Source: Candidatus Saccharimonadota bacterium (GTDB lineage: Bacteria; Patescibacteriota; Saccharimonadia; Saccharimonadales; Saccharimonadaceae). From it: a stretch of DNA of 55,575 bases. The DNA is taken from assembly GCA_030523715.1 (NCBI GenBank), contig JAUNHY010000006.1, positions 1-55,575 of the forward strand, given 5' to 3'. Of this stretch, positions 1 through 55,575 are shown in pieces. The notes beneath the pieces were generated by a model, which was given only the letters and a program-made list of their open reading frames with translations, was not told the DNA's origin and did no database searches. A program made the position numbers and the translations under genes. Numbering within the stretch: the stretch's first letter is position 1; the number at the start of each line of letters is the position of its first letter.

Positions 1-2
1 CT

Positions 3-536
3 TATATTTATCTCGGCAACGACGACTGGTATGGCTACTACATGCAGCTTGATACACGCAACAGCGGCAAGAGCCAGTCGGAAACTACAATGGACTTCGA
101 TGTGAAGTATGGCCTTACATCTGTTACCTGGGGATATCCGACAACGAATTTCTCGCCAATGAGCGTGGAACTGGCGGCCGGTAAGAGCTATCAGCAGGTC
201 TATGACTACTACGACATCGCCTTTGAGCGCGATGGCGGTGGCTACTTCAAGGTTGGCGACATCGATTTCGCGGATTCACAAGGATTCTTAACCTACGAGT
301 TCGACGGCGACATGCCATCTCGCGTAACCTGGGAATCCTATATCGCTAGCGAAGAAGCTTTCGCCGATATTCAGCAGTATCTTGCCGACGAAGGCTATAA
401 CTGCCTTGGTGAGACAAACTCTGGCGCCGGCGATAAGGAGTATTCCTACACGATTGATGGCGGCTACATCATGCGCGTTGTTTACAAGAACAGCGAGCAA
501 GAAGGCACCCATGTCTTCGTCTATGTCGATTATTAA
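3..536 (+). CDS. Unidentified protein, C-terminal part (5' end outside window)
   Basis: The reading frame is open to the left edge, so the gene begins upstream of the window; an ATG at 42 is internal to the open frame and need not be the start. The visible 177 residues are acidic and rich in Tyr, Gly and Asp, with no membrane segment and no catalytic motif I recognise. Aromatic and acidic richness would suit an exported or surface protein, but no signal peptide can be seen in this part. A plus-strand terminator follows at about 560-590. The next genes run on the opposite strand, so it is not part of the TasA-like operon. Function unknown. Confidence 0.7.
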   Translation, partial: YIYLGNDDWYGYYMQLDTRNSGKSQSETTMDFDVKYGLTSVTWGYPTTNFSPMSVELAAGKSYQQVYDYYDIAFERDGGGYFKVGDIDFADSQGFLTYEFDGDMPSRVTWESYIASEEAFADIQQYLADEGYNCLGETNSGAGDKEYSYTIDGGYIMRVVYKNSEQEGTHVFVYVDY

Positions 537-559
537 CCAAGAGAGCTAAACGAGAGTTG

Positions 560-590
560 AAAGCGTCCGTCCATGCGATGGGCGCTTTTT
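560..590 (+). terminator. Rho-independent terminator of the first gene
   Basis: Stem AAGCGTCC / GGGCGCTT (one G-U pair) followed by a T run ending at 590. It faces the end of the convergent TasA-like operon; read on the minus strand the hairpin lacks a U tract. Confidence 0.7.
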
Positions 591-1310
591 CTATGCCGAT
601 TTTTTAAGATTACGTCGAATTATAATAACGGCAATGATAAGACCAATGAGCGACAGGGCGAAAATCCAAGCATTCTGCATTATATCGTCAAGAGTCCTGG
701 AGTTGTCCGGAGTCGGCGTCGGATTATCAGGGGTGTCTGGCTCGACAATTTCGCCGTCTTTGTAGGCCTCTGCGGCGAATATCCAATCGATTTCGCCCGT
801 GCGGTGCATATACTCGCTGCCGAGTGATAAAGGAATGGTTAGTTCAATTTTGATAGTCGTCGAGGCGCCGTCAAGAAAAGTCCCCAGGAAAACATTTTCC
901 GAAAGTCCATCGAGTTGATCTGGAGACGCGTCAAATATTAGCTCGTCGCGATTCCAAACTTTCATGCTGAGCTGAGAGAGAAAATCTTGCATGCTAGCAA
1001 TCGTTTCAGTTTCCGCCACTTCTTCACTTAACGGATTCGGCTCGCCGTGTGCATCGGCGCGAATGTATAGTTTCACATAATCATATTCCGGAGCGGTATT
1101 GCGAACCTTAAGCTCCTCAGTGAGTGTGTCGCCTGGCATCGCATCTTTGAGTGAACTAAAAATATCCGAATCCGACCATTCCGAGCCAGGATAAAAAACG
1201 AAGTTATCTGCCCCACCCTCAAAATATACCGCAGAGCGTAAAGCACTTACAGGCGAAGCCAAGACTAAACTCAAGAGTAAAATTGTTGCAATTTTGATTC
1301 CCTGCTTCAT
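591..1310 (-). CDS. Secreted protein with C-terminal membrane anchor, last gene of the SipW/TasA-like operon
   Basis: 239 residues. An N-terminal signal peptide (about 1-23, SPVSA before the likely cleavage) leads into an extracellular region, a Pro/Thr/Asp-rich linker (about 195-210), a hydrophobic helix (about 215-232) and a basic RRNLKK tail. The layout is that of a wall- or membrane-anchored surface protein. No LPxTG is visible. The extracellular part has a MPGDTL-x-E-x-KVRN segment that resembles the MPGDKI...KVKN segment of its upstream neighbour, so the proteins probably share a beta-sandwich fold. A GAGG Shine-Dalgarno lies 8-9 nt before the ATG and only 2 nt separate it from the previous gene, so it is co-expressed. 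It may anchor or cap the fibre made by the TasA-like proteins; that role is inference. Confidence 0.75.
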   Translation of the reverse strand: MKQGIKIATILLLSLVLASPVSALRSAVYFEGGADNFVFYPGSEWSDSDIFSSLKDAMPGDTLTEELKVRNTAPEYDYVKLYIRADAHGEPNPLSEEVAETETIASMQDFLSQLSMKVWNRDELIFDASPDQLDGLSENVFLGTFLDGASTTIKIELTIPLSLGSEYMHRTGEIDWIFAAEAYKDGEIVEPDTPDNPTPTPDNSRTLDDIMQNAWIFALSLIGLIIAVIIIRRNLKKSA

Positions 1311-1312
1311 TT

Positions 1313-1882
1313 TTACTCCTCAGGCCAACCTTGGGCTTCGAGAGCCGATTCGCCATTATTCGCAACTTGCACCGCCTCGGCATAAATCGTGAGCGAGAAG
1401 GTTGCGTGTTGATATTTATCCGGTAAGTTATCAGGAATTGAAACGGTCGTAAATAACTGCATAGTCGTTTCGCCAGAATGGAGTGGGCGCATGTAGTAGT
1501 AATAGCCATCTCTTGGTGACCAACTACGGCTAATATCTAGCTCAAAAGTTTCGAGCGGAATTTCTTCCGTCTCGCCATTTTCTTTTTCGATACCGGCAAC
1601 TACTTTCATGCGCACAAAAGCGTCGCCATCATCGATATTTTTAACTTTTGGAATTTTGCTGATTTTATCCCCTGGCATAGCGCCCTCAATGTTAGTGAAT
1701 GGAATTGGGCGGCCATCGGCGCCAATTTCATCCGTATCTTCAATGAGTTCAATGGCGATACCGCTTGTTGTTATGATATTATGCGTACGTTCAGTAAAAG
1801 TGTAATAAGCAGAAGTCCCACCAACAACCAAGCTACCAAGAATAGCTATGATTGAAATGGCGAGAATCTTCTGCTTATTCAT
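1313..1882 (-). CDS. TasA/CalY-like secreted protein with SipW-type signal peptide (third copy)
   Basis: 189 residues. The N-terminus (basic residues, hydrophobic stretch, then GGTSAYYTFTERTHN) follows the pattern of SipW-dependent signal peptides, in which an A/S-Y-F/Y-T motif lies just after the cleavage region. The mature part contains MPGDKISK...KVKNIDDGDAFVRMKV, the jelly-roll signature seen in TasA/camelysin relatives where a 'NTG-D-AYVR' segment recurs. TasA and CalY are secreted fibre-forming or protease-like matrix proteins in Bacillus. It is the most diverged of the three copies here (YT in place of FT). A GGAA-type ribosome site precedes the ATG. Family assignment by motif only. 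Confidence 0.75.
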   Translation of the reverse strand: MNKQKILAISIIAILGSLVVGGTSAYYTFTERTHNIITTSGIAIELIEDTDEIGADGRPIPFTNIEGAMPGDKISKIPKVKNIDDGDAFVRMKVVAGIEKENGETEEIPLETFELDISRSWSPRDGYYYYMRPLHSGETTMQLFTTVSIPDNLPDKYQHATFSLTIYAEAVQVANNGESALEAQGWPEE

Positions 1883-1890
1883 TCTGTTTC

Positions 1891-2661
1891 CTATTCGGCA
1901 AATGGATCAAAATCGGCGCCGAATGCGGCAGTTACTGCCTCATTAGCATTATTAAATCCAGAGGCTTGAACCGCAACGGCGCGGACCAAAACTGCTACAC
2001 CTTTATCGAAGTCGAAATTAATCTTAGTGCCATTTTTATAGTATTCACCATCTTTATAATCTACCCCAGCATCAAAGTAAAAACCCTGAATGGCATATTC
2101 AGTCGTAGCACCCTTAGCTAAAGTATTAACATAATCGGTAGCGTAAACATTATAGTTTATACCGTCGATATTTTTGACAGTATAATTCCAGGAGCCATCT
2201 TCCTTGAGCCAGTTCCATTTTGATGCATATGTCGAAGTCCAAGTACCATTATTATCATAATTACCAAAGTTCCAGTGAATTATATTTAATGATGGATCAT
2301 CATTATCGAGTTCAGATGGGAACGCAATATATAAGCGAACATAAGCATCACTGTTTCCGGTATTCTTAACTGACACCAATTTATCTACATAATTTTCAGC
2401 CGTCGGAAGACCGAATTGATCCTTTTCGCCTTGCGCGCTACCAACGATAGGCATTAAGACTTTATCTTGTTTGAATGTTTCCAATGCCGTACGATCACTG
2501 TTACGTTGTTGCTCTTTAAGTTCTATATCGACATTGCCAACGGTGAATGTGTTTTTTACTGCCTCCGTCTTATCTGTGAAATATGAAAGCGTACCAGCGC
2601 TAATTACCAACGCTGCTACCCCTAACACTGCGGAAATTGCTAAAACTTTTTTCTTTGTCAT
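1891..2661 (-). CDS. TasA/CalY-like secreted protein with SipW-type signal peptide (second copy)
   Basis: 256 residues, the longest of the three copies. The N-terminus is a textbook SipW-dependent export signal: basic start, hydrophobic core, then SAGTLSYFTDKTEAVKNTF followed by TVGNVDIEL. Further on, KNTGNSDAYVRLYIAFPSEL matches the conserved central strand of TasA/camelysin proteins. The C-terminal half is Asn/Tyr/Asp-rich. An AAGGAAG ribosome site lies just before the ATG, and 8 nt separate its stop from the next gene. It probably leaves the cell through the SipW-like peptidase encoded two genes upstream and assembles at the surface. Homology is recognised from motifs, not from a search. 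Confidence 0.82.
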   Translation of the reverse strand: MTKKKVLAISAVLGVAALVISAGTLSYFTDKTEAVKNTFTVGNVDIELKEQQRNSDRTALETFKQDKVLMPIVGSAQGEKDQFGLPTAENYVDKLVSVKNTGNSDAYVRLYIAFPSELDNDDPSLNIIHWNFGNYDNNGTWTSTYASKWNWLKEDGSWNYTVKNIDGINYNVYATDYVNTLAKGATTEYAIQGFYFDAGVDYKDGEYYKNGTKINFDFDKGVAVLVRAVAVQASGFNNANEAVTAAFGADFDPFAE

Positions 2662-2676
2662 TTCTCTTCCTTTCTA

Positions 2677-3363
2677 TTAATTATCTAAGTAGCTAAATGC
2701 TCGTTGAGCCGAGCTGAATCCGTAAGCTTGGACCGCATCGGCAGTGATTTTGACGGCGAGTTTGCCATTTTCGTCGACGAAGCCGGATAAATCTACGCTA
2801 TCATCCTTTAGAATGCTTTGGCATAAACCAATAGACTGATAAATTGGCATCTTGGTCTTGTAGCCAGCATGCAAAGGTTCGCGGCGCGTAAAAGTTATCT
2901 CTTTATACTTCTTGCCATCGATAGTTCGGTTTGCGTGCTGGCGAATAAACTCCGAATCCCCAGGGTCATCGTCTGGCAACCTCGAACTTCCACCATAGTC
3001 GTAAACGATATAGTCTTTTTCGAATAGATCATATGGCAGATAAATACGCATGCGAACATAAGCATCAACGTTGCCAGTGTTTAGCACATATGGTTTCATG
3101 GCAATTTGTTTGCCGGCCTGCACAATGTTAGACGAATAACCGAGCCACTCTTCATAGCCAGCATTAAGATTATTCGCCATCTCTAAGCTGTATGTTTCGC
3201 TGGTCACATCGGAATGGTAACGGAACAGCTTAATATCCACATTACCCACTGTAAAATTATTAATGACGGAATCCGAATCAGTGAAGTAAGAGAGTGTCAA
3301 AGCAGAACCAGAAATGCCGATGAGCACCATGGCTAGCGCAATTGCAAATATCTTTTTCTTCAT
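2677..3363 (-). CDS. TasA/CalY-like secreted protein with SipW-type signal peptide (first copy)
   Basis: 228 residues. The signal region ends in SALTLSYFTDSDSVINNF and continues TVGNVDIKLF, nearly identical in pattern to the second copy, so the two are paralogues. The central LNTGNVDAYVRMRIYLPYDL is the conserved TasA-like strand. The middle region is Tyr- and Asp-rich. A strong AGGAGG Shine-Dalgarno precedes the ATG, and the gene starts 26 nt after the signal peptidase stop, so the peptidase and its likely first substrate share a transcript. Confidence 0.82.
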   Translation of the reverse strand: MKKKIFAIALAMVLIGISGSALTLSYFTDSDSVINNFTVGNVDIKLFRYHSDVTSETYSLEMANNLNAGYEEWLGYSSNIVQAGKQIAMKPYVLNTGNVDAYVRMRIYLPYDLFEKDYIVYDYGGSSRLPDDDPGDSEFIRQHANRTIDGKKYKEITFTRREPLHAGYKTKMPIYQSIGLCQSILKDDSVDLSGFVDENGKLAVKITADAVQAYGFSSAQRAFSYLDN

Positions 3364-3389
3364 TTTCCTCCTTTCTCCCTATTAATTAT

Positions 3390-3920
3390 CTAGTTTTTCT
3401 TTTCGCTCGCAGTTTTCTCCTTTCCCTTATTTAAGGTTGGCGCAATAATCGTCGCTAGCAGGAGAGTCCCCGCTACGAGCGCGATATAAATGCCTGGCGG
3501 ACGTTGAATATAAAATGCCAGATAACCTAGGATAGGAATTTGGAAAGTTGGCACGCCAAGCACGTTCTTGTTATGCACTAACTTTGCGTCGGCAACGTCG
3601 TTAGCGTCGCCTCTTGTTTGGAACTTGCGAGTTCCGTCTTCGTTTATGACTTTTTCAATGCGATGCGTGACGACGGTATTGTTTTCGTCGGCCACAAAAG
3701 TAATCACGTCGCCTTCTTCCAGCTCGTCCGTGTTGACCTGTTTAACATAAATAAGCGAACCAACATGATACTCTGGCTCCATCGAGCCAGACATAACAGT
3801 ATAAAGAGAATATCCAAAGAGGCGCATTATAACAAGAACGATTGCGAATACGAAGATAATCGCTACCATGATGGTAGAGAAAATACCCCAATACCTCCGC
3901 ACAGTCCTCTTTTTATCCAC
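3390..3920 (-). CDS. sipW: SipW-like (ER-type) signal peptidase I
   Basis: 176 residues with two membrane helices: about 12-34 before the active site and 128-155 near the C-terminus. The nucleophile is in MSGSMEP (Ser46). The general base is histidine (THRIEKV, His86) instead of lysine, and a later box R-G-D-A-N-D-V supplies Asp residues. The Ser/His arrangement and C-terminal helix identify the archaeal/ER/SipW branch rather than LepB. It cleaves signal peptides at the outer face of the membrane, and the three following genes carry the matching signals. The start is GTG at 3920: a TGC-TATAAT extended -10 (3927-3932) ends 6 nt before it, leaving no room for a Shine-Dalgarno, so this first gene of the operon is probably leaderless. 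Confidence 0.9.
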   Translation of the reverse strand: MDKKRTVRRYWGIFSTIMVAIIFVFAIVLVIMRLFGYSLYTVMSGSMEPEYHVGSLIYVKQVNTDELEEGDVITFVADENNTVVTHRIEKVINEDGTRKFQTRGDANDVADAKLVHNKNVLGVPTFQIPILGYLAFYIQRPPGIYIALVAGTLLLATIIAPTLNKGKEKTASEKKN

Positions 3921-3926
3921 GTATAT

Positions 3927-3932
3927 ATTATA
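3927..3932 (-). promoter_or_regulatory. Leaderless extended -10 promoter of the sipW/TasA-like operon
   Basis: TATAAT preceded by TGC on the minus strand, ending 6 nt before the GTG start of sipW; the predicted transcription start coincides with the start codon. Confidence 0.7.
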
Positions 3933-3954
3933 GCATTGCGCTTTTGGTTTTGGG

Positions 3955-3990
3955 CAAGAAAAATCCCGCCTTTTTACGGGCGGGATTTAC
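3955..3990 (-). terminator. Rho-independent terminator of the Bax-inhibitor-like gene
   Basis: On the minus strand AATCCCGCC / GGCGGGATT with an 8-nt loop, followed by TTTC; it lies between the gene ending at 3998 and the sipW promoter. Confidence 0.8.
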
Positions 3991-3997
3991 TACAGGG

Positions 3998-4720
3998 TTA
4001 ATCGTCGCGACGTCCAGACGTTACCGATACGACACGGATGAACAGATTCACGATGTCGAGATAGAGTCCAACGCAGGCATCGATGGCGTTGTCGAGCGTA
4101 TGCGGTTGCTGTTGCGCCTTAGCCCAGTCGTAGCCGATGTAGCCACAGAATATCAGGGCCACCAGCACGTCCCAAAATGTCGGCATGTAGAGTTTGAAAA
4201 TCAGTCCACAAACCAGCTCGATTACGATAACCGCAATCAACGCTATGCCGAGCGCACGCCCCATAGACAAGAACGCTTTTGGGAAGAACCAGCCGAGCAG
4301 CATCATTACCAGAGTTACGAGCGTTGTCACGATGGCGGCATTCAGGATAGATACGGCACTTTGGCCTACCAGGCAGACGCTAAGCACCATACCGAGCGGT
4401 ACAACCACCATGTTGTAGCCCAGAAAACTGATTATTGGCCTATCGCTGCGGGCGCTTATGATAGTACCCGCGATTGCCAGCACGAAGTACAAAACGATCA
4501 TTAGGACAGGATTCATGTCGACGAAATACTGGGTGCAATACTTGACCATCAGGTAGTTCACGAAAAACCCGTACAGCAACACGGCGCCGATTATCAGGTT
4601 ATAGCGCGCAAGCGATTCCTCAGAATCGCCATAATCTGACGCGCGATAGCTGGTGCGGGCGCTGCGATAGCTGTCATGAGCTTCGTAATCCCTGTAGCTA
4701 CGGGATCCATTTGTTCTCAT
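3998..4720 (-). CDS. Bax inhibitor-1/YccA-like membrane protein
   Basis: 240 residues. A polar Ser/Arg/Tyr-rich N-terminus (about 1-36) precedes seven predicted membrane helices (about 40-60, 73-92, 97-118, 124-144, 153-175, 180-195, 212-228). The last helix contains GLYLDIVNLFIRVV, the C-terminal signature of the BI-1/YccA family (LYLDxxNLFL). Family members act as pH-sensitive calcium leak channels or FtsH modulators; which applies here cannot be told. A strong GAGGAGG Shine-Dalgarno precedes the ATG, and the promoter at 4792-4820 is a near-consensus box with a 70-nt leader holding a GCGAAA/TTTCGC hairpin. The gene is more GC-rich than the adjacent TasA-like genes. Confidence 0.85.
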   Translation of the reverse strand: MRTNGSRSYRDYEAHDSYRSARTSYRASDYGDSEESLARYNLIIGAVLLYGFFVNYLMVKYCTQYFVDMNPVLMIVLYFVLAIAGTIISARSDRPIISFLGYNMVVVPLGMVLSVCLVGQSAVSILNAAIVTTLVTLVMMLLGWFFPKAFLSMGRALGIALIAVIVIELVCGLIFKLYMPTFWDVLVALIFCGYIGYDWAKAQQQPHTLDNAIDACVGLYLDIVNLFIRVVSVTSGRRDD

Positions 4721-4791
4721 TTGATCAACCTCCTCAAAGAACTTTCCTATGAACTGCGAAAAAATTTCGCGTTGTTCACTCGAACATTATT

Positions 4792-4820
4792 ATTATAGCA
4801 CAAACACTTTATTTAGTCAA
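4792..4820 (-). promoter_or_regulatory. Strong sigma-70 promoter of the Bax-inhibitor-like gene
   Basis: -35 TTGACT (4815-4820), 17-nt spacer, TGC plus -10 TATAAT (4792-4797). The spacer end and -10 match, base for base, the promoter of the lipoprotein gene at 43534. Confidence 0.85.
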
Positions 4821-4840
4821 GTATAGCCGACTTCGCCACC

Positions 4841-4870
4841 AAAAAACTCCCCGTAGTGGGGAGCTTTTTG
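4841..4870 (-). terminator. Terminator of rpoB-rpoC
   Basis: Near-symmetric hairpin AAGCTCCCC / GGGGAGTTTTTT with a 5-nt loop, just after the rpoC stop. Its flanks are A- and T-rich on opposite sides, so it can also act on the plus strand. Confidence 0.85.
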
Positions 4871-4882
4871 TGCGCATTTTTA

Positions 4883-7800
4883 TTAGATGTTTTCTAATTC
4901 TTCTGCAGCCGGTTCGCCAGCTATTTCAGTAGCTTCAGCTTCGTCTTCGACGCCGGTATATTCGGCGAGAGACTCAATACCAGTACCTACTGGAATCTTG
5001 CGACCGATAATCACGTTTTCCTTCAAACCACGGAGATGATCAACGCGACCGGAGATGGCCGAGGAGATCAATACGCGGGTAGTATCCTGGAAGGATGCAG
5101 CGGAGAGGAAGGAGTCGGAGTAGATAGATACCTTGGAAATACCAAGAAGCATCTGCGTAAACTCGGCTGGGGTCTTCCCTTCGGCAACGACGCGAGCATT
5201 CTCTTCTGCGACGGCAGCTTTACTGACAATGTCGCCAGTGACGAAGGCGGTATCGCCAGGCTCGTCGATCATGACGCGCGAGAACATCTGGCGGATAATA
5301 ACCTCGAGATGCTTTGCGGAGATTTCATGACCTTGAGCGGCATAAATCGTGAGAATATCGTTCAAGATGTAGCGCTCGGTTTCCTCGATGCCCTTGTACT
5401 TCATGAGATCTTGTAAGTTCAAGGAACCTTCGGAGAGGCGATCGCCTGGCTCAACGCGATCACCTTCTTTAACGGTGAGAGCGAAGTCCATTGGTACGGA
5501 TACCTTGAGTGGAGTGCCAGCATTAGCGACGAGAACGATTTCGTCCTGAGTTAATTCGGCTACACCATCAAATGGAGCAATGATTGGGTCGGCACCCTTA
5601 GTCTTGCTAGCGATAACTGCGCCAGTCTTGACGCTTGCGCCATCTTTAACCTTTGCCTTGCGGCCTTCGAGCTTAAAGTGTTCGGCCTTACCGGCATCTG
5701 GAGTGACTTGGACAACGTTGAAGCGACCTTCTTCCCATGTGCTGACTACGCCAGCAATGGTAGAAATGAAGGCTTGACCCTTTGGCGTACGAGCCTCGAG
5801 AAGCTCCTCAACGCGTGGAAGACCACGGGAGATAGCACCGGAACCTGCAACACCGGATGAGTGCTTAGTATCGAGCGTAAGCTGAGTACCTGGCTCACCA
5901 ACGGACTGAGCGGCGATAACGCCAACTGGTTCGTGGAAGGCGACTGGCATACGGGTAGACATATCAATACCGTAGGCCTTGCGTGGCACACCATCATTAC
6001 ATTCAGTAGTAAGGACGCTTTGAATCTTCAAACTGTCAATCTCTTCATCGGCAGCAAGTTGTTCGGCCATCTCGCGAGAGATAAGCTCGTCGGCTTCGAG
6101 GCCATATTTTTCGACTGCTTCAGCAGAATAACGGCCATAGATACGATCAGCGAAGCCAATACCAGTGATCTCGCTTTCGCTCTTGTAAATGCGAAAGCCA
6201 GGATCTTCAGCTTCGGTTTCGACCGTGAAGACATCCTGAGACACATCAACGAGACGACGAGTGAGATAACCAGAGTCTGCAGTACGAAGAGCGGTTGACA
6301 CCTGACCCTGACGTGCACCACGGGTTGCGATGAACGACTCGAGCGTGTTGAGACCTTTCTTGTAGCTGGACTTAACTGGAAGCTCGATTTCACGGTTAAA
6401 CACATCGACCATGATACCGATGGTTGCGGACGCGAGCTTAATGTTGCCTGCGGAACCACGTGCACCAGAGTTAGTCATGATGGAAATGTTCGTATCGAGA
6501 TGAGCAAGGTTATCCTTAACGAGCTGAGAGATTTGGTCATCGACCTTGCGCCATGCGGCAACAGTGAGGCGATAACGTTCGTCCTCAGTGATGAGGCCAT
6601 CTTCAAACTGTTGGTTAATTTGCGCAGCGACACCTTCGCCCTCAGCAATGAGTGGCTCAACTTCTGGATAATATGGGTAATCATCCTTGGAAGTGGAGAC
6701 GCCCGCGATGGTTTCATATTTGAAGGAAAGATCCTTAATGGCGTCAGCAGCTTCAACGGCCGCATCTGCACCGAATTGATCAAGGATATTTGCCATTACC
6801 TTCTTGAGGTGCTTGCTATTCTGAACTTCGTTATCGTATGGATATTCCTTTGGCAGAACTTCGTTAAAGAAGACGCGGCCAAGGGTAGTATCACGCTTCT
6901 CGCCCTTCGTATGAACACGGATTGGAGTTTGAAGTTGGATGAGGCCCATATCATAGGCAAGCTCGGCTTCGTAGACACTCGTGAAAGCCTTGCGCTCGGT
7001 TTGAGCGGATGGCTTTTCGTAGGTGAGGTAATAGCTACCAAGTACGACATCCTGCGTAATTGAAAGAACTGGAGCGCCATCAGCTGGCTTCAAGAGGTTC
7101 TTGCCGGCAGCCATGAGCTCGCGGGCTTCCGCTTGAGCTTCCTTCGAAAGTGGAAGATGGACAGCCATCTGGTCACCATCATAGTCGGCGTTGAAACCGT
7201 TAGCTACGAGTGGATGGAGCTGAATTGCTTTACCATCGATCAACTTTGGCTGGAAGGCCTGGACCGAGAGACGGTGGAGAGATGGGGCGCGGTTAAGAAG
7301 AACGTATTTGCCTTCAATAACTTCATCAAGCGCATCCCAAATCACAGTTTCGCCCTGCTCGATCATACGAGAAGCGGAACGGATATTGTTTGCGTACTCA
7401 TTCTTAATCAACCAAGAGATAACAAATGGCTTAAAGAGCTCAAGTGCCATCTGCTTTGGAAGACCGCACTGATTAATGCGAAGCTCTGGACCAACAACGA
7501 TTACGGAGCGACCAGAGTAGTCAACGCGCTTACCGAGAAGGTTCTGGCGGAAGCGACCCTGCTTACCCTTTAGAAGATCAGACAAACTCTTGAGTTTGCG
7601 ACGACCATTTTGAGAGTTAGCGGTGCGACCACCACGGGAAGCATTGTTGTCGATAAGAGCATCGACGGCTTCCTGAAGCATGCGCTTTTCGTTGCGCTGG
7701 ATTACTTCTGGAGCATTAAGGTCAACAAGCTTCTTTAAGCGGTTGTTACGGTTGATAACGCGGCGATAAAGATCGTTAAGATCGGTTGTAGCAAAGCGGC

Positions 7801-8752
7801 CACCAGCCAAGGAAATCATTGGACGTAGATCTGGTGGAATTACTGGAATAACGTTCAAGATGAGGTCGGTTGGCTTAATACCAGCAGATTGCATACCTTC
7901 AAGCACCTTGAGGCGCTTCATGATGCGCTTCTGCTTTTGGCCTTTGCAGTTATCGGCTTCTTCATGGAGCTCTTCGACCATCTTGTCGAGATCGATTTCT
8001 TCGAGAAGTTTCTTAATACCGCTGGCACCCATTTCGACAGTAATAAGATCTTCGTAACCTTCGTCCATGTCTTCGAGATTGCGGTAATCAACTTCGTTGA
8101 TGACGGCACCCTTAGTGAAACCAGTTAGAATATCTTTTTTGCTTTGATAGCCAGCTTCGAGTTCTTCGAGCTCTTTAGTCTGGTCTTCGGCGAGCTTCTT
8201 AACTACGTCGGCATCCTTATCTTTTGCTTCAGCTTCGTAGCGAGCCTTGATTGCCTGACGAGCGAGATCGGTCTCGGTCTCAAGATCTTCGAGGCGCTTA
8301 TCGATTTCTTCCTTATTGGCGTCCGTAATAATATATGCGGCAAAGTATACAACTTTTTCGATATTTTTTACGGTAATGTCGAGCAAAAGGCTAAGTGCGG
8401 ATGGAGTACCACGCATGAACCAAATATGTGCAACTGGCGCAGCGAGAGTAATGTGCCCCATGCGCTCACGGCGGGTAATACTCTTAGTTACAAGATTGCC
8501 CTCCTTATCGACAGCGGCTTCGCGGGAGCGAACACCTTTAAGCTTTGGATCATTTGGATTAATATCTTTGACTGGACCAAAGATGCGTTCACAGAAGAGA
8601 CCATCGCGTTCTGGCTTCTGGGTACGGTAGTTAATTGTTTCTGGTTTTAAGACTTCACCGTAGCTCCAGTTGAGGATATCTTCCTCGCTAGCGATGCAGA
8701 GGCGAATCGAATCGAAATCGTTCGCACTAATAAAGTTATCTTGCCAAGCCAT
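4883..8752 (-). CDS. rpoC: DNA-directed RNA polymerase subunit beta'
   Basis: 1289 residues, catalytic subunit of RNA polymerase. Clear landmarks are the lid/rudder region with [20 protein letters not shown], the magnesium loop [12 protein letters not shown] (Asp 523, 525, 527), the bridge helix/trigger loop region, and [21 protein letters not shown]. Two things are odd. The N-terminal zinc ribbon that normally follows ERIFGPVKD (CxC...CxxC) is replaced by about 30 residues without cysteine (residues 62-95). The second zinc site is also broken: the first cysteine is absent (AEDPG, about 848-852), and the usual C-x6-CxxC reads as a single Cys918 followed by GVPRKAYG. The catalytic motif has Tyr where NADFDGD has Phe. 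The start is one base after the rpoB stop. Confidence 0.98.
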
Positions 8753-8753
8753 A

Positions 8754-11700
8754 TTATAGATCCTCCCCTAAATCAGTTGTTATATCGTCTTCGATGTCAC
8801 CTTCGGCTTCGCTTTCAACATCGAACTCATCGTATTCTTCATCGCCTTCATCGATGGATTCTTCTTCCCCACCATCGAATCCTTCTTCTTCAACATATTC
8901 CTCCGGCGGTATTTCGTCTTTTTGGGCATATATCACCGAATCATCACGTTGACGTTCGACTTCTTCGGTAGTCTTTTCGATAACACGGTCTGCATCACGG
9001 GCATCGCCATTATCGATAAGATCAACTTTAAGGCCAAGACCCTGAAGCTCCTTTACTAAGACGTTGAAGCCTTCTGGGAGCTTTGGACCTTCAATGTCAG
9101 TATCTTTAATGATAGATTCGTATGCTTTAGCACGACCATAAACGTCATCAGACTTGATGGTGAGCATTTCCTGAAGAGTAGATGCTGCGCCATAAGCCTC
9201 AAGCGTCCACACCTCCATCTCACCGAAGCGCTGACCACCATTCTGAGCTTTACCACCAAGTGGCTGCTGGGTCACCATCGTGTATGGGCCAGTGGAGCGG
9301 GCGTGAATCTTATCTGCGACCATGTGGTGCAACTTAAGCATATACATCACGCCAACAGTAATGCGCTCTTCAAATGGTTCACCAGTGAGACCATCGTAAA
9401 GTTTGACGCGACCATCGGTTTCGAAACCAGCCTTCTTGAGCTCGGCCGAAATTGTTTCATCGGACACGGAGTTGAAGGATGGAGTATTTACCTTGTAGCC
9501 GAGTGCACGAGCAGCCATACCAAGATGAGTCTCGAAGAGCTGACCAAGGTTCATACGGGAAGGTACGCCCATTGGGTTAAGGACAACATCGATTGGAGTA
9601 CCGTCTTCCATAAATGGCATATCTTCGACTGGAAGAATGCGGGCGACAACACCTTTGTTACCATGACGGCCGGAAAGCTTATCGCCGACGGAAATCTTGC
9701 GCATCTCAGCAACGTAAATCTTAATCTGCATTAAGACACCAGATTTAAGATCATTGCCTTGTTCGCGAGTAAAGATTTTTACGCCGACAACTTTACCGCC
9801 ATCAGAACCGTTCATACGTACGGAAGTATCGCGGACATCTTTAGCTTTTTCGCCGAAGATGGCGCGAAGGAGACGTTCCTCAGAACTGAGCTCTTGTTGC
9901 TCGCCTTTTGGAGTAATTTTTCCTACAAGCACATCGCCTGGGCGGACTTCGGAGCCGACAGTTACGATACCATCTTCACCAAGGTGGCGAAGGGCGGCTT
10001 CGGAAACATTCGGAATATCACGGGTAACCTGTTCAGGTCCAATCCTCGTTTCGCGAACCTCGACATCAAAGTCGCGGATGTTGATACTAGTAAGATCATC
10101 ATCCTGAACGAGGCGCTTAGAAATAACAATGGCGTCATCCATGTTATAACCACGCCATGGCATGAAGGCTACAAGCATATTCTTACCAAGTGCAAGCTCG
10201 CCATTATCGATGGAAGCGCCTTCAATAAGAACATCGCCTTTCTTCACTTTTTGACCACGCTTAACGACTGTGCGTTCGTCATAACAACGATCGTCGTTCG
10301 TCTTCATGAAGTGGATAAGGTTGTAGACCTTAGTTTCTTTCTTGCCAGTATATTTTACCTCGACACAGTTGGAATCGGCTTTAACGACTTCGCCGTTTGC
10401 TTCGGCGTAAACAATCTGAGAAAGATTCTTTGCGACTTCGGCATCGATACCGGTCGAGACAATAGCGGCTTCCGGTTTTACAAGAGGCACAGCCTGTTTC
10501 TGCATAGCGCAAGCCATCAAGGAGCGGTCGACGCGGTTCTTTTCTACGAATGGAATCATAGAAGCGGCAACGCCAAGAATTTCCTTATGTGCGGCATCCA
10601 TGTGGGTAACTTCGCTAGCCATTACCTGAGTTGGCTGGAGACCTTTGCGGGCGGAAACATATTCATCAACGAACTTGCCGTTTTTATCAAGCTTGGCGCT
10701 CGTATCTGCAATTACCATGTTCTCTTCGGCGGCAGCATCGACGTAAACGATTTCATCAGTGACTTTGCCGTTCTTAACGACACGATATGGAGCTTCAATG
10801 AAGCCATAATCATTAATACGAGCATAGGTAGCCAAGTTAAGTACGAGACCAACGTTACCACCTTCTGGGGTTTCAACAGTACAAATACGACCGTAATGAG
10901 TTGGGTGCGTATCGCGTACTTCGAAGCCGGCGCGTTCACGAGTAAGACCACCAGGGCCCATACTAGATAGACGGCGTTTGTGTGAAAGTTCACTGAATGG
11001 GTTAGTTTCGTCCATGAGCTGACTGAGCTGAGAGCTGCTGAAGAACTCTTTGACCGCGGCAGTCACTGGGCGAGAGTTTACTAACTGAGATGGAGTAACC
11101 GTTGCAGGATCGCTCATCGACATACGGTCGAGAATGTTGCGCTGCAAGCGGAGCATGCCAAGACGGAACTGACGCTGAACAAGCTCGCCAACCAATTTGA
11201 CACGGCGGTTTGCGAGAGAGTCGATATCGTCTACTGGGTCTTGAGTGATATTTAAGCGAATAATCTCAGCAATAATTGCAACGAGATCTTTCATTTGTAG
11301 TGTACGATGGACTTCATCGTTTGGAGTATCGAAACCAAGGCGTTGATTAATCTTGTAGCGGCCAACACGAGAATAATCATAGCGACGATAATCATTGAAG
11401 GTACGCTCAATCATATTTTTAGCGTTTTCAACGGTCGCCAAATCACCTGGACGGAGACGACGATAGATTTCTAGAAGGGCTGTACCCTGGCTATCAGATG
11501 GATCCTTCTCAAAGGTGTTTTCGATATATTGCTTTGCAGCATTATAATCGAAGTCTTTATCGCCAACTCTTTCTTTAATGGCGTCAATGATTTTTGGAAT
11601 AGTCTCGGTCTTCTTCATGCCAAGTGCGCGAAGAAGCGTCGTTACTGGGACCTTTTTACGGCGATCAATCTTAACATAGACGACGCCTTTCGTGTCGGTC

Positions 11701-12215
11701 TCGAATTCGAGCCATGCACCACGACCTGGAATAATTTTTGCACCATAATAATTATGGCCAGCAACCGTATCGGCCTGGAAGAATACGCCAGCAGAACGGA
11801 TAAGCTGAGAAACGATTACGCGCTCGGTGCCATTAATAATAAAGCTGGCGCGATCGGTCATCCATGGATAATCACCAAAATAAATATCCTGCTCTTTGAC
11901 TTCGCCGGTAACTTTATTGGTAAGCTCTACGTTAACGTGTAGTGGAGCTTCGTAAGTTGTAAGATTTTCTTTAGCAGTATAGTCTGTTTCTACTGGATCC
12001 TTGAAATAGTAATCCTTGAAACGGAGGCTCATTTTTTGACCAGTATAGTCATCGATTGGATTGAGCTCGTTAAAGACTTCCTGCAAACCGTAATCTACGA
12101 ATTCTTTCCAAGATTTGGTTTGATGCTCGGTTAAATTTGGTATTGGAAGAACTTGGTCGCCCTCGGTAAAAGATACCCGGCTACCACTCCTTGCGGTATT
12201 TGTAGTTTTTGCCAC
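8754..12215 (-). CDS. rpoB: DNA-directed RNA polymerase subunit beta
   Basis: 1153 residues. Recognisable in order are the N-terminal lobe, the rifampicin pocket (about 390-415; SQLSQLMDETNPFSE, HKRRLSS, with the Asp, His and Ser positions of sensitive enzymes kept), THYGRICTVETPEGGNVGL, KPGDVLVGKITPKGE-like motifs, and the C-terminal clamp segment GGKAQNGGQRFGEMEVWTLEA. The last 60 residues form a strongly acidic tail (Glu/Asp runs). The tail is not needed for the fold and may be lineage specific. No rplJ/rplL lies upstream, unlike the classical cluster. It is transcribed from its own promoter at 12335-12363 through a leader of about 115 nt. There is no clean Shine-Dalgarno: GAGGG sits only 2 nt before ATG. 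Confidence 0.98.
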   Translation of the reverse strand: MAKTTNTARSGSRVSFTEGDQVLPIPNLTEHQTKSWKEFVDYGLQEVFNELNPIDDYTGQKMSLRFKDYYFKDPVETDYTAKENLTTYEAPLHVNVELTNKVTGEVKEQDIYFGDYPWMTDRASFIINGTERVIVSQLIRSAGVFFQADTVAGHNYYGAKIIPGRGAWLEFETDTKGVVYVKIDRRKKVPVTTLLRALGMKKTETIPKIIDAIKERVGDKDFDYNAAKQYIENTFEKDPSDSQGTALLEIYRRLRPGDLATVENAKNMIERTFNDYRRYDYSRVGRYKINQRLGFDTPNDEVHRTLQMKDLVAIIAEIIRLNITQDPVDDIDSLANRRVKLVGELVQRQFRLGMLRLQRNILDRMSMSDPATVTPSQLVNSRPVTAAVKEFFSSSQLSQLMDETNPFSELSHKRRLSSMGPGGLTRERAGFEVRDTHPTHYGRICTVETPEGGNVGLVLNLATYARINDYGFIEAPYRVVKNGKVTDEIVYVDAAAEENMVIADTSAKLDKNGKFVDEYVSARKGLQPTQVMASEVTHMDAAHKEILGVAASMIPFVEKNRVDRSLMACAMQKQAVPLVKPEAAIVSTGIDAEVAKNLSQIVYAEANGEVVKADSNCVEVKYTGKKETKVYNLIHFMKTNDDRCYDERTVVKRGQKVKKGDVLIEGASIDNGELALGKNMLVAFMPWRGYNMDDAIVISKRLVQDDDLTSINIRDFDVEVRETRIGPEQVTRDIPNVSEAALRHLGEDGIVTVGSEVRPGDVLVGKITPKGEQQELSSEERLLRAIFGEKAKDVRDTSVRMNGSDGGKVVGVKIFTREQGNDLKSGVLMQIKIYVAEMRKISVGDKLSGRHGNKGVVARILPVEDMPFMEDGTPIDVVLNPMGVPSRMNLGQLFETHLGMAARALGYKVNTPSFNSVSDETISAELKKAGFETDGRVKLYDGLTGEPFEERITVGVMYMLKLHHMVADKIHARSTGPYTMVTQQPLGGKAQNGGQRFGEMEVWTLEAYGAASTLQEMLTIKSDDVYGRAKAYESIIKDTDIEGPKLPEGFNVLVKELQGLGLKVDLIDNGDARDADRVIEKTTEEVERQRDDSVIYAQKDEIPPEEYVEEEGFDGGEEESIDEGDEEYDEFDVESEAEGDIEDDITTDLGEDL

Positions 12216-12334
12216 ATTCCCTCGCTGTTTATTAGTGTTGATACTTTGGCCGGAAGATCACCGCTTTGACCCCCATTCTGCATTGCCGGAGCAGAAGTTC
12301 AAAATAATCAAAGCACACTACTTCTTAACTAACC
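12216..12334 (-). promoter_or_regulatory. Structured 5' leader of rpoB-rpoC
   Basis: About 115 nt between the predicted start of transcription and the rpoB ATG, with no other gene. It can fold as an outer CTTTGA / TCAAAG stem holding an inner TTCTGC / GCAGAA hairpin. It might serve attenuation or translational control of RNA polymerase; no known riboswitch or L10/L12-type leader is recognised. Confidence 0.4.
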
Positions 12335-12363
12335 ATTTTAACGTATTTCTACAAGTGCCGCAA
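12335..12363 (-). promoter_or_regulatory. Promoter of rpoB-rpoC
   Basis: -35 TTGCGG (12358-12363), 17-nt spacer, -10 TAAAAT (12335-12340) on the minus strand. The -35 lies inside the plus-strand hairpin at 12353-12383. Confidence 0.6.
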
Positions 12364-12383
12364 GGGGTTTTAGGCACTTTTTT
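12353..12383 (+). terminator. Plus-strand terminator-like hairpin upstream of the polytopic membrane protein
   Basis: AAGTGCC / GGCACTT stem followed by a T run. No plus-strand gene precedes it, so it may block antisense transcription or end an unseen short RNA. Confidence 0.45.
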
Positions 12384-12399
12384 GACCATTTTTTGCCAG

Positions 12400-12428
12400 T
12401 TGCTATTTTTGACATTAGCATTTAGAAT
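12400..12428 (+). promoter_or_regulatory. Promoter of the polytopic membrane protein
   Basis: -35 TTGCTA (12400-12405), 17-nt spacer, -10 TAGAAT (12423-12428), then AGGAGG 5 nt before the ATG at 12450. Confidence 0.55.
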
Positions 12429-12449
12429 TAAATTAATTAGGAGGTTTAA

Positions 12450-14639
12450 ATGTTATCAAGCACTCTGTGGGAGTTAATTATTGGGTTATTAGGTGGCCTA
12501 GGCTCACTTATAATACCTGGAATAATCGCAGTTATTATTATATTAGTCGTACACCACGACAATAAACGACGCGCGGCTCAGCTGACGAATATTCCGGCCG
12601 CGACGAGCGGATCTTCTGTGCCCGCAACAACTACGCCTCCTACGCCAGCAAAACTACCAAAACAGAAAAATCCATATGCCCTCCTAAATGTCCTCTTAAT
12701 CTGTGGCAGCTTTTTCTTAGTGTGCGCCATGATCTCATTCATGGAGAATACAAATAATAAGTTAGTCGCGCCTACTGCCATTACATTAACGTTGATTTTC
12801 TATATCATCGGCGCCGTTATTTATAAGCTTGTAGACTACCTTAAGCCAGTAGGCCTCGCCTTCGCTTATACCGCGACGGCAGTGTTTCCGTTCTGGGTAA
12901 TATCGTTTATCACTTTCGGTATCGACACGCAATTATCTTGGATTCTAACCTCCACCATCTCCATGATTGCTTTCGTTATCACTTCACTAATCTTTAAGTC
13001 GAAGGTTTTGCCGTTTTTTGCTTATTTTTGGGCCTTAGTGACTGCGTGGGCATGTACACCTATAGGCAACGAAACTGCCACGATCTGGTGGGCATTTGCC
13101 GCTCCCGGCGTCTTATCGTTTATTCCATTATTAATATATCGTGGCCGTCCAGCATGGCTACCAGTAAACTTCCGTAAAGCCACATTGGTGGCCGCCTACA
13201 TACTTCTGCCGTTCGTATTTATGGGTTCACTTATTCTATTTGTCGTTCCAGACATCGCAATTGAGGCGCCTTTCCTGCGCACATTTATGTCGCTATTAGC
13301 CATAATCTACGCTCTATTATTCTGGACTAATAATCATAAATATGGTTGGTTTATCGTGGGACGTTTTGCCGTCCAAATCTTGCTGTTCGCGTGTGTAGCA
13401 GATTCGCTAAATTATTCGCTATTCGAGCGCTTGTTTGATAGTGCTTATAGTGAGAAGCATCTAGTGGCCGCACTTTCTGCAGTAATAGTATGGGCAATTA
13501 GCTTCCTCGCCCAAGCTTTGGCTGCTCTCTTCTTGCCGAAGAAAAACGAAGAAATACGCAAAGCTGAGCATTTGGTTGAAGTACTTTCGTTAATTGGTAT
13601 TTTTATTACGCCTATCTTTACAGCCGGATTCGATACAGAAATGTCGGCAGTCGTCCAATTGGTGGTATTTAGTATCCTGGCCGTGCTAGGCGTCGCCTAC
13701 TCGGCTATTCATAAGAATATCCTATGGAGTATCGCTACCCTTGTTAGCCTCGCCTTGATTCCATTAGTCATTAGCGAGGGATTCGACGGTATAACCTGGT
13801 CAAGCTGGATCAATATAATCTACTTCACCGTTTATGGTCTATTAATCCTGCTCGGTTATAAACTTACCGGTAAACAACAACCAAACGCCATGCCGCTCGC
13901 AATTGTCGGTCTATGTTTTACGGCTTTAGTGTTATTCATTTCGGCGATCGACGTCGGATACGTAGAGGTTGCCTGGCTTATCATAACCCTATTCTTAGCA
14001 GCGTTCGGTTACCTATCGAAATACACAATCCTATACGAACTCAGTATTTATAGTGGCGCACTCTGTGTATTTTCATTAATCGGAACTATTGGCGAAACTA
14101 TCTTCAGCAATAGCAACGCTATGGTTGCAATACCAAAATGTGAAGTTTACGGCTACGCGCAGTCTAAGTGTATTGGCGCATACGACTCATATAGTGCTAG
14201 CCGCGAGAACCTATTATTAACTCTACATATGATTCGTTCATTTGTTTTGCCTACCGCACTAATTGGTGTTAGCGTCTGGAAAGAGAGGAAATTGCCAGAG
14301 AAAAATCGCTGGCGCTTCTTCCTGGGCTACATACTGCTCACTGTAAGTCTATTATTCGTCGGCTGGAGAGGCGGCGATTACTGGATGCTCGGTAGCGTCT
14401 TAACGCAAGTTGCCTTCTTGGTATATGCTGTATTGGTCGACAAGGGCTGGCTAGTCTGGACAAGTATCGCAGTAATGCTAGTAAGCATGCTCTCCCTAAC
14501 CGGCGGCTTTACATACATCTGGTTCGGCGTAATTGGCATCGTGTTGATTATGATCGTAATCTGGCGCCTAATGAAGCTTAATGACGCCAAGAAGCGCGAA
14601 GAAGCTAAGCATTCTCCGGCTAAACCTGAAGAAAAATAG
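12450..14639 (+). CDS. Large polytopic membrane protein of unknown function (possibly DUF2157-like)
   Basis: 729 residues. An N-terminal helix (about 8-32) is followed by a polar Ala/Thr/Pro linker (about 42-72), then roughly 18 hydrophobic segments with short loops to about residue 700, and a basic C-terminus. No transporter signature or catalytic motif stands out. The density of short helix pairs resembles the DUF2157-type proteins, but that is a resemblance, not a match. An AGGAGG ribosome site fixes the start. The gene stands alone, diverging from rpoB, with its own terminator. Codon use includes TTA/CTA Leu and more rare-type codons than the neighbouring rpoB. Confidence 0.8.
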   Translation: MLSSTLWELIIGLLGGLGSLIIPGIIAVIIILVVHHDNKRRAAQLTNIPAATSGSSVPATTTPPTPAKLPKQKNPYALLNVLLICGSFFLVCAMISFMENTNNKLVAPTAITLTLIFYIIGAVIYKLVDYLKPVGLAFAYTATAVFPFWVISFITFGIDTQLSWILTSTISMIAFVITSLIFKSKVLPFFAYFWALVTAWACTPIGNETATIWWAFAAPGVLSFIPLLIYRGRPAWLPVNFRKATLVAAYILLPFVFMGSLILFVVPDIAIEAPFLRTFMSLLAIIYALLFWTNNHKYGWFIVGRFAVQILLFACVADSLNYSLFERLFDSAYSEKHLVAALSAVIVWAISFLAQALAALFLPKKNEEIRKAEHLVEVLSLIGIFITPIFTAGFDTEMSAVVQLVVFSILAVLGVAYSAIHKNILWSIATLVSLALIPLVISEGFDGITWSSWINIIYFTVYGLLILLGYKLTGKQQPNAMPLAIVGLCFTALVLFISAIDVGYVEVAWLIITLFLAAFGYLSKYTILYELSIYSGALCVFSLIGTIGETIFSNSNAMVAIPKCEVYGYAQSKCIGAYDSYSASRENLLLTLHMIRSFVLPTALIGVSVWKERKLPEKNRWRFFLGYILLTVSLLFVGWRGGDYWMLGSVLTQVAFLVYAVLVDKGWLVWTSIAVMLVSMLSLTGGFTYIWFGVIGIVLIMIVIWRLMKLNDAKKREEAKHSPAKPEEK

Positions 14640-14655
14640 AATACACTAAACAACC

Positions 14656-14687
14656 TAAAAACCACCCTGGAATCATGGGTGGTTTTT
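14656..14687 (+). terminator. Terminator of the polytopic membrane protein gene
   Basis: AAACCACC / GGGTGGTTTTT hairpin with a 10-nt loop. Confidence 0.85.
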
Positions 14688-14766
14688 AAGCATATAAGCT
14701 CTCAACTTTTTTATGTTTAAAGCTGACTCGCAGTTAGCTTAATGCCTGAACAAAGCATTAGGATTA

Positions 14767-15210
14767 TTATATATCCAAATCGTCCAAGTCTGCAAGCTCT
14801 GCGCGGGTTTTTTTCGCGAGTTCGCTGCCCTCTTCGACGCCATCTTCTTCGTCTTCAACTTCTTCTACCTCGTCGATTTCTTCGGCTGGAGCAGGAGTTT
14901 CTTCGGTCGCAAAGCTATCATCGGCGGCCGGAGCGGCTTCTTTCTTCGCTTCTGGCTCAAAACCGTCATTATTGACGATCTTTAAGTTGTAGCGAGCATC
15001 ATTCTTAGTGCCAAGTGCGCGCAAAAGCGTGCGGATGCTTTGAGCGGTAGCGCCACGGCGTCCAATAATACGGCCGACATCTTCTGGGTCAACTTCGAGG
15101 CTCAAGAGTACGCCTTTTTCATCGATAGTGCGATCGATAGTAACTTTATCTGGATTGTTTACGAGGGTCTTTACGATATATTCTACGAATTGCTGGTCTA
15201 TAGTAGCCAT
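14767..15210 (-). CDS. khpA: KH-domain RNA-binding protein (KhpA-like)
   Basis: 147 residues. Residues 1-77 form the KH domain: QFVEYIVKTLVNNPDKV, then DVGRIIGRRGATAQSIRTLL with the GxxG loop (GRRG), then an RNA-facing strand. A long acidic tail (about 80-147, Glu/Asp/Ala-rich) follows, which is unusual for KhpA (normally about 76-80 residues). KhpA binds RNA and in Gram-positives works with KhpB/Jag in cell elongation; its gene classically follows rpsP, as here (100 nt downstream). GGAG lies 6-8 nt upstream of the ATG. The terminator between rpsP and this gene suggests partial separation of their expression. Confidence 0.85.
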   Translation of the reverse strand: MATIDQQFVEYIVKTLVNNPDKVTIDRTIDEKGVLLSLEVDPEDVGRIIGRRGATAQSIRTLLRALGTKNDARYNLKIVNNDGFEPEAKKEAAPAADDSFATEETPAPAEEIDEVEEVEDEEDGVEEGSELAKKTRAELADLDDLDI

Positions 15211-15275
15211 AGGTTCTCCATATTGTTAAGTATTTATAATTATAGTATATATTATTTCTAAAAAAATTAAGCATA

Positions 15276-15304
15276 AAAATATCCCGCCCTCACGGACGGG
15301 ATAT
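15276..15304 (-). terminator. Terminator or attenuator after rpsP
   Basis: Minus-strand CCCGTCC / GGGCGGG hairpin with TATTTTT, between rpsP and the KH-protein gene. Confidence 0.8.
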
Positions 15305-15310
15305 AGTTTA

Positions 15311-15676
15311 TTAAGCTTCAGCTGGTGCCTCGGTAGCTTCTTCGGCTGCAGGAACTTCTTCCTTTGGCTGATTTTTACGAAGCTTATCGGCATGCTTTGC
15401 GGCAACATGTTTTTCTGGCGCAGTCTTGACCCATTTTGGCATCTTGATGCCTTCTTTGGTAAGAATGCGGACAACACGTGAACTTGGCTGAGCGCCATTG
15501 CTCAAATATTTTTCAATCTTTTCTTTTTCCAAAACCGTAGCTTTGGTGTGTGGGTTGTAGCTGCCGACCTGAGCGACGATACGACCCGAAAGAGGGTGAC
15601 GTTGCGCTTCTTGGACGACTATCCGATAAAGGGGCATCCCTTTACGGCCATTACGCTGTAAGCGAATCGCAAGCAT
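15311..15676 (-). CDS. rpsP: 30S ribosomal protein bS16
   Basis: 121 residues. The N-terminus MLAIRLQRNGRKGMPLYRIVV is the conserved bS16 start, followed by YNPH and the W-x-x-x-GAQPS-type segment (LSNGAQPSSRVVRIL). The usual length is 80-90; the extra 30-35 residues are an Ala/Glu/Lys-rich tail common in extended bS16 versions. A strong AAGGAG precedes the ATG. It sits 35 nt after rnc, within the rpmF-nusB-rnc cluster. Confidence 0.95.
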   Translation of the reverse strand: MLAIRLQRNGRKGMPLYRIVVQEAQRHPLSGRIVAQVGSYNPHTKATVLEKEKIEKYLSNGAQPSSRVVRILTKEGIKMPKWVKTAPEKHVAAKHADKLRKNQPKEEVPAAEEATEAPAEA

Positions 15677-15711
15677 AATTCTCCTTTAATTTAATAACTT
15701 GGTATATTATA

Positions 15712-16449
15712 TCAGATTACGCTGAATTCTTCAACTTCTTTTGGATATTCACGCTTATATTGGCGAATCGCCTCAGAAGCCGCCTTAACCTGCGCCTCTT
15801 GTTTACTATGCCCAACGCCGGTCGCTTTAAGATGGCCATTAATATACACGCCAAGCGTAAAAGTCTTATCATGATCTGGCCCCTCTTCCTTCATAACCTG
15901 ATAAGACGGGGTTACGTTATCAATATGCTGCGATAATACTTGCAGGAATGATTTGGCATCGCGCCATGACTCATTCTCAATAATTTCATTCATGCGCGTC
16001 AGGCTATTCTTTTTAATGAAAGCTTCGGCAGTAGCGTAACCCTGATCGAGATAAATTGCGCCGATAATTGCCTCGTAGCAATCAGCCATAATAACATGCA
16101 ACGCACGCTCGGAACCATTCTTCTCGCCACGACTTAAGCGAACTAAGCTTTGATAACCTAGACGTTCGCCGGCTGCCGCATTAGCCTCCGTATTGACGAG
16201 TGCCGCACGCCAGGAAGTCATGATACCCTCAGGTTGTTCGAAATTTTTATAAAGATAGTCTGACGAGACTAACTCAAGCACGGCATCACCGAGGAACTCT
16301 AGGCGCTCGTTGTGTTCCGTAGAATCCCGGTGTTCATTAACATACGATCGGTGTGTTAGTGCGGTGATTAAAAGATTAATATCATGAAATTCAATACCAA
16401 GTTTTTCTTTTGCGAAAGCAACATAGGCATCAAATTGAGATTTATTCAT
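15712..16449 (-). CDS. rnc: Ribonuclease III
   Basis: 245 residues. The endonuclease domain comes first, with ALTHRSYVNEH and the signature ERLEFLGDAVLELV; the second acidic cluster is DCYEAIIGAIYLDQGY. The double-stranded-RNA-binding domain follows (about 165-235; LQHID...PSYQVMKEEGPDHDKTF...GHSKQEAQVKAASEAI). It processes rRNA precursors and structured mRNAs. The start overlaps the Nudix stop by one base (TAATG), so the two are translationally coupled. Confidence 0.96.
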   Translation of the reverse strand: MNKSQFDAYVAFAKEKLGIEFHDINLLITALTHRSYVNEHRDSTEHNERLEFLGDAVLELVSSDYLYKNFEQPEGIMTSWRAALVNTEANAAAGERLGYQSLVRLSRGEKNGSERALHVIMADCYEAIIGAIYLDQGYATAEAFIKKNSLTRMNEIIENESWRDAKSFLQVLSQHIDNVTPSYQVMKEEGPDHDKTFTLGVYINGHLKATGVGHSKQEAQVKAASEAIRQYKREYPKEVEEFSVI

Positions 16450-17078
16450 TAATTGAATTCTCCACTGCGGATTTTCTTTTTAGCTATAAGCATCAACTTT
16501 TCAATGTCGGCATATTCGATGGCATCTAATGCGTCACTAAAACTAAACCAGCGAATACCATTCATCCATTTTTCCTTAGTCGGATGCTCCTTATTATTTG
16601 TGGACTGCACTAGATAAACCTGCGTAGTCATTAATACAAGCTTGTCGAGACGGCGATATTTGAAATGAATTTTGCCAAGCCAGGTTAAGACATCAACTTC
16701 TTTTAGTCCAGATTCCTCGCCAATCTCGCGGACAGCAGTCTGTTTGGCGGTTTCGCCCGGTTCAATATGTCCTTTTGGAATTGTCCAGCGATCTTTACTA
16801 TCTTGAATTAAAAGAATCTCGATGTCGCGATTATCTGGAGTCATACGAAATACGATGCCGCCAGCGGTTGGTTCGCGTACGATTTCTTTGATTTCTGGCT
16901 TCTTACGAAAAACTACCTGACGAATTTTTTCGAGCCTCGGCTCTTTATATTCTTCAGTAGGCAAGGCTTCCGGGATTTTATATGTGCCCCGTTTGTTCCT
17001 TGAATTAGTTTTTTTCTTTGGTCTTGGCTGCGAAGAACGCGACATTCGTGACGTCGCGCCTTTGGCTTTAGGCTTCAT
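16449..17078 (-). CDS. Nudix hydrolase
   Basis: The Nudix box is intact ([23 protein letters not shown]-x5-E-x7-RE-x2-EE-x-G), preceded by IPK and followed by a wall of beta strands typical of Ap4A or NTP pyrophosphatases (LGKIHFKYR...). The N-terminal 55 residues are basic and low in complexity. The start is uncertain: ATG at 17132 overlaps nusB by 65 nt with a distant GAGG, 17078 overlaps by 11 nt, and 17045 starts cleanly after nusB with AAAGG 13 nt upstream. I list 17078. The substrate cannot be told from sequence; location before rnc suggests a housekeeping role in nucleotide or RNA cap turnover. Confidence 0.85.
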
Positions 17079-17577
17079 CCTCTTGTTCGTCTTCGACGTC
17101 GCCTGCAGCTTCTGATTTTTCTGATTCTGCATGCTGTTTCTGTTCCTCTCCCCCGATATTACGATAAGCAGTACCCAACACGCCGTTAATGAACTTAGAA
17201 GAATTATCAGATCCGAATGCTTTTGCTAGCTCGACGGCTTCATTAATGGCAACCTTTGGTGGAACAGTATCTTTTCGGCGCGTTAGCTCAAAAAGACCAA
17301 TCCTTAAGACGTTGCGGTCGACGGAAGAAATACTCGAAATTGGCCATTCTGGTGCCATTGGCTGAAGCTCTTTATCAAGCTCATCCATTTCATCAAAAAC
17401 GCCATGAGTGAGATCATGTACAAAATCAACGTCCCCTAAGGCTTTTGCGTAGGGTTCAATATTTTTTGCGACGATACTATCGATGTCGGCCGAGGCGTCG
17501 CCCGCCTTGCTTCGGAATTCGTATTCATAAAGACTCTGAAGCGCGATAATTCTGCCGAGATGTCGATTGCTTGCCAC
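17068..17577 (-). CDS. nusB: Transcription antitermination/rRNA processing factor NusB
   Basis: 169 residues, of which about 140 are the NusB fold: R[12 protein letters not shown] near the start, [15 protein letters not shown] in the middle, and [27 protein letters not shown] at the C-terminal helix. The final 28 residues form an acidic, Gln/Glu-rich tail that overlaps the start of the Nudix frame. NusB with NusE (S10) binds boxA in rRNA operons. The start is GTG at 17577 with GGGAGG 9 nt upstream; 18 nt separate it from rpmF. Confidence 0.93.
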
Positions 17578-17595
17578 GTTAGTTTGCCTCCCTAT

Positions 17596-17796
17596 TTATT
17601 TTGACTTTTTGTCACATTTGCATGGCTTATTGCCACACTTCTTGCAAGCTTTCAACTTGAGATTTGGGGTCTTTTTTGCTGTTTCAAAAGCTTTAACTGG
17701 TGAATGTGCGTTCACGCTACGAGCAAGCTTAAGGCGCAAATGACTGCGGCGAAGGCCGGTCTTGCGAGGGCTGCTCTGTTTTTTTGGTTCAGGCAT
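17596..17796 (-). CDS. rpmF: 50S ribosomal protein bL32
   Basis: 66 residues starting MPEPKKQSSPRKTGLRRSH, the bL32 N-terminus (usually MAVPKRKTSKSRR-x-RRAH). The start at 17796 is set by AAGGAG 9 nt upstream; a longer frame to 17862 has no such support. The cysteines form C-x2-C-x4-C-x-C at the very C-terminus (CKKCGNKPCKC) instead of two well-separated CxxC pairs, so metal binding, if any, must be rearranged. It is first in the cluster, which continues into nusB. Confidence 0.85.
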   Translation of the reverse strand: MPEPKKQSSPRKTGLRRSHLRLKLARSVNAHSPVKAFETAKKTPNLKLKACKKCGNKPCKCDKKSK

Positions 17797-17896
17797 GTAA
17801 AAATGCTCCTTCTTTGATATATTACTTTGCCCTAGTTTACTATATTTTTGACTCTTTCGCAAGGGGCAAGGAGCGCCCGCGTAATGCTTCTTATGT

Positions 17897-17902
17897 TATA
17901 AT
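17897..17902 (+). promoter_or_regulatory. Leaderless -10 box of the sortase gene
   Basis: TATAAT ending 7 nt before the ATG at 17910; no ribosome binding site fits between. Confidence 0.65.
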
Positions 17903-17909
17903 AATTGTT

Positions 17910-18734
17910 ATGAAAATTCGGAAGGCAAAATCTCGTATTAAGATTGCAGCAAGTTGCGTTATTGCATTAATATGCGTGGTTGGCATTGGTTATTCTGGCT
18001 ACAAAATCTATGAATGGACGCTCGATTCAATCGATACGGATGAGCAGACATCGATGATAAATGAAGCCGCCACTACACGAGAAATATCCGACAATGACGA
18101 TACTCAAGTTATTTCTTCCGGAGAACCAGATGATGCTCCGTATTGGAAGTATTTAAAGACTAATTTGCTAGATGTAGATTTTTCCGAACTACGCAAAATT
18201 AACGACGAGACTGCGGGTTGGATTTCTTTAAGCGGCACTAATATTAATTATCCTTATGTTCAGACTACGAATAATGATTTTTATCTTAAGCATTCTTTTG
18301 ACAAAAGTTATAATACGGCCGGCTGGGTCTTTGAGGATTTTCGCAATAAAAATGACGGGAGCGACAAAAATTTAATCCTTTATGCGCATGGACGCAATGA
18401 TGGTTCAATGTTTGGTACATTACGCACTATTCTTACGAATGGATGGCGCAATAACTCCAATAATTTCGTCGTGCGCACCGCCAACGATTCCGAAATGGCG
18501 CTTTGGCAGGTATTTAGTGTCTATCGCATCCCGGTTACGACCGACTATATCCAAACCAGTTTTTCAAGTGATGCACAGTTTGAAAAATTCATTACTATGC
18601 TAAAAGATCGCAGCGTCCAAGATTTCGGCGCGACGGTTAGCGGAAAAGACCAGATTCTCACTCTTTCAACTTGTTACAACAGCAAAGAACGTGTGGTGTT
18701 ACACGCTAAACTCATTAAGCGTCAGGCTAAATAA
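17910..18734 (+). CDS. Sortase, class B-like
   Basis: 274 residues from ATG 17910. One N-terminal membrane helix (about 12-34) and an acidic linker lead to the catalytic barrel: GWISLSGTNINYPYVQT, GWVFEDFRN, NLILYAHGRNDGSMFG (His160), LSTC (Cys255) and Arg261 in ERVVLHA. The order and the spacing around TC...R fit class B sortases, which cleave NPxTx-type signals and attach proteins to pili or wall. No clear substrate with a sorting signal is adjacent. The gene diverges from rpmF. The longer frame from 17784 lacks initiation signals; the -10 at 17897-17902 points to a leaderless mRNA. Confidence 0.88.
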   Translation: MKIRKAKSRIKIAASCVIALICVVGIGYSGYKIYEWTLDSIDTDEQTSMINEAATTREISDNDDTQVISSGEPDDAPYWKYLKTNLLDVDFSELRKINDETAGWISLSGTNINYPYVQTTNNDFYLKHSFDKSYNTAGWVFEDFRNKNDGSDKNLILYAHGRNDGSMFGTLRTILTNGWRNNSNNFVVRTANDSEMALWQVFSVYRIPVTTDYIQTSFSSDAQFEKFITMLKDRSVQDFGATVSGKDQILTLSTCYNSKERVVLHAKLIKRQAK

Positions 18735-18807
18735 TTTCTATCTCGGCAGAAATTGCTTTGTGGTCCGATAAAAGATCATCATAGACACTGAGATCACTTG
18801 CTTTGAT
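18727..18807 (-). pseudogene. Probable 3' remnant of an endonuclease/exonuclease/phosphatase (EEP) family gene
   Basis: Directly after leuS (tandem TAG TAA), and in the same frame, about 26 codons read IKASDLSVYDDLLSDHKAISAEIEI before a stop. DLS-V-x(5)-LSDHKAISAEIEI matches the C-terminal strand-loop of EEP nucleases (SDHxP-[IV]-x-AE), which carries the catalytic SDH. There is no start codon and no upstream part, and its end overlaps the sortase 3' end antisense. It could be a decayed gene tail or chance; the SDH motif and a full strand make chance less likely. Confidence 0.4.
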
Positions 18808-18810
18808 TTA

Positions 18811-21195
18811 CTATTTTACAACAATGTTCACAAGATGAGTTTTTGGAATAGTGATTACTTTTACAACTTCTTTGCCGTCGGTATAAGTTTTGACTTTTTC
18901 GTCAGCCAACGCGAGCTCTTCCATTTTCTTAGCGTCCTTCGCATCGTCTACGGAAGCCATGATACGCGCGCGGAGTTTGCCATTTACCTGAACAACCATT
19001 TCTACTTCGTCGGCAACAAGAAGTTTCTCATCCCACTTTGGCCAGATATCGTCCGACTTTAATTCTTCGAGCATCTCGGATGCAAGATGTGGTGCAAACG
19101 GTTTCAGTAATTTCGCGAGCACTACGAGATCGTCATGATGGGCGCCATTCTTATAAAGCTCGTTCACAAATTCCATCAAGGCAGCAACTGCAGTATTGAA
19201 GTTATTGCGATACATATCCTCAGTAACTTTTTTGGCAGTCTTGTGGCGATAGACAATATTCTTATCCTCATTAATGGTCTTCTTATCAAAGGTGAGCGTC
19301 CAGCAACGATTTAGGAAGCGGTAAACGCCGCCGATGGCCTCAGTGCTCCAAGCCGCATCTAAATTGTATGGACCAATAAAGAGTTCGTAGGTGCGAAGCG
19401 TATCAGCGCCATAACCTTGGTTAATTACATCGAGCGGATCAATAACATTGCCTTTGGACTTGGACATCTTCTTACCGTCCGGAGCATTAATGTATCCGTT
19501 GTAGAGCAATTTCTTAATTGGCTCGCGGAAATTCAAGTAACCTTCATCGGCAAAGAATTTGCACCAGAAACGCACATAAAGTAGATGCGCTACGGCATGA
19601 TCCCCGCCACAATAAATATCGGTTGGCGCCCAGAAGTTAACCTTCTTCGGGTCCCAAGCCTTTTTGTCATTGTGCGGATCGGTGTAGCGCCAGAGATACC
19701 AGCTAGAACAGGCATAGCCATCGAGCGTATCAGTCTCGCGCGTCATTTCCTCGCCATCGATAGTAACTTTCAAGAATTCATCGCATTTTGCGAGTGCTGA
19801 ACGACCAGATGAATCTGGTTTATAATCGTCAATTTTCGGCAACATCACCGGCAGTTGATCTTCCGGAATAGCATGCGCATTACCATCCTTATCGTAAGCA
19901 ATCGGAATTGGGCAGCCCCAGTAGCGCTGACGAGAAATAAGCCAGTCACGCATACGATAAGTGACTTTCTTGTGGCCAATGCCCTGCTGCTCAAGCCAAT
20001 CATTTATTTGCTCGCGAACTTCACTACTTTGCTTACCACTGAATGGTCCAGAATTGACCATTTCGCCTTCACCAGCATAGCATTTAGAATCATCTTTGGA
20101 GTCTTCTGGCTTTTCTATTACTTTAACAATTGGTAATTCAAACTTGGTCGCAAATTCGTTATCACGCTCGTCGCAAGCTGGCACACCCATAACAGCACCA
20201 GTACCATAGCCACTAAGAACATAGTCGGCAACCCAAACTGGTATTTTTTCGCCAGTAGCTGGATTAATAACATAGGAGCCAGTAAAGACGCCTGTCTTTT
20301 CTTTATTTTCCTGACGTTCAATCTCAGACTTCTTAAGCGCTTCTTTGCAATACTTTTCGACCGCATCTTTAGTGTCGTCGTTCACAAGTTCTTTGATAAG
20401 TTCGTTCTCCGGCGCAAGTACCATAAAGGTAGCACCAAAGATTGTATCTGGACGGGTAGTAAAGACGGTGATTTTTCCGCCACTATCAGCGATTTGGAAT
20501 TCAACTTCGGCGCCCTCACTGCGACCAATCCAGTTTTTCTGCATGGTTTTAATTTTTTCCGGCCAATCGAGCGAATCGATTTCGTCGAGAAGTTCATCGG
20601 CATAAGCGGTAATCTTGAAGAACCACTGCTTCATTTTCTTCTTTTCAACTTCGTGGCCACAGCGCCAGCAGCAACCATTCTCTACCTGTTCGTTAGCGAG
20701 TACGGTCTGGTCTACCGGACACCACCACTGATAGCTTTCAGCTTGGTAAGCGAGACCTTTTTTGAAGAGTTGAAGGAAGCACCATTGAGTCCATTTATAA
20801 TATGCCGGGTCGGAAGTATTAATCTCGCGAGACCAATCGATAGCATAGCCAAGACGCTTGGCCTGTTTGCGGAAATTATTAATATTAGTTTCTGTCACTT
20901 CTTGCGGCGAAATCCCGGTTTTAATAGCATAGTTTTCGGCCGGAAGACCAAAAGTATCATAGCCAAAAGGACGAAGCACGTTCATTTCTTGCTGAGTATA
21001 AAAACGAGCAAGACAGTCAACGATAGAAAAGTTGCGCACGTGACCAACATGTAGGCCAGCACCAGATGGGTATGGGAACATTTCCGCAAGATACATCTTG
21101 GGACGATTATCGTTGTCTTTGGCGGCAAAAGGCTGCTCTTCTTCCCAGCGCTTTTGCCATTTTTCTTCGATTTTTAATGGCTCATAGTGACTCAT
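18811..21195 (-). CDS. leuS: Leucyl-tRNA synthetase
   Basis: 794 residues, class I. The HIGH-type motif is PYPSGAGLHVGHVRNF (about 37-52), the CP1 editing domain occupies the middle (T-rich motif TVFTTRPDTIFGATFMVLAPE and GTGAVMGVPACDERD are intact), and the ATP motif is KMSKSKGNV (about 575-583). It charges tRNA-Leu; a tRNA-Leu(UAA) gene lies at 55488 in this window. Zinc-type cysteines around WWCPVDQ...CCWRCG are partly kept. The -10 TAAAAT ends 8 nt before ATG and no Shine-Dalgarno is seen. The gene ends in TAG TAA. Confidence 0.97.
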   Translation of the reverse strand: MSHYEPLKIEEKWQKRWEEEQPFAAKDNDNRPKMYLAEMFPYPSGAGLHVGHVRNFSIVDCLARFYTQQEMNVLRPFGYDTFGLPAENYAIKTGISPQEVTETNINNFRKQAKRLGYAIDWSREINTSDPAYYKWTQWCFLQLFKKGLAYQAESYQWWCPVDQTVLANEQVENGCCWRCGHEVEKKKMKQWFFKITAYADELLDEIDSLDWPEKIKTMQKNWIGRSEGAEVEFQIADSGGKITVFTTRPDTIFGATFMVLAPENELIKELVNDDTKDAVEKYCKEALKKSEIERQENKEKTGVFTGSYVINPATGEKIPVWVADYVLSGYGTGAVMGVPACDERDNEFATKFELPIVKVIEKPEDSKDDSKCYAGEGEMVNSGPFSGKQSSEVREQINDWLEQQGIGHKKVTYRMRDWLISRQRYWGCPIPIAYDKDGNAHAIPEDQLPVMLPKIDDYKPDSSGRSALAKCDEFLKVTIDGEEMTRETDTLDGYACSSWYLWRYTDPHNDKKAWDPKKVNFWAPTDIYCGGDHAVAHLLYVRFWCKFFADEGYLNFREPIKKLLYNGYINAPDGKKMSKSKGNVIDPLDVINQGYGADTLRTYELFIGPYNLDAAWSTEAIGGVYRFLNRCWTLTFDKKTINEDKNIVYRHKTAKKVTEDMYRNNFNTAVAALMEFVNELYKNGAHHDDLVVLAKLLKPFAPHLASEMLEELKSDDIWPKWDEKLLVADEVEMVVQVNGKLRARIMASVDDAKDAKKMEELALADEKVKTYTDGKEVVKVITIPKTHLVNIVVK

Positions 21196-21270
21196 AATTA
21201 ATTATTTTACCCTAAATAACAGAGATTGTAAAAAGCTTATGTTTTGTAGCGCGGACTAGTTTTGATAGTG

Positions 21271-21276
21271 TATAAT
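21271..21276 (+). promoter_or_regulatory. Leaderless -10 box of the class A PBP gene
   Basis: TATAAT ending 6 nt before the ATG at 21283. Confidence 0.65.
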
Positions 21277-21282
21277 ATAGTA

Positions 21283-24015
21283 ATGGCAAAAGATAAAACT
21301 GCGAGTAAAAAGAAAGCCATCAAGACTAGGAAGACTGTCTCCAAGAAGAAGGAGAGTAAATCTTCGAAGTCTGGGATGAGCCTATATTCCAACTTAGCCT
21401 ACAAACGTCGCGTCCGCGAAGATGCGCGCGCCCGCAAAAAAGCGGAAGAAATGGCTAAATTACCTAAAAACCCAGTTTTGCGTTTCTTTGCAAAACTACG
21501 TCCAGACCGCGTCCTAAAAGCCTGGTTCTCAAAAGAAGGCCAGTTATTTATTTTGAAATGTTTAGCCGCATTAATTCTATTGGCTATTATTGGTGTCGGC
21601 GGTTTATTCCTCTACTTCAAGAAAGATTTAGCCGAAATTGACCCAGAGGAATTAGCAAATCGCGTCCAGAATACTGTAAATACCTATCTCGATCGCAACG
21701 GCGAAATACTTTGGGAAGATAAAGGTAGTGGCGACTATCGTCTAGTTGTTGATGGTGATGATATTTCAACCTATATGCGCCAAGCTACGGTCGCAATCGA
21801 GGATAGAAATTTTTACAACCATATCGGCATCGACTTTAATGGTATTGCTCGCGCCTTGTATATCACCTTAATCAAGAAGGGTGAAGTTCAGGGTGGCTCG
21901 ACGCTTACGCAACAGCTAATTAAACAGGTCTATTTCTCTGACGAAGCTGGTAACCGCGATGTTTCTGGCGTGCCGCGCAAAATCAAGGAAATGATTCTCG
22001 CTATTGAAGTTGAGAAAATGTACGACAAGGAGCAGATTATTACGCTCTATTTGAACGAGTCGCCATATGGTGGTCGCCGTAACGGCGTCGAATCCGCAGC
22101 GCAGACCTATTTCGGTAAGAGCGCCAAGGATCTCGACCTAGCCGAGTCGGCACTACTCGCATCTATTCCAAATAACCCTGCCGTATTGAATCCGTATAAT
22201 ATTGCTGGTCACGAGAAGCTACTCTGGCGCCAGCATTACACGCTCGATGTAATGGTAGAAATGGGCTATATCACCAAGGAACAGGCCGAAGAGGCAAAGG
22301 CTGTCGATATTATTGCAAAGATTCAGCCAGAAGAAGATCAGTATAAAGATATGCTTGCGCCTTGGTTCGTGCTTGAAGTTAAGTCACAGCTTGAAGCTAA
22401 ATACGGTATTCGCACTATGCGCGAAGGTGGTTTTACAATTACGACAACCATCGATATGCGCGCACAAAGGCTCGCCGAAGCCGCCGTTGCAGAAGGCGCA
22501 AAGTCGTTCTATATTAACAGCTCCGATAACGCAACTCTAGTTTCTCTTGATGTAGAAACCGCACAAGTAATCGCGATGGTTGGTAGCGTCGATTGGAACC
22601 GTGAGGGTTATGGCCAGGTGAACGCCGCAACTTCATTGCTGGAGCCGGCTTCTACAATTAAGCCAATTCTTGACTATACGCCGCTATTTGTAGAGCGCGA
22701 GGGCGTCAACTATGCGCCAGGATCAATTATTGCAGATACGAACATTGACTCTATTTATTGCCGTGGCACGACTGGCCGCTGCTCGTTGCGCAACGCGAAT
22801 GGTCGCTTTAATGGTAATATAACGTTCCGCCAGGCCTTGGCAGGCTCTTTGAACGTTCCAGCCGTAAAAGCTCTATATATTAATGGTATCGATAACAGTC
22901 TCGAAGTAGCGCATGCACTCGGCGATGTTTCCTACTGCGCCAATGGCGAAACAGCTGGTCTCTCTATGGCGATTGGCGGTGGTTGCGCCGTACGCCCAGT
23001 CGAACACGCGAATGCCTATGCAACGCTAGCACGTGGTGGTGTGTTTAAGCCGATTACTTACTGGCTAGAGGTTAAAAATAGCTCCGGTGACGTGATTGAT
23101 GCTTGGACAGATAGCGAAGGTACACGCGTCGTCGATGAACAAACCGCCTTCATGACCACAAGTATTCTCTCCGATGTTGAGGCCCGCCGTTGGATTTGGG
23201 GCAGTTCTTCCTACGCTGCTGGTTTCTATAGCCGTAAAGTCTGGATGGCAGCCAAAACTGGTACTACTGAAAACGGTGCCGGCAAAGCTAAGGACTCTTG
23301 GGTGATGACCTATTCTCCAGTATTAGCAACTGCGATTTGGAACGGCAACCATGATGGCCGCGTACTTCGCAACGATAGCCACAATGTGGCCTGGAGGATT
23401 AGTGCAGCCTATATTGAGGCCGTCCACGAGCAAGTATATGGCGCCGATGGTAAGTGGAAAGCCGGCGATCAAATCGCGATGCCGGCCGGCATGAAGCGCG
23501 CCACTATTAATGGTAAGAATGATATTTGGCCAAGCTGGTACACCCAGAAGAAAAGTGGCATCACTTCCGAAACGATGACCTTCGACTCGATTAGCCGCAA
23601 GCTTGCAACTGATTGTACTCCAGCCGAAACCCGCGTTGAGGTTACCGTCAGCAAGATGATTGATCCGATGACGAATAAGGAAATCGTCTATGCAAGTGAC
23701 TATAATACCGAAGAAGAAGATAATGTACACAGTTGTAGTGATACGAGGCCAAGTGCCAGTATTTCAGTTACTGGCGGCCCTAGCGAAGATGAAGATGATG
23801 AAACGACTGGTAGCTGGACTATTACCGCTACGGCACATAAAGGTAGTCCATTTAACTTATCCTCTTATGAATTACGCGTAAATGGCGTACTGATAAAAAG
23901 TGGTTCATTAGGCGCTTCTGGCGATACTATCGTCTACGATACAAACACAAAACCTACAAGTATTAGCTTTAAAGTGACTGACGCTGGCGGCTATACTGCG
24001 ACGGCGTCTAGATAA
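21283..24015 (+). CDS. Bifunctional class A penicillin-binding protein (glycosyltransferase/transpeptidase)
   Basis: 910 residues from ATG 21283. A very basic cytoplasmic N-terminus (about 1-80) precedes one membrane helix (about 88-112). The GT51 domain has AIEDRNFYNHIGIDF (catalytic Glu173) and QGGSTLTQQLIKQ. The transpeptidase domain has PASTIKP (Ser457, Lys460), a SLN motif in LAGSLNVPAVKAL, and KTGTT (Lys658). A C-terminal extracellular module of about 90 residues looks like a small beta domain. It polymerises and cross-links peptidoglycan, showing the organism keeps a wall. Leaderless -10 at 21271-21276; a frame start at 21262 has no signal. Confidence 0.95.
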   Translation: MAKDKTASKKKAIKTRKTVSKKKESKSSKSGMSLYSNLAYKRRVREDARARKKAEEMAKLPKNPVLRFFAKLRPDRVLKAWFSKEGQLFILKCLAALILLAIIGVGGLFLYFKKDLAEIDPEELANRVQNTVNTYLDRNGEILWEDKGSGDYRLVVDGDDISTYMRQATVAIEDRNFYNHIGIDFNGIARALYITLIKKGEVQGGSTLTQQLIKQVYFSDEAGNRDVSGVPRKIKEMILAIEVEKMYDKEQIITLYLNESPYGGRRNGVESAAQTYFGKSAKDLDLAESALLASIPNNPAVLNPYNIAGHEKLLWRQHYTLDVMVEMGYITKEQAEEAKAVDIIAKIQPEEDQYKDMLAPWFVLEVKSQLEAKYGIRTMREGGFTITTTIDMRAQRLAEAAVAEGAKSFYINSSDNATLVSLDVETAQVIAMVGSVDWNREGYGQVNAATSLLEPASTIKPILDYTPLFVEREGVNYAPGSIIADTNIDSIYCRGTTGRCSLRNANGRFNGNITFRQALAGSLNVPAVKALYINGIDNSLEVAHALGDVSYCANGETAGLSMAIGGGCAVRPVEHANAYATLARGGVFKPITYWLEVKNSSGDVIDAWTDSEGTRVVDEQTAFMTTSILSDVEARRWIWGSSSYAAGFYSRKVWMAAKTGTTENGAGKAKDSWVMTYSPVLATAIWNGNHDGRVLRNDSHNVAWRISAAYIEAVHEQVYGADGKWKAGDQIAMPAGMKRATINGKNDIWPSWYTQKKSGITSETMTFDSISRKLATDCTPAETRVEVTVSKMIDPMTNKEIVYASDYNTEEEDNVHSCSDTRPSASISVTGGPSEDEDDETTGSWTITATAHKGSPFNLSSYELRVNGVLIKSGSLGASGDTIVYDTNTKPTSISFKVTDAGGYTATASR

Positions 24016-24016
24016 T

Positions 24017-24047
24017 AAAAGTTCCTCCAGATGGAGGAACTTTTTTA
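24017..24047. terminator. Bidirectional terminator between PBP and PIN-TRAM genes
   Basis: AAAAGTTCCTCC / GGAGGAACTTTTTT with a 4-nt loop; it serves both converging genes. Confidence 0.9.
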
Positions 24048-24815
24048 ATGGTTCTTGTTTGGTTTACGGCCAGATTTACGGTCGGCAATTTTGCGCTTTT
24101 GCGGCTTATTGTTTCTTGGCGCAAGTTTTGCGAACATCATCTTACCGGCGTTGGTCTGCAAATAGCGCACGAATTCAATTTCGACCATCATATTTTTACC
24201 AGCGAAACGATCCGCCTCATCAACTACTACCATGGTGCCATCCGGTAAATAAGCTACGCCTTGATGCGCGTTACTACCGACGCTGATTATTTTTACATTA
24301 AGATGGTCGCCCGGTAAGTATTCGCTGCGCAAGCTTTGGGCGAGCTCGTTAATATTGATAGCATCAACCTTTTCCGTTGCGGCAACTTTTATGAGGTTAA
24401 AGTCGTTGGTTAGAATCATGCCGCGATTCTCTTTAGCGAGCTCAATTAAGCGTTCGTCAACTTTCACCCTCTTAGTATCATCGGCAAATATCTCGACGTC
24501 GGCCAGCTCCACACGCTCAAGCTCGTTTACGATATCGAGGCCGAAACGCGCGCGAGTGCGCTTCTCGCTATCTGGTCCATCGGCGAGCAACTGTAGCTCG
24601 CGAATAACTGAGCGAGGAATTAAAATCTCGTCGCCAAGGAAACCGCTCTTGGCAACCGCCAAGATGCGACCGTCCATTAAAGTTGATGTGTCTACAAACA
24701 CTTTGCGGCGCGGCATCTGACCAAGATGGCGATTTTTGCCGCCAAAACTTTTGACGCAAAGTATGGTCGTTTCTGCAAAAATAAGCAGAATTATAATTGT
24801 AATAAATAATTTCAT
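24045..24815 (-). CDS. Membrane-anchored PIN-TRAM domain protein (YacL-like)
   Basis: 256 residues. One N-terminal helix (about 3-22) is followed by a PIN nuclease-like domain starting RRKVFVDTSTLMDGRI (first acidic residue Asp), then SVIRELQLLAD and ILTNDFNLIKVA, the remaining acidic core. A TRAM RNA-binding domain follows (about 165-225; LPGDHLNVKIISVGSNAHQGVAYLPDGTMVVV). The C-terminus is Lys/Arg-rich. Bacillus YacL has the same order but four membrane helices; here only one is present. Likely a ribonuclease or RNA-associated protein at the membrane. A -10 TATAAT ends 7 nt before ATG, overlapping the divergent ASCH promoter. Confidence 0.88.
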   Translation of the reverse strand: MKLFITIIILLIFAETTILCVKSFGGKNRHLGQMPRRKVFVDTSTLMDGRILAVAKSGFLGDEILIPRSVIRELQLLADGPDSEKRTRARFGLDIVNELERVELADVEIFADDTKRVKVDERLIELAKENRGMILTNDFNLIKVAATEKVDAININELAQSLRSEYLPGDHLNVKIISVGSNAHQGVAYLPDGTMVVVDEADRFAGKNMMVEIEFVRYLQTNAGKMMFAKLAPRNNKPQKRKIADRKSGRKPNKNH

Positions 24816-24822
24816 GAAATAT

Positions 24823-24832
24823 ATTATATAAT
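24823..24832. promoter_or_regulatory. Shared palindromic -10 for divergent leaderless genes
   Basis: The palindrome ATTATATAAT reads TATAAT on both strands. It ends 7 nt before the minus-strand ATG at 24815 and 6 nt before the plus-strand ATG at 24839; the two start codons are only 23 nt apart. Confidence 0.65.
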
Positions 24833-24838
24833 ATTTTT

Positions 24839-25177
24839 ATGATATTGCACCAAATGAGATTACATCCAGAGCCGTTTGAGAAAATAAAGAACGGCTCGAA
24901 AATTATCGAAATGCGCCTAAATGACGAAAAACGTCAAAAAATCGAAATTGGCGACAAGATAGAATTCGAAAATCGTGCCAATGGCGAAAAAGTCTCCGCA
25001 ATCGTAATCGCGCTCTACCATTTCGCAACTTTTAAAGATTTATATAACTCCCTAAATAAACGTGACCTCGGTTACGCCGACGATGAAAACGCCGACCCGA
25101 ACGACATGGCACAATATTACTCCGAAGAAGATATTCAAAAATACGGCGTAGTTGGCATAGAAATTCATACATTATAA
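24839..25177 (+). CDS. ASCH-domain protein
   Basis: 112 residues covering one ASCH domain: MRLHPEPFEKIKNGSKIIEMRLNDEKRQKIEIGDKIEF, with the G-x-K-x-x-E-x-R signature, and a C-terminal GVVGIEIH strand. ASCH domains have a PUA-like beta barrel and bind RNA or modified nucleotides; some hydrolyse N4-acetylcytidine. The exact activity cannot be told. Leaderless promoter shared with the divergent PIN-TRAM gene. Confidence 0.88.
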   Translation: MILHQMRLHPEPFEKIKNGSKIIEMRLNDEKRQKIEIGDKIEFENRANGEKVSAIVIALYHFATFKDLYNSLNKRDLGYADDENADPNDMAQYYSEEDIQKYGVVGIEIHTL

Positions 25178-25206
25178 AAAATACCCCTTTGCGGGGTATT
25201 TTTTGT
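25176..25206. terminator. Bidirectional terminator between ASCH and ldh
   Basis: AAAAAATACCCC / GGGGTATTTTTT hairpin between converging genes. Confidence 0.9.
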
Positions 25207-25212
25207 TGTTTT

Positions 25213-26130
25213 TTATTCGCCTTCTTCTACTTCTTTAATGGCGGACTTTAGTGCAGCAATACTGACATTCATCTTTTCTTGCTCATCTTCGCTAAGCTCA
25301 AGACCAATGCGGCGAACAATACCGCTGCGGCCAACTACTGATGGATAGCCGAAGTAAACACCACTCATCTCGTCGTAAGAGCTAACCGGCAAGATACGCA
25401 TCTCGTCGTTGAGAATGCAGTTAGTAATAGCAGCCATACAGCTACCGATGCCATAATAGGTTGCGCCCTTTTTCTCGATAATCGTATAGGCTTCCTTGCG
25501 GGCATAATCTTCAATTTCGAGAAGTTCTTCTTTTGGAATTAGGTCCATAATCGGTTGGCAGCCAACATTGGCGCTGTGCCAGATAGCAAACTCGGTATCG
25601 CCATGTTCGCCAACTTGATAAGCGTGAACATTCTTTGGATGAACGTGTAGGCGCTGACTGAGGCGGAAGCGGAGACGTGCAGAATCTAGTACTGTACCGG
25701 AGCCGATTACGCGCTCGGATGGTAAGCCAGAATATCGCCAGGTAAGATACGTTAATACATCCATCGGATTGCTGACAATGAGGAAGATGCCGTCAAAGCC
25801 GGCGGCCATAATTTGACCAATCATATCTTTGAAGATAGCGGCATTTTTCTTAAGGAGATCCATGCGAGTTTCGCCTGGTTTCTGTGGAACGCCAGCAGTA
25901 ATAACGATTAAATCACAATCGCCCGCATCGGCATAAGAACCACTGCGAACCTTAAGATAGCTTGGAGATACAGCGAGCGTATCGCGAAGATCGATCGCTT
26001 CGCCTTCTGCGTCCTCGGTATTAATATCTACGAGAATGAGCTCGTTTACATTTGTACGTTGATGCACCAAAGCATAGCCGTAGCTCATACCTACGTTGCC
26101 GGTACCAACGATCATAACTTTATTTGCCAT
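25213..26130 (-). CDS. ldh: L-lactate dehydrogenase
   Basis: 305 residues from ATG 26130 (upstream in-frame starts to 26214 overlap dprA and lack homology). The Rossmann motif is VGTGNVGMSYGYAL, the NAD-ribose Asp is in LVDINTE, the mobile loop reads AGVPQKPGETRMDL with Gln at the specificity position (malate enzymes have Arg), and the catalytic His lies in GEHGDTEF. It reduces pyruvate to lactate and regenerates NAD, fitting fermentative metabolism. A TGC-TAAAAT extended -10 lies about 40 nt upstream within the end of the dprA region; AAAGGG is a weak, distant ribosome site. Confidence 0.93.
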   Translation of the reverse strand: MANKVMIVGTGNVGMSYGYALVHQRTNVNELILVDINTEDAEGEAIDLRDTLAVSPSYLKVRSGSYADAGDCDLIVITAGVPQKPGETRMDLLKKNAAIFKDMIGQIMAAGFDGIFLIVSNPMDVLTYLTWRYSGLPSERVIGSGTVLDSARLRFRLSQRLHVHPKNVHAYQVGEHGDTEFAIWHSANVGCQPIMDLIPKEELLEIEDYARKEAYTIIEKKGATYYGIGSCMAAITNCILNDEMRILPVSSYDEMSGVYFGYPSVVGRSGIVRRIGLELSEDEQEKMNVSIAALKSAIKEVEEGE

Positions 26131-26191
26131 TTGTTTATGATGCCCTTTTATTGACCTTATTATCTGTTTATATTTTAGCATAATCGTTTTC

Positions 26192-27052
26192 CTAAGCAAG
26201 TGCCCAGCGGTCAATTCCGATGGATTTGATATGGTTTTTCATTTCGAGGCTTGTTAATATTTGCGCTAGCTCCCCGACAGACAGCTTTGTTTCGGCGACA
26301 ATATCAAGATTATCTTGCTTTCCGTCCTTTATGCACTTTAACACGCGACGCTCAGATGGGTCACAATCAGAATAATCGTCTTTCTTAGCCTTACTTTTTA
26401 TTTTTAGCTCATCGAGTACGTCTTCTATTTTGGTATATGGTATACATCCGTTTTTTATAAGATTATTGCAACCTATAGACATCGGGCGCGTGATATCGCC
26501 AGGCATCGCAAAAACGATTTTGCTCTGCTCTACTTCAGCAACATATGCCGTAAAGAGTGTGCCGGAGCGTTCTGCCGCCTCGATCACAACCACCACATCG
26601 GCTAACCCGGAAACAATCCGGTTTCGATACAAAAAGAAGTAATTCTTCGCCTCTTCACCCGGATTGTGCTCGGATATAATCGCGCCCTTTTCAAGAATAC
26701 GCTCCGCTAGGTCAAGGTTACTCCTGGGATATATTTGGTCGATCGCCGTTCCTAATACCGCTATAGTAATGCCACCCGCATCTAGACAGCCACGATGTGC
26801 GCAGGAGTCAATACCATATGCGAGTCCGCTCACTATTATTACGCCGTGGGCCGCTAGTTGATTTGCCAGCCGGTAGGCCACGTCTTCGCCATAGCTGGTA
26901 CAGCGCCTAGCCCCAACAATCGCTACAGTCTTCGGGCGACCGCTTACGCAATCTGGTAGCTTTCCTCGCACCCATAATTTCTTCGGTATGTCTGGGTAGT
27001 CTACCATTTGGTTAAGATATGGATGCGTTAAATCTGTCTTATAGTATGTCAT
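26192..27052 (-). CDS. dprA: DNA-processing protein DprA
   Basis: 286 residues. The Rossmann-like DprA core is complete: VAIVGARRCTSYGEDVA, VIIVSGLAYGIDSCAHRGCLDAGG, AVLGTAIDQIYPRSN, ISEHNPGE, NRIVSGLADVVVVIEAAERSGTLFTA. The C-terminal winged-helix domain is also present (about 225-286). It loads RecA on incoming single-stranded DNA, so the organism is probably naturally competent. The -10 TAGAAT (27059-27064) ends 6 nt before the ATG, giving a leaderless start. Confidence 0.95.
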   Translation of the reverse strand: MTYYKTDLTHPYLNQMVDYPDIPKKLWVRGKLPDCVSGRPKTVAIVGARRCTSYGEDVAYRLANQLAAHGVIIVSGLAYGIDSCAHRGCLDAGGITIAVLGTAIDQIYPRSNLDLAERILEKGAIISEHNPGEEAKNYFFLYRNRIVSGLADVVVVIEAAERSGTLFTAYVAEVEQSKIVFAMPGDITRPMSIGCNNLIKNGCIPYTKIEDVLDELKIKSKAKKDDYSDCDPSERRVLKCIKDGKQDNLDIVAETKLSVGELAQILTSLEMKNHIKSIGIDRWALA

Positions 27053-27098
27053 GCGAGTATTCTAGGAAATATTTAAAACCCATAAAAGCACGAGCACG

Positions 27099-27128
27099 AA
27101 AAAATGCGCTCCATTTTCTGGAACGCAT
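27099..27128 (-). terminator. Terminator of lysS
   Basis: Minus-strand ATGCGTTCCA / TGGAGCGCAT stem with one G-U pair, then a T run. Confidence 0.8.
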
Positions 27129-27168
27129 CTATCTCTCTATTATAGCACACTTTGCCGTAAAAGTCAAG

Positions 27169-28599
27169 TTACTCGTCACGACGCATTGGCGGGAATGGCA
27201 CGCCCTCGCGAGCGGAAACACCTTCAAATAGCCAGAAGTTACGCTCTGAATTGCCCCAACCGCAGGTTGGCGGCATGCCATATTCGAGCATCTCAACAAA
27301 GTCCATATCGAGCATCTGGGCCTCTTCATCGCCGGCGTCACGCATTGCCTGCTGGCGCTGGAAACGTTCGAGCTGATCGAGCGGATCATTTAGCTCAGAG
27401 AAGCCATTCCCCATCTCGGTGCCGAAGATTACAGGATGGAAACGTTCGGTAACGCGTGGGTCTTCGGCGTGGCGCTTCGCGAGCGGTGAAAGCTCCACCG
27501 GCTCGTGAATCAACCAGAATGGACCGGCCGATTTCTTGCGAATAATCTTCCAGAGATAATCAAGCAAGCGCGAAGCTTCGGCTTTTTCGTCGAACTTGAC
27601 GCCGTTCTGGCGCAAAATCTCGTGGATCTTTGCCATATCCGGATTAAAGACATCGATATCGAAGTTGTCTTTAATAATGTCCGCAAATGTAATTTGCGGC
27701 CACTCGCAGTCGAGATCGACCTTCATGCCGTCATGTTCAAATTGGAGCGTCCCCCAAGTTTGCATACAGACATATTTGATCATTTCTTCATAGAGAGCCA
27801 TACCCTCATGATAATCTTGGTAGGCAGCGTAAGATTCCATAGCAACATGCTCTGGAAGATGCTCCTCATCCATACCTTCATTGCGGAAGCGTGGACCAAT
27901 ATCATAAACACGTTCATAGCCACCGCCAATTAAGCGCTTAAGTGGAAGCTCGTGCGAAATGCGCAGATAAAAATCTTGATCGAGCGCATCCATATGCGTA
28001 ACAAACGGATTTGCGTCAGCACCGCCAGTTGTGACTTCGAGTACTGGAATATTAATCTCGACAAAACCATGATCATTCAAAAATTGGCGCGTAGCGGTCC
28101 AAAATTTAGAGCGGCGAATGAAGCGCTCGCGCACTTCTGGGTTGACCGCCATATCAACATAACGACGACGTAGACGCTCTTCCTTATTTGTAAAGCCATC
28201 ACGGCCCGGAAGTGGGCGTAAAGCCTTTGTAAGGATGCGTGGCATATCACAGAAAACCGAAATCTCGTCAGTCTTGGTGCGGCCAACTTTGCCACTAGCC
28301 TCAAGATAATCGCCCGTATCAAGCTTCTTAGTAAACTTTGCGGCATCGTCCTTGAGGAAAATCTGAATGGAACCAGAATCATCGGCGATAACCACAAAGG
28401 CTAACTTACCAAAGCTACGTATGCTGACAATTCGGCCGGCAACACAAACGTCCTTGTCGGCATACTTATCGTAACTCTTAAGGATATCCCCGATTTTAGT
28501 ATTACGGTTAGAATGTGCTGGATACGGATCAATACCCTCCGCCCGGAGTTCGTTTAGTTTGCGAATTCTTTCATCGCGAAAATCTTTAAGAGTTGCCAT
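27169..28599 (-). CDS. lysS: Lysyl-tRNA synthetase, class II
   Basis: 476 residues. The OB-fold anticodon domain (about 50-150) is followed by the class II core with KFWTATRQFLNDHGFVEINIPVLE (motif 1 area), ISHELPLKRLIGGGYERVYDIGPRFRNEGMDEEH (motif 2) and a C-terminal ...YGMPPTCGWGNSER. Motif 3 is unusual: most bacterial enzymes have GLGIGIDR there, whereas this reads GWGNSER and is two residues shorter before the FP-x-MR end; the arginine is kept. It charges tRNA-Lys. A TATTAT box ends 7 nt before the ATG, with no Shine-Dalgarno. Confidence 0.93.
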   Translation of the reverse strand: MATLKDFRDERIRKLNELRAEGIDPYPAHSNRNTKIGDILKSYDKYADKDVCVAGRIVSIRSFGKLAFVVIADDSGSIQIFLKDDAAKFTKKLDTGDYLEASGKVGRTKTDEISVFCDMPRILTKALRPLPGRDGFTNKEERLRRRYVDMAVNPEVRERFIRRSKFWTATRQFLNDHGFVEINIPVLEVTTGGADANPFVTHMDALDQDFYLRISHELPLKRLIGGGYERVYDIGPRFRNEGMDEEHLPEHVAMESYAAYQDYHEGMALYEEMIKYVCMQTWGTLQFEHDGMKVDLDCEWPQITFADIIKDNFDIDVFNPDMAKIHEILRQNGVKFDEKAEASRLLDYLWKIIRKKSAGPFWLIHEPVELSPLAKRHAEDPRVTERFHPVIFGTEMGNGFSELNDPLDQLERFQRQQAMRDAGDEEAQMLDMDFVEMLEYGMPPTCGWGNSERNFWLFEGVSAREGVPFPPMRRDE

Positions 28600-28641
28600 A
28601 AATATAATAATAACATCATTATCTGTATCTGTCGAGCGCGC

Positions 28642-28667
28642 AAAAACTGGGCCCGTGGGCCCAGTTG
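28642..28667 (-). terminator. Terminator of the LemA-DUF2207 operon
   Basis: ACTGGGCCC / GGGCCCAGTTTTT hairpin on the minus strand. Confidence 0.9.
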
Positions 28668-28674
28668 ATTAGCT

Positions 28675-31095
28675 TTACCAGGAGGAACCGCCGCCTCCGC
28701 CGCCTCCGCCACCAGAGGAACCACCACCAGACGAACCGCCGCCGGAACCACCGCCGCTGCCAGACGAAGATGGACTGGACGACAGAGAACTACTTACTGA
28801 GTTCATCATTGAGTTCATACTACCGGATAAGTTATTGATGGAGAATGGGCGGCCGCTAACATACCAATCTGGCTCACTCATCTGCGTACTGAGCGCTTCG
28901 AAACGACGCATCCACTTCGTAGAGATACCGAGTACGTAAGCATATGGCAGCAACATATAGGCGTAATTCTTATCACTAGCAAGCATTTGTTTGATATGTT
29001 CGCTATCGGCCGTCTTCATGAATGTCTTAAGGCCTTTAATTTTGCCATATAATTCTACGCCTAGAGCCGTGCGACGCGGCATCAACTTGATAAACACTGC
29101 CATACCAACAACGCAGAGCGCCATTACGATAAATGCTCCCGTATAGAAGGCGTCGCCAGCGATGATAGAAACATCGGAAAGCGAACCGGCCATCATGAGA
29201 GTAAAGTGGAAACATGTAAAGGACAGCCAGAAGATGCGGAATGCAACTGGCATTTTTGCGAAAATACCAATTAAGAAGAATGGCGAATAGAATAGTAACA
29301 TTACGACTACAACCATCGTGGCTTCTATGTCGCCATTAGCGAGTCCATAAACAACGAACGGAGACAAAGCGCCAATAATCAGCGCAATGACCGCAACGAC
29401 GTGCTGCCAAGTAGTATTCTCGAAGTATTTCGAGCGATTAGTCTTTTTATTGACACGTGTAGTGATTGTATTGATGGTGCGATAGAATTTATTCTCGAGC
29501 GATTTCGAAGTAACATATTCATCTAGTTCAGCAGTTTCATTGTGTGCCTTATCAATCATCTCGCTGGTGACTTCTTCGCCCTGCGTAATAGCATTCATAA
29601 CCTCACGCATAGATGCAGTCGAATAAACGGAGTGGCGCTTTTTGAACATGCCATCCATAAAGGTTTTTTCGTTCGGGTCGTCGCCATCGTATTCTTTGAG
29701 CCTATAGAATTTATAAGAACGCGCTCCAAGAGAATGTTTTTTCTCTTCTTCTTCAATCTTGATGTAGCCCTTGTTCGCAAGTACAAACAACAAAGAAATT
29801 ACGTCTTTACTATCCACGCGCCCCTTCGTAACTAATGCCACGTCAAGACTATTCATGCCTTCCGGTGGATAAAATTCAATCGTCTCTACGGAATGATCGT
29901 CGCGGCCGAATATCAGCCACAAAATCGCACAAATCATCAATCCAATAATAGGTATTCCGTAAGCTAGATATTCCCAATTTTCGGTAAGACTATGCGCATT
30001 CTCGAAATAACCTTCGTCGAGCTCCATGCGGACCGTAAGCCCTTCATAGACTCCAAGAATGCCATTAAAGCTACCCGAGATATCATTACCGGTAATCGTA
30101 AATAAAATGCTATCACTCTTAGTTGAGCCCACTTCGCCATAAGAAAAACCAACTTTGCTGGCGTCAAATTCTTTCGGCATATGGATGTTAAAGGTTATAT
30201 TGCCTATAACTGTATCCCATTGCGTGCCGATGATATTAAAATAAAATTCATCAGAGTCAGCAAGCGTATCCGGACCAAAATCGTAAGTATACTTGATAGT
30301 GTAAGTCTTTTCGCCTTTAACATAGCGGCTAGCACTACCAATCTTGACATTTAAGTTGCCACCCTCCCGACTGGTCGTGTATTCCTCATCAACCGATAAG
30401 TTTTTTACTTTAATACGAGTTGAATTACTGGAGCCGTCAAGGCGCTTAAGATTCGCTTTTAGTGGCAGCGAGCGGATAATCCCATGTTTGTAACTGGCGT
30501 TAAAATACGTTTGGATCGTTTCAGTAATATCGTAAGTATTGTCGTCATTTACGACAATATCAACGTCATAAGCGTCGATTACATAGTCCCTGCCATTATA
30601 AGCACCAGTTTTACTAGGGGTTGTAGTATCTTCTGCCGGAGGAACATATGCTTCCTCATTCTCATCCGTTGTGACATTGATAGTATAGTAATAAATGTTT
30701 TCAACACTTACGCCACGATTCAGAATATCTATATTCGACATCTGCGTAAATGCGACGGTCTGGCTTCCAGATATCACTTGAGTATTTGTGCTAGAAGCAA
30801 GTAGATTTTGGGAATACGAATAGTAGTTCACTATCGACGTCATTCGAATCTCGTCGAAGGAATTATTTGTAATTTTTCCCGAGAGACCGAATGCTAAAAG
30901 AGAAGTTCCAGAGAAGTCATGGAAATTTACATCATGAAAATCAAGGCTGCCGACTTGCTCGAAATAGTCTTTAGTTGCCACACGAATATAGCCGCTCGGC
31001 ACATTCATGGCGACTACCGGCACAATAGCGTGGCTAGATACAATTAGCGACGCCAGTGCAAGAAATAGGAGTCTTTTTATGCCACCCTTTTTCAT
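28675..31095 (-). CDS. DUF2207 family membrane protein
   Basis: 806 residues. A signal peptide (about 1-29) is followed by an extra N-terminal extracellular domain (about 30-165), then the DUF2207 core: YVIDAYDVDIVVNDDNTYDITETI...HGIIRSLPLK and a beta-sandwich. Membrane helices lie at about 375-393 and in two clusters at 560-675. The C-terminus is a Ser- then Gly-rich tail ending GGSSW, which is characteristic of the family. The ATG follows the LemA stop without a gap, and LemA-DUF2207 pairs are widespread in bacteria; the function is unknown, possibly envelope maintenance. Confidence 0.9.
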   Translation of the reverse strand: MKKGGIKRLLFLALASLIVSSHAIVPVVAMNVPSGYIRVATKDYFEQVGSLDFHDVNFHDFSGTSLLAFGLSGKITNNSFDEIRMTSIVNYYSYSQNLLASSTNTQVISGSQTVAFTQMSNIDILNRGVSVENIYYYTINVTTDENEEAYVPPAEDTTTPSKTGAYNGRDYVIDAYDVDIVVNDDNTYDITETIQTYFNASYKHGIIRSLPLKANLKRLDGSSNSTRIKVKNLSVDEEYTTSREGGNLNVKIGSASRYVKGEKTYTIKYTYDFGPDTLADSDEFYFNIIGTQWDTVIGNITFNIHMPKEFDASKVGFSYGEVGSTKSDSILFTITGNDISGSFNGILGVYEGLTVRMELDEGYFENAHSLTENWEYLAYGIPIIGLMICAILWLIFGRDDHSVETIEFYPPEGMNSLDVALVTKGRVDSKDVISLLFVLANKGYIKIEEEEKKHSLGARSYKFYRLKEYDGDDPNEKTFMDGMFKKRHSVYSTASMREVMNAITQGEEVTSEMIDKAHNETAELDEYVTSKSLENKFYRTINTITTRVNKKTNRSKYFENTTWQHVVAVIALIIGALSPFVVYGLANGDIEATMVVVVMLLFYSPFFLIGIFAKMPVAFRIFWLSFTCFHFTLMMAGSLSDVSIIAGDAFYTGAFIVMALCVVGMAVFIKLMPRRTALGVELYGKIKGLKTFMKTADSEHIKQMLASDKNYAYMLLPYAYVLGISTKWMRRFEALSTQMSEPDWYVSGRPFSINNLSGSMNSMMNSVSSSLSSSPSSSGSGGGSGGGSSGGGSSGGGGGGGGGSSW

Positions 31096-31650
31096 CTAGA
31101 ACTCAACTTTCACATTCTTGCGCTCTTCTTCGTCGACACCAAACATTTGATGCCCCTTAAAACCGAAGATAGCGGCGATAATATTACTTGGGAATAATTT
31201 TGCGAGATCATTGAATTCACGAACGGTGCCATTGTAATACTTGCGTGAGCTAGCAATATCGTCTTCGATTTTTTCGAGTTGCTTATTGAGGTCTTTGAAG
31301 TTTTCGCTCGACTTTAAATCTGGATAGGCTTCGGCAAGGGCAAACAATTTGCCAAGGCTAGTGGCAAGCTTGTTGCCCGTGTCGATTTTTTCATCATCAG
31401 TCATTGAGTCGTAATCACCACGACGCAACTTAACGATTTCTTTAAGCGTGGAGTTTTCGTGCTTAATATATCCCTTAACGGTTTCAACTAAGTTTGGAAC
31501 CAAATCCCAACGTTTCTTAAGATAAACATCCATGGTCGAAAAACCTTCCTCGACGCGGTTATTCAACTTAACGAACCGGTTATAGGTTACAATAACCCAG
31601 ATTAAGATGATGGCTACAAGAACTATTGCAGCGAAAACAAACGGTGACAT
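31096..31650 (-). CDS. lemA: LemA family protein
   Basis: 184 residues. An N-terminal helix (about 5-24) is followed by the LemA coiled helices: YNRFVKLNNRVEEGFSTMDVYLKKRWDLVPNLVETVKGY and NLNKQLEKIEDDIASSRKYYNGTVREFN, ending LFPSNIIAAIFGF, the family C-terminus. It is membrane-bound with most of the chain outside. AAAGGAG lies 6 nt before ATG; a TGC-TATACT box (31676-31681) supplies a promoter in the 55-nt gap after the ABC transporter. Confidence 0.93.
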   Translation of the reverse strand: MSPFVFAAIVLVAIILIWVIVTYNRFVKLNNRVEEGFSTMDVYLKKRWDLVPNLVETVKGYIKHENSTLKEIVKLRRGDYDSMTDDEKIDTGNKLATSLGKLFALAEAYPDLKSSENFKDLNKQLEKIEDDIASSRKYYNGTVREFNDLAKLFPSNIIAAIFGFKGHQMFGVDEEERKNVKVEF

Positions 31651-31705
31651 ATTTTACTCCTTTATATCTATGTCTAGTATAGCATAAACGTAATGGAATA
31701 ATTGT

Positions 31706-33502
31706 CTATTTCTCTTCCAGAAAAGCGCCCGATTGACGCGACCAGAGCTTGTTGTAGGCACCATCTTTTTTGATGAGCTGACGATGTGTGCCCTGCTCGA
31801 TGATTTTGCCAGCTTCAAGAACAACAATGTTATCCATGCTAGCAATCGTAGAGAGACGGTGGGCTACAACGATGCTCGTGCGACCATGCATGAGCTTCTC
31901 GAGCGCATCCTGAATGAGCGCTTCAGACTCAGAGTCAAGTGCAGAGGTGGCCTCATCGAGCACGAGAATTGGCGCATCCTTTAGGATGGCACGCGCAATC
32001 GCAATGCGCTGGCGTTGACCGCCGGAAAGTTTAATGCCGCGCTCACCCACAAGAGTTTGGTAACCGTCCGGCAAGGTCATGATAAAATCATGCGCATTAG
32101 CCAATTTGGCGGCACGCTCAATTTCTTTTTGGCTGGCGTCTGGCTTTGCATAAGCAATGTTCTCGGCGATGGAGCGATGGAAGAGTGAAGTTTCCTGAGG
32201 CACATAAGCGATGTTCTCGCGTAAAGAAATCTGCTGGACTTTACTGATGTTCTGGCCATCAATTAGGATTTCGCCAGATTCGACGTCGGCAAAGCGCAGA
32301 AGAAGCTTGGTTAGGGTTGTTTTGCCCGAACCTGAAATACCTACAAGACCAACCCTCTCGCCAGGTTTAATGCTGAGGGAGAAGTTGTCAAAAATTGCTT
32401 CTTTTGCGTCGGCGTGTTGAAAGTGAATGTTCTTAAAGTCAATTTTGCCATTCTTTACACGGAGCTCTGTGGCGCCAGGGATATCTTTTACATCATCCTT
32501 CGTATCAAGAATGATAGTCATCTCGTGCGCATCACCAAAGACGCGGTTAATGTGTTTGAAAATGTTATTAACATTCCAGAGTTCGCCCATAATATTCATG
32601 GAATAGTTAACGATTAATATTAGCGTGGATACCGATAGTCCAAAGATTGGACTTCCTACCATCATAAAGGCGACTAGTACTGCAATGATGCCAATATTTA
32701 CGAAGTTAAAGGCAAGATCGCGCTTCATAGTAGCGTTCATCTGAGCAATACCGGCGTTGTAGCTAGCGCGATTGAAGTTCGCATAGCGATGACGCTCGTG
32801 CGACTCGCGCCCATAGGACTTTACCGAGAGAATGTTCGAAACAGAATCGGCGAGTTGGCCGGTTTGTTTGTTCTCCGCCTCGGCGCGTTCTTTGCTGAGA
32901 TGCGAAATCTTTTTAAAAGATAACGCGGAGCAAAGAACGTAAATTGCTATGAATGCGAGTAACGAGAATGCGAACAGTGGCGAGCGCGGTACGAGCACAA
33001 CCATGAAGAAGACTATCATCGAAACTAAATAAAGAATATCGAAGATAATTAAATCAAAGAAGCGCTCGAAAGAGCCAATGAACTTGTTTGTTTGCGAGAC
33101 GAGCGAGCCAGAAAAACGATCACTATGGAATCGCATTGACTGAGTGCTGATTGCGTTAAAACAAACTGTCCCTAAGTCATAGAGTGCGAGAAGTTCATAC
33201 TTCCAACACCAATAAACGCGGAACCAACCCAAGATGGCACTACCAACAAGGTAGAGCGAGATGAGCGTGATGCCTTTTGGCAGCAATACTGGAATGATTT
33301 GATCAGCCGCAATTCCGCCAGAAATAACATCAATCATTTCAGCGAAAATTAACGGTATTAAAGTGGTGCGAATTAATACGACAATCGGCGTCGAAATGAT
33401 GGTGCCGAGTGCGTACCATTTGTATTTTTTGGAGCTTTGCCAATAGTAGTACAGCGTGCGCTTCGCAACTGACGCGCGCTGCTTGCTATTAAGATTTCTC
33501 AT
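31706..33502 (-). CDS. ABC transporter, fused membrane and ATPase domains (exporter type)
   Basis: 598 residues. Six membrane helices fill residues about 30-330. The ATPase domain has Walker A GISGSGKTTL, the signature LSGGQRQRIAIARAI, Walker B ILVLDEATSAL and the switch His in VAHRLST. One gene encodes a half-transporter, so it acts as a homodimer or with an unlinked partner. Substrate (lipid, peptide or drug) cannot be told. A SD AAAGGA lies 9 nt before the ATG. Confidence 0.93.
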   Translation of the reverse strand: MRNLNSKQRASVAKRTLYYYWQSSKKYKWYALGTIISTPIVVLIRTTLIPLIFAEMIDVISGGIAADQIIPVLLPKGITLISLYLVGSAILGWFRVYWCWKYELLALYDLGTVCFNAISTQSMRFHSDRFSGSLVSQTNKFIGSFERFFDLIIFDILYLVSMIVFFMVVLVPRSPLFAFSLLAFIAIYVLCSALSFKKISHLSKERAEAENKQTGQLADSVSNILSVKSYGRESHERHRYANFNRASYNAGIAQMNATMKRDLAFNFVNIGIIAVLVAFMMVGSPIFGLSVSTLILIVNYSMNIMGELWNVNNIFKHINRVFGDAHEMTIILDTKDDVKDIPGATELRVKNGKIDFKNIHFQHADAKEAIFDNFSLSIKPGERVGLVGISGSGKTTLTKLLLRFADVESGEILIDGQNISKVQQISLRENIAYVPQETSLFHRSIAENIAYAKPDASQKEIERAAKLANAHDFIMTLPDGYQTLVGERGIKLSGGQRQRIAIARAILKDAPILVLDEATSALDSESEALIQDALEKLMHGRTSIVVAHRLSTIASMDNIVVLEAGKIIEQGTHRQLIKKDGAYNKLWSRQSGAFLEEK

Positions 33503-33540
33503 TTTAAATTTCCTTTATGCTTATTATTTTAGCGCATATA

Positions 33541-33577
33541 AAAACGCGCCGTTTTTTATTGATTTACGACGCGTTTT
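33541..33577 (-). terminator. Terminator of proS-greA
   Basis: AAAACGCG ... CGCGTTTTTAT pairing around an A/T-rich loop of about 20 nt on the minus strand. Confidence 0.6.
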
Positions 33578-33586
33578 AGAAATTTC

Positions 33587-34033
33587 TTAGTTAATTTGGG
33601 CAACTTTGAAAGTTTTGCCGTTTGGCAAGGTGACTTCTTCGCCAACCTTCTTGCCAAAAATGGCTTTCCCAATTGGAGATTCGTTACTGATTTTCCCTTC
33701 GAGTGGATTCGCCTCTACGGCACCAACTAAAGTGTAAGTGCTGGTCTTGCCACTAGTTTCGAGAGTAACGACGCTCCCCATGTCGACTTTTTGTTTCTTG
33801 CCACCTTTAATAATTTTGGCATGTAACAAAATGTCTTGAATTTCTAAAATGCGTCCTTCGACAACTTTTTGTTCGCCACGCGCAGCGCTATAATCTTCAT
33901 TTTCGCTTAAATCACCATAAGAGCGCGCTAAGGCTATCTTTTCAGCAATTTCTGGGCGACGGGCAATAAGCTGTTCGAGTTCTTTTTCGAGGTCTTCGCG
34001 ACCTTCGGCAGTAATACTAACTGTCTTAGCCAT
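33587..34033 (-). CDS. greA: Transcription elongation factor GreA
   Basis: 148 residues. The N-terminal coiled coil carries the acidic tip ARSYGDLSENEDYSAARGEQ, which reaches the RNA polymerase active site to trigger transcript cleavage. The C-terminal FKBP-like domain includes ISNESPIGKAIFGKKVGEEV. AGGAGG precedes the ATG by 5 nt; the gene follows proS by 46 nt in an operon. Confidence 0.97.
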   Translation of the reverse strand: MAKTVSITAEGREDLEKELEQLIARRPEIAEKIALARSYGDLSENEDYSAARGEQKVVEGRILEIQDILLHAKIIKGGKKQKVDMGSVVTLETSGKTSTYTLVGAVEANPLEGKISNESPIGKAIFGKKVGEEVTLPNGKTFKVAQIN

Positions 34034-34079
34034 ATCATCCTCCTTCCCATTAAAAAATCGGGGTTGGCTGTAGTTATTT

Positions 34080-35315
34080 CTAAGAAAGTTTACTAGTAAA
34101 CTCCGTTAAGGTCAAGAGTTTTGTTTCGTTAGTTTTACGATTTTTAAGTTCGACTTTATTTTCCGCTAAAGTTTTGTCGCTAATTACGACGCGGTATGGA
34201 ATTCCCATTAAGTCTGCATCGGCGAATTTTTCGCCAGTGCGAGCATTTTTGCGGTCATCTAAGATTACGTCTTCTGGAGCCATATCGTGCAGTTCAGCCG
34301 CTTTCGCTTCGCCTGCTTCGCCAATACCGACAATATAGTATTTATATGGTGCTACTTCTTCTGGCCAGACTAAGCCCTTTTCGTCGCTAAGCTTCTCGGC
34401 GATAACGCCCATGACGCGACTAGGACCAATACCATAACTTCCCATAAATACTTTTTGACGTTTACCATCTTCGTCATTAAAGCAAAGATCGAGTGCATCA
34501 GAATATTTATAGCCAAGCGTAAAGATGTTGCCAACTTCGGCCGCTTTGCATTGCTCGAGTTTATCTTTTTCAAGACCGAGAGTTTTTAAGGTTTCATCGT
34601 TATAGACTTCTTCATTGACTGCGATTTTCTTTTCGCGATCGAGGTAGATAATATCCTCACCGGCGTCACAAATAGTCTGAAATTCGTCACTAAACTGGCT
34701 AAATGAGCCACCGCTAGCAAAAGTGCGGAAAGTACAGTCGCCGATGCCTAAACGGTCAAAGATTTTAAGGTAAGAATCCGCAACGGCCTCATAGAACTTC
34801 TCGTGCCCTTCACGATTCTTACTGAAGCTATATAAATCCTTCATCATGAACTCGCGAGTGCGCATAATGCCAGATTTGGCACGTAGCTCGTTACGGAATT
34901 TAGTCTGGAATTGGTAAACGTAGCATGGAAGGTCTTTATAGCTAGAAATATACGACTTCATAAGGTGCGTAAGTGGCTCTTCGTGAGTTGGTGCAAGACC
35001 AAGTTCGCCACCGGCGTTAAGCTTCGTCTTAAACCAGACATCCATAACTTTATCGTCCCAACGGTTGCTGGCTTCCCAGACGTCCTTTGGTTGTAGGCTA
35101 GTCATACGGAGTTCTTGGCCGCCGATAGTATTCATTTCTTCGCGAATAATCTGAATAATCTTCTCGAGAGTTCGCATGCCAAGAGGTAAGTAATCATATA
35201 CTCCAGCCATTTCCTTATAGATATAGCCGGCACGCAAAAGGTATTTCGCACTATTACTGACTTCGTCAGCCGGTGCGGTTTTGGTGGTCTTAGTAAATGA
35301 TTGACTTAGTTTCAT
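34080..35315 (-). CDS. proS: Prolyl-tRNA synthetase, short form lacking the editing insertion
   Basis: 411 residues. Class II motifs are present: GVYDYLPLGMRTLEKI (motif 1), PTHEEPLT, KFRNELRAKSGIMRTREFMMKDLYSF (motif 2) and GSYGIGPSRVMGVI (motif 3), with a C-terminal anticodon domain (VILDDR). Usual bacterial enzymes have about 570 residues with a YbaK-like editing insertion between motifs 2 and 3; here that region shrinks to roughly 50 residues. Editing of Ala-tRNA-Pro would then depend on a separate protein or be absent. A TGA-TAGGAT extended -10 (35323-35328) ends 7 nt before the ATG, so it is probably leaderless. Confidence 0.95.
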   Translation of the reverse strand: MKLSQSFTKTTKTAPADEVSNSAKYLLRAGYIYKEMAGVYDYLPLGMRTLEKIIQIIREEMNTIGGQELRMTSLQPKDVWEASNRWDDKVMDVWFKTKLNAGGELGLAPTHEEPLTHLMKSYISSYKDLPCYVYQFQTKFRNELRAKSGIMRTREFMMKDLYSFSKNREGHEKFYEAVADSYLKIFDRLGIGDCTFRTFASGGSFSQFSDEFQTICDAGEDIIYLDREKKIAVNEEVYNDETLKTLGLEKDKLEQCKAAEVGNIFTLGYKYSDALDLCFNDEDGKRQKVFMGSYGIGPSRVMGVIAEKLSDEKGLVWPEEVAPYKYYIVGIGEAGEAKAAELHDMAPEDVILDDRKNARTGEKFADADLMGIPYRVVISDKTLAENKVELKNRKTNETKLLTLTEFTSKLS

Positions 35316-35386
35316 AATTATTATCCTATCACAAAATTTTCACTTTATACAATAAAGTTTGACATTTTTAAAGTTTATGGCGAAAT

Positions 35387-37618
35387 TTAATCTGGATATT
35401 CGTCCATCGATGAGATAAGCACTTCACGTCCGCGATTCCCGCCACCCGAATCGCCAACTACGCCCTTCTCTACTAATTCATCAATAATTGCGGCCGCGCG
35501 GCCATAACCGACATGTAAACGGCGTTGCAATAATGAAGTTGAGATCTTGCCATCACGAATCGCAATTTCTGCTGCTTGGCGCGTAATGTCGCCACCTTCG
35601 GAACCACTAAAGTCCATGCCAACACTGGAGCCTTTGCCGCCAATTGCGACAGCTTGCGAGGTGACCTCTGGGTTATAGTCGGCAGGAGCTTGGCGACGTA
35701 GGTAATCGGTAACATTGCCGATTTCTTCGTCACTCACGAAGGCACCCTGAACACGAATTGGTTTACCCATCATCTCAGTGGTAAGGAACAACATATCGCC
35801 TGAGCCAAGTAGTTTCTCGGCACCACCCATGTCGAGCATGACACGAGAGTCGGTGTTGTTATTTACCGCGAAAGCGATACGGCCAGGAATATTTGCCTTA
35901 ATTAAGCCAGTAACGACTTTTACCTCTGGGCGCTGAGTAGCCAGCACAAGGTGAATACCGGCAGCACGACCTTTTTGAGCAATGCGCACAATACGGTTTT
36001 CGAGCTCTTTGCCAGCCATCATCATCAAGTCTGCCATCTCGTCGACAATAATTACGATATATGGCATCTTTCCATTGTCGTGCTTCTGCTCGTTGCCATC
36101 TTCGTCTGGCATCGATATAGTCTCGCCCTGACGCGCTTTCTTGGCATTAAAGTCGGCAATATTCTTAACGCGCTCCTCTTTCATGAGTGAATAGCGGCTC
36201 TCCATTTCTTTCACGGCCCATTCCATTGCACTCAAAGCTTCCGTTACATTCGTAATAATCGGCGAAAGAAGATGCGGAATGGCATCATAGGCCGCCATTT
36301 CGACTTGCTTTGGGTCGACAATAATCAGCTTCAAGTCGGATGGGGAGTTATGGTAAAGCATCGACATGATCAAGGCGTTCGTCATGACGGACTTACCTGA
36401 ACCAGTAGTACCAGCAATTAGTAAGTGCGGCATCTTGGCAAGGTTACCTAAAATGACATGACCAGAAATGTCTTTACCGACCGCAAAAGCCAATGGTTTT
36501 TCGCTAATCATGTGGCTCCAGTCGCTAGATTTTAAAAGTTCATGTAAACCGACACTTGCGGCTTTCTTGTTTGGAATTTCGACGCCAACCGAACGCGTAC
36601 CAGGAATTGGTGCCTCGATGCGGACTTTATCAGCAGCTAAGCGCGCACTCAAATCGCGATCAAGTTGAGCAATTTTGCTAACTTTTACCCCTGCGGGAGG
36701 CAAAAGAGTATATTGTGTAATACGCGGACCAACGTTAGCGCCCTCAACTTCGACATTAATGCCAAAATCTTCGAGAGTATTCTTGATAATTTCGGCATTA
36801 TTGCGCGTATCGCCAGGATCGGCCGGAGAACGATGCTTATTAAGGAGCTCCATTGGCGGCATCTTCCAATTTGGATCGTTGACGGCAAGCATAGCGGTCG
36901 GCTCATCATTAGCCTTCTCGACTTTGTCGTTATTATCCTTGACGAGAAGCCCCTTCTTTTCTTTCTTGCTGTCAACAATATCGACATTGGAATTAACTTT
37001 AAAGTTGCGCATCGAGCCATGTTCTTCTTCGCCATCTTCGGCAACAGCCTTGGTACGACGAATTACATTTGCATTATCCGCATCTTCGCTTTCCTTTGAT
37101 TTGAAAATGCCAGTAATCTTACGAAATAGCGCAGCTGGGGTTTCAGCATACATAAATAATGCAGTGATGATAATTAATACAACGTAAATAAATATTGAAA
37201 CACCCTTGTCTAGATTAGCGACCATGACGCTATTTAAACCATCGCCGATAATACCACCAGTTGGCTCAGGTGTGCCATAGCTTGGAACACCAAATACGCC
37301 AGAAAACCAGAAAATGATTAGACAGGATGCGACCCAGACACTAACGTCAAGACGATTATCCGGCGCACGAAAAATAAGGACCGCCAAATAAACCAAGATA
37401 AATGGCATCAAATAAGTAGTATAGCCAAACACTTTCATGAAGAAATCGTTGACGGCTTTTAGGGCGACACCACCGCTGCCGAGCCATGCTACGATAAATA
37501 AAATTGCACAGACAATCATCAAAAACGCCATGATTTGGCGCCAAAAACCGCCAGGAAGTTCGTGATTGTTCGCGACTTCTTGAGATTTTTTATTTCTACC
37601 TCGCTTTTTATTTGCCAT
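35387..37618 (-). CDS. ftsK: DNA translocase FtsK
   Basis: 743 residues. Four N-terminal membrane helices (about 25-150), a charged linker (about 170-270), then the motor: GANVGPRITQYTLLPPAGVKVSKI, Walker A LIAGTTGSGKSVMTNALI, Walker B IVIIVDEMADLMM, and THLVLATQRP-type segment IHLVLATQRPEV. The gamma winged-helix domain (about 675-735; KISTSLLQRRLHVGYGRAA) reads the chromosome polarity sequences. It moves DNA during division. TATAAT (37626-37631) ends 7 nt before the ATG, a leaderless start. Confidence 0.96.
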   Translation of the reverse strand: MANKKRGRNKKSQEVANNHELPGGFWRQIMAFLMIVCAILFIVAWLGSGGVALKAVNDFFMKVFGYTTYLMPFILVYLAVLIFRAPDNRLDVSVWVASCLIIFWFSGVFGVPSYGTPEPTGGIIGDGLNSVMVANLDKGVSIFIYVVLIIITALFMYAETPAALFRKITGIFKSKESEDADNANVIRRTKAVAEDGEEEHGSMRNFKVNSNVDIVDSKKEKKGLLVKDNNDKVEKANDEPTAMLAVNDPNWKMPPMELLNKHRSPADPGDTRNNAEIIKNTLEDFGINVEVEGANVGPRITQYTLLPPAGVKVSKIAQLDRDLSARLAADKVRIEAPIPGTRSVGVEIPNKKAASVGLHELLKSSDWSHMISEKPLAFAVGKDISGHVILGNLAKMPHLLIAGTTGSGKSVMTNALIMSMLYHNSPSDLKLIIVDPKQVEMAAYDAIPHLLSPIITNVTEALSAMEWAVKEMESRYSLMKEERVKNIADFNAKKARQGETISMPDEDGNEQKHDNGKMPYIVIIVDEMADLMMMAGKELENRIVRIAQKGRAAGIHLVLATQRPEVKVVTGLIKANIPGRIAFAVNNNTDSRVMLDMGGAEKLLGSGDMLFLTTEMMGKPIRVQGAFVSDEEIGNVTDYLRRQAPADYNPEVTSQAVAIGGKGSSVGMDFSGSEGGDITRQAAEIAIRDGKISTSLLQRRLHVGYGRAAAIIDELVEKGVVGDSGGGNRGREVLISSMDEYPD

Positions 37619-37637
37619 ATATAATATTATACCATAA

Positions 37638-37670
37638 AAAATCTAGCCCGCTTTCAGGCTAGATTTTTAA
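37638..37670. terminator. Terminator of the small membrane protein gene
   Basis: AAAAATCTAGCC / GGCTAGATTTTT stem; symmetric enough to act both ways, overlapping the ftsK upstream region. Confidence 0.85.
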
Positions 37671-37674
37671 TACT

Positions 37675-38337
37675 TTAGCGGTAGAGACCGTACTTTACGG
37701 CGTTAATAATATATGTAACTACGATACTTTCCGTAAAGGTTAGAAATACACTTACGCCAGCAACACAAATTGCGATGATCGCCATGGTCTTTACGAGATT
37801 TGGTTTCGTGTAGTAAATGGTCTTCGCAATAAAATGCATGCCGATTGAGGCGCCTAGCAAAATCAAGGTTGGAAGGAAGTTGCTAAGCCAGAGTCCACCT
37901 TGGAGAGTTGGACGACCAAGCATCATAAGCGAGTAGAAGATAATGCCGGCCAAGTTGATAATATAAATAACGGAAATGCCTAAGAATAAGTTTGCTACTT
38001 TATGCCAAGTTTCACGTTGCGTTTCCTTATCGGTAACCTTCTTAATTGTCACGATGCCAAAAATAGAGGCAGCGAGCGCAATAAAGGCAGCCATCATTTC
38101 GGTAGGAACGCCCCACGAGTTGACGCCAAAGAATACTGAAAAAGCCGGGATGCGGAAAGCCCATCCTTCAGAAAAACCGGCAATTGCCGAGAAAATAGCA
38201 GCAAAACCGATAAAGCAAGACAAAGCAATTGCCCACGTGTTAAGTTTTGCCATCATAGGCGCAGAAATTTTGCCGCGCTCATATTTTGCAGTTCCGGCGG
38301 TCTTCGCATGGCCAGCCGTAGAAGGTTGTGTTGTCAT
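37675..38337 (-). CDS. Five-helix membrane protein, unknown function
   Basis: 220 residues. A polar N-terminus (about 1-30) is followed by hydrophobic segments at about 33-55, 80-98, 115-138, 147-168 and 182-212. There are no motifs I recognise. ACGGAG lies 5 nt before the ATG and a TATAAT box about 20 nt further upstream, so it has its own promoter and terminator and is a single-gene unit between ftsK and pnp. Confidence 0.75.
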   Translation of the reverse strand: MTTQPSTAGHAKTAGTAKYERGKISAPMMAKLNTWAIALSCFIGFAAIFSAIAGFSEGWAFRIPAFSVFFGVNSWGVPTEMMAAFIALAASIFGIVTIKKVTDKETQRETWHKVANLFLGISVIYIINLAGIIFYSLMMLGRPTLQGGLWLSNFLPTLILLGASIGMHFIAKTIYYTKPNLVKTMAIIAICVAGVSVFLTFTESIVVTYIINAVKYGLYR

Positions 38338-38376
38338 ATAGACTCCGTTAATGTTAATTAATTCTATTATATATCA

Positions 38377-38407
38377 AAAAATATCTCCCGGACTGGGAGA
38401 TATTTTA
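38377..38407. terminator. Terminator of pnp
   Basis: AAATATCTCCC / GGGAGATATTTT hairpin with a 5-nt loop. Confidence 0.85.
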
Positions 38408-38417
38408 AGATTTCGTC

Positions 38418-40604
38418 TTAGGCTTTTTGATCAACGCCCTTCATCGAAAGGCTGAGACGGCCTTTATCGTCGATAGCATCAAGACGAACATTAATTTCGT
38501 CGCCAACTTGCAAAGCGTCAGTCACTTTCGCAAGACGTTTTTCACTGATTTGCGAAATATGGAGCATACCATCAATGCCTGGCAAAATGTTTACAAATGC
38601 ACCGAAGTCCTTAATGGAAACAACTTTGCCTTTATAAATTTTACCTGGTTCCGGCTCTTCGACGAGAGACTTAATCCAATCGAGCGCCTTAGTGATCTTG
38701 TCGTTATCAGCGGCAGAAACCGTAATAAGACCATTTTCTTCAATATTGATTTCGGCACCAGTTTCGGCGGTAATCTTATTAATAGTTTCGCCACCCTTAC
38801 CAATGACTGTACCAATCTTGTCTGGGTTAATCATGAGTTTTTCAATGCGTGGCGCATATGGGCTGAGGTGGTCGCGTGGACCCGCCAAGACGCTAAGCAT
38901 ATGATTCATGATAAACATACGACCATCGTGAGCTTTCTTGATAGCTTCCGAAAGAACGCTGACTGGAAGGCCATGAACCTTCATATCCATCTGAAGGGCC
39001 GTGATACCTTCGGTAGTACCAGTAACTTTAAAGTCCATATCGCCAGCGAAATCTTCAGCGTCCATAAGGTCGGTAAGGACATAAGGCTTATCGCCGTCCA
39101 TCATGAGACCCATGGCAACACCGGCAACTGGACGTTTGAGTGGCACACCAGCATCCATTAAAGCAAGACAGGAGCTGCAGGTCGCAGCCATCGAAGTGGA
39201 ACCGTTCTGAGACATAATCTCGGTAACGCTACGAATTGCATATGGGAAATCTTCTTCGCTTGGAAGAACTGGCATGAGTGCGCGTTCGGCAAGATAACCA
39301 TGGCCAATTTCGCGACGGCCCGGGCTACCAAGGCGAGAACATTCACCAACCGTGTAACCAGGCGCATTATAGTGATGCATGTAGCGGCGGATACCATCAG
39401 TAACTTCCATCGTGTCGACGAGCTGACCGTAGCTGAGTGGAGCTAAAGTTACGATATTCATAGCTTGCGTAACACCACGCGTAAAGAGGCTGGAACCGTG
39501 CGTGCGCGGCAAAATACCAACCTGAGAGCTAAGCGGACGAACCTCGTCAAGCTTGCGCCCATCTGGGCGAATACCGTCTTCGATAATATGTTTGCGAACG
39601 TCGTGCTTAACAGCAAGTTCAAAAGCTTCAGAATAATCGTCTTTGCCGTTAGCTTCATAATATGCAGTCTTGGCGGCGAGCTTTTCTTCGTCAGTCATGT
39701 CGGCCGTAACACCGGCAGCTTCGTCGGTAACCTCGGCGATAAAGTCCGCATGCATTTGTTCCTTAAGATCTTTGATCATCTGATCGCGAAGAATTGTATT
39801 CTGAGTGCGGAACTTCTCGTCTAGTTTGCCATCAAACCAAGCATCAACTTTAGCCTGAGCTTCTTCGTTTGGAAGAATGAGAGTATATTCTTTTTCCTCA
39901 ACACCGAGAGCTTCACGTAGCTCGTTTTGAAGCTTGATAGCTGGCTGAATCATCTTGAGGCCCCATTCGAGACCACCAATAATAACATCCTCTGGGACTT
40001 CGTTCGCGCCAGCTTCGACCATAGTGATACCAGAATCTTTACCGGCAACCACGAGATCGAGGTCAGAAGCTTCACGCTCTTCCGGGGTCAAGAAAGCCTT
40101 ATATTCGCCATTGACGCGACCGATGCGAAGACCGGCGATTGGACCATCAAATGGCACGCCAGCGTTCATGAGTGCGCTAGATGCAGCAATCATGGCAACT
40201 ACATCTGGGCGGAAGTTTGGGTCCATCGATAAGACCGTCGTGACTACCTGGATTTCCTGACGATAACCCTTCGGGAACAATGGGCGAATTGGGCGGTCGA
40301 TGAGACGGCCAATCAAAACCGCATTGTCAGAAGGTTTGCCTTCGCGTTTGATAAATTTACTGCTACTGATTTTGCCAGAAGCATAATATTTCTCTTCGTA
40401 ATCGATAGAGAGTGGGAAGAAGTCTTGCATAACTGGCTTTTGGCCAACTACGACGGAGCCGAGTACTACAGTATCGCCGTAAGTCACAAGGACGGACGAA
40501 GTAGTACGAAATCCAACGCGATTGACTTCGAGCTTAAGTGGACGACCACAAAAATCCGTCTCCACACTGAAAGTTTTCTTTCCGCTGGGATTTATAATAT
40601 CCAT
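38418..40604 (-). CDS. pnp: Polyribonucleotide nucleotidyltransferase (PNPase)
   Basis: 728 residues from ATG 40604, chosen because AAAGGA lies just upstream and homology starts there; in-frame codons up to 40736 are leader. Two RNase PH domains are separated by an all-helical segment; the second carries SEILPSNGS-type signature as SVTEIMSQNGSTSMA and the DLMDAEDFAGDMDFKVTGT catalytic Asp cluster. KH (IGKGGETINKI) and S1 (GKVVSIKDFGAFVNILPGIDGMLHISQI) domains follow. It degrades RNA 3'-5' by phosphorolysis. The 90-nt leader has a CGGAG / CTCCG hairpin that could be a site for autoregulation, as known for other pnp genes. Confidence 0.97.
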   Translation of the reverse strand: MDIINPSGKKTFSVETDFCGRPLKLEVNRVGFRTTSSVLVTYGDTVVLGSVVVGQKPVMQDFFPLSIDYEEKYYASGKISSSKFIKREGKPSDNAVLIGRLIDRPIRPLFPKGYRQEIQVVTTVLSMDPNFRPDVVAMIAASSALMNAGVPFDGPIAGLRIGRVNGEYKAFLTPEEREASDLDLVVAGKDSGITMVEAGANEVPEDVIIGGLEWGLKMIQPAIKLQNELREALGVEEKEYTLILPNEEAQAKVDAWFDGKLDEKFRTQNTILRDQMIKDLKEQMHADFIAEVTDEAAGVTADMTDEEKLAAKTAYYEANGKDDYSEAFELAVKHDVRKHIIEDGIRPDGRKLDEVRPLSSQVGILPRTHGSSLFTRGVTQAMNIVTLAPLSYGQLVDTMEVTDGIRRYMHHYNAPGYTVGECSRLGSPGRREIGHGYLAERALMPVLPSEEDFPYAIRSVTEIMSQNGSTSMAATCSSCLALMDAGVPLKRPVAGVAMGLMMDGDKPYVLTDLMDAEDFAGDMDFKVTGTTEGITALQMDMKVHGLPVSVLSEAIKKAHDGRMFIMNHMLSVLAGPRDHLSPYAPRIEKLMINPDKIGTVIGKGGETINKITAETGAEINIEENGLITVSAADNDKITKALDWIKSLVEEPEPGKIYKGKVVSIKDFGAFVNILPGIDGMLHISQISEKRLAKVTDALQVGDEINVRLDAIDDKGRLSLSMKGVDQKA

Positions 40605-40705
40605 TTTTTCCTTTCCTCGAGAAAATAATAAGCATCTTGCTCGGAGAAGACTCCGCTCTGGATGTCTATCATTTTCCCGATTATTTAGTGTTTTTATTAT
40701 ACCAT
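40605..40705 (-). promoter_or_regulatory. Promoter and leader of pnp
   Basis: An extended -10 (TGG-TATAAT, near 40696-40701) drives a leader of roughly 85 nt with a CGGAG-tctt-CTCCG hairpin before the AAAGGA site. Confidence 0.55.
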
Positions 40706-40708
40706 ACA

Positions 40709-40737
40709 TTGACAATTTGTGTATTTTGTGATACAAT
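40709..40737 (+). promoter_or_regulatory. Strong promoter of the unknown 217-residue protein
   Basis: -35 TTGACA (40709-40714), 17-nt spacer, -10 TACAAT (40732-40737), back to back with the pnp promoter. A CGCCAG / CTGGTG hairpin follows in the leader. Confidence 0.85.
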
Positions 40738-40797
40738 TATAGAAGCGCCAGTATAGCTGGTGTGTTTCCCATATGGAGAAAGGGGTGTGATGTCAAT

Positions 40798-41451
40798 ATG
40801 GGTTTTATAGTTAGAAAAGTAGACAGGACAGAAATCGTTTTAAGTGGCGAGGTTTCCGCAGAAAAGCTGCATGAGGTCTTCGATAAGATTTGCGGCGAGC
40901 GTTTAGCTTCACTCAAGGTCGTTTACGATGAGCATCTCGACTTGACGACGGCGTTTATCTATCCGTGCCGCACGTTCAAAATCGTGAATGGGCCTTTCCC
41001 TTCGCATAAGCTATCAGTAAGCGAGGAGCGTAAAATTCGCATCACCGGGCGCTTGCCCGAACATTTCGACGTGGTCGATGGCTGCTGGGTTCCTATTCGC
41101 AAACGCGCGAAGAAGGAAAAGGACGAAGTGCAGTGGGTGGTAATGTACACTCCGTCCAAGGTGACCGACAAGGAGACTGGTCGCATCAGCACCGAACTCG
41201 GCTTCATTGTCGATTTCCGCTGCAAAAAAGAGCTCGAGACCGATACGCTCGACCGCGCTGCCGATGCAGTTTCCGAATGCCTGCGCAAGATGGCAAGCGA
41301 TATCAGGGTGGACCTGATGGAATCCGCATGGCTATGTGAGCAAATCTCGATGGAATTCAGCGAAAAGCTGGACCAACTTGACCAGGACGAAATCGAAGCC
41401 AATTACCGCGCAAAGGGGTTGCGCTACGTGAATACTGACGCCTTAGTCTGA
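40798..41451 (+). CDS. Unknown soluble protein
   Basis: 217 residues from ATG 40798, with GAAAGGGG about 10 nt upstream (an ATG at 40762 lacks support). No signal peptide or membrane helix; mixed charge, alpha/beta-looking, with a helical C-terminal half rich in Asp, Glu and Lys. I recognise no family. It ends in TGA, which shows TGA is a stop here. GC content is higher than in neighbouring pnp, and the strong promoter, Shine-Dalgarno start and isolated position resemble those of the genes at 43534, 52691 and 53209. Confidence 0.75.
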   Translation: MGFIVRKVDRTEIVLSGEVSAEKLHEVFDKICGERLASLKVVYDEHLDLTTAFIYPCRTFKIVNGPFPSHKLSVSEERKIRITGRLPEHFDVVDGCWVPIRKRAKKEKDEVQWVVMYTPSKVTDKETGRISTELGFIVDFRCKKELETDTLDRAADAVSECLRKMASDIRVDLMESAWLCEQISMEFSEKLDQLDQDEIEANYRAKGLRYVNTDALV

Positions 41452-41477
41452 TCTACTTTCTAAGCACCTTTATGTTA

Positions 41478-41515
41478 CGGGCCCGGCGTTCTCAACAGCG
41501 CCGGGCGATTTTTAT
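41478..41515 (+). terminator. Terminator of the unknown 217-residue protein
   Basis: GCCCGGCG / CGCCGGGC stem, 10-nt loop, then ATTTTT. Confidence 0.9.
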
Positions 41516-41532
41516 GTCTTTTTTTAAACAAC

Positions 41533-41560
41533 AAAAAACTGGCCCGAAGGCCAGATTTTT
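41533..41560 (-). terminator. Terminator of rpsO
   Basis: Minus-strand ATCTGGCC / GGCCAGTTTTTT hairpin overlapping the rpsO stop. Confidence 0.9.
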
Positions 41561-41825
41561 ATTTGCGAAGACCAAGTTTTGCTACGGTAGCTTTATAAGA
41601 CTCGAAATCAGTGCGTTCGAGATACTTCAATAGCTTCTTGCGCTGACCAACCATTTGGATAAGACCGCGCTTTGCCATAAAATCGTGCTTGTTTGTCTTG
41701 ACGTGCTCAGTAACTTCTTTGATACGATCAGTCAAAATAGCAATCTGCACCTCTGGAGAGCCGACATCCTTATCACTGCGGGCGAGCTTCTTGATCGCCT
41801 TAGCTTTGTTATCTTTAGTAATCAT
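41559..41825 (-). CDS. rpsO: 30S ribosomal protein uS15
   Basis: 88 residues from ATG 41825. The chain has the uS15 signature DVGSPEVQIAILTDRIKEVTEHVKTNKHD and LIQMVGQRKKLLKYLERTD. It binds 16S rRNA in the platform. A TTG at 41834 opens the frame further but is not supported. The promoter is TTGCAT (41858-41863), 17-nt spacer, TAAAAT (41835-41840), giving a near-leaderless mRNA (-10 ends 9 nt before ATG). Confidence 0.96.
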   Translation of the reverse strand: MITKDNKAKAIKKLARSDKDVGSPEVQIAILTDRIKEVTEHVKTNKHDFMAKRGLIQMVGQRKKLLKYLERTDFESYKATVAKLGLRK

Positions 41826-41871
41826 ATTGAGCAAATTTTATCACAAAAATAGATAAGATGCAACAGTGTGC

Positions 41872-42000
41872 TTGCTGGTTTTCTCTATCATATGCTCTAG
41901 ACACGGCGTTCCGCCGGCCCGTCTTCACGGGCGTCGGCCGCCTCCTGCTCGGCGGCAGCCTGCGCAACGGTCTATCACATATGCTAGGAAAAACCAGCAA
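41872..42000. other. Structured GC-rich element, candidate non-coding RNA or repeat
   Basis: The ends pair: TTGCTGGTTTT (41872-41882) with AAAACCAGCAA (41990-42000), continuing with a CATATG/CATATG match and TAGAC/GTCTA. Inside are three perfect hairpins: CGGCG-ttc-CGCCG (41904-41916), GCCCGT-cttc-ACGGGC (41917-41932) and GCCGCC / GGCGGC (41937-41956). The core is far richer in GC than its surroundings. It lies between the radA stop and the rpsO promoter. It fits no family I know (SRP RNA, RNase P, tmRNA and 6S were considered). The strand is not determined. Confidence 0.55.
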
Positions 42001-42010
42001 ACCTCGTCCG

Positions 42011-43372
42011 CTATTTGTTATTCATGTATTTTACGAGGGCGGAACGGAGGTCTTTGACTGGGAGAACAAATTTATCCTTGATAGTGGCAGGAGCAATGGC
42101 ATTCTTAAAGCCAAGTTTCTTTGCCTCAGCAATGCGGCGGTCCGGCGCGATAACGCTACGGATTTCTCCGCCGAGGCCAATTTCGCCGAAAACGACGACT
42201 TTTTCGTCAAGTTTGCGACCGGCGGCAGCACTGGCGATAGCCATACAAATGGCTAAATCGGCTGCAGAATCATTTAGGCGCATGCCGCCCACGACATTTA
42301 TGAAAATATCTTTGTCCTGGAGGGTAAGTTTAGTACGTTTTTCAAGGACGGCAATTAGTAAGTTGAGACGATTCAGGTCAAAACCAGAAGCCGTTCGTTT
42401 TGGATAACCAAAACTGGTTGGATTGACGAGAGCCTGGATTTCGACTAGGAGTGGGCGGGTGCCCTCAATAGTTGCCATTATAATACTACCATCAGTATTC
42501 TGACGCTCAGCGAGCAAAGCCTCGGAAGGATTTTTTACCTCAACGAGACCTTTTGTGGCCATTTCAAAAATAGCTACTTCCGTAGTTGAACCGAAGCGGT
42601 TTTTAACGGCGCGAATGGTTTTAAAGCCACCATAACGATCGCCCTCAAAATTTAGTACTACATCGACAAGATGCTCGAGCACCTTTGGCCCAGCAAGTGT
42701 CCCCTCTTTAGTGACATGCCCCACAATCACAACGGCCGTACCACTGTTTTTGGCGGCGCGAATAATAAGATTCCCACAGTTACTTACTTGACTGACCGTA
42801 CCTGGCGCCGAGCTAATCTCTGCCATGCTGAGAGTCTGAATAGAATCCACCACCACGAGGTCGTAACCACCTTCCTCAATAGTCTTGGCAATATCATTGC
42901 CAGAGGAAGAACTGGCAAAATGCAACTTATCTGAGCTGGCGCCGAGACGAACGGCGCGTAATTTTACTTGCCCCGCCGACTCCTCGCCGGAAACATAAAG
43001 AACGCTATGGCCGGCATTGGCGATATTTGAACAGACCTGCATCAGAATAGTAGATTTGCCCATGCCCGGCTGACCAGCCAAAAGACTAACTGAACCAAGT
43101 AAAATACCGCCGCCAAGTACAGTATCGAAGTCCGGAAAACCAGTCGAAAGTCTACTGCCAGCATCGGACGGCTCAATAGTATTAATAGAGACCGCCTCTA
43201 GTTTCTTGCCCGAAACTGCGCCCTTGGCAAGAGCGCTTTTGACCTCCGTTTCCGTAGGGGCGATTTGCTCCAATAACGTATTCCACTCGCCGCAATTTTC
43301 GCAGCGACCAGCCCATTTCGCGTAGCTTGCGCCACAGTTTTGACAGATAAACCTCGACTTTGCTTTTGTCAT
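42011..43372 (-). CDS. radA: DNA repair protein RadA
   Basis: 453 residues. An N-terminal zinc finger (CQNCGASYAKWAGRCENCGEW) precedes the RecA-like core: Walker A AGQPGMGKSTILMQV, Walker B DLVVVDSIQT, the RadA-specific KNRFGST loop, and a C-terminal Lon-like domain (LNLLIAVLEKRT...VGGMRLNDSAADLAICMAI...GEIGLGGEIR). It helps branch migration in recombination and in uptake of DNA, complementing dprA. The -10 TAAACT (43379-43384) ends 6 nt before the ATG: leaderless. Confidence 0.97.
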   Translation of the reverse strand: MTKAKSRFICQNCGASYAKWAGRCENCGEWNTLLEQIAPTETEVKSALAKGAVSGKKLEAVSINTIEPSDAGSRLSTGFPDFDTVLGGGILLGSVSLLAGQPGMGKSTILMQVCSNIANAGHSVLYVSGEESAGQVKLRAVRLGASSDKLHFASSSSGNDIAKTIEEGGYDLVVVDSIQTLSMAEISSAPGTVSQVSNCGNLIIRAAKNSGTAVVIVGHVTKEGTLAGPKVLEHLVDVVLNFEGDRYGGFKTIRAVKNRFGSTTEVAIFEMATKGLVEVKNPSEALLAERQNTDGSIIMATIEGTRPLLVEIQALVNPTSFGYPKRTASGFDLNRLNLLIAVLEKRTKLTLQDKDIFINVVGGMRLNDSAADLAICMAIASAAAGRKLDEKVVVFGEIGLGGEIRSVIAPDRRIAEAKKLGFKNAIAPATIKDKFVLPVKDLRSALVKYMNNK

Positions 43373-43420
43373 ATTTTTAGTTTATCATGGTCATTTTTTA
43401 TGAAAAGCATAAGCATAATC

Positions 43421-43449
43421 TTGACTTTTTAAAGTGTTTGTGCTATAAT
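43421..43449 (+). promoter_or_regulatory. Strong promoter of the lipoprotein gene
   Basis: -35 TTGACT (43421-43426), 17-nt spacer, TGC plus TATAAT (43444-43449). A leader of about 75 nt follows. Confidence 0.85.
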
Positions 43450-43454
43450 AGTAA

Positions 43455-43533
43455 GATATTGCGTCAATGCAAGGTTCCTTAAATTCTTATCCGGAAGAAT
43501 CTCGGAATTTTGCGACGCTTAGGAGGTGTTTTT
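43455..43533 (+). promoter_or_regulatory. Structured leader of the lipoprotein gene
   Basis: Two competing stems share a strand: ATTCTT (43483-43488) with AAGAAT (43495-43500), or AAATTC (43481-43486) with GAATTT (43505-43510). An outer GCGTC/GACGC pair ends 2 nt before AGGAGG (43521-43526). It could tune access to the ribosome site. Confidence 0.4.
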
Positions 43534-44160
43534 ATGAGAAAGTTTTTCTCTATTATCATCATGGTGATCGTGGCGCTTTGCCTCGTTTGTGGCTGTACTA
43601 ATAGCAACACAGAAGCAACGGTTTCAAGCCTAGACACTACAGATGAGAAATATGCACCAGTGGGGTTTCAGGAAGGGATTCATGATAATACATCCTGGCT
43701 AAAAGAGGATGCTTATCGCAATTTCGAAGGCAAAACCGAGTTCGATCTCGTGCAAGACGACAAGATAGATTTCGCCAAATTATTCGAGTTAGCCGGCATG
43801 AAATATCGCATTATCGATGACGGCATCATTGCCGCATCTAGCGGTTACAATTTGGAGGAGAGCTTCGTATTCTTCATCCGTATCGACCCAGAATATCATA
43901 TTGTTAATGGCAGTACTCTTTTCAAGGGCTACCACGACGACAAAACCTGGGAAGAAATAATCGAACACGATTCAGCAACCGATTTCATCTTTGATGCCAA
44001 GTTAGGCGACAACGAATACCGAATTGGCGCCGACGAGCTTGATTATCTGTGGCGCGAAATACGCGTTTTGACGGCACCCGCCGACAAAATTGACGCTGTA
44101 AATGCCGCAGTCGACGCCGAATTCGAATCATATATGGTCGACAGTATTCCGGAAGAATAA
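43534..44160 (+). CDS. Putative lipoprotein of unknown function
   Basis: 208 residues from ATG 43534, 7 nt after AGGAGG. The N-terminus is basic then hydrophobic and ends LVCGC, an acceptable lipobox with Cys21 as the lipidation site. The mature protein is strongly acidic and has no motif I recognise. The promoter core is identical to that of the Bax-inhibitor-like gene 39 kb away, so both may answer the same signal. It stands alone between radA and clpP on the opposite strand. Confidence 0.75.
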   Translation: MRKFFSIIIMVIVALCLVCGCTNSNTEATVSSLDTTDEKYAPVGFQEGIHDNTSWLKEDAYRNFEGKTEFDLVQDDKIDFAKLFELAGMKYRIIDDGIIAASSGYNLEESFVFFIRIDPEYHIVNGSTLFKGYHDDKTWEEIIEHDSATDFIFDAKLGDNEYRIGADELDYLWREIRVLTAPADKIDAVNAAVDAEFESYMVDSIPEE

Positions 44161-44161
44161 A

Positions 44162-44194
44162 AAACGCCCGAGGACCGGAACCTCGGGCTTTTTC
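44162..44194. terminator. Terminator between the lipoprotein gene and clpP
   Basis: GCCCGAG / CTCGGGC stem followed by TTTTTC on the plus strand; A-rich on the other side, so it may also stop clpP transcription. Confidence 0.9.
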
Positions 44195-44200
44195 TTGTGA

Positions 44201-44797
44201 TTATTTTTCTATAACTTCATCGATGATGCCATATTCTTTAGCTTCTTTGGCGGACATCCAATTGTCGCGATCCATGGCTTTTTCGATTTCTTTAGCGCTC
44301 TTGCCGGTATTCTTAGCCATCATGTCAATGAGAACCTTTTTGAGGTAAATGCCTTCCTTGAGAGCAATTTCCTGGTCGGTAATTTTACCTTCCGTGCCGG
44401 AGCTTGGCTGATGAATCATGATGCGAGCGTTTGGCAAACAATAGCGTTTCCCTTTTGCGCCAGCCGAAAGCAACATAGCCCCCATCGAAGCCTGCAAGCC
44501 GATGCCGATGGTTTGCACATCTGGCTCGATGTAATTCATCGTATCAATAATGGCGAGGCCGTCATAGACGGAACCACCAGGAGAATTGATATAAAGCTTG
44601 ATGTCTTTTTTGGAGTCCTCATAAGCGAGATGTAAGAGCTGCGCAATCACTATATTGGCAGTTTCTGGCGTAACCTGGTCGCCCAAGAAGACAACGCGTT
44701 CTTTAAGAAGGCGCGAATAGATATCATAAGCCCGCTCACCGCGGTTGGTTTCTTCAACAACAGTTGGAACTAAATAATCTTGCGTGTTTTTCCTCAT
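44201..44797 (-). CDS. clpP: ATP-dependent Clp protease proteolytic subunit
   Basis: 198 residues from ATG 44797. The catalytic triad is Ser104 ([14 protein letters not shown]), His129 (IMIHQPSSG) and Asp near 178 ([12 protein letters not shown]). It forms the tetradecameric chamber fed by ClpC, encoded nearby. The start is set by the promoter: TTGACT (44827-44832), 17-nt spacer and TACAAT (44804-44809), which ends 6 nt before the ATG; the longer frame to 44827 would begin inside the -35. A CIRCE operator covers the -35, so HrcA repression is likely. Confidence 0.96.
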
Positions 44798-44814
44798 AAC
44801 TCTATTGTAGAGTC

Positions 44815-44841
44815 TTAGCACTCGCAAGTCAAGAGTGCCAA
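44815..44841. promoter_or_regulatory. CIRCE operator (HrcA) at clpP
   Basis: TTAGCACTC-N9-GAGTGCCAA, one base from the CIRCE consensus. The 9-nt centre contains the -35 box of clpP on the minus strand. Confidence 0.9.
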
Positions 44842-44842
44842 A

Positions 44843-45868
44843 TTATTCTGTTTTTTCGGTCTTAATTTCGTTTTTACTATTCATGGTGCCGTAAAGTTGC
44901 TGCTGACGCTCGATTAGCTCATTGTAGGCGCGGGCCTCGATATTGTAATCTTCGATAAAATCGTTCAGTCCCTTTAATTCAACATCAAGTTCTGCCTCGC
45001 GTTTTTTGAGCGACTGATAGCGCGTTTCACTATAAATCCCCTGCGCAACCTGGCTATTGTGATATTCGACGTCTTTATTATATTCATCAAGACGCGTACG
45101 ATAATTCGTGCGCATAGTCTGGAGCTCCGCATATAATTTATCAATTTCCGCCTTGCCTGTGTCAATTTGCTCGGATAGTTCGTCGATCACATCGTGATAC
45201 TTATCGTAAAAATCGACCACTGCATCCTGATTACTGAAATACTTTGCGTAATGTTTCTGAAGCGGCTCCGATAAATCTTTATAATGAACGCGCTGACCAA
45301 TAATTGAATGAAGCTCAGTGTAATATTGGTCTTCATCGTAAGTATCCATATAGTCGCCAAATGAGTCTTTATGGCTCTTATAGAAGCTATCTAACTCTGG
45401 ATTAAGATTGCTGAGGTCGATATCGTTAAGACGCGCATAGATAGCATGTAAAACCTCATGCGCCAATACTGATTCCTTAACGCCGTCAAGTTCATCGCTG
45501 CGAATATCATAAATATGAACGCGATTTTCGCTCGGCATATAACAGCCAAGGGTTGAGATATTTTCGCCGTCGTCTGGGCAATTACCATTAAATGTCTCAG
45601 CCGTCTCGAAAGCCGGATGAGTCGCCCGCGCAATCAAATTACCACGCCAAGTAAAACCAACTTTCTCGATGGCATTTGCCATTTCTGGCGATGGCTCAAA
45701 AATGGTGCTAGAAATATAATCCCGAATCCACTGACCAAAGAAGAACCAAACTATACAGGCGATTATTAATAAAACACTAATAATAGAAACAATCGTCGAA
45801 AGAAATTTTTTCTTCTTTTTTGGCGCCTCGTCTGGAGTCTCCGCCGGCTCAAATAATAATTCGCTCAC
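44843..45868 (-). CDS. Membrane-anchored metalloprotease-like protein with C-terminal coiled coil
   Basis: 341 residues. A charged cytoplasmic N-terminus with a Lys run (17-21) is followed by one membrane helix (about 22-45). The outer part has AHEVLHAIYARL (His137, Glu138, His141), a HExxH zinc-protease motif; the third ligand is not obvious. A long coiled coil follows (about 220-330). I do not know a named family. The start is GTG at 45868: TATAAT (45875-45880) fills the 12-nt gap after clpC and ends 6 nt before it, a leaderless GTG start. Its position between clpC and clpP suggests a role in envelope proteolysis under stress. Confidence 0.75.
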   Translation of the reverse strand: MSELLFEPAETPDEAPKKKKKFLSTIVSIISVLLIIACIVWFFFGQWIRDYISSTIFEPSPEMANAIEKVGFTWRGNLIARATHPAFETAETFNGNCPDDGENISTLGCYMPSENRVHIYDIRSDELDGVKESVLAHEVLHAIYARLNDIDLSNLNPELDSFYKSHKDSFGDYMDTYDEDQYYTELHSIIGQRVHYKDLSEPLQKHYAKYFSNQDAVVDFYDKYHDVIDELSEQIDTGKAEIDKLYAELQTMRTNYRTRLDEYNKDVEYHNSQVAQGIYSETRYQSLKKREAELDVELKGLNDFIEDYNIEARAYNELIERQQQLYGTMNSKNEIKTEKTE

Positions 45869-45880
45869 GCTTTTATTATA

Positions 45881-48352
45881 TTATTCTTTTGCCTTAGATA
45901 TGGTAAATTCGCCTTTTTTGAAGTCAACTTTAGCGATGTCGCCCTTGTCGAGCTTTTCCATTAAGATTTGATCTGCAAGTAGACTCTCAAGATCGTCTTC
46001 AATCTCGCGGCGAAGTGGGCGCGCACCATTCTTGGTGTCGTAACCCTTCTTGATGAGTTGTTTCTTAGCCGCATCAGTAAGCTGCAAACCGATAGATTTT
46101 TCAGCAAGGCGCTTCTTAAGATTTTCTATCATATTTTCGAAGATGCGATTGACATCCTTTTCACTAAGAGCGTTAAAGGTAATGATGGAATCGAAACGGT
46201 TTACAAGCTCTGGGCGCATGATTTTGCGGAGCGCCTTCATGGCAGCTTCTTCATTAGCGGCATGTTCGGCAGCCAGCGCCTTAGCGTCTTGCTTGGTTTT
46301 AACCGAGAAGCCCATTTCGGACTCGCGATACATATCCTCGGCGCCAAGGTTGCTAGTTAGAATCACGATGGCATTATTAAATTTAACTTTTGTGCCTTGC
46401 CCATCCGTCAATGTGCCATCCTCAAGAATTTGCAACAAAATATTGAAAACATCTGGATGAGCTTTTTCTATTTCGTCAAATAAAACGACAGAATATGGAT
46501 GGCGACGAATTTGTTCAGTCAATTTACCACCATCATCGTAGCCAACATAACCAGCCGGCGCACCAACAAGGCGACTCACATTATGTTTCTCGCCAAATTC
46601 CGACATATCGATTTTGATGAGCGAATCTTCGCCACCAAATACTTCGCGAGCAATCACTTTTGCGAGTTCAGTTTTACCAACACCGGTCGGCCCCATAAAG
46701 ATGAATGAGCCAATTGGACGATGCGAATCTGCGATGCCAGAGCGGCCGCGACGGATTGCCTTACTAACGGCCTTGATTGCCTCATCTTGGCCGATAATAT
46801 CTTTGCTGAGATGTTTTTCAAGATTTACGAGAATCTCTTGTTCGGAACCATGGACGCGACTAACCGGAATGCCAGTCTTGAGACTAATTGCGGTGGCCAA
46901 ATCGTCAGATGTAACGTTTGGAGCCTCGTCGATATTCTTATTCGCTTTTTCGAGCTTCTTTATTTCTTCTTCAACTTGAGCGGCACGAGTTTTGTAGCTG
47001 GCAGCCTTTTCATAATCTTCTTTTTCGGCGGCCTGCTCAATCTTGCCCTGCAGATCGGAAAGCTCAATCTTGTATTTTTTATATGCGCTACCACCTTTTT
47101 TATCAAGTGAAACACGCGCAATTGCGCTAGCTTCATCGATTACATCGATAACTTTATCCGGCATAAAACGGTCAGAGATATAACGCTGAGACAAAGTTAT
47201 CGCTTCCTCAAGAATTTCGTCTGAGATTACGACTTGGTGATAATTTTCGTAATGCTTCTTGATGCCTTTGAGAATGCGCAGAGTAATGGTTGGTGATGGC
47301 TCGTTGACCATCACGGTTTGGAAGCGGCGTGCAAGCGCCTTATCTTTTTCGATATTTTTGCGATATTCATCGAGCGTAGTAGCGCCAATTAATTTCATAG
47401 AATTGCGCGCGAGGGCCGGCTTGAGAATATTAGCCGCATCCATACTACCCTCGGCTGAACCGGCGCCGGCGAGCAAATGCAACTCATCGATAAATAGAAT
47501 TACCGAATCGTCACCAACAGCTTCGTCGATAATACCCTTAATACGTTCCTCAAATTCGCCACGGAATTTAGTGCCCGCAACCACAGAACTTAAATCAACC
47601 TGGAAGATGCGCTTACCAATCAGCATGCCAGGCACGTCATTCTTAGCAATGCGCATAGCAAGACCTTCGACGATGGCAGTTTTACCGACACCCGCTTCAC
47701 CAATTAGAACAGGGTTGGATTTGGTGCGGCGACAAAGTATCGTAATAGCGCGCTCAATTTCTTGTTCGCGGCCAACAACAGTGTCGAGTTTTCCCTCTTT
47801 AGCAAGCGTGGTCAAATCGGTGCCAAACTTCGAAAGGAAACGATAGCTTTGGCGCTTACCAGCTTTGCGCTTTTGCTCTTCAACTTTAGCCTCACTAGCC
47901 TGTTTTTCGACAATTTCCTCGATATTATTGGCGACACGCTCAAGGTCGACATCTAGCTGAGTAAGAAGTACACCAGCGCGAGAATTTGGCTGTCGCACCA
48001 AGGCATAAACCATGTGCTCGGTACCGATAATATCGAGTCCGTTTTCGCGGGCAAAATTCATCGCCATACGCAAAGTAAGCACGGTTGCCTCAGATAAAGA
48101 CATCATAGCCATCGGCGCAGCCGGAACATCAACTGCGACTTTGCCCTGAGCACGCTCGAGCTGATCAATATCAATACCCTCGTCGCGCAAGAGGCGAGCA
48201 CCCGTCGAAGTATCTTGTGCCAAAATACCCATCAAGAGATGCTCAGTCCCCATGTAGCCTTGATTGTAGCGCTTACTAAACAAGTCTGCTTTTTGCAGAG
48301 CAAAACGAGCATTCTCACTGAGATGATTCATTACTTCGCTAAATTCGTCCAT
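45881..48352 (-). CDS. clpC: ATP-dependent Clp protease ATP-binding subunit ClpC
   Basis: 823 residues from the second ATG (48352), 8 nt after AAAGGAG; a first ATG at 48355 adds one Met. The N-domain has two repeats ([15 protein letters not shown]...[10 protein letters not shown] and ...[12 protein letters not shown]). The first AAA module has Walker [10 protein letters not shown], then a UVR-type middle segment ([28 protein letters not shown]) marks it as ClpC rather than ClpB or ClpA. The second AAA module has GPTGVGKTE and [15 protein letters not shown]. It unfolds substrates for ClpP. CIRCE at 48426-48452 indicates HrcA control. Confidence 0.96.
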
Positions 48353-48414
48353 CATAATTTCTCCTTTAGCAACGCCGTTTTAGAAGTGTCTGTCGATTGA
48401 CGTAGCTATATCCT

Positions 48415-48443
48415 ATTGTACGTATTTGGCACTCGCAAGTCAA
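48415..48443 (-). promoter_or_regulatory. Promoter of clpC
   Basis: -35 TTGACT (48438-48443), 17-nt spacer, -10 TACAAT (48415-48420). The leader of about 55 nt ends in AAAGGAG. Confidence 0.85.
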
Positions 48444-48452
48444 GAGTGCTAA
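48426..48452. promoter_or_regulatory. CIRCE operator (HrcA) at clpC
   Basis: Minus strand TTAGCACTC-N9-GAGTGCCAA, with the same 9-nt centre as the clpP site; the -35 box lies in that centre. Confidence 0.92.
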
Positions 48453-48484
48453 TTTACATTTTTAACACATTTTGAGCGTAAAAA

Positions 48485-48530
48485 TGTTGTAATTTTTACA
48501 TATTTTCTGTATTTTTTACAACAGATTTGT
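48485..48530 (-). terminator. AT-rich terminator of ligA
   Basis: TGTTGTAA ... TTACAACA on the minus strand followed by TTTTTAC; the loop is about 23 nt, so confidence is moderate. Confidence 0.5.
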
Positions 48531-48537
48531 GGAAAAA

Positions 48538-51662
<3,125 letters not shown>

Positions 51663-51676
<14 letters not shown>

Positions 51677-52544
51677 TTTCGAGCCTTTCTATGCGCGCTT
51701 CAAGTGGCGGGTGAGTTGAGAATAGGCGACTAATCATGGATTTTGCGAGCGGGTTTGCGATATACATTGATTCGGTGGCGACATTCTGTTGATGCATTGG
51801 CCGCGAATGAGTTTCTAGCTTACGTAGGGCATCTATCATATCGTCGGTACTGCCAGTAATTGTTGCGGAAGATGCGTCGGCTAGATATTCACGCTGGCGC
51901 GAGACGCCCATTTGTACAAGGCTCGCGACGATTGGCGACAAAACGAGCGTAATTAGAGCAAACAAAGCCCCAATTGGTGAATTGTTCTCTTCGTTGCGTT
52001 TATCGTAAAGCAAAACACGCATGCCAAAATCGGACATAAGGCCAACTAGCGAAACGAGCCCGAAAACAATCATATTAATTCGAATGTCAAAGTTTTTTAT
52101 GTGCGAGAGCTCATGCCCCATCACGGCCGCAAGTTCACGGTCATCCATAATCTCGAAAAGACCCGTCGTAGCCGCCACGCTGGCATGCTCTGGGTCGCGC
52201 CCAGTTGCAAAAGCATTTGGCGCATCATCGTTAATAATGTAGAGCTTTGGCATTGGAAGATTTGCGCTAGTAGTAAGTTTGCGAATGGTTTGATAATAGC
52301 GCGGATTTTCGTCTTCTTGAATTTCGCGTGCGCCAGAAGTTTTAATAGCAATTTTGTCGGCCAAGAAATACTGGAAGAGCGCGTAGCCGGCGCTAATAAC
52401 CAAGAACCAAATCATAATTGAATAATTGTCGTAGAGCCACGAGAATAGCCAACCAATGAGCGTAATGAAGACTACAAAAATAAGCATTAAAAGAATAGTG
52501 TTGCGTTTATTCTGCGCGATCTGCTTGCGCATGGAAACTGCCAT
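51663..52544 (-). CDS. htpX: Membrane zinc protease HtpX (M48)
   Basis: 293 residues. Two N-terminal helices (about 17-58), the catalytic motif VMGHELSHIKNFDIRI, two more helices (about 155-175, 190-215), then the third zinc ligand region REYLADASSA and the C-terminal STHPPLEARIERL signature. It degrades misfolded membrane proteins and fits the stress-proteolysis set here. A TATAAT (52553-52558) ends 8 nt before ATG; no Shine-Dalgarno. Confidence 0.95.
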
Positions 52545-52635
52545 ATATATTTATTATATCCTATCGGAGCTGTTTTGTTCAGTTATTCCCTACAGGAAAG
52601 ATGACGAATTCTTAGCACCAGCATTTTGGATGTTT

Positions 52636-52641
52636 TATAAT
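52636..52641 (+). promoter_or_regulatory. -10 box of the unknown 144-residue protein
   Basis: TATAAT with a weak TTAGCA -35 (52612-52617, 18-nt spacer); followed by a 45-nt leader and GGAGG. Confidence 0.5.
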
Positions 52642-52690
52642 CATAATAGTCTCAATAGTCCCACCAACGTAAATAGATGGAGGTGATTCT

Positions 52691-53125
52691 ATGTTGGACT
52701 TTACAGTCATTGAGGCGGTCAGAAACAGCGTGACGGAAGCGATGCTTATGTGCGAAGAGTTGGACGTTACTCAAGTCGTAATCGTCGCCGAAGTCAAGAA
52801 CTTTAGCTATCAGGTTAGCATCTTGCCGGAATGCTCCAGGTTTGCTTTTCAGGAAATCAAGACCCGCGGAGTCGACAACGAACACTATGTCAATTTCTTG
52901 TCCGACCACATGCGCAGAGCGCACGAAGAGCTACTCCAAGGAGAAGTTCCCGCCCGTATGGGTTGGGAAAACAACTGGATCTATGTCGACCACTGCGTGC
53001 TACAGTATCCCGACGAACCGTATTGCTACTCCGTCGCCGTCGATGTCATCACGAGCGACAACGACAAGAGCGAAGCTATCCTGAAAAACATCATGCGCGA
53101 CATTACGGCCTGTCAGCCGCGATAA
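52691..53125 (+). CDS. Unknown small acidic protein
   Basis: 144 residues, ATG 9 nt after GGAGG. Soluble, alpha/beta-looking, no signal peptide. The segment WIYVDHCVLQYP...YCYSVAVDV shows weak likeness to AFDVEHNPVLLF...YYMLVAVAVDV in the convergent gene at 53209-53766, so the two may be distant paralogues. GC-rich codon use. Function unknown. Confidence 0.75.
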   Translation: MLDFTVIEAVRNSVTEAMLMCEELDVTQVVIVAEVKNFSYQVSILPECSRFAFQEIKTRGVDNEHYVNFLSDHMRRAHEELLQGEVPARMGWENNWIYVDHCVLQYPDEPYCYSVAVDVITSDNDKSEAILKNIMRDITACQPR

Positions 53126-53127
53126 CG

Positions 53128-53160
53128 CCGCACCGGCGCCACTATGACGCCGGTTTTTCT
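53128..53160 (+). terminator. Terminator of the unknown 144-residue protein
   Basis: CCGGCG / CGCCGG stem followed by TTTTTC. Confidence 0.85.
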
Positions 53161-53165
53161 TGGCA

Positions 53166-53195
53166 TAAAAATGCCCCGGGGGTTAGTCCGGGGCG
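53166..53195 (-). terminator. Terminator of the unknown 185-residue protein
   Basis: Minus-strand GCCCCGG / CCGGGGC stem followed by ATTTTT. Confidence 0.88.
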
Positions 53196-53208
53196 GTCAC
53201 AAAAAGGC

Positions 53209-53766
53209 TTATTCGTCGTCGCAGTCCTGCTCTTCGAAATCGATGCAGTAAACACTGCTCGGGTCGGTTAGCACGCCGAACACATAGCAGACGCTCGGTT
53301 CGCTTTCTTCTATGTAGTCGGCTGTCGGCGCATTATTGTCGATGTACTGGATGATTTCGCCGATCAGCTTAGTTTCGTCGATTTCAACCGGATCGTCCAC
53401 ATCCACGGCCACCGCCACCAGCATGTAGTAGTCACAGTCACTCTCGACGGAAAACAGCAACACGGGATTATGCTCAACATCGAAGGCCCAGTAATCGTTC
53501 GCGGCCACCTCGTCGAATGCGTTGTGGATGCGCTCCTCCATGCGCACCGCTAACACGGCCAACGGGCCATCGGGGTGCTTGGAAGCGGTCATGATTTCGG
53601 GCGCTTCGTCCATGACGACTTCGCCCAGAGCCGAGTCGAAGCGCAAGCCAACCGAAGCCGCCGCCACCACGGCGCCATCCGGAAGTTGATCACATACGAG
53701 TTGCGCCAATTCCTGCAGGCCAGAGCCAGTCAGGTCGCCTTTTTTGCTTTGGAAATGTTCACTCAT
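53209..53766 (-). CDS. Unknown acidic protein
   Basis: 185 residues, very acidic (pI must be low), soluble. ATG at 53766 is 8-9 nt after AGGAGGG. The leader upstream holds an AGCC/GGCT hairpin and a TATAAT box near 53845-53851. The middle segment NDYWAFDVEHNPVLLF...LVAVAVDV resembles part of the 52691 product. No known domain. Function unknown. Confidence 0.75.
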   Translation of the reverse strand: MSEHFQSKKGDLTGSGLQELAQLVCDQLPDGAVVAAASVGLRFDSALGEVVMDEAPEIMTASKHPDGPLAVLAVRMEERIHNAFDEVAANDYWAFDVEHNPVLLFSVESDCDYYMLVAVAVDVDDPVEIDETKLIGEIIQYIDNNAPTADYIEESEPSVCYVFGVLTDPSSVYCIDFEEQDCDDE

Positions 53767-53898
53767 TGCGTTACCCTCCTACGCGTATTTTTAGCCTTGA
53801 GCTAGGCTGGTTCAAGAAAGGCCGATTCCTTCCTCATCTAGATAATTATATAATATTTTTAAAGATTAGTCTAGGCAGGTGGTGGCTCGATATAAGCA

Positions 53899-53927
53899 TT
53901 GACTTTTTAGTCAATCTGTGCTATAAT
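53899..53927 (+). promoter_or_regulatory. Promoter of the MFS leader transcript
   Basis: -35 TTGACT (53899-53904), 17-nt spacer, TGC plus TATAAT (53922-53927). The expected start of transcription coincides with the leader ATG at 53934. Confidence 0.85.
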
Positions 53928-53933
53928 GGACAT

Positions 53934-54035
53934 ATGCACAGTTGTAAGTCTGCATACTGGTTTATGGTCCTAGAGACTGTCGTAAATGACGGCCTACTTT
54001 GCATGCCAAATAACCAATACGCAGAAACTGTCTAA
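53934..54035 (+). CDS. Leaderless 33-residue leader peptide upstream of the MFS transporter
   Basis: The ORF begins MHSCKSAYWF and ends YAETV, with three Cys and four Met. Its ATG lies 6 nt after TATAAT, so the mRNA probably starts at this codon. It ends 9 nt before the first strand of the alternative stems at 54045-54147. Position and size fit a regulatory leader peptide whose translation senses a drug or amino acid state; the sequence itself matches none of the erm, mef or tet leaders I know. It could also be a chance ORF. Confidence 0.55.
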   Translation: MHSCKSAYWFMVLETVVNDGLLCMPNNQYAETV

Positions 54036-54044
54036 TTCTTGTAA

Positions 54045-54147
54045 ATCTAGATAAGTTTCAAAGCGAAAGAAGCACCTTATCTAGATAAAACCCCAAACAA
54101 AAGTCTCTCCTTTGAAATTTATCTAGCCGTATAAAAATTACGGCTAG
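54045..54147 (+). promoter_or_regulatory. Mutually exclusive RNA stems (attenuator candidate)
   Basis: Strand A (54045-54055) pairs perfectly over 11 bp with B (54076-54086). Alternatively 54047-54063 pairs over 17 bp (one G-U) with C (54110-54126). A third stem D, CTAGCCGTA (54123-54131) with TACGGCTAG (54139-54147), overlaps C by 4 nt. A:B allows D; A:C disturbs it. D is followed by CTTTTT at 54158-54163, so D may act as a weak terminator or shield the ribosome site. Confidence 0.7.
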
Positions 54148-54187
54148 TAACTTAAAACTTTTTCGCAACAAAAAGGAGGGATGTTTT

Positions 54188-55354
54188 ATGCGAAAAAATA
54201 ATCCAAAACGCAATATGCGTCTGGTAATTCTGGAGTCGGCGGCGACGGCAGGCATCCTGGCGGTGCCGATAATGACTCCGTTTTACCTCAGCATCGGGCT
54301 CAACCAAGAGCAAATCGCAATGTCGCAGATGGCCTTTACGGTCGTCGTGATGTTGCTCAATTTGCCGCTAGGCTGGGTAGCAGACCGCTTTAGCCGCAAG
54401 TGGACAAACGTCATTGGCGACCTATTGGTTGCGATTGCGCTCTTGCTCTACTCTACGGCGCAGACTTTCTGGTTTACGGTTCTCTGTGAAAGTATCTGCG
54501 GAATCGGTTGCGCATTGTCACAGGGCGTCGATTCGACTTTGCTAAAACATTTCGCAGAGAAAGAAGACAAATCTGGCAAGTTGTTTAAGGACAAGTACGG
54601 CAAGATGACCTCGTGCAACCAGATTGCGTCGCTAGTCGTAATGTTGCTGGGTGGACCAATTGGCGCAATCAGCTTCCGTCTGGCGATTGCCATCTCCGCA
54701 ATTCCGCACATACTGGGCGCTATTGCCGGCATGCTCATCGTGGATGACAGCGATAAACTGAAAGCCGAAAGCAGCCCGCTCAAAGATATTGCGAGCTTAG
54801 TGCGCCGCAATATTGGGAATCGTAAACTACGCCTACGTATCGCCGCTTTTGCAGTAGCGCGCGAGGTAACACATGGCATCATCTGGGTGTTTACGCCTTT
54901 GATGTTGGCCGTGGGGGTACCACTGGCGGTGGTTTCGATGGGCTGGGTAATTAATAGCATCGCCGCGTACCTGGGAACTAAGGTGGCACGCCGCTTTGTG
55001 AAGAAATTGCCGGCGTGGGTGCTCTTTATTGTGCCGATTGCCTTGGTGGGGACGGCGAGTCTGATTATGTTCCTAGATTTGAACATGATTACGATTTGTC
55101 TTTATGCTCTCTTTGGTTTAGCACAAGGCTGGAGCGCAACCACGATGATGCCACTCGTCAAAGAAGAGGTGTGTGCGGCCGAGCAAAGTTCGGTCGAATC
55201 GCTCGCAAGGGTATTCGCACAGCTACTCTACATTGGTGCAGTCTGGGCGATTAACCGTACAGCCGACATCGATACACGCTACGCTCTGCTCGCTACAATC
55301 CTCATCTTTGTGCCGCTCGCCATTCCAATTGCCTGCAAGTTGCGTAAAGAATAA
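54188..55354 (+). CDS. Major facilitator superfamily transporter (probable efflux pump)
   Basis: 388 residues, 12 predicted helices. Motif A of the family is visible between helices 2 and 3 (LGWVADRFSRKWTNVIG), with the acidic-basic pattern of proton-coupled exporters. The N-terminus is basic. A helix-5 motif C (G-x-x-x-GP-x-x-GG form) is only loosely met in LLGGPIGAI. The substrate is unknown. GGAGGG lies 7 nt upstream of the ATG. The 250-nt upstream region holds a strong promoter, leader peptide and alternative stems, typical of inducible resistance genes; drug efflux is therefore a reasonable guess. Confidence 0.88.
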   Translation: MRKNNPKRNMRLVILESAATAGILAVPIMTPFYLSIGLNQEQIAMSQMAFTVVVMLLNLPLGWVADRFSRKWTNVIGDLLVAIALLLYSTAQTFWFTVLCESICGIGCALSQGVDSTLLKHFAEKEDKSGKLFKDKYGKMTSCNQIASLVVMLLGGPIGAISFRLAIAISAIPHILGAIAGMLIVDDSDKLKAESSPLKDIASLVRRNIGNRKLRLRIAAFAVAREVTHGIIWVFTPLMLAVGVPLAVVSMGWVINSIAAYLGTKVARRFVKKLPAWVLFIVPIALVGTASLIMFLDLNMITICLYALFGLAQGWSATTMMPLVKEEVCAAEQSSVESLARVFAQLLYIGAVWAINRTADIDTRYALLATILIFVPLAIPIACKLRKE

Positions 55355-55386
55355 AAAGTGCCCCGATGCGTTCGGGGCCTTTTTCT
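55355..55386 (+). terminator. Terminator of the MFS gene
   Basis: GCCCCG / CGGGGC stem followed by TTTTTC. Confidence 0.9.
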
Positions 55387-55390
55387 GTGT

Positions 55391-55396
55391 TATAAT
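55391..55396 (+). promoter_or_regulatory. -10 box of the tRNA pair
   Basis: TATAAT 8 nt before tRNA-Cys, directly after the MFS terminator. Confidence 0.6.
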
Positions 55397-55404
55397 ACTC
55401 CTAT

Positions 55405-55478
55405 GGCGCGTTGGCGGAGCAGTCACGCAGAGGTCTGCAAAACCTTTTAGACCAGTGCAACTCTGGTACGCGCCTCCA
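55405..55478 (+). tRNA. tRNA-Cys (anticodon GCA)
   Basis: Acceptor GGCGCGT / ACGCGCC, D stem GCG/CGC, anticodon stem GAGGT/ACCTT with loop CTGCAAA, T stem ACCAG/CTGGT, encoded CCA. The D loop has A where G18 is expected, and the T loop reads TGCAACT, with G where T55 is expected. The rest closely follows bacterial tRNA-Cys. Confidence 0.93.
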
Positions 55479-55487
55479 TTTAAAATC

Positions 55488-55574
55488 GGGCGAGTGGCGG
55501 AATTGGTATACGCGGCAGACTTAAAATCTGCTTCCTTTACCGGATTATGGGTTCGAGTCCCATCTCGCCCACCA
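55488..55574 (+). tRNA. tRNA-Leu (anticodon TAA)
   Basis: Acceptor GGGCGAG / CTCGCCC, anticodon stem GCAGA/TCTGC with loop CTTAAAA, a long variable arm, canonical T loop TTCGAGT, and encoded ACCA. It lies 9 nt after tRNA-Cys, so they are probably co-transcribed. Confidence 0.97.
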
Positions 55575-55575
55575 A

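Follow-up and report, generated by a model that had tools for sequence, protein, structure and literature searches.

In the trp, his and ilv attenuators, a chain of alternative helices is read by the translating ribosome. The ilvBNC leader is a ribosome-mediated attenuator of this amino acid operon type (PMC11857589). The attenuators of ermB, ermC and their relatives combine a short leader ORF with mutually exclusive hairpins that hide the start of the controlled gene, which is exposed by ribosome arrest (PMC11264731, PMC4335068). In the mef(E)/mel and msrD leaders, a leader peptide and alternative stems lie upstream of an MFS efflux gene or of the gene that shares its operon (PMC4335068, PMC10314930). 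The leader described here is best read as a variant of ribosome-sensing attenuation that is not placed in the erm family.

This leader precedes an MFS transporter gene in the window, the whole 55,575-nt stretch of DNA that was analysed. Its host is one of the tiny gut Saccharibacteria, in agreement with the CPR bacterium proposed by an earlier, sequence-only reading of the locus. The features of the locus are as follows.

53899-53927, +: sigma-70-type promoter TTGACT-17-TGC-TATAAT, 11/12 match, extended -10
53934-54035, +: leaderless leader ORF of 33 codons, MHSCKSAYWFMVLETVVNDGLLCMPNNQYAETV (open reading frame; frame kept in relatives)
53938-53953, +: strand L5 (53938-53943 and 53949-53953), partner 54021-54031 (window MFE; swap test)
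54024-54034, +: strand 0, GAAACTGTCTA, the leader's last codons and stop, pairs with L5 or strand 1 (covariation)
54045-54064, +: strand 1, ATCTAGATAAGTTTCAAAGC, near-invariant, pairs with strand 0, 2 or 3 (alignment)
54076-54086, +: strand 2, CTTATCTAGAT, pairs with strand 1 (98.4% of cells paired)
54103-54113, +: anti-SD strand, GTCTCTCCTTT, overlaps strand 3, pairs with 54172-54182 (MFE; swap test 1/5000)
54110-54126, +: strand 3, CTTTGAAATTTATCTAG, 17-bp partner of strand 1 (94.7% of cells paired)
54123-54147, +: stem 4, 9 bp, CTAGCCGTA / TACGGCTAG (95.2% of cells paired)
54159-54197, +: start-codon hairpin, 54159-54167 with 54189-54197, SD in loop (swap test)
54172-54182, +: Shine-Dalgarno (SD) region of the pump gene, AAAGGAGGGAT (sequence)
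54188-55354, +: MFS transporter gene, 388 aa (Pfam MFS_1, E 1.7e-25)

The promoter is the top sigma-70-like match in its region, which bears out the consensus promoter of the sequence-only reading. That reading had also placed the mRNA start at the ATG of a 33-codon ORF; the ORF was found, and its ATG at 53934 lies 6 nt past the -10 element and coincides with the predicted +1. The 27 leaders described below share the order TTGAC-17-TGn-TATAAT-6 nt-ATG, leader ORF, strands 1, 2 and 3, stem 4, SD and MFS gene. The 17-nt spacer, the TGn, the -10 hexamer and the distance of exactly 6 nt to the ATG are present in 27/27 leaders, and the -35 element is TTGAC in 26 and TTGCA in one. Across the whole genome of the window (G000), TATAAT-N6-ATG occurs 81 times versus 6 for the reversed pattern, an excess that is absent for TATAAT-N12-ATG (20 versus 15 reversed). 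Leaderless starts thus appear common in this genome, and leaderless mRNAs seem to be widespread in the window's Saccharibacterium. A divergent gene at 53209-53766 (-) encodes a 185-aa acidic protein without Pfam family; it has its own sigma-70-like promoter at 53845-53873 (-), and a further CTAGAT stretch lies near it at ~53838.

With the MFS protein as query, orthologues of 53-84% identity were found at 14 Saccharibacteria loci, and the same leader is present in all of them. Using pattern and covariance-model searches, we obtained 27 distinct leaders from four Saccharibacteria genera of one family, and none outside this family. Among 380 genomes sampled across the phylum, matches were confined to the window's genus. 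The MFS gene is present in 24 of the 45 genomes of this genus and the leader in 23 of these 24; the pump gene of the other genome, G219, is cut by a contig end. The leader was found in 0/21 genomes of the genus that have no MFS gene, genome searches placed it upstream of no gene other than the pump, and the strict pattern gave no leader in viral contigs. In these genomes, the leader thus appears always to accompany the pump gene. One weak peptide match, L004, contains internal stops and no strand 1 and was dropped as a leader. A tRNA-Cys/tRNA-Leu pair lies downstream of the pump gene in the window and also near the pump in 10/16 of the scanned relatives' stretches; from these shared neighbours, the locus was probably mostly inherited in place. 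Pump genes interrupted by a frameshift or stop were seen at L075/L083 (G199), L014 (G201) and L073 (G087). The G199 leader has also drifted, its stop being moved and the gap from stop to strand 1 being 25 nt.

Across the 27 leaders, the leader ORF comprises 29-40 codons. Frame 1 is open in 21 of the 22 leaders compared, frame 2 in one and frame 3 in none. Conservation of the peptide is loose, with a pN/pS of 0.57. At silent sites, the leader exceeds the pump gene of the same genome pairs 3-5-fold in conservation (pS 0.20, 0.14 and 0.14 versus 0.67, 0.68 and 0.60). This silent-site conservation points to selection on the RNA as well as on the frame, and the comparisons indicate that the ORF is kept open by selection on its frame. 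The placement of a short upstream ORF on the same predicted transcript, with its frame and start position conserved, is reminiscent of the erm leaders. These differ in having 8-20 codons and their own ribosome site, whereas the 33-codon ORF here is leaderless. Mef(E)L and MsrDL, of 8 and 6 residues, have known arrest. By inspection, no known macrolide arrest motif (such as R/K-x-R/K) was found in 20 aligned leader peptides, which also sets the leader apart from erm, as do its MFS target gene and its Saccharibacteria host. The aligned peptides contain no repeated regulatory codon. In L074 (G330; leader at ~1410-1790), a TAG stop occurs three codons early and strand 0 is kept as RNA; an insert of well over 100 nt separates strands 2 and 3 of this leader.

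Strong selection at the RNA level within the ORF, and the retention of strand 0 in L074 behind an early stop, would also suit a ligand-binding riboswitch, with L5:0 and its inner hairpin as the aptamer and an ORF that plays a secondary part or none. We consider this improbable, as the frame is open in 21/22 leaders, the ATG always lies exactly 6 nt past the -10 element, and the inner loops lack the sequence conservation expected of an aptamer core. In addition, the leader gave no Rfam match at the gathering score, where the window yields two tRNAs alone, and a permissive-threshold Rfam search returned chance-level matches only.

RNA folding gave a z-score of -4.6 for both 53934-54195 and 54036-54195, and none of 200 shuffles was as good. 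The sequence-only reading had described a strand starting nine nt past the leader stop that can form either 11 perfect bp or 17 bp with one G-U, and both pairings were located. The strand-1 part ATCTAGATAAG (54045-54055) forms a perfect 11 bp with 54076-54086 (helix 1:2), whereas CTAGATAAGTTTCAAAG (54047-54063) forms 17 bp including one G-U with 54110-54126 (helix 1:3). Strand 1 begins 10-13 nt past the leader stop in 25/27 leaders. A third stem of 9 bp, said to overlap the second choice, was recovered as stem 4, in which 54123-54131 pairs with 54139-54147 and CTAG is common to strand 3. Three pairs of stem 4 and five pairs of 1:3 are altered on both sides, and a U-A pair of 1:2 is changed to C-G in L072. 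In stem 4, the 5' arm and the loop, GCCGTATAA, hardly vary, a conservation that goes beyond the needs of pairing or of our model.

Pairing of strand 1 with the end of the leader ORF forms 10-11 bp with one bulged A (helix 0:1), and 97.6% of its cells are paired; the shuffle control of this helix is not strong by itself, because strand 0 hardly varies. In L070 and L073, a strand 1 GTCCC is matched by an A-U to G-C replacement in strand 0, despite the peptide change, and L075 combines a strand 1 GTTCC with a strand 0 GGAAT. The L5:0 duplex has a mean of -17.5 kcal/mol for cognate and -10.8 for swapped strands, and none of 5000 permutations was as low, in a swap test that, like the others used here, ignores relatedness and is conservative because swaps between close relatives keep pairing. 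Covariation thus indicates that helices L5:0, 0:1, 1:2, 1:3 and stem 4, together with the occlusion of the pump start, have been kept. The mutually exclusive helices 1:2, 1:3 and 0:1, each of which covaries, resemble those of erm-type leaders, from which the locus differs in that the ORF end is itself a pairing strand and the central strand has three partners. A pairing of strands 2 and 3, as in a strict 1:2/3:4 to 2:3 scheme, is perfect only where ATAAA follows strand 2 (window, L006, L007) and by inspection is not conserved; nor is one between stem 4 and the hairpin at the centre of the ORF.

The sequence-only reading had proposed a comparison of the leader and its stems in related genomes, and in this comparison the stems covary and the ORF is conserved, its peptide loosely. 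The competing stems of its switch scheme were confirmed but the scheme was incomplete, as it lacked L5, strand 0 with its two partners, the anti-SD:SD pairing and the start-codon hairpin, all of which are new here. The leader and its competing stems are real and far from chance. The CTAGAT-type repeats are palindromic and could come from duplication, as would fit a leader that does not switch but simply stabilises the mRNA, or inverted repeats that arose by chance near an AT-rich promoter region. We regard this as very improbable: it is largely refuted by covariation at several helices, and family-wide conservation and the tight link to one gene also stand against it.

The pump protein matches the general Pfam MFS_1 model only, and not a drug-efflux model of the TetA(P)/Tet(40) type. 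In NCBIfam, TetA(P) and HP1165 come nearest to it, both far below cut-off; the TetA(P) match reached E 1.8e-12 and 46.8 bits, where the curated cut-off is 750. A PDB sequence search with the pump protein gave no match. The MFS gene encodes a putative drug pump.

The start of the pump gene is predicted to be hidden by the anti-SD:SD pairing, clear in the window's clade, and by the start-codon hairpin in most others. The anti-SD:SD pairing is found mainly in the window's clade and is weak in L017, L024 and L034. The start-codon hairpin, which involves the first codons of the pump gene, has -7.2 kcal/mol for cognate versus -4.6 for swapped strands (0/5000 permutations). In the window's clade, opening of the SD is 2-6 kcal/mol cheaper with 1:3 than with 1:2, whereas in leaders outside this clade 1:2 and 1:3 give nearly equal computed costs for opening the pump start. 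A universal equilibrium release of the SD by 1:3 was thus rejected, its effect being small or absent outside the window's clade, and this small effect in other clades is the main weakness of our model. A start region hidden in the default fold, as in erm-type leaders, may apply to the window's clade, where anti-SD:SD is clear; outside this clade, its link to the switch is weak.

A short ACTTTTA-like stretch is often seen 3' of stem 4 in relatives. The sequence-only reading had noted that the third stem precedes a T run; the T run is present, 12 nt 3' of the stem, but it does not make a terminator. No intrinsic terminator was called at 54036-54187 (+), including stem 4 and the T run, in contrast to the mef(E) and msrD leaders, which use a Rho-independent terminator. 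For this reason, the output of the leader is likely initiation of pump translation rather than termination of transcription. The high conservation of stem 4, the CTAG it has in common with strand 3 and the short U stretch (often ACUUUUA) 3' of stem 4 in many relatives could still be explained by transcription attenuation, in which stem 4 and this stretch would terminate or pause RNA polymerase and 1:3 would act as antiterminator. Besides the lack of a called terminator, the run of U is short and broken and does not adjoin the stem, and 1:3 takes only 4 bp of stem 4; we give transcription attenuation the same low standing as the riboswitch.

On balance, we favour a translational attenuator, in which the position of the ribosome on the leaderless leader ORF controls translation of the MFS gene. 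The attenuation proposed by the sequence-only reading is supported in part: comparison bears out its leaderless ORF, its competing stems, its link to a transporter and an attenuation-like logic that is conserved with covariation. The switch is richer than it described, and ribosome stalling in the leader and a drug as inducer are putative. An alternative helix chain, here proposed to be read by the ribosome, is a likeness to the trp, his and ilv leaders; the locus differs from them in having no single-codon run and no terminator, and in preceding a transporter gene and not a biosynthetic one.

By default, L5:0, 1:2 and the pairing of strand 3 with the SD would keep the pump off. With no ribosome on the leader, L5:0 would be formed, and strand 1 would fold with strand 2 once the latter is made. 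In 25/27 leaders, strand 1 starts 10-13 nt past the stop, about as far as the footprint of a ribosome at a stop codon reaches. Such a ribosome would cover strand 0 and end just before strand 1, leaving it free to join strand 2. With 1:2 formed, strand 3 and the anti-SD stretch would cover the SD and the pump would again be off. A ribosome that stops partway along the leader would instead open L5:0 and leave strand 0 uncovered, so that 0 could take 1 before 2 exists. Helix 0:1 would withstand strand 2 and keep the CAAAG end of strand 1 exposed, giving strand 3 a toehold; formation of 1:3 would then remove the anti-SD strand and open the pump SD. The likely signal would be slowed translation, possibly caused by a ribosome-binding drug that the putative pump exports.

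In structure calculations, which treat nested folds at 37 C and ignore pseudoknots and tertiary contacts, the mean P(0:1) with strand 1 just out rose from 0.47 to ~0.8 when a mid-leader ribosome was imposed, and fell to 0 when the ribosome sat at the stop. Strand 3 could dock on the 1:2 hairpin loop. In path calculations for 14 leaders, 0:1 faced a barrier of ~11 kcal/mol towards 1:2 and ~5 towards 1:3, and a change from 1:2 to 1:3 had to cross ~15. From this pattern, 0:1 would shield strand 1 from strand 2 and hand it to strand 3, and 1:2 once made would be trapped. As 0:1 is lost at equilibrium once strand 2 is out, the model needs kinetics. We thus propose, tentatively, a kinetic toehold switch in which the leader's coding end caps the central strand for a time, barring one partner and passing the strand on to another that emerges later; a pause within the leader may in this way be stored as a long-lived pump-on fold.

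The same helices would support an attenuator of opposite sign, in which a halt in the leader lets 0:1 withhold strand 1 from strand 3 and keeps the pump off, whereas 1:3 would form and turn the pump on when translation runs freely or ribosomes are absent, as might suit, for example, the exporter of a metabolite in plenty. At equilibrium and without a ribosome, 1:3 is indeed the dominant helix at the point where strand 3 has only just come out. We find this sign unlikely, since with a low barrier from 0:1 to 1:3 and a trapped 1:2, helix 0:1 favours 1:3, and the peptides have no repeated regulatory codon.

In the literature searched, we found no relevant report of leader peptides or riboswitches in Saccharibacteria or of leaderless attenuation in CPR bacteria, and this control element is described by no Rfam family and by no paper in this literature. 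To our knowledge, little is known about gene regulation in Saccharibacteria (CPR). If the toehold reading is true, the Candidate Phyla Radiation would have in this leader its first described ribosome-sensing attenuator. A 2024 review lists inducible expression as a missing tool in Saccharibacteria and suggests riboswitches (PMC11665869). The leader would provide a ready-made, native control element that responds to ribosomes and whose strand handover is a design of its own. It would also point to a pump of possible importance in the gut and rumen during exposure to antibiotics. The use of a leaderless ORF as a translation sensor would thereby become a directly testable question.
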